Source of the DNA: Methylomarinum sp. Ch1-1
GTDB lineage: Bacteria > Pseudomonadota > Gammaproteobacteria > Methylococcales > Methylomonadaceae
Direction of reading: 5' to 3'
Assembly (NCBI RefSeq): GCF_030717995.2
Contig: NZ_CP157743.1
Location: forward strand, 1,364,001-1,428,000
Length of the DNA: 64,000 bases
Made by a program: the position numbers and the translations under genes. The notes below the pieces were generated by a model. The model had not been told where the DNA came from. It did not search any database and saw nothing but the letters and a program-made list of their open reading frames with translations. Of this stretch, positions 1 to 64,000 are shown in pieces. Within the stretch, counting starts at the first letter, position 1. Every line of letters starts with the position of its first letter.

Positions 1-1400
1 TGGATGAAGGCTTCCTCGCCTTCCTTCAACGAAATCGAGTTGACGACGCCCTTGCCCTGTATGCATTTCAGGCCCGCTTCCAGAATCTCCCATTTCGAGG
101 AATCGAGCATGATAGGCACCTTGGCGATGTCCGGCTCGGCGGCGATCAAGTTCAGGAAGCGCGTCATCGCTTGCTGGGAATCGAGCATGCCTTCGTCCAT
201 GTTGATGTCGATGATCTGCGCGCCATTTTCCACCTGCTGCTTGGCGACTTCCAGCGCCGTTTCATAGTCTTCCTCGACGATCAGCCGTTTGAATCTAGCC
301 GAGCCGGTCACGTTGGTGCGTTCCCCGACATTGACAAACAGCGTGTCCGGTCCTATCGCCATCGGTTCCAGGCCGGCGAGATGACATTGTTTTGCCAGCT
401 CCGGGACTTTCCTTGGCGGATGTTTTTCGACCGCCTTGATGATCGCCTCGATATGCGCCGGCGAGGTGCCGCAGCAGCCACCGATGATGTTCAGGTAACC
501 ATTGGCCGCCCAGTCTGCCAGTTCCTTGGCCATTTCCTCCGGCGTTTCATCATATTCGCCGAATTCATTGGGCAGGCCGGCGTTAGGGTGGGCGGAGACA
601 TGGGTGTCGGCGATGTGTGAAAGTTCTTCGATATATTGACGTAATTCTTTGGCGCCGAGGGCGCAGTTGAAGCCGATCGAAATCGGTTCGGCGTGGCTCA
701 GCGAGGTCCAGAAGGCGGCGGCGGTCTGGCCGGACAAGGTGCGGCCCGAGGCGTCGGTAATGGTGCCGGAAATCATGATCGGCAGTTTGTAACCGATTCG
801 CTCGAAATATTGTTCGACCGCAAACACCGCCGCCTTGGCGTTTAGCGTGTCGAACACCGTCTCAATCAGGAGGATGTCGACGCCGCCATCGATCAGTCCC
901 TTGACCGCTTCGCTGTAGGCTTCAACCAAGTCGTCGAAACTGATATTTCTGAAACCGGGGTCGTTGACGTCGGGGGACATCGAGGCGGTGCGGTTGGTGG
1001 GTCCGAGGATGCCGGCGACAAAGCGCGGCTTATCGGGGGTCAGGGCGCTCACTTCCGCGGCGGCCTGTTTGGCCAAACGCGCCGATTCGAGATTGATTTC
1101 ATAAGCCAGCGATTCCATTTTATAATCGGCCATCGCAATCTTCGTGGCATTGAAACTGTTGGTCTCAATGATATCGGCGCCTACGTCCAGATATGCCCGA
1201 TGTATCGACTTGATGATTTCCGGCTGCGTTAGTGACAACAAGTCATTGTTGCCTTGCAGATCGCAGCTCCAGTCGGCAAAACGTTCCCCCCGATAATCGT
1301 TTTCCTCCAGCTTATAACTCTGTATCATCGTACCCATGGCGCCATCTAGGAACAAAATACGCTGCGTTAGTTGCTGTTTCAGTAATTCGTGATTTTTCAT
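1..1400 (-). CDS. metH: Methionine synthase MetH, 5' part only (cobalamin-dependent)
   Basis: B12-dependent methionine synthase, which transfers a methyl group from methyltetrahydrofolate to homocysteine. About 466 N-terminal residues are present; the gene runs off the left edge (family about 1,230 aa). The start ATG at 1400 gives [20 protein letters not shown], the usual opening of the homocysteine-binding barrel. The barrel's zinc-ligand regions are visible as FNCALG and GGCCGTSP, and the pterin-binding domain begins at [15 protein letters not shown]. The cobalamin and activation domains lie outside the window. No SAM or cobalamin riboswitch was recognised in the 110 bp upstream. It is divergent from the DUF2970 gene. 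Confidence 0.97.
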
Positions 1401-1510
1401 ATTGATTGATAGTGTGGAAAGCTGTTTTTGATTCAGAACGAGGTTTGGCTATTGCCTTGGCTTACGCCAAAGTATATTATAAATAACTAATATTTGAAGG
1501 GGAGATTCTC

Positions 1511-1699
1511 ATGTCAAAACCAGGCATCCTGCAAGTCATAAAGAGTGTTGTCGCCGCCGGCATAGGCGTTCAAAGCAATAAAAACCGCGAAATTGATTTT
1601 CAACATGGTTCTTTGTCGAGCTATGTCATTGTCGGCTTTGTCGCCACCATTTTATTTATTCTGACGTTGGTTTTCATCGTCTCCAATGTGACGCCATGA
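1511..1699 (+). CDS. DUF2970 family small membrane protein
   Basis: A 62-residue protein resembling the DUF2970 family of small proteobacterial membrane proteins of unknown function. The N-terminal stretch has the family pattern (LQVIKSVVAAGIGVQSNKNR), followed by a charged linker and one C-terminal transmembrane helix (about residues 38-59). A strong ribosome-binding site (GAAGGGGAG) precedes the ATG. A rho-independent terminator follows at 1725-1756. It is transcribed divergently from metH. Confidence 0.85.
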   Translation: MSKPGILQVIKSVVAAGIGVQSNKNREIDFQHGSLSSYVIVGFVATILFILTLVFIVSNVTP

Positions 1700-1724
1700 A
1701 ATAAAACAAACGATTGATTTTAAC

Positions 1725-1756
1725 AAAAAAAAGCCCGGCATGTACCGGGCTTTTTT
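1725..1756. terminator. Bidirectional rho-independent terminator
   Basis: GCCCGG/CCGGGC stem (1733-1738 with 1745-1750), preceded by an A-tract and followed by a T-tract. It can serve both the DUF2970 gene and the convergent gene at 1777-2196. Confidence 0.9.
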
Positions 1757-1776
1757 GTCGGCGGCTGGCGGCAGCC

Positions 1777-2196
1777 TTACTCCGAGGTCTTGAAGCTGTC
1801 TTTGATGCTGACAAACATCTCTTTGATGCCGCCAAACAGGGTTGCAACTGTGAGGGATTCATTCAAAATGAATTTAGCGCGGACCAGAGCGACCGATAAA
1901 AAGCCGGCTAAGGGCGGCAGCAGTTCATAAAGGATATTTAAAAATATGCCGCCGGTCCCTTTTTCGTTCGTGGCGCGGTCGCCGACGCTGCCCAGCGAGC
2001 GGTCATACTCGGCTCCGATGTCGTCGCCTTGATACGTATCGATAATAACGATGTTAAGTTGAACGAATATCCATTGGACTGCAAAGAACAGGGCTGCGCA
2101 ACCGGCGACCCAAAATAAACCGTGAGGTTTTTTTATTTTTAAAACAGCCTGGTATACCCAGATTGCTGTCAATATCATTATTATACCACCAATCAT
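1777..2196 (-). CDS. Hypothetical inner-membrane protein, 139 aa
   Basis: Not recognised. Two hydrophobic helices at the N-terminus (about residues 2-20 and 27-50) are followed by a soluble loop rich in Asp, Gly and Arg, then a third hydrophobic segment near residues 85-105 and an amphipathic C-terminal tail. The start ATG at 2196 was chosen because it opens directly with the first helix. It is convergent with the DUF2970 gene and shares its terminator. A real gene is likely because the ORF fits the gap and has coherent topology, but no function can be given. Confidence 0.6.
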   Translation of the reverse strand: MIGGIIMILTAIWVYQAVLKIKKPHGLFWVAGCAALFFAVQWIFVQLNIVIIDTYQGDDIGAEYDRSLGSVGDRATNEKGTGGIFLNILYELLPPLAGFLSVALVRAKFILNESLTVATLFGGIKEMFVSIKDSFKTSE

Positions 2197-2790
2197 TTTA
2201 ATTCCTCTTAGTTGTTTTTATATAGTTATACAAGCAGATAAACAAGGGCCCATACTACTCATATTCACTCGATATGGCAATTTGAGAGATGATCTGTTGC
2301 GGCAAAAATCGGCGGACTGAATTTTGCCGCAAGACGAGTCGCTATTTACGCCTGCCCGCTAAGAAAGTGCTGAATAAACCGGCGCTTCCCCAATGTGTGG
2401 ATGAAAGGTGGAGCTCAGTGTCTGCAAGATATTGATTTTTTATAGCTTTTGGTAATCCGCTTCGCCATCTGCGATCGTTGGGAAATCTAAGAATGGATTT
2501 ATACAACGTTTCCTCAAACAACAAATTTGAGGCGGGGCTGTTTTGCTTAGCTTAGCCTCTAAGTCAGCCTATGTTGAAACTGAATGGGTGTATAAAATAG
2601 GTTTATAGTCATTATAATGATGATATATAGTGATGCGGTCGGGAGGGTCATTTGTGCTGCGAAGAGTCCTGGATTGGCTTTTAAAACCGATCAATTGCTT
2701 GACTTTATGTCTATCTAAAGTAACATATCGCCTTCCGATGCCATTGTTTTTGGCACATTTATTTACAACAACATTAAAGGTAGGACACTC
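2197..2790. other. Intergenic region without recognised gene
   Basis: 594 bp. It holds a near-perfect hairpin at 2297-2332 (TTGCGGCAAAA and its complement) without a T-tract, and an unsupported 60-codon ORF on the minus strand (2342-2524). The last 150 bp are AT-rich and presumably hold the promoter for the small gene at 2791. Confidence 0.5.
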
Positions 2791-2919
2791 ATGGGAGCGA
2801 TCTTAGACTTAACAGAACTGTTAAAAGAGCCGGCTGGTATGATTGGAGCGGTTGTAATTATCGCTGCAGGATATTTTTTCGTAAAATGGGTTTTCTCTGA
2901 ACCTAGCGACGAAGAGTAA
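2791..2919 (+). CDS. Single-span membrane microprotein, 42 aa
   Basis: A 42-residue ORF too short for most gene callers. It encodes an amphipathic N-terminus (MGAILDLTELLKEP), one transmembrane helix (about residues 16-34) and an acidic tail ending SDEE. Evidence that it is real: an AGG-type ribosome-binding site ahead of the ATG, coherent membrane topology, and a strong terminator 22 nt after the stop. No family was recognised. Confidence 0.65.
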   Translation: MGAILDLTELLKEPAGMIGAVVIIAAGYFFVKWVFSEPSDEE

Positions 2920-2940
2920 GCTAGAAATAGCCATACTGTT

Positions 2941-2976
2941 AAAAGGCCGTTACTGTATTCAGTAACGGCCTTTTTT
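2941..2976 (+). terminator. Rho-independent terminator
   Basis: Perfect stem AAGGCCGTTACTG / CAGTAACGGCCTT with a 5-nt loop and a following T-run, just after the 42-aa gene. Confidence 0.93.
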
Positions 2977-3066
2977 GTGGTCTAAGGAATGGCAGCAATT
3001 CCCAGTTTGTAACTATTCAGTATCTTTCAGGGTTTAGGGAGTAGGCCATTGATTTCTCGGGACGCG

Positions 3067-3139
3067 TTCACCCAGCACCTAAATACCCTAGATTATTGGC
3101 TATGATTAATAATCTTCGTTAATTTAGGTGCTGGGTGAA
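3067..3139. repeat. Family B inverted-repeat segment in C copy 1
   Basis: Perfect 18-bp inverted repeat TTCACCCAGCACCTAAAT at both ends around an AT-rich centre (ATTATTGGCTATGATTAAT) unlike the centres of the B copies inside A elements. It is absent from the same place in C copy 2. Confidence 0.8.
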
Positions 3140-3178
3140 TACTTCCCTGTAAGCTCTGACTGCAACGTCCTGTTGCAG
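3140..3178 (-). other. Tandem ANGGA hairpin module in C copy 1
   Basis: On the minus strand, hairpin TAC-AGGGAA-GTA (3140-3151) and hairpin CTGCAAC-AGGAC-GTTGCAG (3160-3178). The loops match the ANGGA core bound by CsrA/RsmE; function is inference. Confidence 0.5.
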
Positions 3179-3288
3179 ACAGCCCGATAAATCAATAACC
3201 TACTCCCTCTGATAAAACTACGCTGAATAATTACCCCAGTTTAAGTATTTTTGCAGGGTTTAGGGCATGGGGTGTGTCTGTCTAGGAG

Positions 3289-3353
3289 CCCAGCACCTAA
3301 ATTTTCCTGGAATGTAAAATATCGTCCGGTAGCCATGGAATTTAGGTGCTGGG
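3289..3353. repeat. Family B segment in A copy 1
   Basis: CCCAGCACCTAAAT and its complement flank the centre CTGGAATGTAAAATATCG, which is shared with the B copies at 23235, 36924 and 50541. The outer TTCA is missing here. Confidence 0.75.
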
Positions 3354-3357
3354 TAAA

Positions 3358-3396
3358 CCCATCCCTGGGGGCTTGACGGCAGCATCCTTGCTGCCG
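3358..3396 (-). other. Tandem ANGGA hairpin module in A copy 1
   Basis: On the minus strand, CCC-AGGGAT-GGG (3358-3369) and CGGCAGC-AAGGAT-GCTGCCG (3377-3396). The 39-nt layout is the same as in the C elements, but with different paired stems. Confidence 0.5.
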
Positions 3397-3517
3397 ACAT
3401 CCTCGCCAAACACACCCCATGCCCTTTTTGAACGCCAAAGTGGGAATTGCTGAAGAAATGGCCTCGACGCCAATAAATACCTTATAATTTGTGCATTTTT
3501 GCATTCCCTTTATCAAC

Positions 3518-5422
3518 ATGTACAAGTTTCTAACTGCGCGGATCTACAGTCTTTATCAGCAACAGGCGCCGGCGACAGGCGTCGGTCTTTTTCGCCTGTT
3601 GTTCGGCCTGGTTACCTTACAGGAAACGCTTTTTCTGCTCTATTTCAATCATCTGATTTTCGACCCGATTCCTTACTTGGATGTTGAGTTTCCGATGATT
3701 TATTTCTTTATTTGCCTGTGGGCTGTGGTCGCTATTTGCGTCACGGTCGGCTATCGCTGTCAGACGGCCCTGATCGCCAACTACGTTTTTTGGATCATTT
3801 TCGTTAATTTTACGCCAATGCAGCGTGATTTTGATGGCGGGTTTGATCTGTTCATGATCGGCGCGAATTTTATGCTACTGTTCATGCCGGCGGACAAGGC
3901 GTTCTCCATCGATGCATTGAGAAAAAAATTAAGCCGGCCTTTCGTGCATTATTCGCGCTACCCAAGAGCAGAGGTTTCGGTGCTGGCTTATTATTTGCCT
4001 GTCGCGATTTGTCTCGGTTTTTTGTATTTTGACTCGGCGATCCACAAGATGTTTGCCGAGCATTGGCGCAATGGTTTGGGGGCGTGGCTGCCTTCTTCGA
4101 TACCTTATTATGTATCGGCGCTAAACATGTCCTGGTTGCTGAACATCGAGATTCTGCAGAAAATTATCGGCTACACGATCATTGTTTTTCAGTTCACCTT
4201 CATTTTTTTGTTTCATGTTCGCGCCCTAAGACCGATTTATTTTGTGATAGGGGTCGGCCTACATTTGGGTATCACGCTGACGTTCAATATTTATCCCTTT
4301 GGCCTGGGGATGTTGATTTTCTATGCCTTGGTTGCGCCTTTTTCGTGGTATCGGGCCATCGGCGGACTGTTGCAGGCTAAAGCGCCGACATTAACGGTTT
4401 TTTACGATGAGCAGTGCCCGCTGTGCAATCGAACGGTGTTGGTTCTGAATCATTTTGATGTTTTCAATTGCATCGCATTCAAAGGGGCGCAAGCTTATGC
4501 CGGCCAGTACCCGGCGTTGAATAGCATTGCCGAAAGCGAATTGATGAGCGATCTATATGCGCTGGATGATAATGGGCGAGTCTATGCCGGACTCGACACC
4601 TATATTCGGATTCTGCTGAATATGCGTTACCTCTTCCCGGTCGGTTTGTTGTTACGCCTGCCCGGCGTTTATCACTGCGCCAGCGCTTACTATCGAAAAA
4701 TCGCCGATAACCGAGCGAGATTAAGCTGTGATCAAACTTGTGATTATCAAACGGCGGAAATCGAGCCGATGTGGTATGGCCGGCTGTTTACCGTCGCCGA
4801 TACTAAACTCGCTAGACGCCATAGTCTTAGACTCGGTAAGATTCTGGTGCTGTTGTTGTTATTGCAATTGAATAGCAGTATACACTACGGCATCGTTTAT
4901 CGGCTGGATATCGACACCAAACAGCATGCGCTGACCCGGGCCTTGGCTAATGCCAGTAATTCGCTGATTATGCTGTCGCAGACTTTTTGGGGAATCACGC
5001 CGCACGCCCTTTATCTACACGATCATTTTGAAGGCTATAATCATTTGATCGCCTTGACCTATCTCGATCAGAACGGTGACGAGCAATGGCTGTCTTTCGT
5101 CAATGAACAAGGCCGGTTGGTTGCGCCCAATTGGGGGCGAGTCCATTCGATGTGGGCCAATATCGCTGTGACCCCAAAAATCGATGATCTGCGCTTACGC
5201 AAATTCATTATGAAGGTGACCGCGTTTTGGGGTATCAAGTCGGGGCTTGAGCTGGATGATACGACCTTTTTGGTGAAATTGAAAAAGATCGAAGCGCCCT
5301 TTACTTGGCGCGAGAACTTATTGAATAAGAATTTGTCCGGCTCATGGCGGTCTATCGGGACTGCGCGCTGGCAGGGGAAAACGATCGAGATAACACTGCC
5401 AGAAGACATCAATATTTTATGA
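3518..5422 (+). CDS. HTTM-domain membrane protein fused to a DCC thiol-disulfide oxidoreductase-like domain
   Basis: About 634 aa. The N-terminal half has several transmembrane helices and resembles the HTTM domain (the membrane part shared with vitamin K-dependent gamma-carboxylase). It is followed by a DCC/DUF393 domain starting LTVFYDEQCPLCN, with the CxxC motif near residue 300. After a further transmembrane helix (around residue 455) comes a soluble C-terminal domain of unknown type. Start chosen at the ATG at 3518 (MYKFLTARIY), because the upstream ATG at 3491 adds only a short non-conserved leader next to the repeat; no clear ribosome site supports either. Reaction and substrate are unknown; HTTM and DCC domains are often neighbours in other bacteria. 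Confidence 0.8.
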   Translation: MYKFLTARIYSLYQQQAPATGVGLFRLLFGLVTLQETLFLLYFNHLIFDPIPYLDVEFPMIYFFICLWAVVAICVTVGYRCQTALIANYVFWIIFVNFTPMQRDFDGGFDLFMIGANFMLLFMPADKAFSIDALRKKLSRPFVHYSRYPRAEVSVLAYYLPVAICLGFLYFDSAIHKMFAEHWRNGLGAWLPSSIPYYVSALNMSWLLNIEILQKIIGYTIIVFQFTFIFLFHVRALRPIYFVIGVGLHLGITLTFNIYPFGLGMLIFYALVAPFSWYRAIGGLLQAKAPTLTVFYDEQCPLCNRTVLVLNHFDVFNCIAFKGAQAYAGQYPALNSIAESELMSDLYALDDNGRVYAGLDTYIRILLNMRYLFPVGLLLRLPGVYHCASAYYRKIADNRARLSCDQTCDYQTAEIEPMWYGRLFTVADTKLARRHSLRLGKILVLLLLLQLNSSIHYGIVYRLDIDTKQHALTRALANASNSLIMLSQTFWGITPHALYLHDHFEGYNHLIALTYLDQNGDEQWLSFVNEQGRLVAPNWGRVHSMWANIAVTPKIDDLRLRKFIMKVTAFWGIKSGLELDDTTFLVKLKKIEAPFTWRENLLNKNLSGSWRSIGTARWQGKTIEITLPEDINIL

Positions 5423-5523
5423 CAAACAATTTGTTGATTTGATGATTTAGCCGTGTTATAAATTAGACCGTGCTTAACCAATAGTACATAAAATAAATAT
5501 AAAAAACCTTTTTGGAGGATGTT

Positions 5524-5646
5524 ATGAAAAAAGTATTGTCTCTGTTAGCTATGACTTTAATGATTGCTGGTCTGACCGGTTGCATGGATAATCCAGATGG
5601 TTCTAAACAAAAAGTTTCAAGCGCTACATCTTCTATTCAGCTTTAA
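5524..5646 (+). CDS. Small lipoprotein, 40 aa
   Basis: A 40-residue lipoprotein: signal peptide MKKVLSLLAMTLMIAG, lipobox LTGC (Cys20), then a 20-residue polar tail rich in Ser and Lys. GGAGG precedes the ATG by 6 nt, and a strong terminator follows at 5665-5696. It sits 100 bp after the HTTM-DCC gene. The size and build recall entericidin- or LPP-like microproteins, but no family could be assigned. Confidence 0.8.
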   Translation: MKKVLSLLAMTLMIAGLTGCMDNPDGSKQKVSSATSSIQL

Positions 5647-5664
5647 TTTTAAGCGATAGATGGA

Positions 5665-5696
5665 AAAGGTCTGCCGCTGCCGCGGCAGGCCTTTTT
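5665..5696. terminator. Rho-independent terminator
   Basis: GC-rich stem GGTCTGCCGC / GCGGCAGGCC, flanked by A-tract and T-tract, between the small lipoprotein gene and the convergent pilU. Confidence 0.9.
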
Positions 5697-5699
5697 TAT

Positions 5700-6875
5700 T
5701 TATTTTTCATTCTCCTCCTCGCTTTCGTCATCCTTTTCCAGTTCCTGTAAAGCCAGTTTAGCCAAGCCGGCCGATTTACTTGATTTTTCGGTCTCTTCTG
5801 CTGTCGCTGAGCCACGTCCTTCACTCAGGTTGATTTTTAATTTCAGGTTGTTTGGCGAATCCGCATTGCGGAGCGCTTCTTCCAGAGAAATGGTTCCGGC
5901 TTTGTAGAGTTTTAGCAGATGGCTATCGAAGGTTTGCATGCCGATGTTTTCCGATTTTTCCATCGCCTCCTTGATGGAATGGATTTCGCCTTTATGAATC
6001 AGGTCGCTGACCAACTGTGTGCCCAGCAGGATTTCGATTGCTGCGGTTCTTTTGCCGTCGACGGTCGGGATTAGCCTTTGCGAGACAAATGCCTGTAGGT
6101 TCAGTGATAAGTCCAGCAATAATTGGCCGCGGCGTTCTTCCGGAAAGAAATTGATGATTCTGTCTAAGGCCTGGTTGGCGTTGTTGGCATGCAGCGTCGA
6201 AAGGCATAAGTGACCGGTTTCGGCGAAGGCCAGTGCGTGCTCCATGGTTTCCTGGCTGCGGATCTCGCCAATCAAGATGACGTCCGGGGCCTGTCTCAAG
6301 GTGTTTTTCAGCGCGTCTTCGTAGGAGCAGGTGTCGACGCCGACTTCCCGTTGGTTGACCAGGCATTTTTTATGCGGATGAACATATTCAATCGGATCTT
6401 CTATCGTGATGATATGGCCCGATGAATGGCTGTTGCGATGGTCGATCAGCGCGGCCAGCGAGGTCGATTTCCCGGAACCGGTGCCGCCGACGAACAGGAT
6501 CAAGCCGCGTTTTTCCATAATCTTGTTTTTCAGTATCTGCGGCAGGCCTAGGTCATCGGCGTTGGGGATGTCTACCTTGATGTTGCGTATCACCATCGCA
6601 TGGCTGTTGCGTTGTTTGAAGATATTAACCCGAAACCGGCCGATGCCTGGCTCGGCGATGGCCAGGTTCATTTCCGGAACATGCTCAAATTGCTCGCGCT
6701 GTTCGGCATCCATGATGTCGTCGGCAATCGCCTTGATTCGCTCCTTGCTCAGCGCCGTCGCCTCCAGCGGTTTTAGGGCGCCCTGAAATTTCGCCGCCGG
6801 CGGCGCGCCGACGGTCAGGTAAAGGTCGGAACCATCTTTATGCACAAGAATCTTAAGGTAATCTTTGAATTCCAT
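5700..6875 (-). CDS. pilU: Type IV pilus retraction ATPase PilU
   Basis: PilT/PilU-family hexameric ATPase acting at the cytoplasmic base of the type IV pilus to drive retraction. 391 aa; Walker A GGTGSGKST near residue 130, Asp box and Walker B (VILIGEIR), and the His box HLCLSTLHANNANQ. The N-terminus (SDLYLTVGAPPAAKFQG) and the long acidic C-terminal tail favour PilU over PilT. PilT itself is not in the window; pilB, pilC and pilD lie 8 kb away. A family C MITE ends 31 bp upstream of the start and probably lies in the promoter or leader. Confidence 0.95.
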   Translation of the reverse strand: MEFKDYLKILVHKDGSDLYLTVGAPPAAKFQGALKPLEATALSKERIKAIADDIMDAEQREQFEHVPEMNLAIAEPGIGRFRVNIFKQRNSHAMVIRNIKVDIPNADDLGLPQILKNKIMEKRGLILFVGGTGSGKSTSLAALIDHRNSHSSGHIITIEDPIEYVHPHKKCLVNQREVGVDTCSYEDALKNTLRQAPDVILIGEIRSQETMEHALAFAETGHLCLSTLHANNANQALDRIINFFPEERRGQLLLDLSLNLQAFVSQRLIPTVDGKRTAAIEILLGTQLVSDLIHKGEIHSIKEAMEKSENIGMQTFDSHLLKLYKAGTISLEEALRNADSPNNLKLKINLSEGRGSATAEETEKSSKSAGLAKLALQELEKDDESEEENEK

Positions 6876-6905
6876 AATATTAGTTGTTGTTAGCTTTAAG
6901 TACGC

Positions 6906-7062
6906 GTAACTATTCAGTATCTTTCAGGGTTTAGGGAGTAGACCATTGATTTCTCGGGACGCGTGAATACATCCATGTAAGCTCTGACTGCAACGTCCTG
7001 TTGCAGACAGCCCGATAAATCAATAGCCTACTCCCTCTGATAAAAATACGCTGAATAATTAC
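6906..7062. mobile_element. Family C MITE copy 2 (157 bp) with 8-bp target duplication
   Basis: GTAACTATTCAG/CTGAATAATTAC inverted ends, flanked by exact duplication AAGTACGC (6898-6905 and 7063-7070). The long inner palindrome (AGGGAGTAG...CTACTCCCT) ends in two hairpins. This is the form without family B and serves as reference for the family. It lies between pilU and the divergent PP-loop gene. Confidence 0.92.
6968..7006 (-). other. Tandem ANGGA hairpin module upstream of pilU
   Basis: On the minus strand, TAC-ATGGAT-GTA (6968-6979) and CTGCAAC-AGGAC-GTTGCAG (6988-7006). The GGA strand is the pilU sense strand, about 95-130 nt before the pilU start. TACATGGATGTA is very close to the CsrA consensus RUACARGGAUGU. 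Confidence 0.5.
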
Positions 7063-7180
7063 AAGTACGCTAGAGTTTAGTCAATAATGCGACAAGTGGA
7101 AGCCAGACTGGCTATTAAACAGGTATAATAACAAGCATTTTTTCCGATAGTCGGTTGACTGGTTAATTTTTTTAGATGTT

Positions 7181-8224
7181 ATGAATAAGCAAAGAAAAGC
7201 GGTGGCATTGATTTCCGGAGGACTGGATTCGATGTTGGCGGCAAAAGCGGTCATGGAGCAGGGCGTACAAGTTGAAGGGATTAATTTTTTTACCGGTTTT
7301 TGCGTCGAAGGTCATACCCACGCCATCCGTAACAAGGATAAGGCCAAGCCTAAGCGTAATAATTCTCTCTGGGTGGCGGAGCAACTGGGCATTAAACTGC
7401 ACATCGTCGATATTATCGAAGAATACAAGGATGTGCTGATCAATCCGAAGCACGGCTATGGCGCTCATATGAATCCTTGCTTGGACTGCAAGATTTTCAT
7501 GGTGAACAAGGCCAAACAGTGGATACAGGAAAATGGTTTCGATTTCATTATCACCGGTGAAGTGATAGGACAGCGGCCGATGTCGCAACGAAAGGAAACG
7601 ATGCCGATTGTCGCGGCGGAATCAGGCGCCGATGACCTGTTGTTACGGCCGTTGTGTGCGAGAAATCTGCCGCCTACCTTGCCCGAAAGAGAAGGCTGGG
7701 TAGACCGGGAAAAGCTGTTTGATTTCAGCGGCCGCACACGCAAACCGCAGATGGCGTTGGCGAAACAATACGGTTTTGACGATTATGCTCAACCGGCGGG
7801 CGGCTGCTGTTTTCTGACCGATGAAAAATATTCGCTGAAACTGGTTGATTTATGGCAAGCGCGAGGAGAAAAAGACTATGATCTCGATGACGTGATGTTG
7901 TTGAAAGTCGGTCGTCATATCCGCCCGAAAAGCAACTTCAAATTGATCGTCGCTCGGGAAGACGGCGAGGCGCGTTTCATGCAAGGGTATAAGAAAGACT
8001 ATATCAACATGAACTGCGCCAGTCATCGCGGCCCGCTAGTTTTGATCGATGGTGCGCCCAGCGAAGAGGATTTGTTGCTGGCCGGGCGAATTACGGCTCG
8101 CTATGGCCAGGGGCGCGATGCAGAGCTAGTCGATATTGCGATACGGGAAAAAGGCCGCGACGAGCGCGTCGTCCGGGTTAAACCGTTGGCGGCGGACGAA
8201 ATTCCGCAGGAGTGGTTTGTATGA
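7181..8224 (+). CDS. PP-loop ATPase, ThiI/MnmA-like tRNA sulfurtransferase candidate
   Basis: A 347-aa protein with an N-terminal PP-loop (SGGLDSMLAAK, residues about 12-22) as in tRNA thiolases, which adenylate their target. Paired cysteines NPCLDC (around residue 100) and AGGCC (around 205) could carry sulfur or metal. The C-terminal third (LKVGRHIRPKSNFKLIVARE) resembles the NFACT-R/DUF814 domain. Its stop overlaps the start of a tusA-like gene (ATGA), which argues that the two act together in sulfur relay to tRNA. It is not a standard MnmA or ThiI (no THUMP or rhodanese domain seen). The substrate is unknown. Confidence 0.8.
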   Translation: MNKQRKAVALISGGLDSMLAAKAVMEQGVQVEGINFFTGFCVEGHTHAIRNKDKAKPKRNNSLWVAEQLGIKLHIVDIIEEYKDVLINPKHGYGAHMNPCLDCKIFMVNKAKQWIQENGFDFIITGEVIGQRPMSQRKETMPIVAAESGADDLLLRPLCARNLPPTLPEREGWVDREKLFDFSGRTRKPQMALAKQYGFDDYAQPAGGCCFLTDEKYSLKLVDLWQARGEKDYDLDDVMLLKVGRHIRPKSNFKLIVAREDGEARFMQGYKKDYINMNCASHRGPLVLIDGAPSEEDLLLAGRITARYGQGRDAELVDIAIREKGRDERVVRVKPLAADEIPQEWFV

Positions 8225-8445
8225 GTAAGGAAGTACTGGATGTCAGGCGCTTGCTCTGTCCGTTGCCGGTGATTCGCACCCAGGATAAGGTCAAAACCCT
8301 GAACAGCGGCGATGAGCTGACGGTCGTATGTACCGACCCGGGCGTCATGCAGGATATTCCGGCTTGGTGTCGAATCAACGGTCACAGGGTGATCGATAGC
8401 CGGAGCGAAGAGGGAGAATATATTATCGTATTGGAGGTGGCTTGA
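8221..8445 (+). CDS. TusA-family sulfurtransferase
   Basis: A 74-aa TusA/SirA-fold sulfur carrier. The catalytic Cys13 lies in the family motif LLCPLPVIRT, and the Asp-Pro-Gly loop (CTDPGVMQDIPAWC) is present. The ATG at 8221 overlaps the PP-loop gene by 4 nt, so translational coupling is likely; longer upstream starts in this frame lie inside that gene. It probably delivers persulfide sulfur to the PP-loop enzyme, which is inferred from context. Confidence 0.9.
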   Translation: MSKEVLDVRRLLCPLPVIRTQDKVKTLNSGDELTVVCTDPGVMQDIPAWCRINGHRVIDSRSEEGEYIIVLEVA

Positions 8446-8446
8446 G

Positions 8447-9592
8447 GTGGTGGTCAGCCAAGATGCAGACCAGCTTGCCAAGCTGAAAACCAGAGTCTCT
8501 TATGTTGCGGCGGCCGTCAATGTTTTTTTAACGCTGATTAAAATCAGTGTCGGCGTTTTCGGACAGTCGGCCGCGTTGATCGCCGATGGTGTCCATTCGC
8601 TGTCCGACTTGTTGAGCGATCTGTTCGTCATCGTCGCAATAAAAATGGGCAGTCGCGAAGCCGATTATGAGCATCCGTATGGGCATCGCCGTTTTGAAAC
8701 GATCGCCACGGTATTGCTGGGGCTGGGCTTGATCGTCATCGCTGGCGGCATCGCCTGGGATGTAAGCGAACGGATATTGCATCCGGATCGGTTGCTGATT
8801 CCCAGCCGGGAAACGATGGGCATCGCGTTGATTTCGATATTGGCCAATGAATGGCTGTATCAATACACCCGCCGCATCGGAGAGCAAACACGCTCCAAAC
8901 TGTTATTGGCCAACGCCTGGCATCACCGCAGTGACGCCATCTCTTCGGTAATTGTGTTGTTTGGCATTGCAGCGGTGCTATTGGGTTATCCAGCCGCCGA
9001 TGCCTTCGCCGCGATCATCGTCGCGTTGATGGTCGCTAAAATTGGTTTGACGCTGGTGCTGGAGAGTATCAATGAGCTGGTCGATACCTCGTTGCCCGAA
9101 CCGTTGGTTAACGAGATTCGGCGCGCAATTAAAACCACCGACGGGGTGCGGGGCATTCATTTATTGCGTACGCGTCAAATGGGGGAGGACGCCTATGTCG
9201 ATGCGCATATCGTCGTCGATCCGCGCATTACCGTTTCGGAAGGTCATATGATCGGCGATATCGTCAGGGATCAATTGAAAAGCGAGTTCGATGATATCGT
9301 CGATGTGTTGGTTCATGTCGACCCAGAGGACGATGAATTTAAGAAGGTTAACGAGCCTCTGTTGACCCGCAAGGAGATACAAACACATTTGGAGCATTAT
9401 CTGGGGGAGTTTTGGCCGTATATCGATGAATTCAGAGTCCATTATTTGGATGGTTTGTTGGAGCTGGAAGTGATGCTGCCGCCGATGTTGTTCAGTCAGC
9501 AGCAGCAGGTTGAAAAGATCAAACAACGCTGTGCGTTGTTGGAAAAAAAGGTCGATAAGGTCGCCAAGATATATGTGTTTTTTAAAGCCTGA
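8447..9592 (+). CDS. Cation diffusion facilitator (CDF) family metal efflux transporter
   Basis: 381 aa, the CDF fold: about six transmembrane helices in the first 210 residues and a cytoplasmic ferredoxin-like C-terminal domain. Metal-site signatures are DGVHSLSDLLSD in helix 2 and HHRSD in helix 5, the His/Asp pattern of Zn/Fe/Mn-type CDF proteins. The C-terminal domain is extended beyond residue 300. The start is GTG at 8447, one base after the tusA stop, with GGAGG 9 nt upstream. It is likely cotranscribed with the sulfur-relay pair. Metal specificity cannot be read from the sequence. Confidence 0.9.
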   Translation: MVVSQDADQLAKLKTRVSYVAAAVNVFLTLIKISVGVFGQSAALIADGVHSLSDLLSDLFVIVAIKMGSREADYEHPYGHRRFETIATVLLGLGLIVIAGGIAWDVSERILHPDRLLIPSRETMGIALISILANEWLYQYTRRIGEQTRSKLLLANAWHHRSDAISSVIVLFGIAAVLLGYPAADAFAAIIVALMVAKIGLTLVLESINELVDTSLPEPLVNEIRRAIKTTDGVRGIHLLRTRQMGEDAYVDAHIVVDPRITVSEGHMIGDIVRDQLKSEFDDIVDVLVHVDPEDDEFKKVNEPLLTRKEIQTHLEHYLGEFWPYIDEFRVHYLDGLLELEVMLPPMLFSQQQQVEKIKQRCALLEKKVDKVAKIYVFFKA

Positions 9593-9625
9593 GGTTCGGG
9601 CAACAGAATTAGAGTGGATTTTGAG

Positions 9626-10840
9626 ATGGCTGTAGGAAAATGTATCTTTCCGCCTATGCATCAGGTGAGCGGCATTCGGCTGGGAACCTGCAACGCGGGC
9701 ATCAAACAAAGCGAACGGGACGATATTCTGCTGATCGAAATGGTCGAAGGCGGTCAATGTGCGGCGGTCTTTACCCGCAATGCCTTTTGTGCGGCGCCGG
9801 TGACGGTCGCTAAAAAGCATTTGGGTCGGCAGCCGCGTTGGCTGTTGGTCAATGCCGGCAATGCCAATGCCGGCACCGGCGAGCGCGGCATGCAGGACGC
9901 TTTGCGCAGTTGCCGCGAACTCGCCGCGCTTGCAGGCGGTGAAGCCGCGCAGGTGTTGCCTTTTTCCACCGGTGTGATTGGAGAAAATTTGCCTATCGAT
10001 AAGCTGACTGCGGCGCTGCCAAAGGCGCTAGCCCAGCTTGCCGGCGAGAACTGGAGCCGGGCGGCTAAGGCGATCATGACGACCGATACAGTCGCCAAGG
10101 GCGCATCGACAGTGATCGAGATAAACGGCCGGCCGGTGACGATTACCGGCATCTCCAAGGGCTCGGGTATGATTCAGCCGAATATGGCGACGATGCTCGC
10201 TTTTGTCGCCACCGATGCAAAAATCAGTCAGCCGTTATTGCAGCGCTGTTTATCGGCGGCCGTGGAACAGTCTTTTAACCGCATTACCGTCGACGGCGAT
10301 ACCTCGACCAACGACGCCTGCGTGTTATTGGCCAGCGCCTGTGCCGAGGCGCCTGAAATCATGCCGGATAGCGAGGAATATGCCGTTTTTTCGGCGGCTG
10401 TGCAGACAGTTTGCCAGCAATTGGCTGAGGCGATCGTCAGAGACGGCGAGGGCGCCACTAAGCTGATCCGGATTATTGTCGAGCAGGCGGAAAACGATGC
10501 GGAAGCCGTCTTGGTGGCGAAAACCATTGCCCATTCGCCGTTGGTGAAAACGGCTTTTTTCGCCAGCGATCCGAACTGGGGACGGATTCTTGCCGCCGTC
10601 GGCCGCGCCGGTCTGGAAAACCTCCAGTTGGAGCAGGTGGAAATCTACCTCGATGATGTTTGTATCGTCGCGCATGGCGGTCGGGCCGCGGCTTATACCG
10701 AGACTGCAGGACAGGCTGTGATGAACCAGGAGGAAATATGCGTGCGCGTGGTTTTAGGAAGAGGGCGGGCGTGCCAGCAGGTATTAACCTGCGATTTTTC
10801 CTATGATTATGTCAGGATCAATGCCGAATACCGGACTTAA
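9626..10840 (+). CDS. argJ: Bifunctional ornithine acetyltransferase/N-acetylglutamate synthase ArgJ
   Basis: ArgJ transfers the acetyl group from N-acetylornithine to glutamate, closing the cyclic arginine pathway. 404 aa; the self-cleavage site sits in KGSGMIQPNMATMLAF, where Thr189 becomes the N-terminal nucleophile of the beta chain. The ATG at 9626 gives the usual MAV start; the GTG at 9614 is less likely. It is 33 bp after the CDF gene and overlaps the Nudix-ThiE gene by 38 nt. Confidence 0.96.
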   Translation: MAVGKCIFPPMHQVSGIRLGTCNAGIKQSERDDILLIEMVEGGQCAAVFTRNAFCAAPVTVAKKHLGRQPRWLLVNAGNANAGTGERGMQDALRSCRELAALAGGEAAQVLPFSTGVIGENLPIDKLTAALPKALAQLAGENWSRAAKAIMTTDTVAKGASTVIEINGRPVTITGISKGSGMIQPNMATMLAFVATDAKISQPLLQRCLSAAVEQSFNRITVDGDTSTNDACVLLASACAEAPEIMPDSEEYAVFSAAVQTVCQQLAEAIVRDGEGATKLIRIIVEQAENDAEAVLVAKTIAHSPLVKTAFFASDPNWGRILAAVGRAGLENLQLEQVEIYLDDVCIVAHGGRAAAYTETAGQAVMNQEEICVRVVLGRGRACQQVLTCDFSYDYVRINAEYRT

Positions 10841-11792
10841 TCAACAACGGCAAGACCAGGGTCTCGCGGTGCATGTCGCGGTCGGCGTGATTGAAGATGT
10901 CGATGGAAAAATACTGATCGCTAGACGGCCAGATCATGTGCATCAGGGGGGGCTGTGGGAATTTCCCGGCGGCAAGCTCGAGTCCGGAGAATCGGTGCGT
11001 CAGGCGTTGTCGCGCGAACTGGATGAGGAGCTGGGTATTCGCTTTAAGCAGGCGCAGCCGCTGATCAAGATCGCTCATCGCTATGCCGAGCTCGATGTTC
11101 TGTTGGATGTTTGGCGGATCAAGGCGTTTGCAGGACAAGTCAGGGGGCGCGAAGGGCAGGAGGTGAAATGGGTCAAACCCGAGCAACTGTCGGACTATCA
11201 GTTTCCGGCCGCCAACAGACCGATTATCAGTGCGGCAAGATTGCCCAGCCATTACGCCATTCTGGAAGGCCGTGATGAGACGGCGGTATTGACCCATCTT
11301 GGCGCACTTATTGAACAGGGCGTCAAGCTGGTGCAGTTGCGCCTGAAAAACTTCACAAGGGCGGTTCCCAAGCGTTTGTTGCAGGACATCAGCGCCGAAT
11401 GCAGTCGTCATGGGGTCCTGCTCTTGGCCAATTCCGGTTTGCAAGGACTTGCAGGCATCAACACCGCCGGTGTTCATTTGACCAGCCAGGACTTAATGCG
11501 CTGTAGAGATCGTCCGAAACACTGTCGATGGTTGGCTGCTTCCTGTCATAATCTTATCGAATTGCGGCAGGCGGAAAACATAGGGGCTGATTTTGTCGTG
11601 TTGGCGCCGGTATTGGAGACACGCAGTCACCCGGATGCCGCGCCGTTGGGTTGGCAACAGTTCGCCGAATTGACAGCGCAATGTTCATTGCCGGTTTATG
11701 CGTTGGGCGGACTCAGGCAGGCCGATCTTGACCGGGCCTTAATGGCCGGCGCGCAAGGGATCGCCGGCATCAGCACGTTTCGACAACGTTAA
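10803..11792 (+). CDS. Nudix hydrolase (MutT-like) fused to a thiamine phosphate synthase-like domain
   Basis: 329 aa with two domains. Residues about 20-150 are a MutT-type Nudix hydrolase with a full Nudix box (GGKLESGESVRQALSRELDE), likely cleaning oxidised dGTP. Residues about 155-325 are a TIM barrel of the ThiE/TenI group (LVQLRLKNF, GVHLTSQDL, GGLRQADLDRA). This fusion is known in gammaproteobacteria. The barrel may be a TenI-like thiazole tautomerase rather than true ThiE. The start at 10803 lies inside argJ; the ATG at 10821 is an alternative. Its 3' end overlaps trxC by 4 nt tail to tail. Confidence 0.9.
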   Translation: MIMSGSMPNTGLNQQRQDQGLAVHVAVGVIEDVDGKILIARRPDHVHQGGLWEFPGGKLESGESVRQALSRELDEELGIRFKQAQPLIKIAHRYAELDVLLDVWRIKAFAGQVRGREGQEVKWVKPEQLSDYQFPAANRPIISAARLPSHYAILEGRDETAVLTHLGALIEQGVKLVQLRLKNFTRAVPKRLLQDISAECSRHGVLLLANSGLQGLAGINTAGVHLTSQDLMRCRDRPKHCRWLAASCHNLIELRQAENIGADFVVLAPVLETRSHPDAAPLGWQQFAELTAQCSLPVYALGGLRQADLDRALMAGAQGIAGISTFRQR

Positions 11793-12220
11793 AGAGCCGC
11801 CTGAATCCAGCGGATAATATCCGCTGCCCCCATCGCCCCGGCTTGGCGGGCGACTTCCTGGCCCTTGCGAAAAAGGATCAGCGTCGGAATGCTGCGTATG
11901 CCGTATTGAGCGGCAATCCCCTGTTCCTGTTCGGTATTGAGTTTGGCTAAACGAACCTGGGGTTCCAGTTGCGCGGCCGCCTCGCTGAAGGCCGGCGCCA
12001 TCATCTTACAGGGTCCACACCACGGGGCCCAGAAGTCGACGATAACCGGGATGTCGTTGCCATGGAGGTGGCGAGCAAAATGAGCGGCGGTTAATGCCAG
12101 CGGCTGGGCGGTGAAAATGGCCTGTTTGCATTTGCCGCATTTTGGGGCCTGCTGCAAGCGCTCGGCGGCTATCCGGTTGGTTGTATGGCAGTGCGGGCAG
12201 ACAATATGAAGGGTTTTCAT
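11789..12220 (-). CDS. trxC: Thioredoxin 2 TrxC
   Basis: 143 aa. The N-terminal zinc ribbon has two Cys pairs (CPHC and CGKC), and the thioredoxin fold has the active site WCGPC. Both together define TrxC, a cytoplasmic, zinc-containing, oxidative-stress thioredoxin. The C-terminal part has the cis-Pro loop (IRSIPTLILF). It converges on the Nudix-ThiE gene with a 4-nt overlap. A piece of a family C repeat end lies immediately before its start codon. Confidence 0.96.
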   Translation of the reverse strand: MKTLHIVCPHCHTTNRIAAERLQQAPKCGKCKQAIFTAQPLALTAAHFARHLHGNDIPVIVDFWAPWCGPCKMMAPAFSEAAAQLEPQVRLAKLNTEQEQGIAAQYGIRSIPTLILFRKGQEVARQAGAMGAADIIRWIQAAL

Positions 12221-12247
12221 TATTATTCAGCGTAGTTTTATCAGAGT
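12221..12247. repeat. Fragment of a family C MITE end
   Basis: ATTATTCAGCGTAGTTTTAT plus TCAGAG matches the end of family C elements (compare 53917). No second end or target duplication was found. It touches the trxC start region. Confidence 0.6.
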
Positions 12248-12307
12248 GCCTAAAACCCGAAATATACGGAATGGTTACGGTTTTTCATGCTAAGGCCATC
12301 GGTAACG

Positions 12308-12511
12308 TTAGTGTAAAAATCCGTCACAATCGTCTGCCGTCTCGATAAAAGCCGGTTCGCCAGCGATCTTTTTTTCTTCCATCGCCCATTCCCCCAAGTC
12401 GATCAGTTTGCAGCGCTCGCAGCAAAAGGGTCTGAAGCGTTGTTGTTCGCTCCATTGCACCGGTTTTTTGCAGGTTGGGCAATGGACGGTCAGTGGTTTT
12501 TGATTACTCAT
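12308..12511 (-). CDS. yacG: DNA gyrase inhibitor YacG
   Basis: 67-aa zinc protein with four ligand cysteines as CPTC and CCERC (CxxC-x17-CxxxC type) and the family signature [16 protein letters not shown]. YacG binds GyrB and inhibits gyrase in E. coli. Start and zapD stop share one base (TAATG), so it is coupled to zapD in the classic pilD-coaE-zapD-yacG order. Confidence 0.95.
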
Positions 12512-13281
12512 TAGAACATGCAGCGGGTTAACGAAAAGGGAATATCATCCTGACTTTGAGTCGGACGGTTTTCATCGTTCGAAGGTTTCATGAAACGGAT
12601 CGTGAATCTGTGCTTGCCGCCGCTGATTTCGGCAAAACAAGGGAGTTCGGCGTCGATGCTCACTCTGAGCAGTTGTAATGGGTGACTGCTGTCCAGCGCC
12701 ATCTGAAAAAAACCGGCTTCCGCAATCTCATCAGTCGGTGTCATGCTATGTCTGACGAAGTTGAGGATCAATTCAATCGCCGTGCGGATATCAATCAATG
12801 GCTTCGTCCAGCGTTCCAGGTCTTTTTGTTGTTCGGCGTCTTCTTGCTCCAACCAATAATGAAAGGCCGGTAAATCAAATGAACAGCTGCCGCCGGGTAT
12901 GGCATTGCGTTGCGAAATACTCTGAAATAAGTCGCTCTCCATGACATTGACGCCTATTTTGCCATTGCTGCTGTATAGGTTTTTACTGACTTGATTCAGT
13001 TGTGTGAGTAGTTGTTGCAATTTATCGGTATCAACGCCTTGGCTGTTGCCAATCTGGTTTAGCACCTTGATATGACGATCGAGTTCTTTCAACAGTTCCG
13101 ATTTCAAGTCATTACGGCGGAAAATCATCAGAATGTCGAGCAGTACCGAAATGGCAGCGCGTTTATCGTAGATGGTAGAACCGGCGCTAAAATGACTCAG
13201 TTGCAGGAATAATTGTTCCAATCGCATAAAGACGCGAATCCGTTCATTGAGCGGAAATTCATATGTAGTCTGTGTATTCAA
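12511..13281 (-). CDS. zapD: Cell division protein ZapD
   Basis: 256 aa (E. coli 247 aa), formerly DUF1342. ZapD binds FtsZ and cross-links protofilaments at the division ring. The N-terminal helical domain ([19 protein letters not shown]) and the C-terminal beta domain are both intact. It sits between coaE and yacG as in many gammaproteobacteria, with a 144-bp gap to coaE. Confidence 0.95.
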
Positions 13282-13425
13282 GCCGGGTTTGCCCTAAGGT
13301 TTATCTGATCGAAAGGAATTAATGCGGTCTATCGGTAGTATTTTATTTCGGTTTTTATCCTTAAGGCCATCTTTTTACTGGGTCGGGATGGCTTTAAAGC
13401 GGATTATTTTCTACCGAGGTTAAAT

Positions 13426-14016
13426 TTATGACCATTTCAGATATAAATTGTGAAGCTTTTTTACTTGTTCTGCAAGTTGGCGGGGCGTTTTTGAATTGTC
13501 AATGATGTCGTCGGCGCGAGATAAACGCGTATCTCGACTAACCTGGCTGGCGATGATGCGATTAATCAGCTCGGTGGACAGACCGTCGCGCTGTTTGACG
13601 CGCGCTATTTGGGTTTCCACCGGACAGTCGATGACCAAAACTCGGTCTATGCGCGTGGTCATGTTGGTTTCCAGTAGTAACGGTATGCTGACGATGCAAT
13701 AGGGGGCGCGCAATTGTCGAATTTCCGCCTCGATCTGGGCATAGATCAGCGGATGAAGGATATTTTCCAGTTTTTTCTTTTCCGCCGGTTCGGCGAAGAC
13801 CCGCTCACGCAGTGCGGCTCTGTCAAGCGAGCCATCGGCATTGATAATCTCACTGCCGAATGCGTTTTCCAATTGTCGCAAAGCGGGTTGCCCGGTCGTC
13901 ACCAGGCTATGGGCGATCACATCGGCATCGATGACCGGCGCCCCCAATTGCTGGAAGAGTTTGGAAACGGTAGACTTGCCGCAGCCTATGCCGCCGGTCA
14001 GGCCGATTCTAAGCAT
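13426..14016 (-). CDS. coaE: Dephospho-CoA kinase CoaE
   Basis: 196 aa. Last step of coenzyme A synthesis, phosphorylating the 3' hydroxyl of dephospho-CoA. The P-loop GLTGGIGCGKSTVSK is at residues 6-20 and the CoaE motif GAPVIDADVIAH follows. It starts 5 bp after the pilD stop. The window also has panB, panC and panD, so several CoA-pathway genes are nearby. Confidence 0.97.
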   Translation of the reverse strand: MLRIGLTGGIGCGKSTVSKLFQQLGAPVIDADVIAHSLVTTGQPALRQLENAFGSEIINADGSLDRAALRERVFAEPAEKKKLENILHPLIYAQIEAEIRQLRAPYCIVSIPLLLETNMTTRIDRVLVIDCPVETQIARVKQRDGLSTELINRIIASQVSRDTRLSRADDIIDNSKTPRQLAEQVKKLHNLYLKWS

Positions 14017-14021
14017 TGCCG

Positions 14022-14894
14022 TTATAAGCCGATGGTATTCAGATAGAGGCGGTTGATCTCGTCCCCCCAGATCAGCGCCAGCCAGCCGGCGGCGGCCAGG
14101 TAGGGCCCGAAAGGGATCGGTGTGTTACGGTCTTTTTTGACCAGGATAACCATCGCGATGCCGATCACGCTGCCAACCAGCGACGATAACAGAACGATCA
14201 GCGGTAAATATTGCCATCCCAGCCAGGCGCCGAACAACGCGAGCAGCTTGAAGTCGCCATAGCCCATGCCTTCCTTGCCGGTCAGCAGTTTAAACAGCTG
14301 ATAAATCGTCCATAGGCTCAAATAACCGGCAATGGCGCCGATGATGCTGGATTGGGGGTCGGTATAAACCGAAAACAAGCTTAAAAACAATCCCAGCCAC
14401 AACATCGGTAGGGTGATCGAATCAGGCAGCAATTGGTGATCGATATCGATGAAGCTGGCGGCGATTAAACACCAGGTCAGCAATAAAGCGAACAGCATTT
14501 CGGCGCCGTAGCCGAAATGCCAGGCGACAATCGCCGAACAAATGCCGGTGAAAGCCTCGATCAACGGGTAACGCGGAGAAATCGCGCTGCCGCATTGCGC
14601 ACATTTTCCTTGCAAAAACAGATAGCTGAAGACCGGGATATTTTGATAAGGCTTGATGTCGGTTTGGCAGTGTGGGCAACGCGACAGAGGTACGAGCAGG
14701 TTGAACCTTTCCGCTTGCGGTTCTTCCTCCAATTCCAGAAATTCCCGACATTCCCGCCGCCAGTCCCGGGTCATCATCACCGGCAGGCGGAAGATCACGA
14801 CATTCAAGAAGCTGCCGATCATCAGGCCGAGCACAAAAATGACGGCCGTTAACAAGGTCAAGGAATGTTGCAGGGTATCGAGTAATAATTGCAT
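14022..14894 (-). CDS. pilD: Type IV prepilin peptidase/N-methyltransferase PilD
   Basis: 290 aa inner-membrane aspartyl protease that cleaves and N-methylates type IV pilins and type II secretion pseudopilins. The cytoplasmic zinc loop has two Cys pairs (CPHC and CAQC, residues about 73-100). The catalytic Asp motifs FIDIDHQLLPD and GYGDFKLL (GxGD family) are intact. There are about seven transmembrane helices. It follows pilC by 51 bp. Confidence 0.97.
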   Translation of the reverse strand: MQLLLDTLQHSLTLLTAVIFVLGLMIGSFLNVVIFRLPVMMTRDWRRECREFLELEEEPQAERFNLLVPLSRCPHCQTDIKPYQNIPVFSYLFLQGKCAQCGSAISPRYPLIEAFTGICSAIVAWHFGYGAEMLFALLLTWCLIAASFIDIDHQLLPDSITLPMLWLGLFLSLFSVYTDPQSSIIGAIAGYLSLWTIYQLFKLLTGKEGMGYGDFKLLALFGAWLGWQYLPLIVLLSSLVGSVIGIAMVILVKKDRNTPIPFGPYLAAAGWLALIWGDEINRLYLNTIGL

Positions 14895-14945
14895 GTTCTA
14901 TGTAGGGGCGCGGGTAGCTGATAAAATATGGGAGCAATCGTCGAA

Positions 14946-16169
14946 TTAGCCAACCGCTGCACCGAGCTTGAAGATCGGTAGATACATCGCGACAATCAGG
15001 CCGCCGACCAGAATCCCCAAGATAGCCATGATAATCGGTTCCATCAGGCTGCTCAAGTTGTCGACCAGATTGTCGACTTCCTCTTCATAGAAGTCCGCCA
15101 CCTTGTCGAGCATGGCGTCTATCGAGCCCGACTCCTCGCCGATCGCAACCATCTGTATGACCATATGTGGAAACAAATTGACCTGTGACATGGAAAACTG
15201 CAGCTGCTGGCCGGTCGAGACATCCTCGCGCATCTTCATCACCGCGTCATGATAAATAATGTTGCCGGTGGCGCCGGCCACCGATTCCAGCGCCTCGACC
15301 AGCGGCACGCCGGCGGCCGACATCGTCGACAATGTACGGGCAAAACGAGCGATTGCCGACTTGTGCAGAATCATGCCGACGACGGGGAGTCTCAGCAGCG
15401 TGCGGTCGAGAAATTGATTGAAGGGGCGGGAACGCTTCTTGAAATAACCGAACACATAAATGGTGACGCCGATGACGCCGAGCACCGCCCACCACCATTG
15501 CTGGGCCCATTCCGATAAGCCGATGACGAATTTTGTGAATGACGGCAGATCGGCGCCAAAACTCTGGAATAAATCCTCGAATACCGGCACCACGAAAATC
15601 AACAATATCGCCGTGACGATGAAAGCGACCACCAGCACGGCGATCGGATAGGTCATGGCCTTTTTGATTTTTTTCTTCAGCGATTCGGTTTTTTCCTTGT
15701 AGGTGGCAATCTTGTCCAGCAACGTTTCCAACACCCCGGCCTGTTCGCCGGCCTCGACCAGATTGCAGAACAAATCGTCGAAGTACAGGTTTTTTTTACG
15801 CAAAGCCTGGGCCAGGGTGTCGCCGCCCTCGATATCGGTCTTGATCGACAACAACATTTCCGACATGCTGGCGTTTTCATGACCTTTACCGATGATGTCG
15901 AAGGACTGCACCAGTGGCACGCCGGCTTCCAGCATCGTGGCCAATTGACGGGCGAATACGGCGATATCGGCCGGCGTGATTTTTTGCACCTTGGCGCCAA
16001 ACAACGGCTTGGGCTTGGGCTTGATTTTGATGACGCGAACCCCCATGCGTCTCAGGTCGGTTCTGGCGATCGTCTCGCTCTTGGCGCTGATTTCGCCCTT
16101 GGTTTTATTGCGCTGTTTATCGATGCCTTCCCAGATGAAGTCGATCTGTTCTTCTTTCTTTTCTGCCAT
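14946..16169 (-). CDS. pilC: Type IV pilus inner-membrane platform protein PilC
   Basis: 407 aa with two GspF-type cytoplasmic domains (about residues 70-195 and 275-395), each followed by transmembrane segments. PilC links the PilB and PilT motors to pilin assembly. The conserved phrases FARQLATMLEAGVPLVQ and FARTLSTMSAAGVPLVE mark the two repeats. It starts 2 bp after the pilB stop. Confidence 0.97.
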   Translation of the reverse strand: MAEKKEEQIDFIWEGIDKQRNKTKGEISAKSETIARTDLRRMGVRVIKIKPKPKPLFGAKVQKITPADIAVFARQLATMLEAGVPLVQSFDIIGKGHENASMSEMLLSIKTDIEGGDTLAQALRKKNLYFDDLFCNLVEAGEQAGVLETLLDKIATYKEKTESLKKKIKKAMTYPIAVLVVAFIVTAILLIFVVPVFEDLFQSFGADLPSFTKFVIGLSEWAQQWWWAVLGVIGVTIYVFGYFKKRSRPFNQFLDRTLLRLPVVGMILHKSAIARFARTLSTMSAAGVPLVEALESVAGATGNIIYHDAVMKMREDVSTGQQLQFSMSQVNLFPHMVIQMVAIGEESGSIDAMLDKVADFYEEEVDNLVDNLSSLMEPIIMAILGILVGGLIVAMYLPIFKLGAAVG

Positions 16170-16171
16170 GA

Positions 16172-17884
16172 TTATTCCTTCGTTACCCTGTCAATTTCTT
16201 CCAACGTGGTGATGCCTTGCTTGACCTTGAGCAGACCGGAGGCCCTCAGATCGTTGATGCCCTCGCTTAACGACAGCTCGGCCATTTCCATCGCATTGCC
16301 GCCGCGTAGGATGAGGGCTCGCATGGCTTCGCTGATCGGCATGACCTGATAAATGCCGACCCGGCCTTTATAGCCGCCATTGCAATGCTCACAGCCGACA
16401 TGGGTATAAATTTGTAGACCGGCCAATTCTTCTTTATTGAAACCTGCGTCCAAGTAGATGTTGTCCGGATAGTCGGCCGGTTGTTTGCAGTGCTCGCATA
16501 GGCGCCGGGCCAGCCTTTGCGCCATGATTAAATTGACCGCGGAGACGATATTGAAAGGCTCTATGCCCATTTGCATCAGGCGGTTGATCGTTTGCGGCGC
16601 ATCGTTGGTGTGCAGGGTCGATAATACGAGGTGGCCGGTTTGCGCGGCTTTTACGGCGATGCTGGCGGTTTCCAGGTCGCGAATCTCACCGACCATGATG
16701 ATATCGGGGTCTTGACGTAAAAAGGCCTTCAGCGCCTCGGCGAAGGTCAGGCCGGCTTTCGGGTTGACGTTGACCTGATTGATGCCTTCTACGGTAATTT
16801 CCACCGGGTCTTCGGCGGTGGAAATGTTCCGTTCCATACTGTTCAATATATTCAGGCCGGTGTAGAGCGACACCGTCTTCCCGCTGCCGGTCGGCCCGGT
16901 GACCAGCACCATGCCATAAGGCCGATGAATCGCTTTAAGAAAGAGTTGTTGTTGCGCCGGTTCAAAGCCCAGTTTCTCGATGCCGAGTTGGGCGCTGGTC
17001 GGGTCGAGTATCCTCAGCACCACTTTCTCGCCGAACAGGGTAGGGCACGTATTGACCCGAAAGTCGATGGCGCGGTTCTTGGATAATTGCATCTTGATGC
17101 GTCCGTCCTGAGGCACGCGGCGCTCGGCGATGTCCATTCTGGACATGACCTTGATGCGGGAAATAATCCGGTTGGCGATATTGGCGGGCGGGCTGGCGGC
17201 TTCATAGAGTATGCCGTCGCCGCGGAAGCGGATGCGGAAAGTCTTCTCGAACGGCTCCAGGTGGATATCGGATACGCCTTTTTTAATCGAATCGAGCAGA
17301 ATCTTGTTAACGAAACGGACAATCGGAGCGTCATCGATATCGGAAGTGTTTTCTTCTTTCGGAGTCTCTTGTTCGCCGCCAGAGATGTCGATGTTTTCCA
17401 GGTCTTCATCGAGCAGGTCCGCCATCGAGGTGTCGGCCGCTTCCAGCGAAGCCTCGATCGCCTTGCCTAACTTATCTTCTTCGACCAGAATATTTTCGGT
17501 GTTGAGACGGGTGTGGAATTTGATCTCGTCCAGCGCCTGAAAATTGGTCGGATCGGAGGTGGCGACAAATAAACGATTGCCGCGCTTGAACAGCGGCAGG
17601 GCATGATGGTGCCTGATCAGTTTTTCGTCGACCAGTTTGACCGGCAGCGAGCGGATGTCTATGGCGTCGAGATCGAAAAACGGCACACCGAATTCCAGCG
17701 AGGCGAAGGACGCAATCGTTTTACTGTCTAGATGCTGGTTATTAACCAGGTAGCTGATTAACGAGATTTTTTGCTTATCGGCTTCTTGAAATGCGGTTTG
17801 GGCGCTTTCTTCTGTCAGCAGACCTTTTCTTATCAGACATTTGGTCAACCCGCTGAATTGTAAATCACTTACTACTGTCGACAT
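16172..17884 (-). CDS. pilB: Type IV pilus assembly ATPase PilB
   Basis: 570-aa hexameric ATPase powering pilus extension. The N-terminal MshEN domain is at about residues 10-150; Walker A is GPTGSGKTVS, followed by Asp and His boxes (GEIRDLETASIAVKAAQTGH) and a tetracysteine zinc site (CEHC and CEHC). MshEN domains can bind cyclic di-GMP in relatives. It leads the pilB-pilC-pilD-coaE-zapD-yacG cluster. No pilA was seen nearby. Confidence 0.97.
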   Translation of the reverse strand: MSTVVSDLQFSGLTKCLIRKGLLTEESAQTAFQEADKQKISLISYLVNNQHLDSKTIASFASLEFGVPFFDLDAIDIRSLPVKLVDEKLIRHHHALPLFKRGNRLFVATSDPTNFQALDEIKFHTRLNTENILVEEDKLGKAIEASLEAADTSMADLLDEDLENIDISGGEQETPKEENTSDIDDAPIVRFVNKILLDSIKKGVSDIHLEPFEKTFRIRFRGDGILYEAASPPANIANRIISRIKVMSRMDIAERRVPQDGRIKMQLSKNRAIDFRVNTCPTLFGEKVVLRILDPTSAQLGIEKLGFEPAQQQLFLKAIHRPYGMVLVTGPTGSGKTVSLYTGLNILNSMERNISTAEDPVEITVEGINQVNVNPKAGLTFAEALKAFLRQDPDIIMVGEIRDLETASIAVKAAQTGHLVLSTLHTNDAPQTINRLMQMGIEPFNIVSAVNLIMAQRLARRLCEHCKQPADYPDNIYLDAGFNKEELAGLQIYTHVGCEHCNGGYKGRVGIYQVMPISEAMRALILRGGNAMEMAELSLSEGINDLRASGLLKVKQGITTLEEIDRVTKE

Positions 17885-18026
17885 GAAAGGGAATGTTTAA
17901 ATTTACAGTATAGGAAAATATAGATGAAATCAGGATTTTGTCCACTTCAGGCCGGATAATTCATCAGGGGAGGCTTTAATTATTTAGCTGCGTTAGGTTC
18001 GCGGCCGGTTACGTTGGAAGCTAAGG

Positions 18027-18821
18027 CTAATTGAGTAATTGCAGGATCAGTTTTTTGATTCCGGATGGTTCGAAGGGCTTGTCCAGCACCGCCGAAACCC
18101 CTTCTTTTTCCACCGCAGCGAGTCGGTTCTGATTTTGTTCGCTGGTGACCATCAGTACCGGGGTCAGTTGTTGGCCGGGTTGATGGCGAATATGCCGGGT
18201 CAATTCCAAGCCGTCCATTTCCGGCATATTGAGGTCGGTAATGATTAAATCGAAATAGCGTTGGCGCAAAATATTGATCGCCTGTTTGCCATTTTCAGCC
18301 GTCGTGACCAATTCGATGCCCAGGTCGTTGAGGATGCGGATGATGAAATGTTGCGAGAGCTGGCTGTCGTCGACCAGCAATACGTTCAGGTCTTCGATAT
18401 CGAAATGATCCAGTTCGACTTTGCTCGGATTCAAGTAATCCAAGGTTGCGGAAAGGGCGATATCGAGTTCCTGCGGACTGAAGGGCTTAGGCAGTATGCC
18501 TATTGCGCCGGCTTGTCTGATCGGCTCCAGGTATTTGATGTTGGTTTCGCTGGAAATCAACAAGAACGCCATGTCATAGGAGGCCTCCTCTTCCCTGATC
18601 GCATGAACCAGGTCAACACCAGTCATGTCCGGTAAATACATGGCGCTGATGATCAGATCGGGCTGATTATGGGGCAATGAGTCCAAGGTATGCGCTCCCG
18701 ACGTTAGCGTGACGATGTCGGCGATGCCGAATTCACCCAGGTGTTGCTTAATAATCAGTTGTTGGGTATGGGAGGGTTCTACAAGATAAACTTTTAGATC
18801 GGTGAATTCTTTGCGGTCCAT
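18027..18821 (-). CDS. Two-receiver response regulator, first receiver degenerate
   Basis: 264 aa made of two REC domains and no output domain. REC2 (about residues 144-264) is canonical: acidic pair D151/D152, phosphoacceptor D196 in TDLNMPEMDG, and a Lys in LDKPFEP. REC1 (about 9-130) has Ala60 where the phosphoacceptor Asp should be (IISAMYLPDMTG) and only one acidic residue in VEP, so it should not be phosphorylated in the usual way. The ATG at 18821 was chosen because it starts 2 bp after the HDOD gene; the ATG at 18863 would overlap it. It probably works with the HDOD-GAF protein. Confidence 0.88.
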   Translation of the reverse strand: MDRKEFTDLKVYLVEPSHTQQLIIKQHLGEFGIADIVTLTSGAHTLDSLPHNQPDLIISAMYLPDMTGVDLVHAIREEEASYDMAFLLISSETNIKYLEPIRQAGAIGILPKPFSPQELDIALSATLDYLNPSKVELDHFDIEDLNVLLVDDSQLSQHFIIRILNDLGIELVTTAENGKQAINILRQRYFDLIITDLNMPEMDGLELTRHIRHQPGQQLTPVLMVTSEQNQNRLAAVEKEGVSAVLDKPFEPSGIKKLILQLLN

Positions 18822-18823
18822 AG

Positions 18824-20278
18824 TTAGAGGCTTCTCATCCGGTATAAGGTCAAGCCGATGCAAGCCTGTTTGGCAAAATGCTTGCTGGCGTCGAAGTCAT
18901 CGAGGTTCAAAGAGGCCTGGCTGATGGCGCGGTCGCAATAAATCATGCCGATGACTTTTTGTTCGGTCGCGACGGGAATGACAAAACATTCGTTATGGCC
19001 GGTCAATTCCATGATCTGTGGGGTGTAGAGCTGGCGATGTTGTTGCGGATTCGCCCAAATGCCTTCGACTGTTTCCAGGCTATGAAAAAATAGATTTGCT
19101 CGTCCGTTGTTGCGCAGTTGTATTTTGCTGCCGGCGGACTCAGGTCGGCCGAAGTAGAATTTCTCGTGCAATGATTTTTTGTCGGCGCCCAACAATAGAA
19201 ACAGCGTTCTGTCCATGCCGACGCCCCGATGTATGCCTTCGAGCACCAATTCGAACAGGATATTAAGATTGATCGCGCCACTGATATGGCTGCTGATTTC
19301 CTCCAGGATGCGGAACTGGACTTGTTTTTTATCCACCTTGTTGCCGACTGCCGAGTCGCTATTGTCAGGTGGTGTTAGTCGCCGTTTCGAACTGGCGTCT
19401 ATAAACTTGGAGGCATCATGAGCGCCAAATTGTATCGCCGTTTTTATGGCCTGCGCGGTACAGCGCTTGATTCGGGTTTCCAGCTCGGCGTTGGCCAGGC
19501 CGGTGACATGACTTAGTTTCTTTAGGCATTGTTGCATCACCGCCGAATCATCGCCGGCTTTGCTGGCCTGGCTGATTTCATGCCCTAGCTGGACTAGCCG
19601 TATGCGGGGGTTGTCGGCATCGGGCTGATGGATGGCCTCTTCGATCAAGCCGCCTAAATGCCAGGATTGACTGAGTCGTTTGCTCAATTGTTGTAGGCTG
19701 AAACCCAAGACCTTTATTTCCGCTTCGCGGATCGTGTAGCCGCCTGATTCGATCAGCTCATTGATTTGCAGCGCCTGTTTATCGCTGAAGCACCAGAAGG
19801 CGATCTTGCCGATATTATGCAGTAGGGCGGCAATGAATACGCCTTCCGGTGATGGATCATTGCTGGCGACGGCCAGCGCCTTAGCCTGCACGGCGGCATG
19901 AATGGCGTGGGCGATTTCTTCGTTAGCGCGTTCTTTGTTGTCGGAAGACAATATCGATTCAAAAAATGAACAAGCCAGGGTGAGTTCGCGGATCGTCGCG
20001 GCGCCGAGAATGACGATGGCGCGGGACACGGTGTTGATCGGTTGGCGGGAAGGGTTGTAGTAGCTGCTGTTGCTGACCCTGAGCAGCTTTGCGGTCAGGT
20101 TGGGGTCCTGTAGGATGATGGACGCCAGTTCCATGGCGCCCTTCTTTTTGTCATCCAGGGTCGCATAAATAGTATTGGCAGTATTGGAAAAAATCGGCAT
20201 TTCCTGCTCGCACAGCACCTCAGTCCATTCCTCGATGGACTTGGTTTGTATTGGCTGGGTTACGCTACTGCCATTCAT
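18824..20278 (-). CDS. HDOD domain protein with C-terminal GAF-like domain
   Basis: 484 aa. Residues about 20-230 form an HDOD domain (PIFSNTANTIYATL, VSRAIVILGAATIREL, FIAALLHNIGKIAFW), a signalling relative of HD phosphohydrolases. Residues about 325-480 look like a GAF sensor domain (ILEEISSHISGAINLNIL, FVIPVATEQKVIGMIYCD). It lies between valS and the two-receiver regulator, with 0-2 bp gaps, so the three are probably cotranscribed. Target pathway unknown; the pil genes nearby make motility or surface control plausible. Confidence 0.88.
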   Translation of the reverse strand: MNGSSVTQPIQTKSIEEWTEVLCEQEMPIFSNTANTIYATLDDKKKGAMELASIILQDPNLTAKLLRVSNSSYYNPSRQPINTVSRAIVILGAATIRELTLACSFFESILSSDNKERANEEIAHAIHAAVQAKALAVASNDPSPEGVFIAALLHNIGKIAFWCFSDKQALQINELIESGGYTIREAEIKVLGFSLQQLSKRLSQSWHLGGLIEEAIHQPDADNPRIRLVQLGHEISQASKAGDDSAVMQQCLKKLSHVTGLANAELETRIKRCTAQAIKTAIQFGAHDASKFIDASSKRRLTPPDNSDSAVGNKVDKKQVQFRILEEISSHISGAINLNILFELVLEGIHRGVGMDRTLFLLLGADKKSLHEKFYFGRPESAGSKIQLRNNGRANLFFHSLETVEGIWANPQQHRQLYTPQIMELTGHNECFVIPVATEQKVIGMIYCDRAISQASLNLDDFDASKHFAKQACIGLTLYRMRSL

Positions 20279-23086
20279 TTAAAGCGCTTTGATTTTACTC
20301 AGCTGTTCATTCAGGTTGTTCAGTGAAGAGCGTAAGCTTGTTAGTTTGCCTTTTTCTTTATCGATGACCGCGGCTGGCGCCTTATCGATAAAATTCGAGT
20401 TATTCAATTTTCCTTCGATGCGAGGCAATTCTTTTTCTATTTTCTGAATTTCCTTATTCAATCTGACCAGTTCCGCTTCCTTGTCGATCAGTCCGGCCAT
20501 AGGAATCAGTATTCTCATGTCACCGACCAGAGCGATAGCCGATTCTGGGGCATGATCGTTTTCCGCCAGCCAGTTGATCGACGCCAGACGGCCTAGCTTC
20601 AATAGATAGCTTTGATTGCTTTGCAATAACACGCGATCATGCTCTGAGCCATGTTGTAACAGCACATTCAGGGGTTTGCCCGGCGCGATATTCATTTCGC
20701 CGCGAATGCGGCGTATGCCTAGGATAAAAGCCATCAGCCAGTTGGTGGCGCCGATGGCTTGTTCATCGATCTGGCTGTTATCGGCCTCAGGATAAGGTTG
20801 CAACATGATCGTTTCGCCCGATACGCCGGCCAGTGGCGCGACCCGTTGCCAGATTTCCTCGGTGATGAAGGGGATCAATGGGTGGGCGATGCGCAGGATA
20901 TTTTCCAGCACTCGCAACAGCGTTTTACGGGTGCCTCGTTGCAAGGCGGCGTTATCGGATTGCAGAGAGATCTTCGACAGCTCAAGATACCAATCGCAAT
21001 ATTCATTCCAAATGAATTCATAAAGAGTCTGCGAGGCCAGGTCGAAACGATAATTTTCGATCGCATCGCGGGTTTGGGCGATGACCTGATTTAGGCGCGA
21101 AACGATCCATAAGTCGGCCTGTGAGTATTCCAGAGCGGCATCGGACAGGCCGTTATCCTGCCCTTCGGTATTCATCAGCACATAGCGGGCCGCGTTCCAT
21201 AGCTTGTTGCAGAAGTTTCGGTAACCCTCGGTGCGAGCCAGATCGAAGCGGATGTCGCGGCCGGTGGAAGCCATCGAGGCGAAGGTGAAGCGTAACGCAT
21301 CGGTGCCGAACGAAGGTATGCCGTCGGGGAAATGCTTGCGGGTCGCTTGCTCGATCTTCTTGGCCAGATGCGGTTGCATCATGCCCGATGTGCGTTTCTC
21401 GATCAACGCCTCCAGATCGATGCCGTCGATCAGATCGATCGGGTCAAGCACGTTGCCTTTGGACTTGGACATCTTCTGCCCTTCGGCGTCGCGCACCAGG
21501 CCGTGAATATAGATTTCCTTGAAAGGCGCTTGGCCTTGAAACTTCAGGCCCATCATGATCATCCGCGCCACCCAGAAGAAGATGATGTCGAAACCGGTGA
21601 CCAAAACGCTGGTGGGGTAATGCTTGGCCAGTTCCGGCGTTTGTTCCGGCCAGCCCAGCGTAGAGAATGGCCACAAGGCTGATGAAAACCAGGTGTCTAG
21701 GACATCGTCATCCTGTTTCAGAGGATAATCGTCCGCCAGTTCATGTTTGTCGCGGATTTCCTGCTCAGAGTGGCCGACATAGATGTTGCCTTGATCGTCA
21801 TACCAGGCCGGGATGCGGTGACCCCACCAGATTTGTCGGGAAATGCACCAATCTTGAATATTGCGCATCCATTCGAAATAGGTGTTTTTCCAGTTGTCGG
21901 GCACAAATTTGATGTCGCCTTGCTCGACCGCCTCGATGGCCGGTTTGGCCAGCGGCTCGATCTTGACATACCACTGGTCGGTCAGAAACGGTTCGATCAC
22001 GGCGCCGGTCCGGTCGCCGCGTGGCACCATCAGCTTGTGGTCTTCGATTTTTTCCAATAGGCCCTGAGCGTCCAGGTCGGCGACGATGCGTTGGCGCGCC
22101 TCGAAGCGTTCCAGGCCGATGTATTGCGCCGGAATGATGTCGAAGCCGTCGTCGTTTTCGCGGATATTGGCATCGGCGGTAAACACGTTGATCAGGCCGC
22201 CGTGCGGTAGATCGGCGATTGCCGACATGTCGCGATGACGAAGCCAAACCTCGTAATCGTTGAAGTCATGGGCTGGTGTGATCTTGACGCAGCCGGTGCC
22301 GAATTCTGGATCGACATAGTCGTCGGCTATGATCGGAATGCGGCGGCCGGTGAGCGGCAATTCGACGAATTCACCCAGCAGGTGTTTGTAGCGCTCATCG
22401 TCCGGATGAATCGCGACAGCGGCATCGCCGAGCAGGGTTTCCGGCCGTGTGGTCGCGACAATCAGATGTCCTTTGCCGTTTGCCAGCGGATAGCGCATGT
22501 GCCACATCGAGCCGTTTTCTTCCTCGGATAGTACTTCCAGGTCCGATACCGCGGTATGCAGCACCGGATCCCAGTTTACCAGGCGTTTGCCGCGGTAAAT
22601 CAGGCCCTCTTCGTAGAGCTTGATGAACACCTCGCGGACCGCTTTGGACATGCCGTCGTCCATCGTGAAGCGTTCTTTTTCCCAGTCCAGCGAAGAGCCC
22701 ATGCGGCGCAGTTGGCGAGTGATGGTGCCGCCGGATTGTTCTTTCCATTCCCAGATTTTTTCGATGAACTGTTCGCGGCCGTAATCATGACGGGTTTTGC
22801 CCTCGGCATTGATCAGTCTTTCCACGACCATTTGCGTGGCGATACCGGCATGGTCGGTGCCCGGCTGCCACAGTGTGCTGCAGCCTTTCATGCGATGATA
22901 GCGAGTGAGCGCATCCATGATGGTGTCCTGAAACGCATGTCCCATATGCAAGCTACCGGTGACGTTGGGGGGAGGGATCATGATGCAATAGGAATCACCT
23001 TCCTGTTTTGCCGCAAAATAGCCTTTTTCTTCCCAGGTGTTGTACCAGCGTTGTTCAATTGAATGGGGTGCGTAGGTTTTTTCCAT
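20279..23086 (-). CDS. valS: Valyl-tRNA synthetase ValS
   Basis: 935-aa class I synthetase. HMGH (in [15 protein letters not shown]) is its HIGH motif and KMSKSKGNV the KMSKS motif. The CP1 editing domain ([19 protein letters not shown]) is intact, and the C-terminal coiled-coil arm (about residues 870-935) is typical of ValRS. It follows holC in the standard pepA-holC-valS order, but here family A repeats (520 bp) lie between holC and valS. Confidence 0.98.
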
Positions 23087-23234
23087 GGATTTCTGTAGAT
23101 TTTTCTTGATGATAAATAAAATTATTTTAACCGGAAAATGAGCGAGTCGTGCTTTTTTACCCTAATTCCGGCAATTCCCAGGTTGAGTATTTTGCGGTGT
23201 TTAGGGCATGGGGTGTGTCTGTCGAGGAGCGCCG

Positions 23235-23305
23235 TTCACCCAGCACCTAAATTATGCTGGAATGTAAAATATAGTCCAGTAGCCATGGAAATTTAGGTGC
23301 TGGGT
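23235..23305. repeat. Family B segment in A copy 2
   Basis: TTCACCCAGCACCTAAAT and complement around the shared centre CTGGAATGTAAAATATAG. Confidence 0.75.
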
Positions 23306-23308
23306 AAA

Positions 23309-23347
23309 CCCATCCCTGGGGGCTTGACGGCAGCATCCTTGCTGCCG
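23309..23347 (-). other. Tandem ANGGA hairpin module upstream of valS
   Basis: On the minus strand, CCC-AGGGAT-GGG (23309-23320) and CGGCAGC-AAGGAT-GCTGCCG (23328-23347). The GGA strand is the sense strand of the holC-valS transcript, about 220-260 nt before valS. Confidence 0.45.
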
Positions 23348-23414
23348 ACATCCTCGCCAAACACGCCCCATGCCCTTTTTGAACGCCAAACTGGGAATTG
23401 CTGCCCTAATTCCG

Positions 23415-23606
23415 GCAATTCCTAGTTTGGGCATTTTAGCGGTGTTTAGGGCCTGGAGATCGTCTGTCTAGGAGCGCTTCGCCAAACACTACCCATACCT
23501 CGCCGGCGTCGAGGGAAAGCAAGGGTCGGCGTAAAACAGCCATTGCAGTTGCTAGGGCAATCAGGCCCGCGGTTCCCGCTAAACACTCAAGGGCACAAGC
23601 ATCGCC
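23415..23606. repeat. Truncated family A repeat and unassigned spacer
   Basis: GCAATTCCTAGTTTGGGCATT and TAGCGGTGTTTAGGGCCTGG match the left arm of family A. After a short CGCCAAACACTACCCAT remnant of the right arm near 23480 the match fades. The rest is GC-rich and holds nothing recognised. Confidence 0.6.
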
Positions 23607-24035
23607 TTACATCTGATGCGTGGTAATGTCCAGTCCGGCTTCTCGGTAATAGCGATAGCGGTTTCTGCCGACCTGTTTAGTCGCTTCGCTGTTATCCAGG
23701 ATTTCCAGAATACGGCCGCAATGTTCGCTTTGTTGAGGGGGGGTCGCAGACAGATTCACGACAACCTCGCGCCATTGCTCGGGAACGGGGTCGCCGCCGA
23801 TCAGGATAGTGCGCCGAATAGCCGGTAGCTGCCCTTGATGTCGTTGATGCGGGACAAAACTGCCAGGCCTAAAGGTCCATAACTGGTCGTCCAGTTGCTG
23901 GCTTTGTTGCTCCGAATCGGACAAGACATAACAATAATGGCCGCTACGATAAACCTTTTCGATCAATTTGCAGGCAAAGGCCTGCCGTTCCTGTTGCGAT
24001 TGGGACGGCAAGATATAAAAACTGACCTCAGGCAT
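23607..24035 (-). CDS. holC: DNA polymerase III subunit chi HolC
   Basis: 142 aa (E. coli 147). Chi links the clamp loader to SSB at the replication fork. Family features: [21 protein letters not shown] at the N-terminus, [17 protein letters not shown] and the PILIGG-like [12 protein letters not shown] strand. It overlaps the pepA 3' end by 8 nt, the standard pepA-holC linkage. Confidence 0.93.
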
Positions 24036-25518
24036 TGGCCCGGTTGAGTAAATACTGGGTCAGCATCGCCACAGGGCGACCCGTTGCGCCTTTGTTCTGA
24101 CCGGTGCGCCACGCGGTGCCGGCGATGTCCAGATGAGCCCAGCGATAGTCTTCGGTAAAGCGAGACAGGAAACAGGCGGCGGTAATCGTGCCGGCTTCCG
24201 GACCGCCGATATTGGCTAGGTCGGCGAAATTGGATTTAAGTTGTTCCTGATATTCTTCCCATAACGGCAAACGCCAAACGCTGTCACATGCGCTTTCGCT
24301 GGCTTTGCTCAGGTCCTCGCACAAGGCGTCGTCATTGCCCAGCAGGCCGCTGGGCACGCGTCCGAGAGATACGATGCAGGCGCCTGTCAATGTGGCCAGG
24401 TCGATGACTACCTCTGGATTGAATTTTTTCGCATAGGTCAGCGTATCGCAGAGAATCAGGCGGCCTTCGGCATCGGTATTCAATACTTCGATGGTTTTTC
24501 CGGACATGCTGGTTAGAATATCGCCCGGTTTGTTGGCGTCGCCATCCGGCAGGTTTTCCGAAGAGGGAACGAGGCCGACGATGTTCAGCGGCAGGGCCAT
24601 TTGCGCAGCCGCCCGCAGGACGCCGATGACCGTGGCGCCGCCGCACATATCATATTTCATCTCATCCATGCCGGCGCCGGGTTTCAGAGAGATGCCGCCG
24701 GCGTCGAAGGTCAGACCCTTGCCGACCAATACGATCGGTTTGGAGTCGGCATCGGCGCCTTGATAATTCAGCGTGATCAGTTTGGCAGGCTGGCGGCTAC
24801 CCCGAGACACGGCCAAGAATGCGCCCATGCCTAAGGCTTCCATATGGTTTTCTTCCAGGATTTCGCAGTCCAGGTTGTCGAACTCTGCCGCCAGTTCGGT
24901 GGCTTTTTCGGCCAAATAAGTGGGAGTGCAGATGTTGCCGGGTAGATCCGCGAGCTGTTTGCACAGATCCATCGCTTGAGCGATCGCCAGACCCTGCTTC
25001 AGTCCCGTTTCGGCCAGGGCGCCGTCGTCGGCGACTATGGCGACTGATTGCAGTTTTACCTTATTGTCTTCGCAATTTTTGGTGTACTGGTACTGGTACA
25101 GGCCGTCGTTGAAAACTTCAACGGTTTGCCGGGTTTTCCACTGCGCGTCAGCCTCGGTTACCTCTATATCATGCAATGCGCTGGTGACCGCTTGCAGTTT
25201 GCTGTCCCTGATCGATTTGATCGCGGCGGCCAAGGCTTTGCGATAATGTTTGCGCGTGACTTTGCCCTTTTCGCCGAGACCGACCAGCAGGATGCGTTCG
25301 ATATTGCCGTCCGGTAGCACATTGAGCAGCAGTGTTTCTCCTATTTTTCCTTGGATATCGCCGCGTTTGATGACTTTGTCGATCGTTCCCTGGGTCAAAC
25401 GATCAAGCGCGCTGGCGACGTCGCTGAGTTGTTGATTTTCGTAGATGCCGGCAATCAGGCAATGACTTCGCAGTTTGTCTAAGGGTTGGGTTTCTATAGA
25501 ATAGTCCATGTCAGTCAT
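24028..25518 (-). CDS. pepA: Leucyl aminopeptidase PepA
   Basis: About 496 aa, M17 family di-metal aminopeptidase. Metal and catalytic residues are in [25 protein letters not shown] and the signature [10 protein letters not shown]. In E. coli PepA also binds DNA. The start is either the ATG at 25518 ([10 protein letters not shown]) or the one at 25509 (MDYSIET); neither has a clear ribosome site, and a longer ORF to 25575 is unlikely. It is divergent from lptF, as in E. coli. Confidence 0.95.
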
Positions 25519-25607
25519 CTTTTTACATAGCATTAAAAGGATTGTCATACTGCGGATTGCAGTAGAATACTGCACAAATTATACATGAGAATGGTGGGGA
25601 AAGTTGT

Positions 25608-26744
25608 TTGAACATGGGATCGGTTAAAATAGGCAATGGCAAATCATACCGACTGGTAACGGTGCTGGATAAAATGATTTTTAGTGATTTGCTGAAAACG
25701 GTATTAGCCGTATTATCGGTGATAGTCATCATCATCGTCAGCCGCAAGTTCATCAAGGTGTTAGCCAAGGCGATAGAGGGCAGTCTTTCCAATGAAACGG
25801 TGTTGAGCATCTTAGGACTGAAGACGGTGGTCGCGACAGCGGCTTTTTTACCGGCCTCAATTTTTATGGCGGTGTTAATGGTGTTAGGGCGTATGTACCG
25901 TGACCAGGAAATGGCGGCTATTGCCTCGGCCGGGGGTGGCGCCATGACGCTTTATCGGGCGGTGTTTTTGCTGGTCTTGCCGCTGTCGCTAGCGGCGGCG
26001 GGTTTGTCGATGATGGCGGCGCCATGGGCCGAGGCGCGGATGCAGATATTGATGAGTGAAGACGAAAGTTCTGCCGATGTCCGTGGGATCTCGGCGGGGC
26101 GTTTCACCGAATACAGTGGCGGAGATTTGGTGTTTTATGCCGAGGATGTTGATGCCGATGGGCGCATGCATAATGTCTTTGTACAAAACCGTGAGCATGG
26201 CCAGTTGGGCGTCGTGAATGCGAAACATGGTCGTATGGAGTACCGTCCAGGCGGTCTATATTTGGTTTTGGAGCGAGGCGAGCGTATTCAAGGGGTTCCG
26301 GGACGCAAAAACTACGTCATGGAAAACTTTGAAGAATATGGCGTTCGCATCGAAAAGAAAACCCGCGCCGTCAGGCTGCACCGGGAGTCGGTTCCGACCA
26401 AGGAACTATGGCGGTCGGAGCAGTTGCCAGATATTGCCGAAATGCAGAATCGTCTGTCGACGCCACTCGGCGTTATTTTTTTGGCTTTTCTAGCGGTGCC
26501 GTTGGCTAAGTTGTCGCCGCGCGGCGGTGTTTATGGCAGTTTAATGGTCGCCTTTGCCATTTATTTTGTTTATGGGAATTTAAAAAGAGTGAGTCACAGT
26601 TGGGTGGTCAATGCAACAATTCCGGTGTGGATGGGCTACTTCTGGATATATCTGTTGTTATTGATATTGGGGTTGGCGTTGTTGGTGCGATTGTATGGAT
26701 GGAAGTGGGTTGAAATGACTCTGACCGGGAAGGCCGTGCGATGA
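25608..26744 (+). CDS. lptF: LPS export permease LptF
   Basis: About 378 aa inner-membrane subunit of the LptB2FG ABC transporter, which extracts lipopolysaccharide. Build is YjgP/YjgQ type: transmembrane helices 1-3 in the first 120 residues, a periplasmic beta-jellyroll, then three more helices. A TTG start at 25608 has GGTGGGGA at 7-nt spacing; the ATG at 25614 is the alternative. It overlaps lptG by 4 nt. Confidence 0.95.
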   Translation: MNMGSVKIGNGKSYRLVTVLDKMIFSDLLKTVLAVLSVIVIIIVSRKFIKVLAKAIEGSLSNETVLSILGLKTVVATAAFLPASIFMAVLMVLGRMYRDQEMAAIASAGGGAMTLYRAVFLLVLPLSLAAAGLSMMAAPWAEARMQILMSEDESSADVRGISAGRFTEYSGGDLVFYAEDVDADGRMHNVFVQNREHGQLGVVNAKHGRMEYRPGGLYLVLERGERIQGVPGRKNYVMENFEEYGVRIEKKTRAVRLHRESVPTKELWRSEQLPDIAEMQNRLSTPLGVIFLAFLAVPLAKLSPRGGVYGSLMVAFAIYFVYGNLKRVSHSWVVNATIPVWMGYFWIYLLLLILGLALLVRLYGWKWVEMTLTGKAVR

Positions 26745-27808
26745 ATGTGTTGACCGCCTATATAGTCAAGGAAGTCATCAAGGGTTCTTTGATCGCCTTG
26801 TTGCTGTTGTTAACCTTGTTCAATCTATTTACTTTCAGCGATGAGTTGAAGGACTTGGGGAAGGGCAGTTATGGCTTGAAGGAAATTCTGCTGTATTTGG
26901 CGCTGACATCGCCCCGAGTCTTTTACGAGCTGATCCCCTCGTCGGCTTTACTGGGCAGCTTGTTCGTGGTCGGTGCGATGGCTAACAATCGGGAAATCAT
27001 CGCGATGCGGGCGATCGGTCTGTCGGTGTTTTGGGTGATCCGGGCGATCATGCTGGCGGGGCTGATTCTGGTATTGATTTCGCTGGCGGTGGGCGAGTTT
27101 GTGGCGCCGTGGGCTGAGCGGACCGCGCAAATGATCAGAACGACGGCGCAAAATGAAAAAGTGGTGATGCATTCCCGCTATGGCATGTGGCTCAGGGAAG
27201 GGAATAATTTTATCAATGTCCGACAGATTCACGAAGATGGCTTGTTGGGTGATATCAGTATTTACCAATTGAATGAGCAGTTACGCTTGGACTTGCTGAA
27301 ACATGCCGAGACGGCGCGATATTTGGGGCAGCATCAATGGCGTTTGGAAAAAATTCGCTGGTCGGAGGTGTCGAGCCGGCAAGTTTTTGCGGGCCGGACG
27401 TCGAGTGAGCTTTGGAAAACCTCGATCGATCCTGACTTGTTGAATATCGTTGTGGTCAAAGCGGATAATTTGTCGCTCTATGATTTGTATATGTATATCG
27501 GCTTCTTAAAGGAAAACAACCAAAAATCCCAATCTTTTGAGTTGGCGTTTTGGAGTCGGCTGATCAATCCGCTGGTGACTTTTGTGATGCTGATGGTGTC
27601 GGCGCCCTTTGTCATTGGCATCAGGCGCGGTATAGGCGCCGGGGGGCGGATGATGATCGGCATTATCATCGGGATGACCTTCAATATTTTCGATAAGATT
27701 GCCGGTCATCTGGGCTTGGTTTACGGCTTCAATCCGATGCTGATGGCCATTTTGCCCAGTGTGCTGGTGTTTTGTGGGGCGGCGTATGCGGTCAGTCGGG
27801 TGAGGTAG
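26741..27808 (+). CDS. lptG: LPS export permease LptG
   Basis: 355 aa partner of LptF in the LptB2FGCADE lipopolysaccharide transport machine. Three N-terminal helices, a periplasmic jellyroll (about residues 135-260) and three C-terminal helices (FVMLMVSAPFVIGIRRGIG). The ATGA overlap with lptF indicates translational coupling. Confidence 0.95.
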   Translation: MNVLTAYIVKEVIKGSLIALLLLLTLFNLFTFSDELKDLGKGSYGLKEILLYLALTSPRVFYELIPSSALLGSLFVVGAMANNREIIAMRAIGLSVFWVIRAIMLAGLILVLISLAVGEFVAPWAERTAQMIRTTAQNEKVVMHSRYGMWLREGNNFINVRQIHEDGLLGDISIYQLNEQLRLDLLKHAETARYLGQHQWRLEKIRWSEVSSRQVFAGRTSSELWKTSIDPDLLNIVVVKADNLSLYDLYMYIGFLKENNQKSQSFELAFWSRLINPLVTFVMLMVSAPFVIGIRRGIGAGGRMMIGIIIGMTFNIFDKIAGHLGLVYGFNPMLMAILPSVLVFCGAAYAVSRVR

Positions 27809-27810
27809 GT

Positions 27811-27835
27811 CACTGGTGTAGCGGGTACACCAGTG
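27811..27835. terminator. Hairpin between convergent lptG and a hypothetical gene
   Basis: Perfect 10-bp stem CACTGGTGTA/TACACCAGTG with a 5-nt loop, directly after the lptG stop. It has no T-tract, so terminator function is only probable. Confidence 0.55.
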
Positions 27836-27849
27836 GCGTCAGGTAAAAG

Positions 27850-28242
27850 TTACATTTTCGTCAGGAAGTAATACAGATAGGTGCACTTCAGCGTCATCTT
27901 TTTGTCGGTCAGTTCAACCACGCCGCAAGTTTCGTATTTTTCTCTGCCCGGAGAGGTTTGTTTTTTGATCTTTCCGTCCTCGATGGAATATTTAAGATTG
28001 ATCTTCATCATGCCGGTGCGGCCGCTGACGACGTCTTTACCCGCGGAAACCAGGGTGCCGTCCTTTTTGAAATCCCAGGTCGAGTTTTGGGTGCGCTTCT
28101 CTTTATGCAGCGCGGCGGCGGCGGCATCGACATGCCATTTGCCAAGGATTTTGGAATTGTCTTCCAGTTTGATTATTTCGGCGTTAACCGAAGACGCGGC
28201 AAAGATAGCAGCCAGGGAGAAAATTTTAGTTATTTTTTTCAT
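27850..28242 (-). CDS. Hypothetical periplasmic protein, 130 aa
   Basis: Not recognised. A Sec signal peptide (MKKITKIFSLAAIFAASSVNA, predicted cut before EIIKLED) is followed by a small domain of about 108 residues with alternating beta-type segments. ILGKWHVDAAAAAL near the start and WDFKKDGTLVSAG resemble lipocalin-like or DUF-type 'stress' folds, where a GxW opens the barrel. It contains two cysteines. Monocistronic. Confidence 0.7.
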   Translation of the reverse strand: MKKITKIFSLAAIFAASSVNAEIIKLEDNSKILGKWHVDAAAAALHKEKRTQNSTWDFKKDGTLVSAGKDVVSGRTGMMKINLKYSIEDGKIKKQTSPGREKYETCGVVELTDKKMTLKCTYLYYFLTKM

Positions 28243-28325
28243 TGCTTAAAGCCCCTCTGATAGCGGATTGATGGTTTTTTATTATAGCATAATGGCTTTC
28301 GCTAGCTATTAAGGCCGATAAGAGA

Positions 28326-28434
28326 AGCAATTCCCAGTTTGAGCGTTTTAGCGGTGTTTAGGGCCTGGGTGAACGGCGTTCCTCGCCAAACACCCCCCCC
28401 CAAGCCCTCTTTGTTATCTAAATTGGGAATTGCT
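28326..28434. repeat. Family A repeat copy 3, short form with B scar
   Basis: 109 bp with AGCAATTCCCAGTTTG ends. The centre GGGTGAACGGCGTTC keeps only the rim of a family B segment and no hairpin module. An unusual C9 run follows. Confidence 0.8.
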
Positions 28435-28537
28435 ACGATGAGAGTATCAATAAGGCCTTTTATTTTTGGTGTTTTAAATGATAGAGTAAAATTTTGTCAA
28501 AATAATAACAACCAAAGGTGAATGGAAGGTGAATAAA

Positions 28538-28900
28538 ATGAAATTGACGACGATTAGTTTTTTAGTGGCTTTGTTATCTTTTTCCGGTTTTGCTTTTGCT
28601 ACCAACGTCGATGAGTGGGATTACATGGAGGTGACGGGCAACTTGAAGCCTAGTCCCGGTTGTAAGCCTAAGGAAGAAGCCATGGAAAAGGTCATGAAGA
28701 AGCCCGATTCCTATCAAGGGTATAGCCGATTCGATAAGTATTCGAAATTGCTGTGTGAGGAGGAGGGCTACGGTTGGACCAAAGATTCGATTGTCGATGA
28801 GGGCGAGGTCGTCTGTGATGAGTGTGGGGGCGGCTATGAGGGCAAATATCGTTGCCACATGAAAGAGGTGAAAGTCAGATGTAAGCGCGTAGTCAGATAA
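28538..28900 (+). CDS. Hypothetical secreted cysteine-rich protein, 120 aa
   Basis: Not recognised. It has an N-terminal signal peptide (MKLTTISFLVALLSFSGFAFA) and a mature domain of about 99 residues with six cysteines (GCK, LLCE, CDEC, YRCH, VRCK), probably disulfide-bonded in the periplasm. Many Lys, Glu and Tyr. The ATG at 28538 was chosen because GGAAGG lies 8 nt upstream; the GTG at 28529 would overlap that site. Confidence 0.7.
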   Translation: MKLTTISFLVALLSFSGFAFATNVDEWDYMEVTGNLKPSPGCKPKEEAMEKVMKKPDSYQGYSRFDKYSKLLCEEEGYGWTKDSIVDEGEVVCDECGGGYEGKYRCHMKEVKVRCKRVVR

Positions 28901-28936
28901 CAGAGCCGAGAAGGCGCGGTCTTGTCGGCCGCGTTT

Positions 28937-29401
28937 TCAAGAATCCTTTTTTTCAGTCAGGATGAGCCGTGTTCCTGACAAATAATCGTGCCAAGCCAGA
29001 TTTTTTTTATCGATTAATATCCAGACAAATCCCATCCCCAGGCAGAGCCAGGACAGCACAGCCGCCAAATAACGCAGCAGGGCTTGTCGCCAACCGACGG
29101 CTCGATTGTCGTGTCGGTCAACGAGACGCATTTTCCAGCTACGCAAGCCTAAGGTTTGCCCGCCATGAGTCCAGAACCAACCATAAAATACAAAGCTGAC
29201 GGCAACTAGATAGAGCGGGTAAATGACTTGGTCGGCTGAAAAGGCTTCGCCGGCATTGAAGGGCAGGGCGACGGTGGTGGCTAAAAATAACACGGCGAGT
29301 AATAGCAGCGAGTCGTAAATGACGGCAGCCATGCGCCGCCAAAAACCCGGCGCCGCCTGATTCGGTTGCCCGGGTCTTTGTGGTGATTGAGGAGCTTGCA
29401 A
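28937..29401 (-). CDS. RDD family membrane protein
   Basis: 154 aa with the RDD family pattern: FWRRMAAVIYDSLLLLAVLF (the Arg and Asp that name the family), three transmembrane helices, and QTLGLRSWKMRLV before the last helix. RDD proteins are of mostly unknown, possibly ion-transport, function. It starts 2 bp after a small membrane gene and is likely cotranscribed with it. Confidence 0.9.
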   Translation of the reverse strand: MQAPQSPQRPGQPNQAAPGFWRRMAAVIYDSLLLLAVLFLATTVALPFNAGEAFSADQVIYPLYLVAVSFVFYGWFWTHGGQTLGLRSWKMRLVDRHDNRAVGWRQALLRYLAAVLSWLCLGMGFVWILIDKKNLAWHDYLSGTRLILTEKKDS

Positions 29402-29403
29402 GT

Positions 29404-29583
29404 TTAGATTTTAAACAGCGCCAGTTTTTGTCCCAGATACATGCTGATGGCGACCAAGCCGCCCAGCATCAGCAGTGAGAATAAAAAAGGCGGTTTATGC
29501 AATAACAGGATGAACAAGTCCACGACAAAAATACTGGTCAGTAAAGGATGGTCTATTAAACCGTTGATAATCTTTTTAAACAT
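29404..29583 (-). CDS. Small inner-membrane protein, 59 aa
   Basis: Two hydrophobic segments (about residues 12-30 and 33-52) after a basic N-terminus MFKKIINGLIDHP. The ATG at 29583 was chosen over longer forms, whose extra residues are unlike a membrane start. It is directly upstream of the RDD gene with a 2-bp gap. No family assigned. Confidence 0.65.
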   Translation of the reverse strand: MFKKIINGLIDHPLLTSIFVVDLFILLLHKPPFLFSLLMLGGLVAISMYLGQKLALFKI

Positions 29584-29935
29584 AAGTTTCCCCGGGGCTA
29601 AACACTTAAAGCAAAGGGCTTGAAAAAAGCATGTCAATCCTAGTTTTTAGGCAGGATGAATGCAGTTACTGTGGCATTATTTAACGTATTGGCGAATTTT
29701 ACTATATTGAAAAGGGGAATGTAAAAGAAAGCTGTTGATTGAGCTGGAATCGGGCGGAGTGGTATGATAGAACTTTTGCCGCTAGATGTTTTACCTGGCG
29801 AGGCAATTGTATGTAGGTCTCATGGCGCACAGCCCGTTGCGTTTTTATCGCGATTGAACCTAAAGATCCGCAATTATCCGAGATCGATGTTGAAACTTGA
29901 CTGAATAGTTGCATAAATTGAAGGGAATAGCAGTC

Positions 29936-31291
29936 ATTTTAAACTTTTTCAAAAAAATTTTGAGTCCGTCAGAGAGGCCGGGAGCTCCCAAGCCGCTGGC
30001 TTGTAAAATCTATCCGCGTCCGGAACATAATATTTCCCGCTCTCAAATCAGCGAGAATGCCCTGAAGGTGCTTTATCGGCTGAAAAAAGCCGGTTTCGAG
30101 GCTTATTTAGTGGGCGGTTGCGTCAGGGATCTGTTATTGGGCCGCGAACCCAAGGACTTTGATGTGGCGACCAACGCGAGTCCGGAGCAGGTGAAAAACA
30201 CGTTTCGCAACTGTCGTCTGATCGGCCGCCGCTTTCGTTTAGCGCATGTGTATTTTGGCCGTGAAATCATCGAGGTTGCGACTTTTCGTGGTTCCGATAG
30301 CGAAGACGCGGAACGCCAATTAGTGCATGAGGACGGGCGGCTGTTGCGGGACAATGTATTCGGCACGATAGAAGAAGATGTCTGGCGACGCGATTTTACT
30401 GTCAATTCGCTCTATTATAATATCCGCGACTTTTCCGTCGTCGATTATACCGGCGGCATGGAAGATCATGGGGCGGCGATATTAAAGTTGATTGGCGATC
30501 CGGAAAGCCGCTATCGGGAGGACCCGGTCAGGATGCTGAGGGCGGTGCGCTTCGCCGTCAAATTGGGTTTCGCTATTCATCCCGATACCGAAAAGCCAAT
30601 TTTTGACATGGCGGAATTATTGCGGAGCATTCCGGCCGCGCGATTGTTCGATGAGTCCTTGAAGCTGTTTTTATCGGGTTATGGCTTACAGACCTTCGAG
30701 TTGTTGAGACATTACGGTTTGTTTGCCGTTTTATTTCCTGATTCGGATCGCTGCTTGGCGACCGAAGATCATGACTTTCCGCGCTTGTTTGTAGCGACCG
30801 CGTTACAAAACTCGGATAATCGCATTGCCGAAGGCAAAACGGTGACCCCTTACTTTCTTTTGGCGGCCTTTTTATGGGAGCCTTTGCAATTGGAAGTCAA
30901 GACGCAGCTGCAGCAAGGCGAAAATGAAACCTTCGCCTATCAAAATGCCGCGAATCAAGTGTTAAAGCGACAAATAAAAGTGACCTCGATACCCAAACGC
31001 ATCACCCAATCGATGCGTGAGGTCTGGTTATTGCAATCACGTTTTTCTAAACGAGTCGGTGCGCGCCCGTTTCGCTTGTTGTCGCATCCCCGCTTCAGGG
31101 CGGCCTATGATTTTCTGTTGTTAAGAGCACAGACCGGCGATGCCGACTCTGAGTTAGCGGAATGGTGGACTCAATTTCAGCGCGCCGATGAGACTGAGCA
31201 AAAAAGGATGACGCGTCCGGCCAAAAAAAGCCGAAAAAAACGGCGCCCCAAGCAATCTCGGCCTAAATCGACGAATACCGAAGCGACATGA
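29936..31291 (+). CDS. pcnB: Poly(A) polymerase PcnB, probable AUU start
   Basis: Polynucleotide adenylyltransferase adding 3' poly(A) tails to RNA. About 451 aa: nucleotidyltransferase core with LVGGCVRDLLLG and the catalytic pair DFD, the RRFRLAHV motif, and a basic C-terminal tail (KKSRKKRRPKQSR). No ATG, GTG or TTG with a ribosome site fits. AAGGGAA (29921-29927) lies 8 nt before ATT at 29936, and the protein from there (LNFFKKILSPSERP) aligns with the E. coli N-terminus, whose gene also starts at AUU. A TTG at 29909 is the fallback. It overlaps folK by 4 nt. Confidence 0.93.
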   Translation: MLNFFKKILSPSERPGAPKPLACKIYPRPEHNISRSQISENALKVLYRLKKAGFEAYLVGGCVRDLLLGREPKDFDVATNASPEQVKNTFRNCRLIGRRFRLAHVYFGREIIEVATFRGSDSEDAERQLVHEDGRLLRDNVFGTIEEDVWRRDFTVNSLYYNIRDFSVVDYTGGMEDHGAAILKLIGDPESRYREDPVRMLRAVRFAVKLGFAIHPDTEKPIFDMAELLRSIPAARLFDESLKLFLSGYGLQTFELLRHYGLFAVLFPDSDRCLATEDHDFPRLFVATALQNSDNRIAEGKTVTPYFLLAAFLWEPLQLEVKTQLQQGENETFAYQNAANQVLKRQIKVTSIPKRITQSMREVWLLQSRFSKRVGARPFRLLSHPRFRAAYDFLLLRAQTGDADSELAEWWTQFQRADETEQKRMTRPAKKSRKKRRPKQSRPKSTNTEAT

Positions 31292-31794
31292 ATGAGACAG
31301 GAACAATCACGGTGTTGGCTTATATAGGTCTGGGCAGCAATCTAAATCATCCGGTTGAGCAAATACGTTCGGCGCGCTGCGCTATCGCTGCGCTGCCGGG
31401 TGTTGAGGAAGCGGCGTTTTCCAGTTTGTATCGCAGTGCGCCGATGGGGCCTCAGGATCAGCCGGACTATATCAACGCGGCGATGGCGGTGCGCACCGGT
31501 ATGACTGCGATGGGGTTGCTCAGGCAATTGCAGACGATCGAAAATCAGCATGGCCGGGTAAGGCTGGAGCGCTGGGGGGCTAGAACGCTGGATCTGGATT
31601 TATTGTTATTTGGAGAACAGCAAATAAAGGTGCCTGATTTGATCGTGCCGCATATCGGTCTCGCCGAGCGGGCGTTTGTGTTGTATCCATTGTTGGAAAT
31701 AGCCGGTCCGGAACTGCATATTCCAGGGCAAGGCTTTCTGCAGGATTTAGTGGAACAGTGTCCGGCGGACGGCTTGGAAAGGTTGACGTCATGA
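31288..31794 (+). CDS. folK: 6-hydroxymethyl-7,8-dihydropterin pyrophosphokinase FolK
   Basis: 168 aa enzyme of folate synthesis that transfers pyrophosphate from ATP to hydroxymethyl-dihydropterin. Family motifs: AYIGLGSNLNHP at the start, GPQDQPDYINAA and the signature RWGARTLDLDLLLFG. It overlaps pcnB (ATGA at 31288) and panB (ATGA at 31791), a common gammaproteobacterial order. Confidence 0.96.
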   Translation: MNETGTITVLAYIGLGSNLNHPVEQIRSARCAIAALPGVEEAAFSSLYRSAPMGPQDQPDYINAAMAVRTGMTAMGLLRQLQTIENQHGRVRLERWGARTLDLDLLLFGEQQIKVPDLIVPHIGLAERAFVLYPLLEIAGPELHIPGQGFLQDLVEQCPADGLERLTS

Positions 31795-32606
31795 GTGTCT
31801 ATAGTGCGCCGGCTGTTGTTAAACCGTTGTCGGTGACCGATCTGGCGGCGATGAAGCGCGGTGGCGAGAAAATCAGTTGTCTGACCGCTTATGACGCTAG
31901 CTTCAGCGCTTTGTTGGATAGGGTCGGCATCGATGTGATCTTGGTCGGTGATTCGCTGGGTATGGTGATTCAGGGACAGCAAAGCACCGTACCGGTCATC
32001 ATGGATGACATGGTCTATCACAGCCGCTGCGTTACTCGGGTCAGGACGCGCGCTTTTGTCGTCACCGATTTGCCGTTCGGTAGTTATGCGACGCCTGAAA
32101 TGGCGCTGTTAAACGCGGCGCGCTTGCTGCAGGCCGGGGGCGCGCAAATGGTGAAATTAGAAGGCGCGCGCCTCGATGTCATTCGTTTTCTAGTCGATCA
32201 AGGTGTGCCGGTTTGCGCCCATTTGGGTTTGCTGCCGCAGTCGATTAATCAGCTCGGCGCTTATCGCGTTCAAGGTAAGGAGCCGTTGGTGGCCGAACAA
32301 ATTTTAGAGCATGCCGACAAGGTCGAACAGGCGGGCGCGAGTATGCTGGTGCTTGAATGCGTGCCGGCCAGCCTGGCCGCCAACATCAGCGCCAAGCTGA
32401 GTATTCCCGTGATCGGAATCGGCGCCGGCGTCGACTGCGATGGCCAGGTGTTGGTGCTTTACGATATTTTGAATCTGGAGGCCGGCAAAAAGCCGCGCTT
32501 TTATAAGAATTTCATGGCCGAAGCCAACGGTGTCGAAGAGGCGGTCAGACTTTATCATCAGGCGGTGAAGAGTTGTCAATACCCCGCCCCGGAACATTGT
32601 TATTGA
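31791..32606 (+). CDS. panB: 3-methyl-2-oxobutanoate hydroxymethyltransferase PanB
   Basis: 271 aa; makes ketopantoate from ketoisovalerate and methylene-THF. Barrel motifs LTAYDASFSALLDRVGIDV, LVGDSLGMVIQGQ and LGLLPQSINQLGAYRVQGK are present. The ATG at 31791 overlaps folK by 4 nt. panC starts right after the stop. Confidence 0.96.
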   Translation: MSVYSAPAVVKPLSVTDLAAMKRGGEKISCLTAYDASFSALLDRVGIDVILVGDSLGMVIQGQQSTVPVIMDDMVYHSRCVTRVRTRAFVVTDLPFGSYATPEMALLNAARLLQAGGAQMVKLEGARLDVIRFLVDQGVPVCAHLGLLPQSINQLGAYRVQGKEPLVAEQILEHADKVEQAGASMLVLECVPASLAANISAKLSIPVIGIGAGVDCDGQVLVLYDILNLEAGKKPRFYKNFMAEANGVEEAVRLYHQAVKSCQYPAPEHCY

Positions 32607-33455
32607 ATGCCGATGCACACTGTAACCCGCATTGCTGAATTAAGAGCGACGCTTAAGCAATGGCGGCGACAAGGACTGGCGGTCGCCTTGGTGCCGACGA
32701 TGGGCAACCTCCATGCCGGTCATATAGCATTGGTCAACGCCGCCAGGCAGCGGGCTGATAAGGTGGTCGTCAGTATCTTTGTCAATCCGACCCAGTTTGG
32801 CGCTGGGGAAGATTACGCCGCTTATCCGCGCACCGAACAGCAGGATTCCGATAAATTAAACCGGGCGCAGGCGGATTTATTGTTTTTGCCGGCGGTGGCG
32901 GAGATCTATCCTGAAGACGCGCAAGTGAGTGTCACGGTCGGCGGCTTGGCCGACGATTATTGCGGCGGCAGTCGGCCTGGGCATTTCAACGGTGTCGCAA
33001 CCGTGGTGTGTAAGCTTTTCAATATGGTTCAGCCTGATCTGGCCTTTTTCGGCGAAAAAGATTTCCAGCAGCTGGCCATCATTCGGCGTATGGTGGTCGA
33101 TCTTAATTTTCCGGTGCAAATCTGCGCCGTTCCGATCGTCAGGGAGCCGGATGGCCTGGCGATGAGTTCCCGCAATGGTTATTTGACGGCCGAAGAGCGC
33201 GCCATCGCGCCAAAGCTTTATCAGAGTTTATGTCGTGTCCGCGATGCCATTTTGGCGGGGCAGACTGATTTTCATGCGCTGACAGAGCAGCAAATGGAGT
33301 GTTTGCGCGTGGCTGGTTTTCTTCCCGACTATCTGGCGGTGAGCAGGATCGAGGATTTGCGGCAGGCTTCCGAGGATGACCGCAATCTGGTGATTTTGGC
33401 CGCCGCTAAGCTGGGGCGGACTCGATTGATCGATAATTTATGTTTCTCTAGGTAA
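32607..33455 (+). CDS. panC: Pantothenate synthetase PanC
   Basis: 282 aa; joins pantoate and beta-alanine. It has the HIGH-type motif VPTMGNLHAGHIALV, NPTQFG, and FGEKDFQQL near the active site; KMSKS-like MSSRNGYL follows. It begins at the base after the panB stop (TGAATG). The ATG at 32613 is an alternative start. Confidence 0.96.
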   Translation: MPMHTVTRIAELRATLKQWRRQGLAVALVPTMGNLHAGHIALVNAARQRADKVVVSIFVNPTQFGAGEDYAAYPRTEQQDSDKLNRAQADLLFLPAVAEIYPEDAQVSVTVGGLADDYCGGSRPGHFNGVATVVCKLFNMVQPDLAFFGEKDFQQLAIIRRMVVDLNFPVQICAVPIVREPDGLAMSSRNGYLTAEERAIAPKLYQSLCRVRDAILAGQTDFHALTEQQMECLRVAGFLPDYLAVSRIEDLRQASEDDRNLVILAAAKLGRTRLIDNLCFSR

Positions 33456-33463
33456 GCGAGTTT

Positions 33464-35293
33464 ATGTTGCATCGATTGATAGTTATCGTATTGCTGGTGT
33501 TCAGTTTTTCCGTTTTCGCCAAGCCGAATCAGCGGCAATTGAAGATCATTGAACAGGTGGAAAAGTTGGAAGCGTCGAGTGAGCGCTTGTTGAGCCTGGA
33601 CGATGAAGACGCGATCACGGCGGTGCTGGAACAGCAGGCTGCCCAATTGGAAGTCCTGTTGAAGCAGCTGCGAACGACATCGGTGGAAAGCTTGCCTGCA
33701 GCGATTAGCGATAAGCGCTTGAATTTTTTACAGTCGCGAATGGCGGTCAACAAGGAACGTGGCAACAAGTATGCGGTGTTGAGGGATAAGGCGGAGCTGG
33801 AGGCCGGCAAAACACGTCAGGCCATACGCGGTTATCTGGAGTTTTTGATCCGGGCGTCCAATAATTATGTCAGCATCGATGAAATCGTCGACGCCTCACA
33901 ACAAGCGCTGGAGAAAAGCCAGCAGCTTGCCGCCTCCCTTGAGGTGTCGGATGTGATCGTGGAGGGGCAGATCTATGCCGCTTTCAAACGTAATCAGCAA
34001 GAGTTCATGCGGGTCAATACCACATTTCAGGATATCCTGACCTATGTCATTAATCACCCGCGTCTGATTGCTTCAACGCATTGGTTTCAGGAATTCTCGT
34101 TGATTTCGATCATTTCCTATGTGAATCAGTTTGATTTTCTCCGTCCGATCAATCATAAATTAATTCCTTTTAAGGTCGATGTCGGTGGCATCGGCATTTC
34201 GCTGGTGATCATGCTGCTGGTCTATTTCAGTTATCCATTTCTGTTTAAATTTACCAGTTGGCTGATCAAGAAATATGTCATCGATGAAGACGCCGAAAGC
34301 CAGACCCAGATTTATCATGAGATCAGAAAGCCGGCGCGAGCGCTGTTGATATTTTTTGGCATTGATTTGGCGACCATAGCCTTTTTCTATAAAACCGATT
34401 ATCGGCCCTCCATCGAGAATATCACCTTCGTCATTTACAGTCTGATTTTTGTTTGGCTGTTGTTTAAGATTCTCGATACCGTGGTGTTGGCGCAGGTGCA
34501 TAAATTAAGTCAGACCAATACCGAATTGCGCAAGGAATTGATTAATCTGGGCGTGCAGACGGCCAAGGTAATCATTTTGGTTTCAATGTTGGCCATAGGC
34601 CTCAATCATTTCGGCATCAGTATCACCGCGATCATGTCGACGTTGGGAATTGGCGGTTTGGCGTTTGCGTTGGCGGCCAAAGACACCTTGTCCAACCTGT
34701 TCGGCGGCATCACCATCTTATTCGATAATGTCTTTCGCATGGGCGATTGGGTGAAAATCGGCGATGTCGAGGGGACGGTAGCCGAAATAGGTTTGCGCAG
34801 TACGACCATCAGAACCTTCGATAATGCCCTGATTACCATTCCCAATGCGCAGGTTTCGGTATCCAGCGTCATGAACTGGAATCGACGCGTCGTCGGTCGA
34901 CGGATAAAGATGCATGTCGGCGTCACCTATGAAAGCGATATGGACGATATACGCAAGGCCTTGGTCGATATTCGGGAAATGTTGCGTAGCCACTCCGGCA
35001 TCGCCAACCCGAAACAAAAGCATGCTTCCGGCCACCGTCACTTCAAATTGTCGTCGTTGGAGGATGTCAAAGGCATTAAGGCGACTCAGCTGGTGTATAT
35101 GGACCAGTATAATGATTCGTCGATCGATATTTTGGTTTATTGTTTTTCCAAAACGGTCAATTGGGCGGAGTGGTTGGCGGTCAAGGAAGACGTGCTCTTT
35201 AAGATTGCCGAGATCTTGCAGAAAAATAACCTGCAATTTGCTTATCCGACCGAGGTTAGAATTCATAGGAATGAGGTCGAGGCGACGTCCTGA
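33464..35293 (+). CDS. MscS-family mechanosensitive channel with long periplasmic N-terminus
   Basis: 609 aa. A signal peptide (MLHRLIVIVLLVFSFSVFA) is followed by about 200 helical, coiled-coil-rich periplasmic residues, then about five transmembrane helices. The last is the MscS pore helix with the Gly/Ala pattern (GIGGLAFALAAKDTLSNLFGG, first 20 residues shown in part), followed by the MscS beta and C-terminal domains (DWVKIGDVEGTVAEIGLRST). Size and build lie between MscS and MscK/YbdG. It is 8 bp after panC and probably cotranscribed, separating panBC from panD. Confidence 0.9.
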   Translation: MLHRLIVIVLLVFSFSVFAKPNQRQLKIIEQVEKLEASSERLLSLDDEDAITAVLEQQAAQLEVLLKQLRTTSVESLPAAISDKRLNFLQSRMAVNKERGNKYAVLRDKAELEAGKTRQAIRGYLEFLIRASNNYVSIDEIVDASQQALEKSQQLAASLEVSDVIVEGQIYAAFKRNQQEFMRVNTTFQDILTYVINHPRLIASTHWFQEFSLISIISYVNQFDFLRPINHKLIPFKVDVGGIGISLVIMLLVYFSYPFLFKFTSWLIKKYVIDEDAESQTQIYHEIRKPARALLIFFGIDLATIAFFYKTDYRPSIENITFVIYSLIFVWLLFKILDTVVLAQVHKLSQTNTELRKELINLGVQTAKVIILVSMLAIGLNHFGISITAIMSTLGIGGLAFALAAKDTLSNLFGGITILFDNVFRMGDWVKIGDVEGTVAEIGLRSTTIRTFDNALITIPNAQVSVSSVMNWNRRVVGRRIKMHVGVTYESDMDDIRKALVDIREMLRSHSGIANPKQKHASGHRHFKLSSLEDVKGIKATQLVYMDQYNDSSIDILVYCFSKTVNWAEWLAVKEDVLFKIAEILQKNNLQFAYPTEVRIHRNEVEATS

Positions 35294-35475
35294 GTCAGTT
35301 TTGCGCGTAAATGCCGATGGCTTCGCTTCTTGAAAGCATGTCGGGCGTTGCAAATGAAATCTAAATTTGCGAGCATGATGTCTTATTCCCATCAATACTT
35401 TGTCTGGATCGGGTTTGATAGTGACCTGATTTTAAGGCATAATGCTGGGTTCTCTAAAATTCGAGATTGTTGATT

Positions 35476-35856
35476 ATGCAAACTACAATGCTTAAAGCCA
35501 AGTTGCACCGAGCTAGTGTGACGCATTCTGAGCTTGATTATGAAGGGTCCTGTGCGATTGATGGAAAGATTCTGGATTTTTCGGGCATCAGGGAATATGA
35601 GCAGATCCAAATCTACAATGTCAATAATGGCGAACGCTTCACGACTTATGCGATTCGCGCCGAAGAGGGGTCGGGCATTTTTTCCGTCAATGGCGCGGCA
35701 GCCCGACTGGCTTGTCCGGGGGATTTGATTATCGTCTGTTCTTTTGTGCTGCTGGATGAGAAAGAGCTGGCCAGTTATAAGCCTACACTGGTTTATTTCG
35801 ATGAAAACAATCAGATCACCCATTCCAGTCACGCGATTCCGGTGCAAGCGGCTTAA
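35476..35856 (+). CDS. panD: Aspartate 1-decarboxylase PanD
   Basis: 126 aa; makes beta-alanine for pantothenate. Self-processing occurs between Gly24 and Ser25 (YEGSCAIDG), leaving a pyruvoyl group. The ATG at 35476 gives [13 protein letters not shown], the standard N-terminus. It completes the local pantothenate set with panB and panC. Confidence 0.96.
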
Positions 35857-35921
35857 TCCGAATATTTTACAAAGGCGGGCCTGGTAACTATTAACAACCT
35901 AGGCATGAGGATTAATTGGGT

Positions 35922-35974
35922 GTAACTATTCAGTATAAAAGAAATATTTTCTCGGTATCAAGCTGAATAGTGAC
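35922..35974. mobile_element. Family C mini-MITE (53 bp)
   Basis: GTAACTATTCAG and CTGAATAGTGAC ends joined by AAAGAAATATTTTCTCGGTA, which matches the right end of the element at 55571. The flanks AATTGGGT and ATCTGGGT agree at 6 of 8 positions, as expected for a decayed target duplication. Confidence 0.7.
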
Positions 35975-35996
35975 ATCTGGGTTATATTTTTTCGGG

Positions 35997-36131
35997 GTAA
36001 CTACTCACCCCCATTCCGTAGGGTGGATAAGCGGAGCGCATCCACCGGGTCGGCATCTTTGGTGGATGCGCCCTTCAGGCTTATCCACCCTACATGCCCT
36101 GCCGCGTTCGATAAGTGGGGCGAGCAGTTAC
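35997..36131. repeat. Palindromic repeat with GTAACT ends
   Basis: GTAACTACTCACCCC and its complement form (GTAACTGCTCGCCCC) are at the two ends; the inner inverted pair is GTAGGGTGGATAAGC. The GTAA ends resemble the family C ends, but no target duplication is visible. The inner GTAGGGTGGATAAGC type of palindrome is common in proteobacterial genomes. Confidence 0.65.
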
Positions 36132-36296
36132 GAACCTGTTTTAGTTGAAAAATCGGGCTTAGAATCTTGAACAAAATCGTCCAGGCCATAGCCTGTTATG
36201 GCGTTCGTGATGTTTCTCCAACCTTCTTGCCCGATTTCCCAGAATTTCATTCCCTTCATGAAATATCCACGTTAGCGGGCCTAAGTTAACGCTGGC

Positions 36297-36758
36297 TTAT
36301 GCTTCAGAGAGATTAATCTCGCTGTTTTTTTCCATCAGCGTAATGCTTTGTTCCACCTCGCCAAGAAACTTCTGCAGACCTACGCGTTTGGCGCTGTTGA
36401 TCAGTAGCGGGGATTTAATCGAGCCTTTGACGGTGGGGCCATCGACATCCTCAGTCTGCTCGTCTTTATGTAAGAGTATCAGTAGCAATAAGTCTTCGCT
36501 GTTGTCGAGCGCCAGCAGCTTTTCTTCGTCGTCGGTGAGGGAGAAACGGTAATTGATATTGAAATGAGAGGGGTGGGTGACCGAAAACGTCAGCGCCTCG
36601 TCATCCAATGATTGCAGCCAGTAGACTATGTTGCTGTGTTCCTGATGGAATAATTTAAAGCGATGTTGATTTTCAAAGCCGGGGATGCCATTGGGAAACG
36701 TGATAATGGTGTCTGGGTCGACTTGCTGTTCGCCTAAGAACTTTGATTTGATTTCCAT
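36297..36758 (-). CDS. fliW: Flagellar assembly factor FliW
   Basis: 153 aa. The N-terminal family signature is PDTIITFPNGIPGFENQHRF, and the core beta strands and C-terminal SPLLINSAKRVGLQ are intact. In Bacillus and Campylobacter FliW binds CsrA and relieves repression of flagellin. Neither csrA nor flagellar genes are nearby, so it is an orphan here. A family A element with an ANGGA hairpin lies 73 bp upstream on the same sense strand. Confidence 0.93.
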   Translation of the reverse strand: MEIKSKFLGEQQVDPDTIITFPNGIPGFENQHRFKLFHQEHSNIVYWLQSLDDEALTFSVTHPSHFNINYRFSLTDDEEKLLALDNSEDLLLLILLHKDEQTEDVDGPTVKGSIKSPLLINSAKRVGLQKFLGEVEQSITLMEKNSEINLSEA

Positions 36759-36923
36759 GGAAGTTTTGTTTTTTAAAGGGGGTGGATAAATATTATCAAA
36801 TATCCGTTTAATTTATAGCATAAAATGGCCAGTAATTCCCAGTTTGAGCATTTTTGCAGCAATTCCCAGTTTGAGCATTTTTGCTGTGTTTAGGGCATGG
36901 GATGTGTCTGTCGAGGAGCGCCG

Positions 36924-36992
36924 TTCACCCAGCACCTAAATAATTCTGGAATGTAAAATATAGTCCAGTAGCCATGGAATTTAGGTGCAGGG
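36924..36992. repeat. Family B segment in A copy 4, right arm damaged
   Basis: TTCACCCAGCACCTAAAT on the left; on the right GGTGCTGGG has become GGTGCAGGG, with loss of the following CCC-ATCCCT-GGG hairpin. Confidence 0.7.
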
Positions 36993-36999
36993 GGCTTGA

Positions 37000-37019
37000 C
37001 GGCAGCATCCTTGCTGCCG
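37000..37019 (-). other. Single AAGGAT hairpin upstream of fliW
   Basis: CGGCAGC-AAGGAT-GCTGCCG on the minus strand, the fliW sense strand, about 240-260 nt before fliW. The partner hairpin is deleted. Confidence 0.45.
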
Positions 37020-37250
37020 ACATCCTCGCCAAAAACACACTCCATGCTCTTTTTGAACGCCAAACAGAAAATAGCTGGCGTTTTAGCGATGTTTAGGGTT
37101 CCCCAGGAGCGCCCGGTATTTGTTCTCCGTGGTAGACTCCTCGATATATAACAACCCACTGTTGTAAAGTTACACCGGTCGTGATCAACGACTATGCCAA
37201 TCCGCTATTGTTCGTTGCAACGGCAAAGGCTTCTGTGTATTCTGCTGCCC

Positions 37251-37718
37251 ATGCAAATACATCTAATTTCGATAGGGAACCGAATGCCGGGCTGGGTGCA
37301 GCAGGGCTACCATGAATATGCCAAACGCTTGCCGAGAGAATGCGAGTTACTGTTGAAGGAAATAGCGCCTGGCAAACGGGGGAAAAACAGCGATACCAGC
37401 AGGATCATCAGGGAAGAGGGTGAGCGCATGCTGACGGTGTTGCCGGATAAGGCGCATGTGGTCACGCTGGATTTGGTCGGCAAGGACTGGTCTACCGAGC
37501 AGTTGGCGGAAACGATGCAGCGTTGGCAGGAAAGCAGTCGACATATTGCCTTGATGATTGGCGGGCCGGAAGGCTTGTCTCCGCTGATCAAGGAGCGGGC
37601 CCGTGAATCGTGGCGACTCTCGAAGCTGACTTTTCCGCATCCATTGGTCAGGGTTATCGTCGCCGAACAAATTTATCGGGCTTGGTCTATTCTTAATCAT
37701 CATCCCTATCATCGCTGA
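37251..37718 (+). CDS. rlmH: 23S rRNA pseudouridine-1915 N3-methyltransferase RlmH
   Basis: 155 aa, exactly the family length; SPOUT methyltransferase acting on the 70S ribosome. Motifs: MQIHLISIGNRMPGWVQQGY, the SAM knot FLIGGPEGL-like LMIGGPEGLSP, and the C-terminal RAWSILNHHPYHR. The ATG at 37251 was chosen over a longer ORF from 37194. It leads the rlmH-maf-rng-yhdP run, followed immediately by maf. Confidence 0.96.
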   Translation: MQIHLISIGNRMPGWVQQGYHEYAKRLPRECELLLKEIAPGKRGKNSDTSRIIREEGERMLTVLPDKAHVVTLDLVGKDWSTEQLAETMQRWQESSRHIALMIGGPEGLSPLIKERARESWRLSKLTFPHPLVRVIVAEQIYRAWSILNHHPYHR

Positions 37719-38300
37719 ATGATGACAAAACAGATCGTTCTGGCATCGGCTTCTCCGCGCCGCAGGGAGTTGTTGGATCAGATCGGTGTTAGCTATCGTG
37801 TGCATGTGGTTGATATCGATGAAACGCCATTGTTGAACGAATTACCGCGGGCTTATGTCACACGTATTGCGGCAGAAAAATCGGCAGCCTGCTGCTCACA
37901 ATTGAATGTCGGCAAGCCGGTGTTGGCGGCCGATACCGCGGTCGTTGTGCAAGGGCGCATCATGGGTAAACCGCAAGACTTCGAGCATGCCAGGCAGATG
38001 TTGGAATTGTTGTCGGGCCAGACCCATCAGGTCTACAGCGCGGTTTCAGTAAGAGGCGACAATAGGCATGAGCAAGCCGTCAGTATCACCGATGTGACAT
38101 TCAGGGCGCTGACCGGAAATGAAATCAAGGCTTATTGGCGTACCGGCGAGCCCCGGGATAAGGCGGGCGCCTATGCCATTCAGGGGTTTGCCAGTATATT
38201 CATCCAATCCATCAAGGGGAGTTTTTCAGGGGTCGTCGGTTTGCCATTATTTGAAACCGCGCAGCTGTTGGAAAGACAGGGCATCAAAATAATCACATGA
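37719..38300 (+). CDS. Maf family nucleotide pyrophosphatase (dTTP/UTP type)
   Basis: 193 aa; hydrolyses non-canonical or excess nucleoside triphosphates. Signature VLASASPRRRELL at the N-terminus, DIDETP, the catalytic Asp region VLAADTAVVV, and GEPRDKAGAYAIQGFAS. Sequence position before rng points to the E. coli YhdE type. It starts directly after the rlmH stop and overlaps rng by 4 nt. Confidence 0.94.
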   Translation: MMTKQIVLASASPRRRELLDQIGVSYRVHVVDIDETPLLNELPRAYVTRIAAEKSAACCSQLNVGKPVLAADTAVVVQGRIMGKPQDFEHARQMLELLSGQTHQVYSAVSVRGDNRHEQAVSITDVTFRALTGNEIKAYWRTGEPRDKAGAYAIQGFASIFIQSIKGSFSGVVGLPLFETAQLLERQGIKIIT

Positions 38301-39751
38301 GTGAAGAAATTTTAATTAATGTTACGCCGCCTGAAATCCGGGTCGCCGTCATCGAGAATGGCGTCTTGCAGGAACTGATTATCGAACGTTTCAGACAAAA
38401 AGGTCTGGTCGGAAATATTTATAAGGGTGAAGTCTGTCGAGTGTTGCCGGGCATGCAGGCGGCGTTTGTCGATATCGGGCTGGCGAAGGCGGCCTTCTTA
38501 CACTTGTCCGATTTTAACAGCCAGGAGCTACAGAAAAAAGGTTCGGAAAATATCGAACACTATTTGCGCGAAGGGCAAAAAATCATCGTTCAGGTCACTA
38601 AGGATCCGATAGGCAGTAAGGGCGCGCGATTGACCACCGAAATATCGATCCCTTCTCGTTATCAGGTTTATATGCCTTATGCCGTCAATTCCGGCGTGTC
38701 GCAACGCATCGAATGCGAGGCTGAACGCAATCGACTGCGGGCCTGCATTGATGCCTTCCAGCAAAAAAACGAATGCGGCGGTTTTATTGCGAGGACGGCG
38801 GCCGAGTGCGTCGAGGAGTCGGTGTTGTTTTCCGATATGACCTTCCTGATCAAGCTGTGGGAAGCGATTCTGGAGAAAACCCAAAAAGCCCAAGCCAAGA
38901 CCTTGATTCATGAGGATTTGCCGCTCAGTATCAGGACCTTGCGCGACCTTTACAAGGACGGCATCGAAAAGGTGCGGGTCGATTCTCGTGAAACTTATCA
39001 GAAACTGCTTGAATTCGCCGAAGTGTTCGTGCCGGAGATCGTGCCGGTGATCGAACACTATTCCGGCGAGCGGCCGGTCTTCGACATATACAATGTCGAA
39101 GATGAGATCACCAAGGCATTGGAAAGAAAAGTCAAGTTGAAGTCAGGCGGCCATCTGGTGTTTGATCAAACCGAGGCGATGACCACGGTCGATGTCAATA
39201 CCGGCGGTTATGTCGGCGGCAGAAATCTGGAAGAAACCATCTTCAAAACCAATCTGGAAGCGGCCCAGACCATCTCCCGACAACTCAGGTTACGAAATCT
39301 GGGCGGGATCATCATCATTGACTTTATCGATATGCAGAGCGAGGAGCATAAAAGACAGGTGTTGAATGCCTTGCAGCGTAATCTAGATAAGGATCATGCC
39401 AAAACTAAAATTACCGAAGTGTCGGCGTTGGGCTTGGTGGAAATGACGCGTAAACGCACTCGTGAAAGTCTGGAGCATATTCTTTGCGAACCCTGCTCGG
39501 CATGTGGCGGACGAGGCGTGTTAAAGACGGCGGAGACGATTTGTCTGGAAATTTTCCGCGAAATCATCCGTGAAGTAAGGCAGTATAATGTTCAACAAAT
39601 TCTGGTGCTGGCTTCCAACGAGGTTGTCGACATGTTGTTGGACGAAGAAGCGGCCATGCTGGCCGAACTGGAAGTGTTTCTGGGCGTTACGATTAAATTC
39701 AGAACCGAGACTGAATATAACCAGGAACAGTACGACGTGGTATTACTATAA
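38297..39751 (+). CDS. rng: Ribonuclease G
   Basis: 484 aa RNase E/G family endonuclease that matures the 16S rRNA 5' end and turns over mRNA. S1 domain at about residues 38-120, the catalytic Asp region TTVDVNTGG and FIDMQSEEH, and the zinc-link motif CEPCSACGG near residue 400. It has no RNase E scaffold tail. It overlaps maf (ATGA) and precedes yhdP by 14 bp. Confidence 0.96.
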   Translation: MSEEILINVTPPEIRVAVIENGVLQELIIERFRQKGLVGNIYKGEVCRVLPGMQAAFVDIGLAKAAFLHLSDFNSQELQKKGSENIEHYLREGQKIIVQVTKDPIGSKGARLTTEISIPSRYQVYMPYAVNSGVSQRIECEAERNRLRACIDAFQQKNECGGFIARTAAECVEESVLFSDMTFLIKLWEAILEKTQKAQAKTLIHEDLPLSIRTLRDLYKDGIEKVRVDSRETYQKLLEFAEVFVPEIVPVIEHYSGERPVFDIYNVEDEITKALERKVKLKSGGHLVFDQTEAMTTVDVNTGGYVGGRNLEETIFKTNLEAAQTISRQLRLRNLGGIIIIDFIDMQSEEHKRQVLNALQRNLDKDHAKTKITEVSALGLVEMTRKRTRESLEHILCEPCSACGGRGVLKTAETICLEIFREIIREVRQYNVQQILVLASNEVVDMLLDEEAAMLAELEVFLGVTIKFRTETEYNQEQYDVVLL

Positions 39752-39765
39752 GTTAGAAATCATCA

Positions 39766-42700
39766 GTGATCCATCATCTAACGCGGGCGACGCGACTATT
39801 CATTTTCTGGTCGTTAATTGCGGGCGCGATTAGTCTGACCGCCGTGCGCGCCTTTTTGGTCGGTGTGGACGGTTATAAAGCCGAACTCCAACAAAAATTT
39901 CATGACCTTACCGCGATTCATTTACAGATAGGCTCGTTGCGAGCCGGTACGCGCGGCTTTAATCCTGAATTCATTTTGCGTGATATCGATATCCTGTCGG
40001 TCGATGAAATCGGTCAGCCGGCCGTGACCTTGAAGGAAGTGCGGTTGGGGCTAGATGTGTTGCAATTTTTATTCAGCGGCGATTTGCTAGGTTCGAGCTG
40101 GCTGACCTTGGTCGGCGCTAAGGTGTCCATGATACGCCAACAGGATGGCAGTTTTAGTATCAAAGGTCTCAACGCGGGCGATACTCAGCAGCCTTTATGG
40201 CTGGCTAGAGGCGGGAAATACGAAATACTGCAAAGCGAAATTAGTTGGTTGGATAAAAAACGCCATGGCGAAACAGTAGTGTTCAATAACCTCGATTTAT
40301 TGATCAAGAATGATGATGGCCGACACGAAATACACTTGTTAAGCGATTTGCCCGGCCAATATGGCGATTCATTAAGAGTCTCGGCCAATATCGAAGGCAG
40401 TATCGCCGATGGCGAGCATATTAACGGACGGCTTTATCTGGAAGGGCGGGATATCCGGCTTGTGGAGCTGCTGACCGGTGATTTGCCTTACGACATTAAA
40501 GTCAACGAGGGCCGGAGTAGTTTTCGGTTGTGGACTGATTGGCGCGACTCTAGGCCTTATCGGGTGACTGCCGATATTGATGGAACAGCGATCAATATCG
40601 AGCGGGAAGGCGATAAAAAACTGGTTCTGGCGCAAGTGGACGGCCATCTTAACTGGGAGTTATCGCGTCAAGGCTGGCGCTTTAGTGCGCACGATTTAAA
40701 GCTAAACACAGGACGGCAACAATGGCCGGTTGCCGAGTTTTTTCTGGCTAAGGCCGCCGATGGTGATTTTTCGGCGTTAATTCCTCGGCTGGACCTAGAA
40801 GAAGCCGATTATTTGGCGCCTTTTTTTCTGTCTGCCGAGCAGGCGGCCAGGTTGCCGAAAGACCTTAAGATGGCCGGGATGCTGCAGGATTTTGCGCTCT
40901 ATGTGTCCGCCGATGGGCGGGAATTTGCGTTGAATGGCGGTTTTTCCGAAGTTGTGGCCGAATCGTCCGATGCGATGCCGCAACTACGAGGACTGAGCGG
41001 ATACTTGCTGGGGACGCAAAAACAGGGGCGCTTGAGTCTGGCCAGCGCTTCAGGCAGTATCGCATTTCCCGGATTGTTTAGGCAGGCCATCGATTTTGAT
41101 CGAGCGGGCGGGGAAGTGGCCTGGTTGCAAGAGCCTCGGGGTTTACGCCTGAGTTCGGACTATCTTGTCGTAAACAATGCCGATCTCAGTACTCATGCGC
41201 AGTTTTCCGTCGTCATTCCCCAGGGCGATCAAGCGCCTTTTTTGGAACTGCAGATGGCTTTCGAAGGGGTTAGCGATGTCACCCGGGTGCCGCGTTATTT
41301 GCCGGTAAAAGTCATGGGGGATGAAGTGGTCGATTGGCTGGACCATGCTTTTATCGCCGGTCGTGTTCACCGCGGCGAGGTTTTGTTGTCCGGCAATTTG
41401 GATCAGTTTCCGTTCGAAGCGGGGCAAGGTAAATTCGAGGCGCGCTTCGATGTCGATCACGGTGAACTGCTATATCATCCAGAATGGCCGTTATTGAAGC
41501 AATTGGATGTCAGTGTTCATTTTTTCGCCGACAGTCTCCGCGTCCAGCTCAGGCATGCGGAAGCGCAAGGCGTGACGATCAAGCGGGCTGATGTCGAGAT
41601 ACCGGAATTAAGTGTCGCCGACAGGCTTCTGGTGGACGGCGTATTGAGCGGCAGCCTCGACGCTGGCTTGCGCTTTATGCAGCAAACCCCGTTACATAGC
41701 CGCGTCGATGGGGTGCTGGCGACAACCGAGGTTCAGGGGGAGACGGAAGTCGAGCTCAAGCTACGCATTCCGCTGGATGATCACGGTCCTGCGCGTGTCG
41801 GAGGCGTCGTCCATCTCGACGATGCTGGCTTGAAAGTCAAGGCCATCGCCCTGCCAATCAATGAGCTGAAGGGAGAGCTGCGTTTTACCGAACAAGGGCT
41901 GTTTAGCGAGCGTGTCGACGCCAAGGTGTTAGGCTTCCCGGCGAGAGCCGCTATCACCAGCGATCAGGAGAGCGTTCGCATCGCGGTTTCCGGCGATAGC
42001 GATATGACGCATTTGCATCAGCAGTTTGCGTTTTTGAGCAATAACTTTGTTCGAGGCGCCTTCCCTTATTCGGTCTTAATCGATTTAGCGCTTGTTGACG
42101 ATAGACTGTCGTCTGTGGAGATTGACAGCAATTTGCAAGGGGTGACGGTGGATTTGCCGGCGCCGCTGGCTAAATCAGCCGCAGAAAAAAAACCATTGCA
42201 GATCAACATCGCGTTGGCGGGAAATGATTTGCTGCCGTTAACGGCTAACTATGATGATGTGCTGAAGTTGGCTTTGCAGGTCGACAAGCAGACCGAAACA
42301 TTGCATTCCGGACATATCGTCTATGGTCCCGGGCAGCCTGGCGTACGTAAAAACGCCGGCTTGAGGCTGGATATCAAGCAGCCGGAGTTAGATGTCGCCG
42401 ACTGGCAGATGCTTATCGGCGATCATCAGGCGGAACAGGCCTTTAACGCGCCGAAGCTCGATCGAGTCAATGTCGATTTGGCTCAGCTGAAATGGGGGCG
42501 GCAACGATTAGGCAAGCTGACGTTAGATCTGAAGCGGCTAGACCAATACTGGCAAGGCTCTTTAAGCAGCCCGTTGGCGCGGGGAGGAATACGTTTGCCG
42601 GACGCCTCGGTGGCGGACAACAAAATCATGCTGCAGATGAACTATCTGGATTTGACCCGGATCGCCGGGCTGGATTTGCCGGTTTCGTCGATTAACAGCG

Positions 42701-43566
42701 AGCGGATACCGTTGATTTCGATCGTCAGTGATCGGCTGTTATGGCGGGGAGTCGATTTGGGGCGGCTGGAGCTGGAAACGGAAAGAACGAGCCAGGGCGT
42801 GCATTTTGACAAAATCATGTTGAGTGGCCGAGATGGCCTGATTGAGTTAACAGCCGATTGGTTGCGCTCGGGCGATGAAAACGCCACGGAGCTGCGCGGG
42901 CGATTAATCAGCGCCGATTTTGGCCGTTTCTTGGGCGAGTTGGGTTATAACGATGATTTGCATGAAACCGAAGCGGTGGTCGATTTTTCCGGCGGCTGGA
43001 ATGGCGCGCCCTATCAATTCGACTTGGCGGGACTGCAGGGGGAGATGCAGGTGGATTTGAAAGGAGGGCGCATTTCCAGTATCGAGCCGGGTTTTGGTCG
43101 GTTGCTCGGTCTGATAGCGATGGAGCAGTGGGTTAAACGCTTCACCCTGGATTTTAGAGATATTTATCAAAAGGGCCTGGCGTTTAACCGTATCACCGGA
43201 AAATTCATTGTTAGTGAAGGCAAGGGATTAACCGATGATCTGTTGATCGATGCGGTTTCCGCCAGGGTCAAAATTATCGGCGAGACCGATTTGTTGCAGG
43301 AAACGTTGGATTACCGAGTTTTGGTGCTCCCTAAAAGTTCAGACGCCTTGCCCATTGCTGGTACAATTGTCGATAGGGTTGCCTCACTCGTTACCCAGGC
43401 CTTAACCGACGATTATAAAGAAGGTTATTTTTTCGGCTCGGAATATAAGGTCGAAGGAACCTGGGGAAATGCGGAAATTACACCGCTACATGATCGTGAC
43501 GGCTTACTGAAGAAAACCTGGACCGAGTTGACCGATTTTCCCTGGCTGTCGCCGGATGCCAATTAG
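39766..43566 (+). CDS. yhdP: YhdP family AsmA-like intermembrane lipid transport protein
   Basis: 1,266 aa. One N-terminal transmembrane helix (about residues 10-33) is followed by a very long periplasmic repeat-beta region with DUF3971 and AsmA-C-like segments. In E. coli YhdP, with TamB and YdbH, carries phospholipids to the outer membrane along a beta-groove. Length matches (E. coli 1,266 aa). The start is GTG at 39766; no good ribosome site, so coupling to rng is likely. Order rng-yhdP-nit-tldD matches E. coli relatives. Confidence 0.94.
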   Translation: MIHHLTRATRLFIFWSLIAGAISLTAVRAFLVGVDGYKAELQQKFHDLTAIHLQIGSLRAGTRGFNPEFILRDIDILSVDEIGQPAVTLKEVRLGLDVLQFLFSGDLLGSSWLTLVGAKVSMIRQQDGSFSIKGLNAGDTQQPLWLARGGKYEILQSEISWLDKKRHGETVVFNNLDLLIKNDDGRHEIHLLSDLPGQYGDSLRVSANIEGSIADGEHINGRLYLEGRDIRLVELLTGDLPYDIKVNEGRSSFRLWTDWRDSRPYRVTADIDGTAINIEREGDKKLVLAQVDGHLNWELSRQGWRFSAHDLKLNTGRQQWPVAEFFLAKAADGDFSALIPRLDLEEADYLAPFFLSAEQAARLPKDLKMAGMLQDFALYVSADGREFALNGGFSEVVAESSDAMPQLRGLSGYLLGTQKQGRLSLASASGSIAFPGLFRQAIDFDRAGGEVAWLQEPRGLRLSSDYLVVNNADLSTHAQFSVVIPQGDQAPFLELQMAFEGVSDVTRVPRYLPVKVMGDEVVDWLDHAFIAGRVHRGEVLLSGNLDQFPFEAGQGKFEARFDVDHGELLYHPEWPLLKQLDVSVHFFADSLRVQLRHAEAQGVTIKRADVEIPELSVADRLLVDGVLSGSLDAGLRFMQQTPLHSRVDGVLATTEVQGETEVELKLRIPLDDHGPARVGGVVHLDDAGLKVKAIALPINELKGELRFTEQGLFSERVDAKVLGFPARAAITSDQESVRIAVSGDSDMTHLHQQFAFLSNNFVRGAFPYSVLIDLALVDDRLSSVEIDSNLQGVTVDLPAPLAKSAAEKKPLQINIALAGNDLLPLTANYDDVLKLALQVDKQTETLHSGHIVYGPGQPGVRKNAGLRLDIKQPELDVADWQMLIGDHQAEQAFNAPKLDRVNVDLAQLKWGRQRLGKLTLDLKRLDQYWQGSLSSPLARGGIRLPDASVADNKIMLQMNYLDLTRIAGLDLPVSSINSERIPLISIVSDRLLWRGVDLGRLELETERTSQGVHFDKIMLSGRDGLIELTADWLRSGDENATELRGRLISADFGRFLGELGYNDDLHETEAVVDFSGGWNGAPYQFDLAGLQGEMQVDLKGGRISSIEPGFGRLLGLIAMEQWVKRFTLDFRDIYQKGLAFNRITGKFIVSEGKGLTDDLLIDAVSARVKIIGETDLLQETLDYRVLVLPKSSDALPIAGTIVDRVASLVTQALTDDYKEGYFFGSEYKVEGTWGNAEITPLHDRDGLLKKTWTELTDFPWLSPDAN

Positions 43567-43631
43567 GCTGTTCCGGTGTCGCATCGTTTGTTGGTAATGA
43601 TTACTGAAAAAAACAAAGAAAGAGAATACAC

Positions 43632-44450
43632 ATGAGTATATGTGCCGCCATACAAATGGCATCTAGTCCCAATATCAGCTCCAATTTGCTGCAGGCAGAA
43701 AAATTGATTGGCGAAGCCGCGAAGGCGGGCGCCAAACTGATTGCTTTGCCGGAAAATTTTGCCATCATGGGGAACAATGAATTTGACAAGGTTAAAGTTC
43801 GTGAGCAAGATGGAAGCGGTAGAATCCAGGACTTTTTATCGGCAGCAGCAAAAAAATACGCCGTCTGGCTGATTGGCGGGACCATTCCGTTGGTTGCCGA
43901 TGATGATGATCGGGTCAGGGCCGCCTGTTTGGTTTACAATGATCTGGGGGAGCGCGTCGCGCGTTATGACAAGGTTCATTTGTTTGACGTCAGCGTCCCG
44001 GACAGCGATGAGGAATATAGAGAATCGGATTCCATCGAGCCGGGTGATGCGCCGCTGGTGATCGATTCTCCTTTCGGAAGACTGGGCGTTGCGGTCTGTT
44101 ACGATTTGCGTTTCCCGGAATTTTTCCGCACGATGGCCCGGGGGGGGCTTGATGTCCTCGTCGTTCCTGCGGCCTTTACCGCGGAAACTGGGGCGGCGCA
44201 TTGGGAAGTGTTGTTGCGCGCCCGGGCGATTGAAAACTTGTGCTATGTCATCGCGCCCAATCAAGGGGGATTTCATCTCAACGGCCGGCAAACCTACGGC
44301 CACAGCATGATCGTCGATCCTTGGGGAGTGCTGCTGGATTGTTATAAAACCGGCAGCGGTTTTGTCAGCGCCGACATTGACCTGGATCGACTGGAAAAAA
44401 CTCGTAAATCTTTCCCTGTATTGGAACATCGTCGATTTTTTTGCGCTTAA
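43632..44450 (+). CDS. Nitrilase-family amidase (Nit1-like)
   Basis: 272-aa carbon-nitrogen hydrolase. The catalytic triad is visible: Glu41 (ALPENF), Lys in RYDKVHLFDV and Cys in VAVCYDLRFPEFF. This branch (Nit1, NadE-unrelated) removes deaminated glutathione as a metabolite repair enzyme. The ATG at 43632 has AAGAAAGAG upstream. Its gene lies between yhdP and tldD, the common gammaproteobacterial order. Confidence 0.93.
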   Translation: MSICAAIQMASSPNISSNLLQAEKLIGEAAKAGAKLIALPENFAIMGNNEFDKVKVREQDGSGRIQDFLSAAAKKYAVWLIGGTIPLVADDDDRVRAACLVYNDLGERVARYDKVHLFDVSVPDSDEEYRESDSIEPGDAPLVIDSPFGRLGVAVCYDLRFPEFFRTMARGGLDVLVVPAAFTAETGAAHWEVLLRARAIENLCYVIAPNQGGFHLNGRQTYGHSMIVDPWGVLLDCYKTGSGFVSADIDLDRLEKTRKSFPVLEHRRFFCA

Positions 44451-44454
44451 CAAC

Positions 44455-45024
44455 ATGGGCCATAAGATAGCAGCGTTTTTGTTATTGATGCTGGCGGCCT
44501 GCTCAGAGGTCGAACATAAATACCGCGACACGTCGGAGCTGGAAATGCCGCCTAGACTCGACATCAGCGAGCCTGCGCCAAGGCGACAGGCGAGCGAGGA
44601 ACAATATCGGCTAACAAAAGGACTCGGGGATAGCGTCTCTCTCGATGATGCGGAAGCCCCGCCGGTTTTGAAGATTAAAAAATTGTTTGACCGTTCTTGG
44701 AATATCGTCGGTCAGGCGCTGGATTTAAAAAAAATCGAGGTCACCGATAAAAATCGCGAACAAGGCGTTTATTATGTCAAATACGATCCCAGCGAGGATT
44801 CAGGCACTCGGGTGTTCGGTAACGTCACATTGTTTATATTTGAAGAAGAATACGAAGAGGCCGAGTACAAGCTCAGCATCGTTTGGCGCGAGACCGAATG
44901 CGAGGTCAGGGCGACAAAGGTTGAACCGACGGAGAATGGCGATGAAGACGAGGCGCTCGGTGACGGTTCGGCGAAGCTGATCGAAGCCTTATATGAGGCG
45001 ATCAGAGACGAGTTGAGCGAATAA
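44455..45024 (+). CDS. BamC/NlpB-like lipoprotein
   Basis: 189 aa. Signal peptide with lipobox LAAC (mature N-terminus CSEVEHKYRD), a disordered linker with PPRLDIS, then a helix-grip domain (LFDRSWNIVGQALDLKKIE, EQGVYYVKYD) like the repeat domains of BamC. Only one such domain is present, against two in E. coli BamC (344 aa). It may be a BAM-complex accessory lipoprotein or a short relative. It starts 5 bp after nit1. This insertion between nit and tldD is not in E. coli. Confidence 0.78.
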   Translation: MGHKIAAFLLLMLAACSEVEHKYRDTSELEMPPRLDISEPAPRRQASEEQYRLTKGLGDSVSLDDAEAPPVLKIKKLFDRSWNIVGQALDLKKIEVTDKNREQGVYYVKYDPSEDSGTRVFGNVTLFIFEEEYEEAEYKLSIVWRETECEVRATKVEPTENGDEDEALGDGSAKLIEALYEAIRDELSE

Positions 45025-45172
45025 GGTCTGGAAAAAATCATTATCCCGATAAAACCTAAATTAGGCTTAGACAATTCAGGCGCCGAATTCATGCTCGGCT
45101 CTTCGCTGATGTAGACGATAACGACGTCATTCGCGATGACTCCCCATTTTTCTAAAAAGATTCGAAATTTTC

Positions 45173-46612
45173 ATGGCATTATTAAATCAAGTAACTCAAT
45201 CCATTCTGGCGCCGCATGGCATGCAGACCGGCGATATCGATCAAGTGATGGCGAAGCTGCTCAGCGTGCCGGTGGATGCGGCCGATATTTATTTTCAAAC
45301 CAGTCATTTCGAGTCCTGGGTGCTGGAAGGCGGCATCATCAAGGAAGGCAGCCATAATATCGATCATGGCGCCGGGGTGCGGGTGGTCTCCGGGGAGAAA
45401 ACCGGCTTTGCCTACAGTGATCGACTTGAACTGCCGATATTGTTGGAGGCGGCCAATAACGTCAAAGCCATCGTTCGGCAAGGACAGAACAGGCAAACTC
45501 GGGTCGAAGAATCCGGCAATTGGCCGCAGTTTTATGCGCCGTTGAATCCGTTAAGTTCGCTGCCGGACCAGGAAAAAGTCGATTTGTTACGAGACGTCGA
45601 CGCTTATACCCGCCGGCTCGATCCGCGCATCGAGGAGGTGATCGTCAGCCTGGCCGGAGTTTACGAGAATGTGCTGATCGCCAATCAGGACGGAGCGCTG
45701 GCAGCCGATATTCGGCCGTTGGTCAGAATGAATGTCAGCGTCATCATCGAGGAAAACGGACGCCGCGAACGCGGCAGCATGGGCGGCGGAGCGCGCGCCG
45801 ATTACGGTTATTTTCTCGATCAGGATAGGGCGCGGGATTATGGTCGTGAAGCGGTCAGGCAGGCCCAGGTGAATTTAGAGGCCGGTGATGCGCCGGCCGG
45901 CGCGATGACGGTCGTATTGGGTCCGGGATGGCCCGGTATCCTGCTGCACGAAGCCATCGGTCACGGGCTGGAGGGCGATTTTAACCGCAAAGGCACTTCC
46001 GCATTCAGCGGCAAGCTCGGTCAGCGCGTCGCCTCGGATTTATGCACCGTCGTCGATGACGGCACCCTGCCCGGACGTCGAGGTTCCTTGAGCATCGATG
46101 ACGAAGGCACGCCGAGCGAAAAAACCGTGTTGATTGAAAACGGAATTTTGCAAGGCTATATGCAGGATACGCTGAATGCCCGCTTGATGGGGGTGAAGGC
46201 GACCGGCAACGGCCGGCGCGAGTCCTATGCTCATTTGCCGATGCCGCGCATGACCAACACCTATATGCAACCCGGCCCGCATAATCCGGAAGAAATTATC
46301 GCATCGGTCAAGAAAGGCTTGTATGCGAGTAATTTTGGCGGCGGACAAGTGGATATCACCTCTGGCAAGTTTGTATTTTCGGCCAGTGAGGCCTATATGA
46401 TCGAAAATGGCAAGCTTACCCGGCCTGTCAAGGGCGCCACATTGATCGGCAACGGTCCCGATGTGTTAACCCGGGTGTCGATGGTGGGTACCGACCTGGA
46501 GTTGGACAGCGGTGTCGGCACCTGTGGCAAGGAAGGGCAGAGCGTTCCGGTCGGCGTGGGACAGCCTACCTTGAAAATCGATGGCTTGACCGTCGGCGGA
46601 ACCAGCGTTTAA
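45173..46612 (+). CDS. tldD: Metalloprotease TldD
   Basis: 479 aa catalytic subunit of the TldD/TldE protease, which trims peptides such as microcin B17 and CcdA. The zinc site [11 protein letters not shown] (HExxxH) is intact, near residue 260. Usual C-terminal [17 protein letters not shown] is present. It is followed by pmbA, 19 bp downstream. Confidence 0.96.
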
Positions 46613-46631
46613 CAGCTAAAAAGGCTTTATT

Positions 46632-47963
46632 GTGCAAAACCAGGAACAAATTAATCAGCTAAAAAATATCGTTCAGGATCTGTTGAATGAGGCCGAAAGA
46701 CAGGGGGCCAGCGCCGCCGAAGCCGGCCTCAGTGTCGATAACGGATTGTCCGTCACGGCGCGGATGGGCGATGTGGAAACGATCGAATATCATTGCGATC
46801 AGGGGCTGGCCATCGCGGTGTATTTCGATCAGCGCAAAGGCTCCGCCAGCAGCAATGATTTATCGCCCGAAGCCTTGAAAGAAACGGTCAAGGCGGCCTG
46901 CAGCATCGCCCGTTACGCCAGCGAGGACCCCTATGCCGGCTTGCCGGAAAAACGGTTGCTGGCGACCGAATTTCGCGATCTGGATCTAAACCATCCTTGG
47001 TCGTTGGATGCCGAGCAGGCGATCGCTCTCGCCGTCCAATGCGAGAATGCCGCGCGCGCTTATCATGCCGATATCAGTAATTCCGAAGGCGCCAGCGTTA
47101 ACAGCCACCAGGGGGTGAGGGTTTTAGGGAATTCCTTGGGGTTTCTTCATGGCTATCGGTCCAGCCGGCACTCCGTCAGTTGTTCGGTGTTGGCCGGACG
47201 CGATGAGCGGATGCAGCGCGATTACTGGTACACCGTGTCCAGGGATCCCGGTCAGCTGGAATCGGTGGTCGCCGTCGGTGAAAAAGCCGCGCAACGCGCC
47301 TTGCGCAGACAAGGCGCGCGCAGCCTGTCGACCCGTCAGTGTCCAGTGCTCTATGCGCCGGAAATGGCCACCGGCTTGATCGGCTCGTTGGCCGGCGCGA
47401 TCAGCGGCGGCAATCTATATCGCAAGTCGTCGTTTTTGTTGGATGCGCTGGACACCCCGATCATGCCGGAATTTGTCCGTATCCATGAACAGCCGTTTCT
47501 GCAAGGCGCGTTGGGCAGCGCCAATTATGACGCCGAAGGGGTGGCCACTAGCGCACGCGATATCGTCACCGACGGTATATTGCAGTCTTATCTGTTGAGT
47601 AGTTATTCGGCGCGTAAACTGGGCATGCAAAGCACCGGCAATGCCGGCGGCGTTCATAACCTGACCGTCGACGCGGGCGATAATGACTTCGCTGCGATGC
47701 TGAAGCAAATGGGCGACGGTCTGCTGGTGACTGAATTGATGGGGCAAGGGGTCAACATGGTGACCGGCGATTATTCTCGCGGCGCCTCGGGTTTCTGGGT
47801 CGAAAACGGCGAAATCAGCTATCCGGTCCAGGAGATTACCATCGCCGGCAATCTGAAAGATATGTTCAAACATATCGTCGCGATCGGCAACGATGTCGAT
47901 TATCGCGGCAACATCCGCACCGGCTCGATTTTGGTCGAGCAGATGTCGGTGGCCGGGGAATGA
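46632..47963 (+). CDS. pmbA: TldE/PmbA, partner of TldD
   Basis: 443 aa, non-catalytic TldE subunit, which lacks the HExxxH motif but keeps the fold (STGNAGGVHNLTV, FWVENGEISYPV). The start is GTG at 46632; no ATG is available nearby. Adjacent to tldD, though in E. coli the two are apart. Confidence 0.95.
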   Translation: MQNQEQINQLKNIVQDLLNEAERQGASAAEAGLSVDNGLSVTARMGDVETIEYHCDQGLAIAVYFDQRKGSASSNDLSPEALKETVKAACSIARYASEDPYAGLPEKRLLATEFRDLDLNHPWSLDAEQAIALAVQCENAARAYHADISNSEGASVNSHQGVRVLGNSLGFLHGYRSSRHSVSCSVLAGRDERMQRDYWYTVSRDPGQLESVVAVGEKAAQRALRRQGARSLSTRQCPVLYAPEMATGLIGSLAGAISGGNLYRKSSFLLDALDTPIMPEFVRIHEQPFLQGALGSANYDAEGVATSARDIVTDGILQSYLLSSYSARKLGMQSTGNAGGVHNLTVDAGDNDFAAMLKQMGDGLLVTELMGQGVNMVTGDYSRGASGFWVENGEISYPVQEITIAGNLKDMFKHIVAIGNDVDYRGNIRTGSILVEQMSVAGE

Positions 47964-48050
47964 TTTCATAAACCGCGGAGGCGCAAGAGTCGGAGATTCT
48001 GGGAATAAAGTGCTCTTAGCCTACGCGGGTATTGTTTTTAATAGCGATTA

Positions 48051-48090
48051 ACTTACCGCAGGTTGTTTCCTGAAACAGGCTGCGGTAAGT
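48051..48090. terminator. Hairpin between convergent pmbA and pyrD
   Basis: ACTTACCGCA and TGCGGTAAGT form an outer stem, with an inner GTTTC/GAAAC stem. No long T-run follows. The flanks (CTGTGTCTCTGCGGTG) look like common genomic repeat sequence. Confidence 0.55.
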
Positions 48091-48155
48091 TTATAGCCAT
48101 TTAAAACTATGCCGAATAATTGCAATTTCTCTGTGTCTCTGCGGTGATAATTCAT

Positions 48156-49169
48156 TCAAAGGTTCTGCAATATATCCTCAAGTAATTGCGGTCCTTTATA
48201 GATCAGGCCGCTGTAGATCTGCACCAGGCTGGCGCCGGCGTCCAGCTTTTCCTGGGCGTCGGCGGCGCTGAGGATGCCGCCGGCGGCGATAATCGGCAGC
48301 TGCCCGTTCAATTCTCCCGCCAGCGCCTTGACCACACGGGTAGAGCTTTCCTTGACCGGCGCACCGCTGAGACCGCCGGCCTCTTCGGCATGACGGTGGC
48401 CTTGAATCTTGTCTCTGGCGATCGTGGTATTGGTGGCAATGACGCCGTCGATGGCGAATTCCTTCAATAGTCCGGCAATATGACTGATTTCCTCATCGCT
48501 CAGGTCCGGGGCGATTTTGACGACCAGCGGGACATGTTTGTCATATTGACCTTGCAGCTTCTGATGTTCTTCCTTCAGCGCCGACAGTAGTCGCCTGATT
48601 TCATCGCCTTGTTGCAATTGGCGCAGGTTTTGGGTGTTCGGCGAAGAGATGTTGACCGTGATATAGCCGGCCAGCGGATAGCTTTTGCGCAAGCCGATCA
48701 GGTAATCGTCGGCGGCGTTTTCGATCGGTGTGTCGAAATTCTTTCCTATGTTGATGCCCAGCACGCCGCGGTAACGGCAGCGCTGGACTTGCTCCAGCAA
48801 ATGATCGATGCCCAGATTATTGAAGCCCATGCGGTTGATGATGGCCTGGTGTTCAGGCAGTCTGAACAGGCGGGGCTTGGGATTGCCCGGTTGCGGCCTG
48901 GGGGTGACGGTGCCGATCTCGATAAAGCCGAAGCCCAGATCCGCCAAGGCGTCAATATAATCGCCGTTTTTGTCCAGTCCGGCCGCCAATCCTACCGGAT
49001 TGTTAAACGTCAAGCCCATGACGCTGACGGGTTTGTCGCTGGACTTGGCGCGCGACAGTGCCGACAAGCCGGTTTGATGGGCCAGTTGCAGCAGTGTTAG
49101 GGTGACATGATGCGCGGTTTCCGGGTCTAATGAAAACAGTGCGGGACGGAGCAGCGGATAAAGATTCAT
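48156..49169 (-). CDS. pyrD: Dihydroorotate dehydrogenase (quinone), class 2
   Basis: 337 aa, FMN enzyme of pyrimidine synthesis linked to the quinone pool at the inner membrane. The N-terminal membrane helix pair ([21 protein letters not shown]) marks class 2. Active-site [14 protein letters not shown] with the base Ser, and the FMN segments GAGLDKN-like [11 protein letters not shown] and IAAGGI, are present. It is 17 bp from thiO. Confidence 0.97.
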
Positions 49170-49186
49170 GGCAGTGGCTTGTCGGG

Positions 49187-50278
49187 TTAACGGTTGATTT
49201 GATACGGCGTCGGGTCCAGTGGCGGTGTGCGTTTCAGCATCAGGTCGGCCAATAGCGTCGCCGAGGCGGGCCCCATGACCAGGCCGTTGCGGAAATGACC
49301 GGCGTTGATATAGAGATTGTCGACTTGTGGATGTCGGCCAATATAGGGCACGCCCTCGGCGGTGCCGGGTCTGAGGCCGGCCCAGTGGGCTATGACCGGG
49401 TAGTCGAGCAAGGCCGGAAATAATTGCGTGGCGAATTGGTACAGCCGGTTTTTGGCCTGCGCGCTGGTTTCCTTGACGAAGCCGGTTTGTTCCACGGTGC
49501 TGCCGGCCAGGATGCGGCCGTCTCGCCGTGGAATCAAATACTGGTCGCCATCCAAGATCATATGTGACAAGGTGTCCGGCCGCGCCTCGAATAATAGCAT
49601 TTCGCCTTTGACCGGCTGGATATCGACGGCTTGCTGCCGTTCGGGGAAATGTTTGGCCAGCAATTCACCGGTCCAGGCGCCGGTCGCGATGACTAGCTGA
49701 TCGGTGTCGATTGCGTCTTCGGTCGTCGTAATGGAGGCGACCCGGTCGTGCTGGATAGCGATCTTGGTGATGTCGCGGTTCTCCAGGAACCGCACGCCGG
49801 CGGTCATTAAGAAGGCCTTTAACGATTTCAGCAAGCGCGGATTGCGGGCTTGAGCGATTTCCGGCAGCCACAACGGGTGTTCGGGGGCGGTATGCAACGC
49901 GCTAAAGAACCGCTCGTCGGCTGACTGATAAGCGATGTCGTTCTTTACGCACCAGTCGAGGGCCTGGGCGAAATCGGGATTTTTGCAGATCAGCAGGCCG
50001 CAGTCATACCATTCCGGATCGATGCCGGTGGCTTCGTATAATTCTCGAGAAAGAAGCGGATATTTTGCCAGGCTGACCTTCACCAAGTCGGTAATGGCCT
50101 GCGCCTGTCGCCACGGATAGAGCGGCAGCAGTATGCCGCCGCCGGCCCAGGAGGATTCCTGTCCGGTCCGCGATTTGTCCAGAACGGTGACTTGGCGGCC
50201 GGCTTGCATCAGTTCTTTGGCCGTCAACAGGCCGTTGATGCCGCCACCGATGATGGTGATGTCGGAAGAATGTTTCAT
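49187..50278 (-). CDS. thiO: Glycine oxidase ThiO
   Basis: 363 aa FAD enzyme making iminoglycine for the thiazole half of thiamine. The dinucleotide motif [13 protein letters not shown] is at residues 11-23; the C-terminal [10 protein letters not shown] and [12 protein letters not shown] are family signatures. A DAO-superfamily alternative substrate cannot be ruled out, but length and motifs favour ThiO. pyrD follows 17 bp downstream. Confidence 0.92.
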
Positions 50279-50432
50279 GTATAGGGAGAGGTTGTTTCGT
50301 ATGGCAAATCAGACTGATATCCGCTGCTGCTGGATGATGTTTCCTCGAGTCTTGGAGGTCGGAGCGGCCTGAAAATGCCGTAGCCATTATAGGCGATGTC
50401 TGGTTTATTGAAAATGCCCGCGCTTATAGCGC

Positions 50433-50609
50433 AGCAATTCCCAATTTGAGCGTTTTAGAGGCGTTTAGGAATATGCACAAAATAACTTCCCGAAACAGTA
50501 GGCTTTGTGGAGGTTCGGTAACTCGCTTGACAGGACGCCGTTCACCCAGCACCTAAATTATCCTGGAATGTAAAATATAGTCCGGTAGCCATGGAGTTTA
50601 GGTGCTGGG
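50433..50609. repeat. Family A repeat copy 5, truncated
   Basis: The left end AGCAATTCCCAATTTGAGCG is clear, then about 90 bp without family match, then a family B segment (50541-50609). The right end and the hairpin module are missing. Confidence 0.65.
50541..50609. repeat. Family B segment in A copy 5
   Basis: TTCACCCAGCACCTAAAT, centre CTGGAATGTAAAATATAG, then GTTTAGGTGCTGGG. Confidence 0.75.
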
Positions 50610-50754
50610 CTCTCGTGGGCTTATGGTAAAAAAGACAACAACAATGTTGTTTTTTTTTGACATGCTCTTGTATTGGTTTATTTATGTGCTATATGTTATT
50701 GATAAATAATGGATAGGGAAAAGAAAAGAAATGCGGTTAATTGTTGTAAGGAAC

Positions 50755-50783
50755 TTGTAAGGAGGGGGATTAGCTGCTATTAT
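50755..50783 (+). promoter_or_regulatory. Predicted sigma70-type promoter for the outer-membrane gene
   Basis: TTGTAA (50755-50760), 17-bp spacer, TATTAT (50778-50783). The ATG lies 75 nt further on, after CTTGAGGGGGGAT. Confidence 0.5.
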
Positions 50784-50858
50784 CAAGACCGTGAAAAAAA
50801 TCTGTGTTGTATTAGAGCAAATACAGTGTAATAACAACAACCTCTTGAGGGGGGATCA

Positions 50859-51761
50859 ATGACATTTAAAAAGACTAACGTAGCGCTCGGCGTGGCCGCA
50901 GCGACATTAACAATGGCCGGTGCGATGGTTTCTCCACAAGCCGCTGCTCATTCGAAAGCGGAACGCGTCGCCGATGCGACCGCGAAAAAAACCGAAGCCT
51001 TGGAAATGCAAGTTAACCAAATGGCGGCGATGATGAAGGCGATGCAAGCCGAACTGAATCGCGTCAAGGCCGCTTCCACCGACGCCACGTCCGTGAATGC
51101 GGCGAAGGTTCAGGAACTGGATCAATGGATGTCGTCAGTTAAGAGTGCGCCGGTTCATGTGGCCAGCAAAGACCACACCTTCTCGGTACGCGGCGGTTGG
51201 ATGCAGTTCGACGATAACCGGGGTTCGACTGCGGGTCTAGCCGGTTCGGGTCTGGGTCAAGATGTATTGACCAGCGATACCGATGACGACGCGTTCTATT
51301 ATGGCGGCGCGATCGATTTCAACCTGAATAACGACATGTTCGGCCTGATGGACGATACCTCATCGATCATCGAATTGGGCATCGAATATGCCGAATTGAC
51401 CGATGATAAAGTTAATGGCCTTCAAAGTGTCATTACAGGCACTGCAGGGACTGATTTACAGCAGCGTGTCACCGTCAACATGCTGAGAATCAGCGCGGCG
51501 ACCAAGATCAAGTTCATGCACGGCAGCAAATTTAGACCGTGGATCATCCCAGCCGGTCTGGACATCAACATCATCAGTCCGCCGTCTGATGCGGTAACCG
51601 TATTGAACACCGGCATGCAGTTCGGCGCCGGTGCGGAATACGAAATCCTGGACGGCATCGTGCTGGGCGCGGACAGCCGCTACCATTGGTCACCGGATGA
51701 TGTCGACGGCGTCGACACCGATGGCTTCACCGTGGGCGGCTCGCTCGGTTTCCGTTTCTAA
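50859..51761 (+). CDS. Outer-membrane beta-barrel protein with N-terminal coiled coil
   Basis: 300 aa. A signal peptide (about residues 1-31, ending SPQAAA) is followed by a coiled-coil stretch (ALEMQVNQMAAMMKAMQAEL), a linker, and from about residue 105 alternating beta strands ending in GFTVGGSLGFRF, with the terminal Phe recognised by the BAM complex. The N-terminal coiled coil could contact peptidoglycan. Strong ribosome site (TTGAGGGGGG), own promoter and terminator suggest an abundant product. Specific substrate unknown. Confidence 0.82.
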   Translation: MTFKKTNVALGVAAATLTMAGAMVSPQAAAHSKAERVADATAKKTEALEMQVNQMAAMMKAMQAELNRVKAASTDATSVNAAKVQELDQWMSSVKSAPVHVASKDHTFSVRGGWMQFDDNRGSTAGLAGSGLGQDVLTSDTDDDAFYYGGAIDFNLNNDMFGLMDDTSSIIELGIEYAELTDDKVNGLQSVITGTAGTDLQQRVTVNMLRISAATKIKFMHGSKFRPWIIPAGLDINIISPPSDAVTVLNTGMQFGAGAEYEILDGIVLGADSRYHWSPDDVDGVDTDGFTVGGSLGFRF

Positions 51762-51786
51762 GATCTTCAGATCTTGGCGAGACCCG

Positions 51787-51818
51787 AAAAGGGGAGGCGT
51801 TAAGCCTCCCCTTTTTTT
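51787..51818 (+). terminator. Rho-independent terminator
   Basis: AAAAGGGGAGGC / GCCTCCCCTTTT stem with T-run, 25 bp after the outer-membrane gene. Confidence 0.93.
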
Positions 51819-51850
51819 ATGGCTAAAATAATTTAGGTGCAAGGTGCCTG

Positions 51851-51947
51851 GGCGGGGCGGGTTATTCAACCCGCCCCGAATGTTTTGGTTTTTAGTTTGG
51901 CATAGGATTGAAAGATTCAGGCCGGGGTTACAAACCCCGGCCTGCTC
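51851..51947. repeat. Two adjacent palindromes
   Basis: GGGGCGGGTT/AACCCGCCCC (about 51853-51879) and AGGCCGGGGTT/AACCCCGGCCT (about 51920-51944). They lie between the outer-membrane gene and pip; role unknown. Confidence 0.6.
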
Positions 51948-52048
51948 AAGAATAAGGGCGCGCGCCGACATCGATAGGTGCTTTCACGGTATAATGAAAA
52001 ACGAATTGCAGAGACATTCACCGCACCTTGTTGGCATATTATTGACGC

Positions 52049-52999
52049 ATGAAATCGCTATACCCCGAAATCGAACCCTTCCATTCCTTTTTGCTCGAAA
52101 CCGATTCCGTTCATCAAGTTTATGTCGAACAGTGCGGCAATGCGCAAGGTTTTCCGGTTATTTTTTTGCATGGCGGTCCCTGTTCCGGCTGTAGACCCGA
52201 TCACCGCCGCTTCTTCGATCCCGAACGCTATCACATCATCCTGATGGACCAACGCGGCTGCGGTCGCTCCGAGCCGTTCGGCGAATTGCAAGACAATACC
52301 ACTCAGGAGCTGATCGACGATATGGAGCGGATTAGGCAGCGCTTGCATATAGAACGTTGGCTATTGTTCGGTGGTTCCTGGGGCGGCGCACTGGCCTTGT
52401 TATATGCTCAACAGCATCGCCGGCATGTGGCCGGCATGGTTATACGCGGCGTATTTTTGGCCCGACAACGGGATTTGGACTGGTTCATCAAAGACGGCGC
52501 CGGTCGGATCTATCCCGAGCAATGGCAAGCACTGGTCAGCAGTATTCCGGAATCGCAACGCGCGGATCTGTTGGCGGGCCTGTGCGATACCGCCTTCGGC
52601 GCCGATGAAGTCGCGAAGAGGCGCATGACCCGGGCCTGGATGGCCTGGGGCGGGCAGACGGCGTTAGGCGCCGATTATCAGGCCGATGACGGGCCCGAAC
52701 ATATCACGGAAAACATGGTGCGGCAGGTGCAGATGGAAATGCATTTTGCAAAAAACCGGTATTTCATCGCTGAGAATCAGATTTTGGAGCGCTGCGCCGC
52801 GTTGCAGAACATTCCAACGGTGATCGTGCATGGTCGAAATGACCTGGTGTGTCCGATGGAGGCGGGTTACAGTCTGGCCAATGCATTGCCGGAGGCGGAA
52901 TATATCGTATTGCCGGCTGCCGGTCACGTCGCTCAGGGCAAGGAAATGATCGACGCCTTGGTGTCGGCAACTGATAGAATATTGCCCTGTATGAAATAA
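52049..52999 (+). CDS. pip: Proline iminopeptidase
   Basis: 316 aa alpha/beta hydrolase (S33) that removes N-terminal proline. Oxyanion loop HGGPCSGC (family HGGPG), nucleophile elbow GGSWGG, then catalytic Asp in HGRNDLVCP and His in AAGHVAQG. Length matches the monomeric bacterial enzyme. It is followed 11 bp later by ubiX. Confidence 0.94.
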   Translation: MKSLYPEIEPFHSFLLETDSVHQVYVEQCGNAQGFPVIFLHGGPCSGCRPDHRRFFDPERYHIILMDQRGCGRSEPFGELQDNTTQELIDDMERIRQRLHIERWLLFGGSWGGALALLYAQQHRRHVAGMVIRGVFLARQRDLDWFIKDGAGRIYPEQWQALVSSIPESQRADLLAGLCDTAFGADEVAKRRMTRAWMAWGGQTALGADYQADDGPEHITENMVRQVQMEMHFAKNRYFIAENQILERCAALQNIPTVIVHGRNDLVCPMEAGYSLANALPEAEYIVLPAAGHVAQGKEMIDALVSATDRILPCMK

Positions 53000-53010
53000 C
53001 GGAAAATGCA

Positions 53011-53586
53011 TTGAGTAACGAGAAAAAACGTTTGGTCATCGCGATGACCGGAGCGACCGGTGCGATTTACGGAGTCAGGATGCTGCAAGTGCTGCGAGAG
53101 CAGCCGGATTGGGAATCGCATCTGGTGATTTCCAAGGCCGGTCTGGTCAACCTGAAATACGAACTGGAGATGGAGCGTTCGGCGCTGCAAGCCTTGGCCG
53201 ATGTCACTCATGGCATCGATGACATCGCTTCTTGTATCGCCAGCGGCTCGTTCAAGACCGAAGGGGTGGTCGTCGCGCCCTGCTCAATGAAGACGTTGGC
53301 GGCGATCGCGCATGGCTTCGGCGATAACCTGATTTCCCGCGCCGCCGACGTAGCGTTGAAGGAGCGGCGCAAGGTCGTGATCATGCCGCGGGAAACGCCG
53401 TTGAACCTGGCCCATATCCGCAACATGGCGGCCGCCACCGAGATGGGGGCGATTATTTATCCGCCGATGCCGGCTTTCTACAACAAGTCGGATTCGGTCA
53501 GGGCGATGGTCGATGAGGGCGTCGGTCGCATCTTGGATATGTACGGCATAAACGCCGGGCTGTTCAGCGAATGGAAGGGGCTCTAG
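53011..53586 (+). CDS. ubiX: Flavin prenyltransferase UbiX
   Basis: 191 aa; makes prenylated FMN, the cofactor of the UbiD decarboxylase in ubiquinone synthesis. Motifs: MTGATGAIYGVRML for the FMN site, APCSMKTLAAIAHG and VIMPRETPLNLAHIRNM. The start is TTG at 53011; the nearest ATG is out of frame and short. Probably cotranscribed with pip. Confidence 0.95.
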   Translation: MSNEKKRLVIAMTGATGAIYGVRMLQVLREQPDWESHLVISKAGLVNLKYELEMERSALQALADVTHGIDDIASCIASGSFKTEGVVVAPCSMKTLAAIAHGFGDNLISRAADVALKERRKVVIMPRETPLNLAHIRNMAAATEMGAIIYPPMPAFYNKSDSVRAMVDEGVGRILDMYGINAGLFSEWKGL

Positions 53587-53626
53587 CGCCTGTCATGTTA
53601 TAAATGACGGGGGCTCGGTAGCTGCC

Positions 53627-53740
53627 AGCAATTCCCAGGTTGAGCATTTTGCTGTGTTTAGGGCATGGGGTATGTCTGTCGAGGAGCATCCTCGCCAAAC
53701 ACACCCCATGCCCTTTTTGAGCGCCAAACTGGAAATTGCT
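53627..53740. repeat. Family A repeat copy 6, minimal form
   Basis: 114 bp with AGCAATTCCCAGGTTG left end and complementary right end; arms GGGCATGGGGTATGT / ACACACCCCATGCCC. It has no B segment and no GGA module (GAGGAGCATCCTCGCC at its tip), and so shows the basic A backbone. Confidence 0.85.
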
Positions 53741-53916
53741 GCGGTAGATGCGAATTGCGCGGCTAAATTTGCGCCTACAATTACAATTGCCGACAGAATA
53801 ATAGTGTATGGGGCTGTACAAGTTCGGAAACCAGAAGAGATCACCCTGAAGAGTATGAAGATTGAATGCTATCCTTCGTGTGCTTCATGGTCTTCGGGGT
53901 GAATGATCGATGTTAC

Positions 53917-54078
53917 GTAATTATTCAGCGTAGTTTTATGTGAGGGAGTAGGTTATTGATTTATCGGGCTGTCTGCAACAGGACGTTGCAGTCAGAGCTT
54001 ACATGGAAGTATTCACGCGTCCCGAGAAATTAATGACCTACTGCCTAAATCCTGAAAGATACTGAATATAATAGATAC
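53917..54078. mobile_element. Family C MITE copy 3 (162 bp), inverted orientation
   Basis: GTAATTATTCAG left end and a decayed right end (CTGAATATAATAGATAC). Flanked by exact duplication GATGTTAC (53909-53916 and 54079-54086). It lies just past the pqqE 3' end. Confidence 0.88.
53973..54011 (+). other. Tandem ANGGA hairpin module in C copy 3
   Basis: Plus strand: CTGCAAC-AGGAC-GTTGCAG (53973-53991) and TAC-ATGGAA-GTA (54000-54011). This is the only module with the GGA strand on plus, since the element is inverted. Confidence 0.5.
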
Positions 54079-54097
54079 GATGTTACGCAGTCTACGG

Positions 54098-55222
54098 CTA
54101 AAAGCGCTTGGAATTCTTGCTGTTGCGGAAAATCAAAGGCTTTTCTTCGGCCGCTAAGGCCGTTTCTTTGGCCGAATCGATCGCTTCCTGAATGACATGG
54201 TGATGCGGCGATTTGCTGCACACCGGATCGGCGTTATACATGTCTCCGGTCATCAGGTAGGCCTGGCAGCGGCAGCCGCCGAAATCTTTTTCCTTTTCGT
54301 CGCAACTGCGGCAAGGCTCCTTCATCCAGTCATAGCCGCGGAAGAAGTTGAACGCTTTAGATTCGTTCCAGATCTCCGCGATGCTGTAATCTTTGACATT
54401 GGGGCAGTCCAGACCCGGTAGTTCGCGGGCGGAATGACAAGGCAGCGCGACGCCGTCCGGGGCGATGGTCAGGAAGGTGGTGCCCCAGCCGTTCATGCAG
54501 GCCTTGGGGCGGTCTTCGTAATAATCCGGTATCACGTAATAGATTTTCATTTTGCCGGCGACCTTTTCCTTATAGGCCTGGGCGATTTTTTCGGCTTCCT
54601 CGAACTGTTCCTGGGTCGGCAATAATAAATCCCGGTTGGCGTGGGCCCAGCCGTAATACTGGGTATTGGCCAGTTCCAGATAATCGGCGCCCAATGCCTC
54701 GGCCATCGCCAAAATCTCTGGCATTTGGTGGATATTCTCCCTGTGTATTACGACGCACAGCACCATCGGGTAGCCATGCTTCTTGACCAGTTTGGCGACT
54801 TCCTGCTTGTGTTGATAAGACTCGGTGCCGGCGATATGGTCGTTCAATTCCTGGGTGCTGGCCTGTATGCTGACCTGGATATGATCCAGCCCGGCTTGTT
54901 TTAATTCGACGATCTTGGCTTCGGTAAGGCCATAGCCGGAGGTGATCAGATTGGAGTAATACCCCAAATCCCGGGCGTGCCTGACTAGTTCGGGTAAATC
55001 CCGTCGGGTTAATGGTTCGCCGCCGGAAAAGCCCAGTTGTACCGCGCCCATCTGCCGTGCCTGGCTCAGTACGCGTTTCCAGTCTTCGGTGCCCAATTCA
55101 TCCGGATACTTGGCGTAATCCAATGGATTGGAGCAGTACGGACACTGCAGCGGACATTTGTAGCTGAGTTCCGCCAGCAGCCAGCGCGGCGGCGTGATGT
55201 TAGGGTTGTTGGATCCAGCCAT
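54098..55222 (-). CDS. pqqE: PQQ synthesis radical SAM enzyme PqqE
   Basis: About 374 aa; with PqqD it links Glu and Tyr side chains of PqqA, the first step to the PQQ cofactor. Radical SAM cluster CPLQCPYC (CxxxCxxC), the SAM-binding GFSGGEPL, and a C-terminal SPASM region with the Cys clusters CHS, CRSCDEK and GGCRCQ. Start chosen at 55222 (MAGSNNPN); the ATG at 55237 is an alternative. Both overlap pqqD, so coupling is likely. Confidence 0.96.
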
Positions 55223-55472
55223 TTTGTAATGCGACATTGAGAAAGTTGTTGATATCGTCCTTCAGACCGGATTGGGAAAATTTTTGTTCCAGTTCGTTAA
55301 CGATTTGTTCCAAATTGCGTTTGCCATCGCAAAGTTTGAGAATTTCGGCGGAGCTTTGATTCAACTCCACCATGCCTTCCGGATAGAGGATGACGTCTTT
55401 TTGTTGCGCTTCTTCCCATTGCAGGCGGTGCATGGGTGAGAAGCTGATCGTTTGATTGGGATTGATGCTCAT
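55200..55472 (-). CDS. pqqD: PqqA-binding chaperone PqqD
   Basis: 90 aa RiPP recognition protein that presents PqqA to PqqE. Family pattern: [24 protein letters not shown], then a C-terminal helix with NVALQNGWI. No ribosome site precedes the ATG: a palindrome ends 8 nt upstream (55481), so the native leader seems lost. It overlaps pqqE by 23 nt. Confidence 0.95.
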
Positions 55473-55480
55473 TTGTATAT

Positions 55481-55563
55481 GTAGGTTGGGCTGAATGAAA
55501 TGAAGCTCAACGAGTTAGGTGTTCCGGAAATGTTGGGCTTCGCTATCGCTCAACCCAACCTAC
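55481..55563. repeat. Palindromic repeat abutting the pqqD start
   Basis: GTAGGTTGGG and CCCAACCTAC ends, a common proteobacterial palindrome type. Read in the pqq sense it forms a stem-loop whose end is 8 nt before the pqqD ATG. The family C element next to it duplicated CGAAATGC at its border. Confidence 0.75.
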
Positions 55564-55627
55564 GAAATGCGTAACTATTCAGCATAAAAATGCTTTTACT
55601 ATCAGTCGCTTGCCCCAGAAGACGCCG

Positions 55628-55700
55628 TTCACCCAGCACCTAAATAAACGAAGATGATTTATCGCAGCCATTAGCCTATGGAATTTAGGTGCTGGGTAAA
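55628..55700. repeat. Family B segment in C copy 5
   Basis: TTCACCCAGCACCTAAAT and ATTTAGGTGCTGGG around a centre (AAGATGATTTATCGCAGCC) unlike the other copies. Confidence 0.75.
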
Positions 55701-55739
55701 TATGTCCCTATAGGCTTGGATGCGACATCCCTGTCGCAT
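55701..55739 (-). other. Tandem ANGGA hairpin module upstream of pqqD
   Basis: Minus strand: ATGCGAC-AGGGAT-GTCGCAT (55720-55739) and TAT-AGGGAC-ATA (55701-55712). The first contains ACAGGGATGT, an exact match to the CsrA core ACARGGAUGU. Same sense as the pqq operon. Confidence 0.55.
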
Positions 55740-55857
55740 ACACTTCTTCCACAAGCAATTGATAGTAAAAGAAATATTTTCTCAGTATCAAACTGAATAG
55801 TTACCGAAATGCTTGTGTTTAAGGGCGGTTCTTTAATGATGCGTCCAACTTATCATG

Positions 55858-56589
55858 TTATTTCTCGATATTGAAATATGGCGGCATGTCGTTGACATAG
55901 GCCATGTACATCGCATCGGCCATGGTCCACAACACATCCAGCTTGAATTTCAGGATATCCAGCATGCGTTCCTGTTGTTCGCGGGTCTTGTACCAGTCCA
56001 GCGTCAGTTCCAGGCCGTGCTCGACGTCGCGTCGCGCTTCCGACAGGCGTTTGCGGAAATAAATATAACCTTCCTGCTCGACCCACGGATACATTTCCGG
56101 CCAGTTATCCAGGCGTTGTTGATGAATTTTCGGCGCAAACAACTCGGTCAGCGAGGAGCTGGCCGCTTCATGCCATTCCGAACGACGGGCGAAGTTGACA
56201 TAGGCGTCGACGGCGAATCGCACGCCGGGCAGTACATGTTTCAACGAGGTAATTTCCTCGCGGGTCATGCCGACCGCGATGCCTAGCTGTATCCAAGCCT
56301 CGATGCCGCCGGGGTCGTCGGGATGGCCGTCATGATCCAATATCCGTTGCACCCAGATGGCGCGGGTCTTGCGATCCGGGCAATTGGCCATGATGTTGGC
56401 GTCCTTGATCGGAATCATAATCTGATAATAAAAGCGGTTGGCGACCCAGCCCTGCAGTTGGGCCTTGTTCAGTTTACCTTCGTTCATCAGCGTGTGCATA
56501 GGATGATGAATATGGTAATACTTTTCCATGCCGCGCAGCTTGGCTTCAAATTCCTCGCGGCTCCAGGGTTTGTTATCGCAGCAGCTCAT
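55858..56589 (-). CDS. pqqC: Pyrroloquinoline-quinone synthase PqqC
   Basis: 243 aa oxidase carrying out the last, eight-electron ring-closing step of PQQ synthesis. TenA/heme-oxygenase-like helical fold; [17 protein letters not shown] and the PqqC motif WVANRFYYQ are conserved. AAGGAAC precedes the ATG at 56589, 9 bp after pqqB. Its 3' side is separated from pqqD by 385 bp of repeats. Confidence 0.97.
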
Positions 56590-56598
56590 GATGTTCCT

Positions 56599-57510
56599 TT
56601 ATAAGTCGATTTCTAAACCATCGTAAGAAACTTCGATGCCGGCGGCATCCAGTGTCTTGCGCTGTTCCGAATCTTCGTCCAGAATCGGGTTGGTGTTGTT
56701 GATATGAATCAATATTTTGCGGGTATTTTCAACCTGATTCAGCACCTCGATCATGCCGCCTGGTCCCGATTGCGGCAGATGGCCGATTTCCCGCGCCTTT
56801 TTATGACTGATATGCTGGCTGACCATTTCATCGTCGGTCCAGAAGGTGCCGTCCACCATCAGGCAATCGACCTCCTGCATCGCTTGCATCACATGCGGCT
56901 CGATTTCTCCGAGGCCGGGCGAATAGTACAGTTTTTTGCCGGTGGAAATTTGTTCGATGATGACGCCGACATTATCGCCTTCGTGCGGGTCGTGCCGGTG
57001 GGGCGAATAGGGCGGCGCCTTGCTCTTCAGGGCATGAGTATAAAAACGTAAGTCGTCGATGCCGGGGACCGTGAAGCTGCTGCCGTCACAAGGGATCGGG
57101 TGATGATTGACGGTGCAATAATCTTTCAGCATCGTAAACAGCGGGAAGCCGGTGGTCAGGTCTTGTTTCACCATGTCCGTGCAGTAAACATCGAGCGGCT
57201 TGCCTTCGCGCAGCATCAGCATGCCGGTGGTGTGGTCGATCTGACTGTCGATCAACATGATCGCCTTGATGCCGGTGTCGCGGACGCCTTCCTGCGGCTG
57301 AATGGCCGGAAACGCCTCCAGTTGCTGGCGAATGTCGGGCGAGGTGTTGAACAGCAGCCAGTTTCTGTTGTCGGTGCTGACCGCAATCGATGACTGGGTG
57401 CGGGCCTTGCCATTCATTTGCTTGTGGCGTAAACGGTGACAATTATGGCAATTACAGTTCCATTGGGGAAATCCGCCCCCCGCGCCTGAACCGAGAACTC
57501 TGATCTTCAT
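56599..57510 (-). CDS. pqqB: PQQ synthesis hydroxylase PqqB
   Basis: 303 aa metallo-beta-lactamase-fold protein that hydroxylates the cross-linked Glu-Tyr intermediate. MKIRVLGSGAGGGFPQWNC is the family start, which fixes the ATG at 57510; a Cys cluster (NCNCHNC) and the metal motif DHTTGM follow. It is 115 bp after pqqA, with a terminator between. Confidence 0.96.
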   Translation of the reverse strand: MKIRVLGSGAGGGFPQWNCNCHNCHRLRHKQMNGKARTQSSIAVSTDNRNWLLFNTSPDIRQQLEAFPAIQPQEGVRDTGIKAIMLIDSQIDHTTGMLMLREGKPLDVYCTDMVKQDLTTGFPLFTMLKDYCTVNHHPIPCDGSSFTVPGIDDLRFYTHALKSKAPPYSPHRHDPHEGDNVGVIIEQISTGKKLYYSPGLGEIEPHVMQAMQEVDCLMVDGTFWTDDEMVSQHISHKKAREIGHLPQSGPGGMIEVLNQVENTRKILIHINNTNPILDEDSEQRKTLDAAGIEVSYDGLEIDL

Positions 57511-57572
57511 GATTGATGGGCTAGTTTGGTTGTAAAACAAGGCCTGAATGATACGGGATTAAAAAGCTGCAG

Positions 57573-57605
57573 GCAAAAAAAAGGGGCCTGAACAGCCCCT
57601 TTTTC
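57573..57605 (-). terminator. Terminator/attenuator between pqqA and pqqB
   Basis: Read on the minus strand, AAAAAGGGGCTGTTCAGGCC is followed by CCTTTTTTTT: stem AAGGGGCTG / CAGGCCCCTT type with a T-tract. It should end most pqqA transcripts and give an excess of pqqA. Confidence 0.85.
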
Positions 57606-57624
57606 TTGATTCAAACCGTAGCAA

Positions 57625-57699
57625 TCAACGGTTATAAATGTACATAGTGACTTCGAAACCGAAACGCAGGTCTGTGTAAGCTGGTGTTTCCCATTTCAT
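57625..57699 (-). CDS. pqqA: PQQ precursor peptide PqqA
   Basis: 24-residue ribosomal peptide MKWETPAYTDLRFGFEVTMY followed by IYNR. Glu16 and Tyr20 are the residues cross-linked to form PQQ, and their spacing is exact. The gene is too short for standard callers. GGAGG lies 8 nt before the ATG. It leads the pqqABCDE operon; pqqF was not seen. Confidence 0.98.
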   Translation of the reverse strand: MKWETPAYTDLRFGFEVTMYIYNR

Positions 57700-57946
57700 A
57701 TTAAATACCTCCAGAAGTTTTTTTAGTTGTACGCTAGCTTGATCAAGTAAGCTGCCTCAGAGTATACGATGAAGTTTTTTTTTTGGCAACTACGATCAGC
57801 ATTTATAGATTAAAAGTGATGGATGGAGTTCACTTTTAGCTTGTACCTCACTAAATACAGGGTTATATTTACGGTTCGCACCATTTTAACCGAGCGATAG
57901 GCGCAATGGCTTATCGAAATAATTACAATAACAATTGGAGGGGGTT

Positions 57947-58153
57947 ATGGGAGTCGTGGTAGAGCTTGTTTTTTTCATGTTGCTGATCGCCATTGTCGCT
58001 TTTGCGCCGTTGGGATACTTCATCTATATGTATACGATGAAAAACGGCGAGCCGTTTGGGGATACCGAACCGCATGGCGATAGTGACTCGGCCGTTTTAA
58101 ATATGGCGGAGAAGGTCGTTAGTGCGGTTAAAGGCCTCGTTGCCAAAAAATAA
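57947..58153 (+). CDS. Small membrane protein, 68 aa
   Basis: Not recognised. One hydrophobic helix (about residues 4-30) is followed by a basic patch and a soluble tail with an acidic centre (GDTEPHGDSD) and an amphipathic C-terminal helix (MAEKVVSAVKGLVAKK). GGAGGGGG precedes the ATG at 57947. It is divergent from pqqA, 248 bp away. The build resembles the 42-aa protein at 2791. Confidence 0.7.
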   Translation: MGVVVELVFFMLLIAIVAFAPLGYFIYMYTMKNGEPFGDTEPHGDSDSAVLNMAEKVVSAVKGLVAKK

Positions 58154-58484
58154 CTACCCGTCGCAATTCAGCATTGTTCGTTTAGTGGAACCGGGCGTAG
58201 GATGCTCGGTATCCAGCTCGGCGCTGCCGATAGAAGCTGAATAGAGCCAAAAGAACTGGAATAACGCCGGTTTTTTAGCGAACTTTTGCCCGGATTTCTT
58301 GGTGGGGAGAAGATGAAAATCTAGGCGGCGGTTTGTGCAAAGCAAGCCGCGAATTGTCGAAAAAAAGTGAACCAGTTCAAATATTGATTCGAAATTACTT
58401 GAAAGAAAATCAAGATTAAAAGTTGAATTTTTTGCGCGTCAGGGTAAGCTTACGATTATAAGCTAATGTCTGGATTGACGCGCC
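58154..58484. other. Intergenic region with possible dispersed repeat
   Basis: 331 bp. A 63-codon minus-strand ORF (58154-58345), containing FAKKPALFQFFWLYSASIGS, resembles translated dispersed repeats often annotated as hypothetical proteins in related genomes; that is from memory and not certain. No clear start signal. The rest is the GGDEF gene's upstream region. Confidence 0.35.
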
Positions 58485-59525
58485 ATGAACGGAACCACGA
58501 CCTTTTTGCCCAGCTACGACCCCTGTCCGGAATACAATGCCAGGTTATTGCAGCGCAGTATTCCGATGATGATGAAGCATCAAGTTTCGACGCATCCGAT
58601 TAATTATGCCATTTGGTATGAATACGTCGCCGGCAATAATGGCAAACTGACCGCAGCCATCGATGAGCTACTGAAAAGCAAGCAGGCGTTTGATGATGAA
58701 ACCAGCCTGAGTCTCTACAAGAACTATATTTGTAACGCCTCGGTTGAATCATTTGAAAAAATCAATTATGCCTTGCAGGCGTTGATTGAAAATACCGCTA
58801 ACACGGTGCAAGATTCAAGCACTCAGGTTGCCAGTGTCGGAGAGCATGTGTCGGCCAGTTCGCTGAAGCTGGAGGGCATCGATAATCTATCCGATGTTAA
58901 AAATGTGCTGTCAGGCATCGTCGCGGAAACCCGGGAATTACTTAAAATCAGCAATATCCTAAAAACCAAGCTCAATGAGGCCAATGACGAGATGGCGAGG
59001 TTGCGCAGTGAGCTGAGCATGGTCAGGGAGATGGCGACGACGGATGGCTTAACCGGCTTGTTGAACAGACGGGCTTTTGATGAGATCTTGGTTAAGCTGA
59101 TTGACAGCCCGCTAGCATCCTCACACTGCTTATTAATTCTGGATCTGGATTATTTTAAAAAGATCAATGACAGGTTTGGTCATCTGGTTGGCGATAAGGT
59201 GCTGCGCTATATGGCGGGCTTGTTAAAACAGCATGCCAGCGAACATCATCATGTCGCCCGTTTTGGTGGCGAGGAGCTCGCCGTGGTGATGCCCGAGACT
59301 ACGATGGATACGGCGCTGGCAATCGCCGAACAGATCCGGTCGGCGCTGGATAACAGCCGCTTGAAACAAAAGGAGAGCGGCCAATCTATCGGTAAAGTGA
59401 CGGTGTCGATAGGCGCGGCGTCGCTAAAAAACGACGACAGCGTCGAAAGTTTTGTCGCCCGCGCCGATCAAGCGCTATACGCCGCCAAGGAGTCGGGGCG
59501 CAACCGGGTCGTGCATCTGCTTTAA
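58485..59525 (+). CDS. Diguanylate cyclase (GGDEF domain) with N-terminal helical region
   Basis: 346 aa. Residues 1-150 are a helical, non-membrane region of unknown type, with a coiled coil at about 160-185, then a GGDEF domain (TDGLTGLLNRRAF near 188). The active-site motif is GGEEL (residues 261-265), a functional variant; no RxxD inhibitory site lies upstream. It should make cyclic di-GMP in the cytoplasm and may influence the pilus genes, since PilB MshEN domains can bind that nucleotide. Monocistronic. Confidence 0.92.
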   Translation: MNGTTTFLPSYDPCPEYNARLLQRSIPMMMKHQVSTHPINYAIWYEYVAGNNGKLTAAIDELLKSKQAFDDETSLSLYKNYICNASVESFEKINYALQALIENTANTVQDSSTQVASVGEHVSASSLKLEGIDNLSDVKNVLSGIVAETRELLKISNILKTKLNEANDEMARLRSELSMVREMATTDGLTGLLNRRAFDEILVKLIDSPLASSHCLLILDLDYFKKINDRFGHLVGDKVLRYMAGLLKQHASEHHHVARFGGEELAVVMPETTMDTALAIAEQIRSALDNSRLKQKESGQSIGKVTVSIGAASLKNDDSVESFVARADQALYAAKESGRNRVVHLL

Positions 59526-59545
59526 CCCGGAAACAGCTTTCCGGC

Positions 59546-60292
59546 TTAGCCTGTCCCGCAGGTGGGGCAAGCTGGGTTTTTCCTCAATTTCATCGTTTGC
59601 CATTCCATCGTCAGGCCGTCCAGCAATAATAATCGCCCGGTCAGAGGGGCTCCGATCGTCATGATGACCTTCATCGCCTCGAGGGCCTGTATGCTGCCGA
59701 TGATCCCGGTAATCGGCGCGATGACGCCGTTTGTCGAACAGCGCTGTAGTTCTTCACCTTCACTGCTGTAGAGACAGTTGTAGCAAGGGCTGTCGTCGCA
59801 GCCCGGCGTAAACACCGAGACTTGACCTTCAAAACGAATTGCGGCGCCCGATATCAAAGCCGTTCTATGGTTCACGCAAGCCCGATTAATGGCGAAACGG
59901 GTGTTGAAATTGTCGCTGCAGTCCAACACGATATCGGCGTTTTCGACTTCCCTGTCCAGTCGTTCTCCAACCAAGCGTTCACGGTGGACGATAACCTTCG
60001 TATCCGGATTTAACTTTTTCAAGGTGTTCCGGGTTGAAATTACCTTATCCATCCCTATATCGTCAGTGTTATGGGCAATCTGTCTTTGCAGATTTGACAG
60101 ATCGACCTGGTCGTCGTCATAGAGTGTGATTTGACCGATGCCCGCCGCAGCCAGATACATCGAGGCTGGAGAGCCGAGACCGCCGGCGCCGATGATCAAA
60201 ACTTTGGCGTCGAGCAGTTTTTGCTGTCCCTCGATATCGATTTGCGGCAGCATGATTTGTCGGCTATAGCGTAGTAGTTGTTGGTCATTCAT
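59546..60292 (-). CDS. MoeB/ThiF-family sulfur-carrier adenylyltransferase
   Basis: 248 aa E1-like enzyme. ATP site GAGGLGSPASMYLAAAGIG, the ligand segment DLSNLQRQ, the Cys region RCSTNGVIAP, and a zinc site made of CYNC and CPTC. It adenylates the C-terminus of MoaD (molybdopterin) or ThiS (thiamine); family members without a rhodanese domain often serve both. The nearby thiO suggests ThiF, and sequence alone does not decide. Confidence 0.92.
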   Translation of the reverse strand: MNDQQLLRYSRQIMLPQIDIEGQQKLLDAKVLIIGAGGLGSPASMYLAAAGIGQITLYDDDQVDLSNLQRQIAHNTDDIGMDKVISTRNTLKKLNPDTKVIVHRERLVGERLDREVENADIVLDCSDNFNTRFAINRACVNHRTALISGAAIRFEGQVSVFTPGCDDSPCYNCLYSSEGEELQRCSTNGVIAPITGIIGSIQALEAMKVIMTIGAPLTGRLLLLDGLTMEWQTMKLRKNPACPTCGTG

Positions 60293-60339
60293 TTGTCATC
60301 TGGATGCAATAAAGTGAGCGGCAGATGATGCCAAAGAAC

Positions 60340-60367
60340 TTGACAGAGTGCAAAAGCTGGTTATTAT
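60340..60367 (+). promoter_or_regulatory. Predicted sigma70 promoter of groESL
   Basis: TTGACA (60340-60345), 16-bp spacer and TATTAT (60362-60367). The -10 box runs into the CIRCE operator, so bound HrcA would block it. Confidence 0.65.
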
Positions 60368-60393
60368 TAGCACTCATTACTAGCGAGTGCTAA
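60367..60393. promoter_or_regulatory. CIRCE operator (HrcA site)
   Basis: Perfect CIRCE: TTAGCACTC, 9 nt, GAGTGCTAA. It lies 42 bp before groES. HrcA is therefore expected to repress the operon and to be present in the genome; it is not in this window. Confidence 0.97.
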
Positions 60394-60434
60394 TAATTTT
60401 TAAACCTTTATTTTTTAATTGTTAGGAGACATTG

Positions 60435-62427
<1,993 letters not shown>

Positions 62428-62462
62428 TCATCGTCGACTCCAAGCCTGTCGCTTGAGCCAAG

Positions 62463-62491
62463 GCCCCGGTTGCGATGCAGCCGGGGCTTTT
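62463..62491 (+). terminator. Rho-independent terminator of groESL
   Basis: GCCCCGG / CCGGGGC stem with T-run, about 35 bp after the groEL stop. Confidence 0.9.
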
Positions 62492-62638
62492 TTATGCTTG
62501 AAAATTGTTAACCCGGATATACCACAAAGGCGGCCTTGGACTTTGAAAGAGGTATTAATAACCCATGCATTAGCATTGTATGGGTCATATTTTCCTGGTG
62601 GCGTTTGTCCCTCAGAACGTCCACTCCCTCAATCGAGT

Positions 62639-62795
62639 GTAACTATTCAGTATCTTTCAGGGGTTTAGGGAGTAGGTCATTGACTTCTCGGGACGATGGA
62701 AATGCAGATTTTGCAGGAGCAAAAATCTGCCTGTTGCAGACAGCCCGATAAATCAATAATCGACTCCCTCTGATAAAAATACGCTGAATAATTAC
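62639..62795. mobile_element. Family C MITE copy 4 (157 bp) with 8-bp target duplication
   Basis: GTAACTATTCAG/CTGAATAATTAC ends, exact flanking duplication AATCGAGT (62631-62638 and 62796-62803). Its tip differs: GCAGATTTTGC-AGGA-GCAAAAATCTGC, an AGGA loop on the plus strand, replaces the first hairpin and part of the second. Confidence 0.92.
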
Positions 62796-62848
62796 AATCG
62801 AGTTTAAGCTGTAGGGCGGATCGAGCGCAGCGGATCCTCCAAAAAGTT

Positions 62849-63121
62849 CTACAAAATATCGAAACCTTGATAAGACCGAGCATCGGTCAACGGTCGCGTT
62901 TGCACCGAATTGACCTTGGCCATGATCGGGCCTTTGTGGCACCATTGCACCAATTTTTCCAATTGGCTTTTCTCGCCGCAGGCGATGATTTCGACATCGC
63001 CGTTGCTCAGGTTCTTGGCGTAGCCGGTCAGATTCAGTTTTTTGGCCTGCTTTTGCGTAAAGGCGCGGAAATACACGCCTTGCACCCGGCCGCTGATGAC
63101 GATTTGTACACTCTCGGTCAT
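62849..63121 (-). CDS. acyP: Acylphosphatase AcyP
   Basis: 90 aa; hydrolyses acyl phosphates. The signature GRVQGVYFRAFTQKQA holds the phosphate-binding Arg, and GDVEIIACG the second motif. The ATG at 63121 overlaps the rlmKL stop by 4 nt (ATGA). The ORF upstream to 63139 is not needed. Confidence 0.95.
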   Translation of the reverse strand: MTESVQIVISGRVQGVYFRAFTQKQAKKLNLTGYAKNLSNGDVEIIACGEKSQLEKLVQWCHKGPIMAKVNSVQTRPLTDARSYQGFDIL

Positions 63122-64000
63122 GTTTGGATGCTCCAGCAATAATGAATTTTCGGGTTTCTGGCGTAGTCTTGCGGCACCGTCTCGGGACTGATGTCTTTTA
63201 TATTTAGCTTCGCCAGTTGTTCCGTGGCCATTTTAAAGCGGCGGAAGTTAGTTGAAAAATACAGCACGCCGCCGGGCGCCAGCAACGCTACGGCGTTTTT
63301 GATCAGGCGCACATGATCGTTCTGGATGTCGAAGGCTTCATCCATGCGTTTGGAGTTCGAGAAGGTGGGCGGATCGAGGAAAATCAGGTCGAACTGCGGT
63401 CTGTGCTTGGCGTTGGCCTGCGTTTCCAACCAGGTCATGCAATTAGCGCGCACCAGCTTGTGCTCGTCTCCGAGTTGATTGAGCGCGAGATTGTTTTTGG
63501 CCCATTGCAGATAGGTGTTGGACATATCCACCGTCGTCGATGACACGGCGCCGCCTTTGGCCGCATGGACCGTCGCCGAGCCGGTATAGGCGAACAGATT
63601 CAGGAAGCGTTTGCCCTGGGCTTCCTGTTGAATCCGCAGACGGATAGGGCGGTGATCCAGAAATAAACCGGTGTCTAGATAATCCTCGAAATTGACCAGA
63701 AACTGGCAGCCGCTTTCCTCCACGACATGAAAATGACCTTGTTCGCCCAGTTTTTCGTACTGACTCACGCTTTTCTGTTTACGGCGGATTTTCAAAAATA
63801 CCTGTTCGGGCGCGATGTTCATGACCTTCGGGATTTCCGCCAGCACGCCGGCCAGACGGGCGTTGGCCTTCACCTCGTCGATCGATTTGGGCGCTTCGTA
63901 TTCCTGGACATTGATCCAGGTTTGTTCGCCCTGGTACACGTCGATGGCGACCGCGTATTCCGGTAGGTCGGCGTCGTAGACACGATAACAGGAAATTTGC
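63118..64000 (-). CDS. rlmL: 23S rRNA methyltransferase RlmKL, 3' part only
   Basis: About 294 C-terminal residues; the 5' part is outside the window. This is the RlmK half, which makes m7G2069. It opens at CYRVYDADLPEYAVA, with FLNLFAYTGSATVHAA for SAM binding and the catalytic LIFLDPPTFSNSKRM. It is translationally coupled to acyP. Confidence 0.94.
   Translation of the reverse strand, partial: QISCYRVYDADLPEYAVAIDVYQGEQTWINVQEYEAPKSIDEVKANARLAGVLAEIPKVMNIAPEQVFLKIRRKQKSVSQYEKLGEQGHFHVVEESGCQFLVNFEDYLDTGLFLDHRPIRLRIQQEAQGKRFLNLFAYTGSATVHAAKGGAVSSTTVDMSNTYLQWAKNNLALNQLGDEHKLVRANCMTWLETQANAKHRPQFDLIFLDPPTFSNSKRMDEAFDIQNDHVRLIKNAVALLAPGGVLYFSTNFRRFKMATEQLAKLNIKDISPETVPQDYARNPKIHYCWSIQT

Follow-up and report, generated by a model that had tools for sequence, protein, structure and literature searches.

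What keeps the loop letters of a small two-hairpin unit alike while the stems that carry them change from one MITE family to another? The question is raised by the window analyzed here, a 64-kb stretch of DNA (G000:C2:1364001-1428000; 51.5% GC) within a 4.77-Mb genome, where a first-pass annotation had listed several such units with ANGGA loops and suggested that a mobile element spreads CsrA sites. We found that this observation is right, and larger than the first-pass annotation could see.

Copies of the element in the window

A covariance model, R1, built from 32 genus-level cores, matched seven window copies with E values from 5.9e-18 to 1.5e-12 (Table 1). Because three of the 32 training rows are themselves window copies, these matches locate the copies and are no independent test. 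The copies listed by the first-pass annotation are present where it had placed them, seven of them being matched by R1, and the stems it had named recur as CTGCAAC, CGGCAGC, and ATGCGAC in the hairpin HP1 and as TAC, CCC, and TAT in the hairpin HP2. The GGA strand is the minus strand in all seven copies except that at 53960 (+). The statement that every loop holds ANGGA needs a small correction: HP1 of family A reads AGGAC and is without the N; in the family C core (55681-55752), the HP1 loop is AGGGAT and the HP2 loop AGGGAC. The description of the carriers as unrelated MITE families likewise holds in part, as family B has other ends, whereas families A and C share both an end, GTAAYTATTCAG, and 8-bp duplications. 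An eighth R1 match (54217-54294, E 0.0023), which has no HP1 loop, was left uncounted. Core-less remnants of family B MITEs were also seen at 28326-28436 and 23414-23505, with approximate ends.

Table 1. Elements, cores, and modules located in the 64-kb window
Feature	Position	Strand	Remarks
Family A MITE, 226 bp, core and H3	3009..3234	-	core match 3119-3191
H3 hairpin module, 69 nt	3068..3136	.	missing in sister copies 6906 and 53917; boundaries uncertain within a few nt
Core, HP1 loop AGGAC, HP2 loop AGGGAA	3119..3191	-	R1 match; other strand of the closing stem located past H3
Family B MITE, core and H3	3236..3452	-	ends approximate
Family B core, HP1 loop AAGGAT, HP2 loop AGGGAT	3337..3409	-	R1 match
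Family A MITE without H3	6906..7062	-	core 6947-7019 (R1); 8-bp duplication AAGTACGC on both sides
Family B MITE, core and H3	23171..23402	-	core 23288-23360 (R1); ends approximate
Family B MITE, HP2 deleted (the "half copy" of the first-pass annotation)	36858..37077	-	R1 match 36907-37032; ends approximate
Family B MITE without any core, stem closed directly	53628..53742	-	core-less site 53671; ends approximate
Family A MITE, reversed orientation, without H3	53917..54068	+	core 53960-54032 (R1)
Family C MITE, 234 bp, core and H3	55571..55804	-	core 55681-55752 (R1)
Family A MITE, HP1 partly replaced by I1 sequence, HP2 lost	62639..62795	-	sequence reading

Anatomy and covariation of the core

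The core is a three-way junction of ~50 nt, which consists of a closing stem (P1), HP1 with an ANGGA loop, and HP2 with an ANGGA loop and a TTYAC bulge. On the GGA strand, the order is P1, HP1, linker, GCC/GGC, HP2, TTYAC bulge, and the return of P1. HP1 is a hairpin of 7-9 bp with an A(N)GGA loop; the linker is TCAA or similar, with letters extending HP1; and a GCC/GGC stem of 3 bp precedes HP2, which most often reads TAC-ANGGAX-GTA. For P1, HP1, and HP2, alifold and the hand-made structure concur, while the GCC/GGC stem was missed by alifold. When single cores were folded, the 3-bp stem of HP2 was not predicted as modelled in some cores of families A, C, and D.

The complementary stem changes described in the first-pass annotation go beyond chance in the genus, class, and loop-blind sets, as compared with shuffles and slid controls. 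In the genus set (32 sequences), 93.2% of positions were paired and 15 of 19 pairs showed a double change, with 123 double-change cells as compared to 31.8 in shuffles and 3-24 in slid controls; further pair types, one of five measures, were not above shuffles in this set. The class set (58 loci across the order and class, with 63 matches) was 98.2% paired, with 17 of 19 pairs double-changed and 304 double-change cells (75.4 shuffled, 7-65 slid), and its loci lean to well-formed copies because each is the best match of its genome. The loop-blind set (28 matches, 18 loci) was 96.3% paired, with 178 double-change cells as compared to 45.8 shuffled; the alignments of this set and of the class set were fitted to the structure, which favors that structure. 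Slid controls in all three sets drop to 32-49% paired. The C-G pair that closes the loop is kept in 62 of 63 class-level rows for HP1 and in all 63 for HP2.

Loop letters read with a loop-blind model

To read the loops, we used a second model, R2, in which both loops of 43 class-level cores were set to N, the cores themselves having been found with R1. The model was run on four sets of DNA: 464 kb of the same genome (the window and regions chosen around copies), which gave 51 matches; genus loci totalling 622 kb, with 94; 18 distant loci, with 28; and 400 kb of the same genome taken at even spacing, with 23. These 196 matches make 44, 91, 28, and 20 distinct rows, respectively. Over all 196 matches, GGA was found in 158 of 167 HP1 loops and 175 of 185 HP2 loops of at most 8 nt, a tally that leaves uncounted 29 longer HP1 loops and 11 longer HP2 loops, mostly with an inserted module or with H3 drawn in. 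The hexaloops of HP1 (77 distinct cores) carry 2.00, 0.42, 1.61, 1.51, 1.80, and 1.44 bits at the positions A, N, G, G, A, and X, and those of HP2 (163 distinct cores) carry 1.81, 0.27, 1.80, 1.77, 1.81, and 0.48 bits. T fills the X position in 70 of the 77 HP1 hexaloops, so that X is less free there than in HP2. Even by a loop-blind model, the loops are thus of the CsrA/RsmE form that the first-pass annotation had recognized, with A and GGA fixed and N and X freer. An ANGGAX loop was present in 27 of the 99 perfect hairpins (198 when both strands are counted) with a hexaloop and a stem of at least 7 bp in the 464 kb of own DNA, many of the 27 being copies of one another.

According to the available excerpt of Duss et al. 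2014, the high-affinity RsmE/CsrA site is an ANGGAX hexaloop placed directly on a stem, A and GGA are read specifically while N and X are variable, and AGGGA and AAGGA pentaloops likewise bind tightly (PMC4005645). By its letters, the core would present such a site, with an ANGGAX hexaloop (or an AGGGA or AAGGA pentaloop) directly on the stem.

MITE ends, IS66-type elements, and nested modules

The 8-bp duplications around MITEs of families A and C are AAGTACGC (6906), CATTTCTG, GATTTAAG, and GTTCATTT, and both families end in GTAAYTATTCAG. IS66 elements follow a rule of 8-bp target duplication. In the same genome, 24 stretches matched IS66-type elements, of which 12 (L260-L271, full or broken) were fetched; their ends are GTAATTATTCAG and GTAAGTATTCAC, and an 8-bp duplication was read in the single IS66 copy whose flanks were inspected (L260). 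As families A and C share their ends and 8-bp duplications with these IS66 copies, they look like IS66-moved MITEs, and judging from the ends they were probably moved in trans by an IS66-type transposase. Unlike a cargo of IS66-family MITEs only, the core also occurs in family B, whose ends differ (CAGCAATTCCCAG or close variants). When MITEs without a core were sought, a single clear example came up (window 53671); the motifs for families D, E, and F were too loose for use, and the short gaps of family G were chance matches. Since "empty" carriers seem rare, we do not claim that the core transposes by itself.

Further modules are set into the core. H3 (69 nt) lies in the TTYAC bulge; some copies in families A, B, C, and D have it and others do not, and family A has it in either orientation. 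At the same TTYAC site, it lies opposite ways round in the window (3068-3136) and in another family A copy (L045:14396-14673), as if inverting. I1 (51 nt) lies in HP1 loops of families A and D and their relatives and once inside another I1 (L054), and I2 (~51 nt) lies at HP2, once with an additional copy (L044). In the L054 case (9490-9867, family A), the second I1-like module sits within the AGGA loop of I1, which gives three nested hairpin levels. I1 itself has two hairpins on the strand opposite the core's GGA strand, one with an AGGA tetraloop and one with an ANGGAX hexaloop on a changing stem (TTGCC/GGCAT, ACGCC/GGCGT, GCGCC/GGCGC, CCGCC/GGTGG, and CCGTC with GATGG), while the core strand of I2 forms two NGGA hairpins in which AGGA is flanked by AGC/GCT, GGC/GCC, and GAT/ATC; the stems of both modules were read by eye.

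In the loop-blind alignments, 24 of the 29 long HP1 loops hold I1 directly after GG and in one shared orientation. In those 24, the GGA loops of I1 do not share a strand with those of the core, as shown by a strict pattern for 23 and by eye for one variant. In family D, the I1 join is CATG-ACAG. For families A, B, C, and G, the gaps from one P1 strand to the other cluster at ~49-54, 102-104, 118-123, and 168-172 nt.

Copy number, spread, and csrA in host genomes

Evenly spaced DNA of the same genome held 28 copies in 400 kb (E<=0.01), corresponding to ~330 (334) per genome with an interval of 222-483. The element was found in 88 of 151 genomes and 29 of 44 genera of the order sample (E<=0.01), and in 82 of 369 genomes and 74 of 272 genera of the class sample (E<=0.001; at most 13 matches scored per genome). 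R2 found it in 23 of the 398 genomes of the phylum sample, a sample given without the number of genomes outside the class, and all 23 belong to the same class. Among the matches listed for public genomes (at least 80 loci) were Methylomicrobium sp. wino1, Methylotuvimicrobium buryatense, a Methylomicrobium MAG, and unassigned gammaproteobacterial MAGs. One core gave no match in phages and none in plasmids; another core gave six partial matches in plasmids, the best in Marinobacter, and a strict pattern was found in one viral contig. In another gammaproteobacterium (L250:1501-2710), six tandem cores follow one another every 226-229 nt, with 12 ANGGA loops in 1.2 kb, and alongside them lies a palindromic repeat that we take to resemble Pseudomonas-type REPs. 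Beside another copy (L246:1010-1296), the Rfam family 5_ureB_sRNA matched with 118 bits (cut-off 40), which may just reflect a conserved gene.

A genome lacking csrA, which the first-pass annotation had named as a finding that would speak against CsrA sites, is not the case here: the same genome has a canonical csrA of 63 residues (PF02599, E 5e-27), which adjoins an aspartate-kinase-like ORF with AA_kinase and ACT domains. In the class sample, csrA was found in 76 of 82 element-bearing genomes as compared to 237 of 287 others (Fisher p=0.015, ancestry uncorrected). The six element-bearing genomes in which no csrA was found are G164, G225, G256, G497 (<90% complete), G279 (one weak match), and G351. 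The last of these is 98% complete and has 10 element matches, and it is a real point against the CsrA reading. Among 21 near relatives, csrA was not found in four, one of which (G013, 87% complete) bears the element.

Known relatives

By sequence comparison, the element is already known in part, the YPAL/RU-2 repeat and the TwoAYGGAY motif being its relatives. The excerpt of Delihas 2007 prints a 168-nt RU-2/YPAL repeat of Yersinia (PMC2759123), and the printed repeat contains the core: all four stems pair, both loops are ANGGAX, and 67 of 76 aligned columns are identical with the core of G725 (L255). The closing stem, HP1 with AAGGAT, GCC/GGC, TAC-ATGGAT-GTA, and TTTAC of this print are as in the core. 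In the excerpts available, YPAL/RU-2 is described as mobile, intergenic, and present in 60 regions of one chromosome (PMC2759123, PMC2229807), the Delihas review adds duplications of 3-26 bp and expression with upstream genes (PMC2229807), and the text of a survey of stem-loop families gives 101 YPAL sequences in Y. pestis (PMC2267715). As printed and described there, YPAL/RU-2 differs from the element in its length of ~168 bp, in its duplications of 3-26 bp as compared to 8 bp in families A and C, and in its outer arms, which are unlike those of the window copies (157, 226, and 234 bp, with other ends); CsrA is not named in these excerpts. As far as these sources go, the differing arms and length indicate that the core is shared and the whole element is not.

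The consensus of Rfam family Ysr224 (RF02770) is, in the alignment, the reverse complement of the core, with TCC loops. At E<=1, Ysr224 had 56 matches in the same genome and 33-111 in five others (best 150 scored in each), lying on the strand opposite to the core matches with which they were compared, e.g., G000:C2:27167-27267(-) and 27161-27233(+). None of these scored as high as the cut-off (70), and the E<=1 level also brought matches in five of 14 control genomes. In the excerpt of a review, Ysr224 is among the most frequent annotated bacterial sRNAs and is temperature-responsive in Yersinia pseudotuberculosis (PMC9029176); on that account, its high ranking would be easily explained if Ysr224 is a mobile repeat.

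The link to TwoAYGGAY (RF01731) was found by searching that family by name. A 2010 table gives the human gut, gammaproteobacteria, and Clostridiales for this motif (PMC2864571, in excerpt), and the available part of Gardner and Eldai 2014 proposes that it binds CsrA (PMC4333381). Its alignment shares with the core HP1 with AYGGAY, CAAG, HP2 with AYGGAY, CGG, GUC, and the closing stem. The element likewise has two hairpins of AYGGAY type inside a closing stem, though its N and X are freer than Y, and it differs from the Rfam model, in which HP2 is long and has no TTYAC bulge. At E<=10, TwoAYGGAY matched four of six genomes, with the best score of 42.5 in G895 and 40.8 in the same genome as the window, and one of 14 controls also matched; the gathering score of 43 was exceeded in none of the six. 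Its match in the family C MITE of the window (55678-55803) is at chance level (E 9.35).

Other Rfam searches returned little. At gathering threshold, the whole window had no match, and by E-value six loci of the same genome gave chance-level names and one weak Ysr224 match. The CsrB family gave weak matches in three of six genomes of the genus and none over its cut-off. Decoy sRNAs of the CsrB/RsmZ type occupy a single locus. The decoys CsrB, CsrC, and RsmX/Y/Z have hairpins with GGA loops (PMC4005645, PMC4333381, both in excerpt); they are sRNAs with many sites, whereas the element is mobile, repeated at scattered places, and has two sites in each core. Judged by family match and by locus number, the element does not belong with sponge sRNAs of this type: it is a dispersed repeat, with CsrB over its cut-off in none of the six genomes and no gathering-level Rfam match in the window.

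Among open-licence papers, we found none tying YPAL or Ysr224 to CsrA, and the available portion of a 2026 preprint modelling CsrA binding across gammaproteobacteria mentions neither TwoAYGGAY nor mobile repeats (PMC12889724). New here are the link between YPAL, Ysr224, and TwoAYGGAY, the spread, and the exact modules with further NGGA hairpin pairs. The element is a modular variant of the YPAL/TwoAYGGAY kind, in part probably carried by IS66.

Strand and gene context

In the stems of well-paired matches, G-U pairs on the GGA strand outnumber A-C, with 51 as compared to 23 distinct contexts (p=0.0015) under a row filter that counts G-U as paired and 36 as compared to 16 (p=0.008) under a filter that ignores G-U, related copies being non-independent. 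This excess speaks for the GGA strand as the one that folds, be it RNA or single-stranded DNA. G-U pairs are scarce overall (14 of 1173 cells, alignment A2), which resembles a maintained DNA palindrome more than an ancient RNA. Folding energy was alike on both strands for the two cores that were folded both ways.

In the chosen regions, 55 copies were divided into 15 sense-tandem, 16 convergent, 13 divergent, and 11 antisense-tandem; 59 of 62 matches were used, the three weakest being omitted, with one inside an ORF and three at edges. In the evenly spaced regions, 27 copies were divided into 3, 6, 5, and 13, respectively, with one more at an edge. The upstream gene is co-directional in 31 of 55 and 9 of 27 copies, respectively, and no bias of gene orientation to GGA sense was found in the chosen and evenly spaced regions. 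Placement is intergenic in 55 of 56 copies of the chosen regions and in all 27 of the evenly spaced ones. ORFs for gene context were called by length only.

Discussion

From the sequence patterns, we consider a MITE-borne bivalent CsrA-site module, with loops under selection, to be the best explanation of the element, with a probability of about one half (0.52). No other single reading accounts for the loop rule as well as this one does, judged from sequence and with mixed strand evidence; our main ground for preferring it is the close fit between the loop letters and the published A(N)GGAX rule. The presence of csrA, the loop rule, covariation, the NGGA hairpins with changing stems in I1 and I2, and the excess of G-U over A-C speak for the CsrA sites suggested by the first-pass annotation; the idea is not new for the fold, having been put forward for TwoAYGGAY in 2014. 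Points against them are that gene orientation shows no bias to GGA sense, that Ysr224 is annotated on the complement strand, that the GGA loops of I1 face the other way, that folding energy prefers neither strand in the two cores folded both ways, that HP2 is not always predicted, that G-U pairs are few, and that G351 gave no csrA. Under this explanation, a structured three-way junction of ~50 nt with two ANGGA(X) loops rides in the middle of a MITE, and transcription of the GGA strand, e.g., by read-through from a neighbor, would expose two high-affinity CsrA/RsmA sites ~24 nt apart. With two sites per core RNA, one CsrA dimer could be held, and selection on the bivalent site would most likely explain why the loop letters are constant in spite of drifting stems. 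The effect might be local control of the stability or translation of host mRNA; given hundreds of copies, some CsrA might also be titrated.

The same patterns can be read as the work of DNA. The GGA strand may act as a folded single-stranded DNA in which the GGA loop is the recognition or insertion site of an enzyme, for transposition or for the modules. We keep this alternative, which we think unlikely though worth serious weight, because of the insertion of I1 into loops and the lack of orientation bias to GGA sense. I1 sits directly after the GG of the HP1 loop in the 24 loops read, also in family A copies, a second I1-like module lies inside an I1 loop, the module sizes are exact in the spacing of P1, and the long palindromic stems vary in sequence among genomes. 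However, MITEs of families A and C have terminal repeats and 8-bp duplications like full IS66 elements, so that a hairpin is unneeded for their movement; the free N and X suit a known RNA-binding protein; and the I1 join in family D is CATG-ACAG, with I2 and H3 placed outside GGA.

A plain stable RNA hairpin, which would serve mRNA stability, RNase processing, or attenuation as with ERIC and YPAL and whose GGA loops would matter for a reason other than CsrA, appears improbable to us. It agrees with the nearly exclusive intergenic placement of the copies (55/56 and 27/27), with the folding of both strands, and with the proposals for ERIC and YPAL in the excerpt of a review (PMC2229807), but it leaves unexplained why both loops keep A and GGA fixed where N and X are freer, and why I1 and I2 have NGGA loops. 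We give very little credence to the absence of any function, with pairing kept by quasi-palindrome correction in replication and loops conserved merely because the copies are young. The very rare G-U pairs, the near-perfect stems, and the many copies with similar scores within a genome speak for it; yet across 74 of 272 sampled genera the loop and junction letters have stayed the same, even though double changes are seen in 17 of 19 stem pairs, and a single loop has four fixed letters next to a freer N and X. This last alternative is already weakened.

In gammaproteobacteria, CsrA acts as a global regulator whose activity depends on how many sites compete for it. If hundreds of mobile copies each add at least two near-optimal sites, transposition would rewire or load a global network directly. 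A wider picture, which we put forward as tentative and doubt more than we believe, is that of a class-wide mobile family whose conserved cargo would be a bivalent CsrA-binding RNA and not a gene. The core, I1, and I2 would then be three nested NGGA-pair cassettes of ~50 nt, the hundreds of copies would scatter intergenic CsrA sites and load the CsrA network, and YPAL, Ysr224, and TwoAYGGAY would form one mobile superfamily of CsrA sites. If CsrA does not bind, the data would point instead to a conserved system of DNA hairpins into whose loops cassettes are inserted exactly, and such a system would itself be unusual. If it does, the separately filed YPAL, Ysr224, and TwoAYGGAY would gain one joint function.
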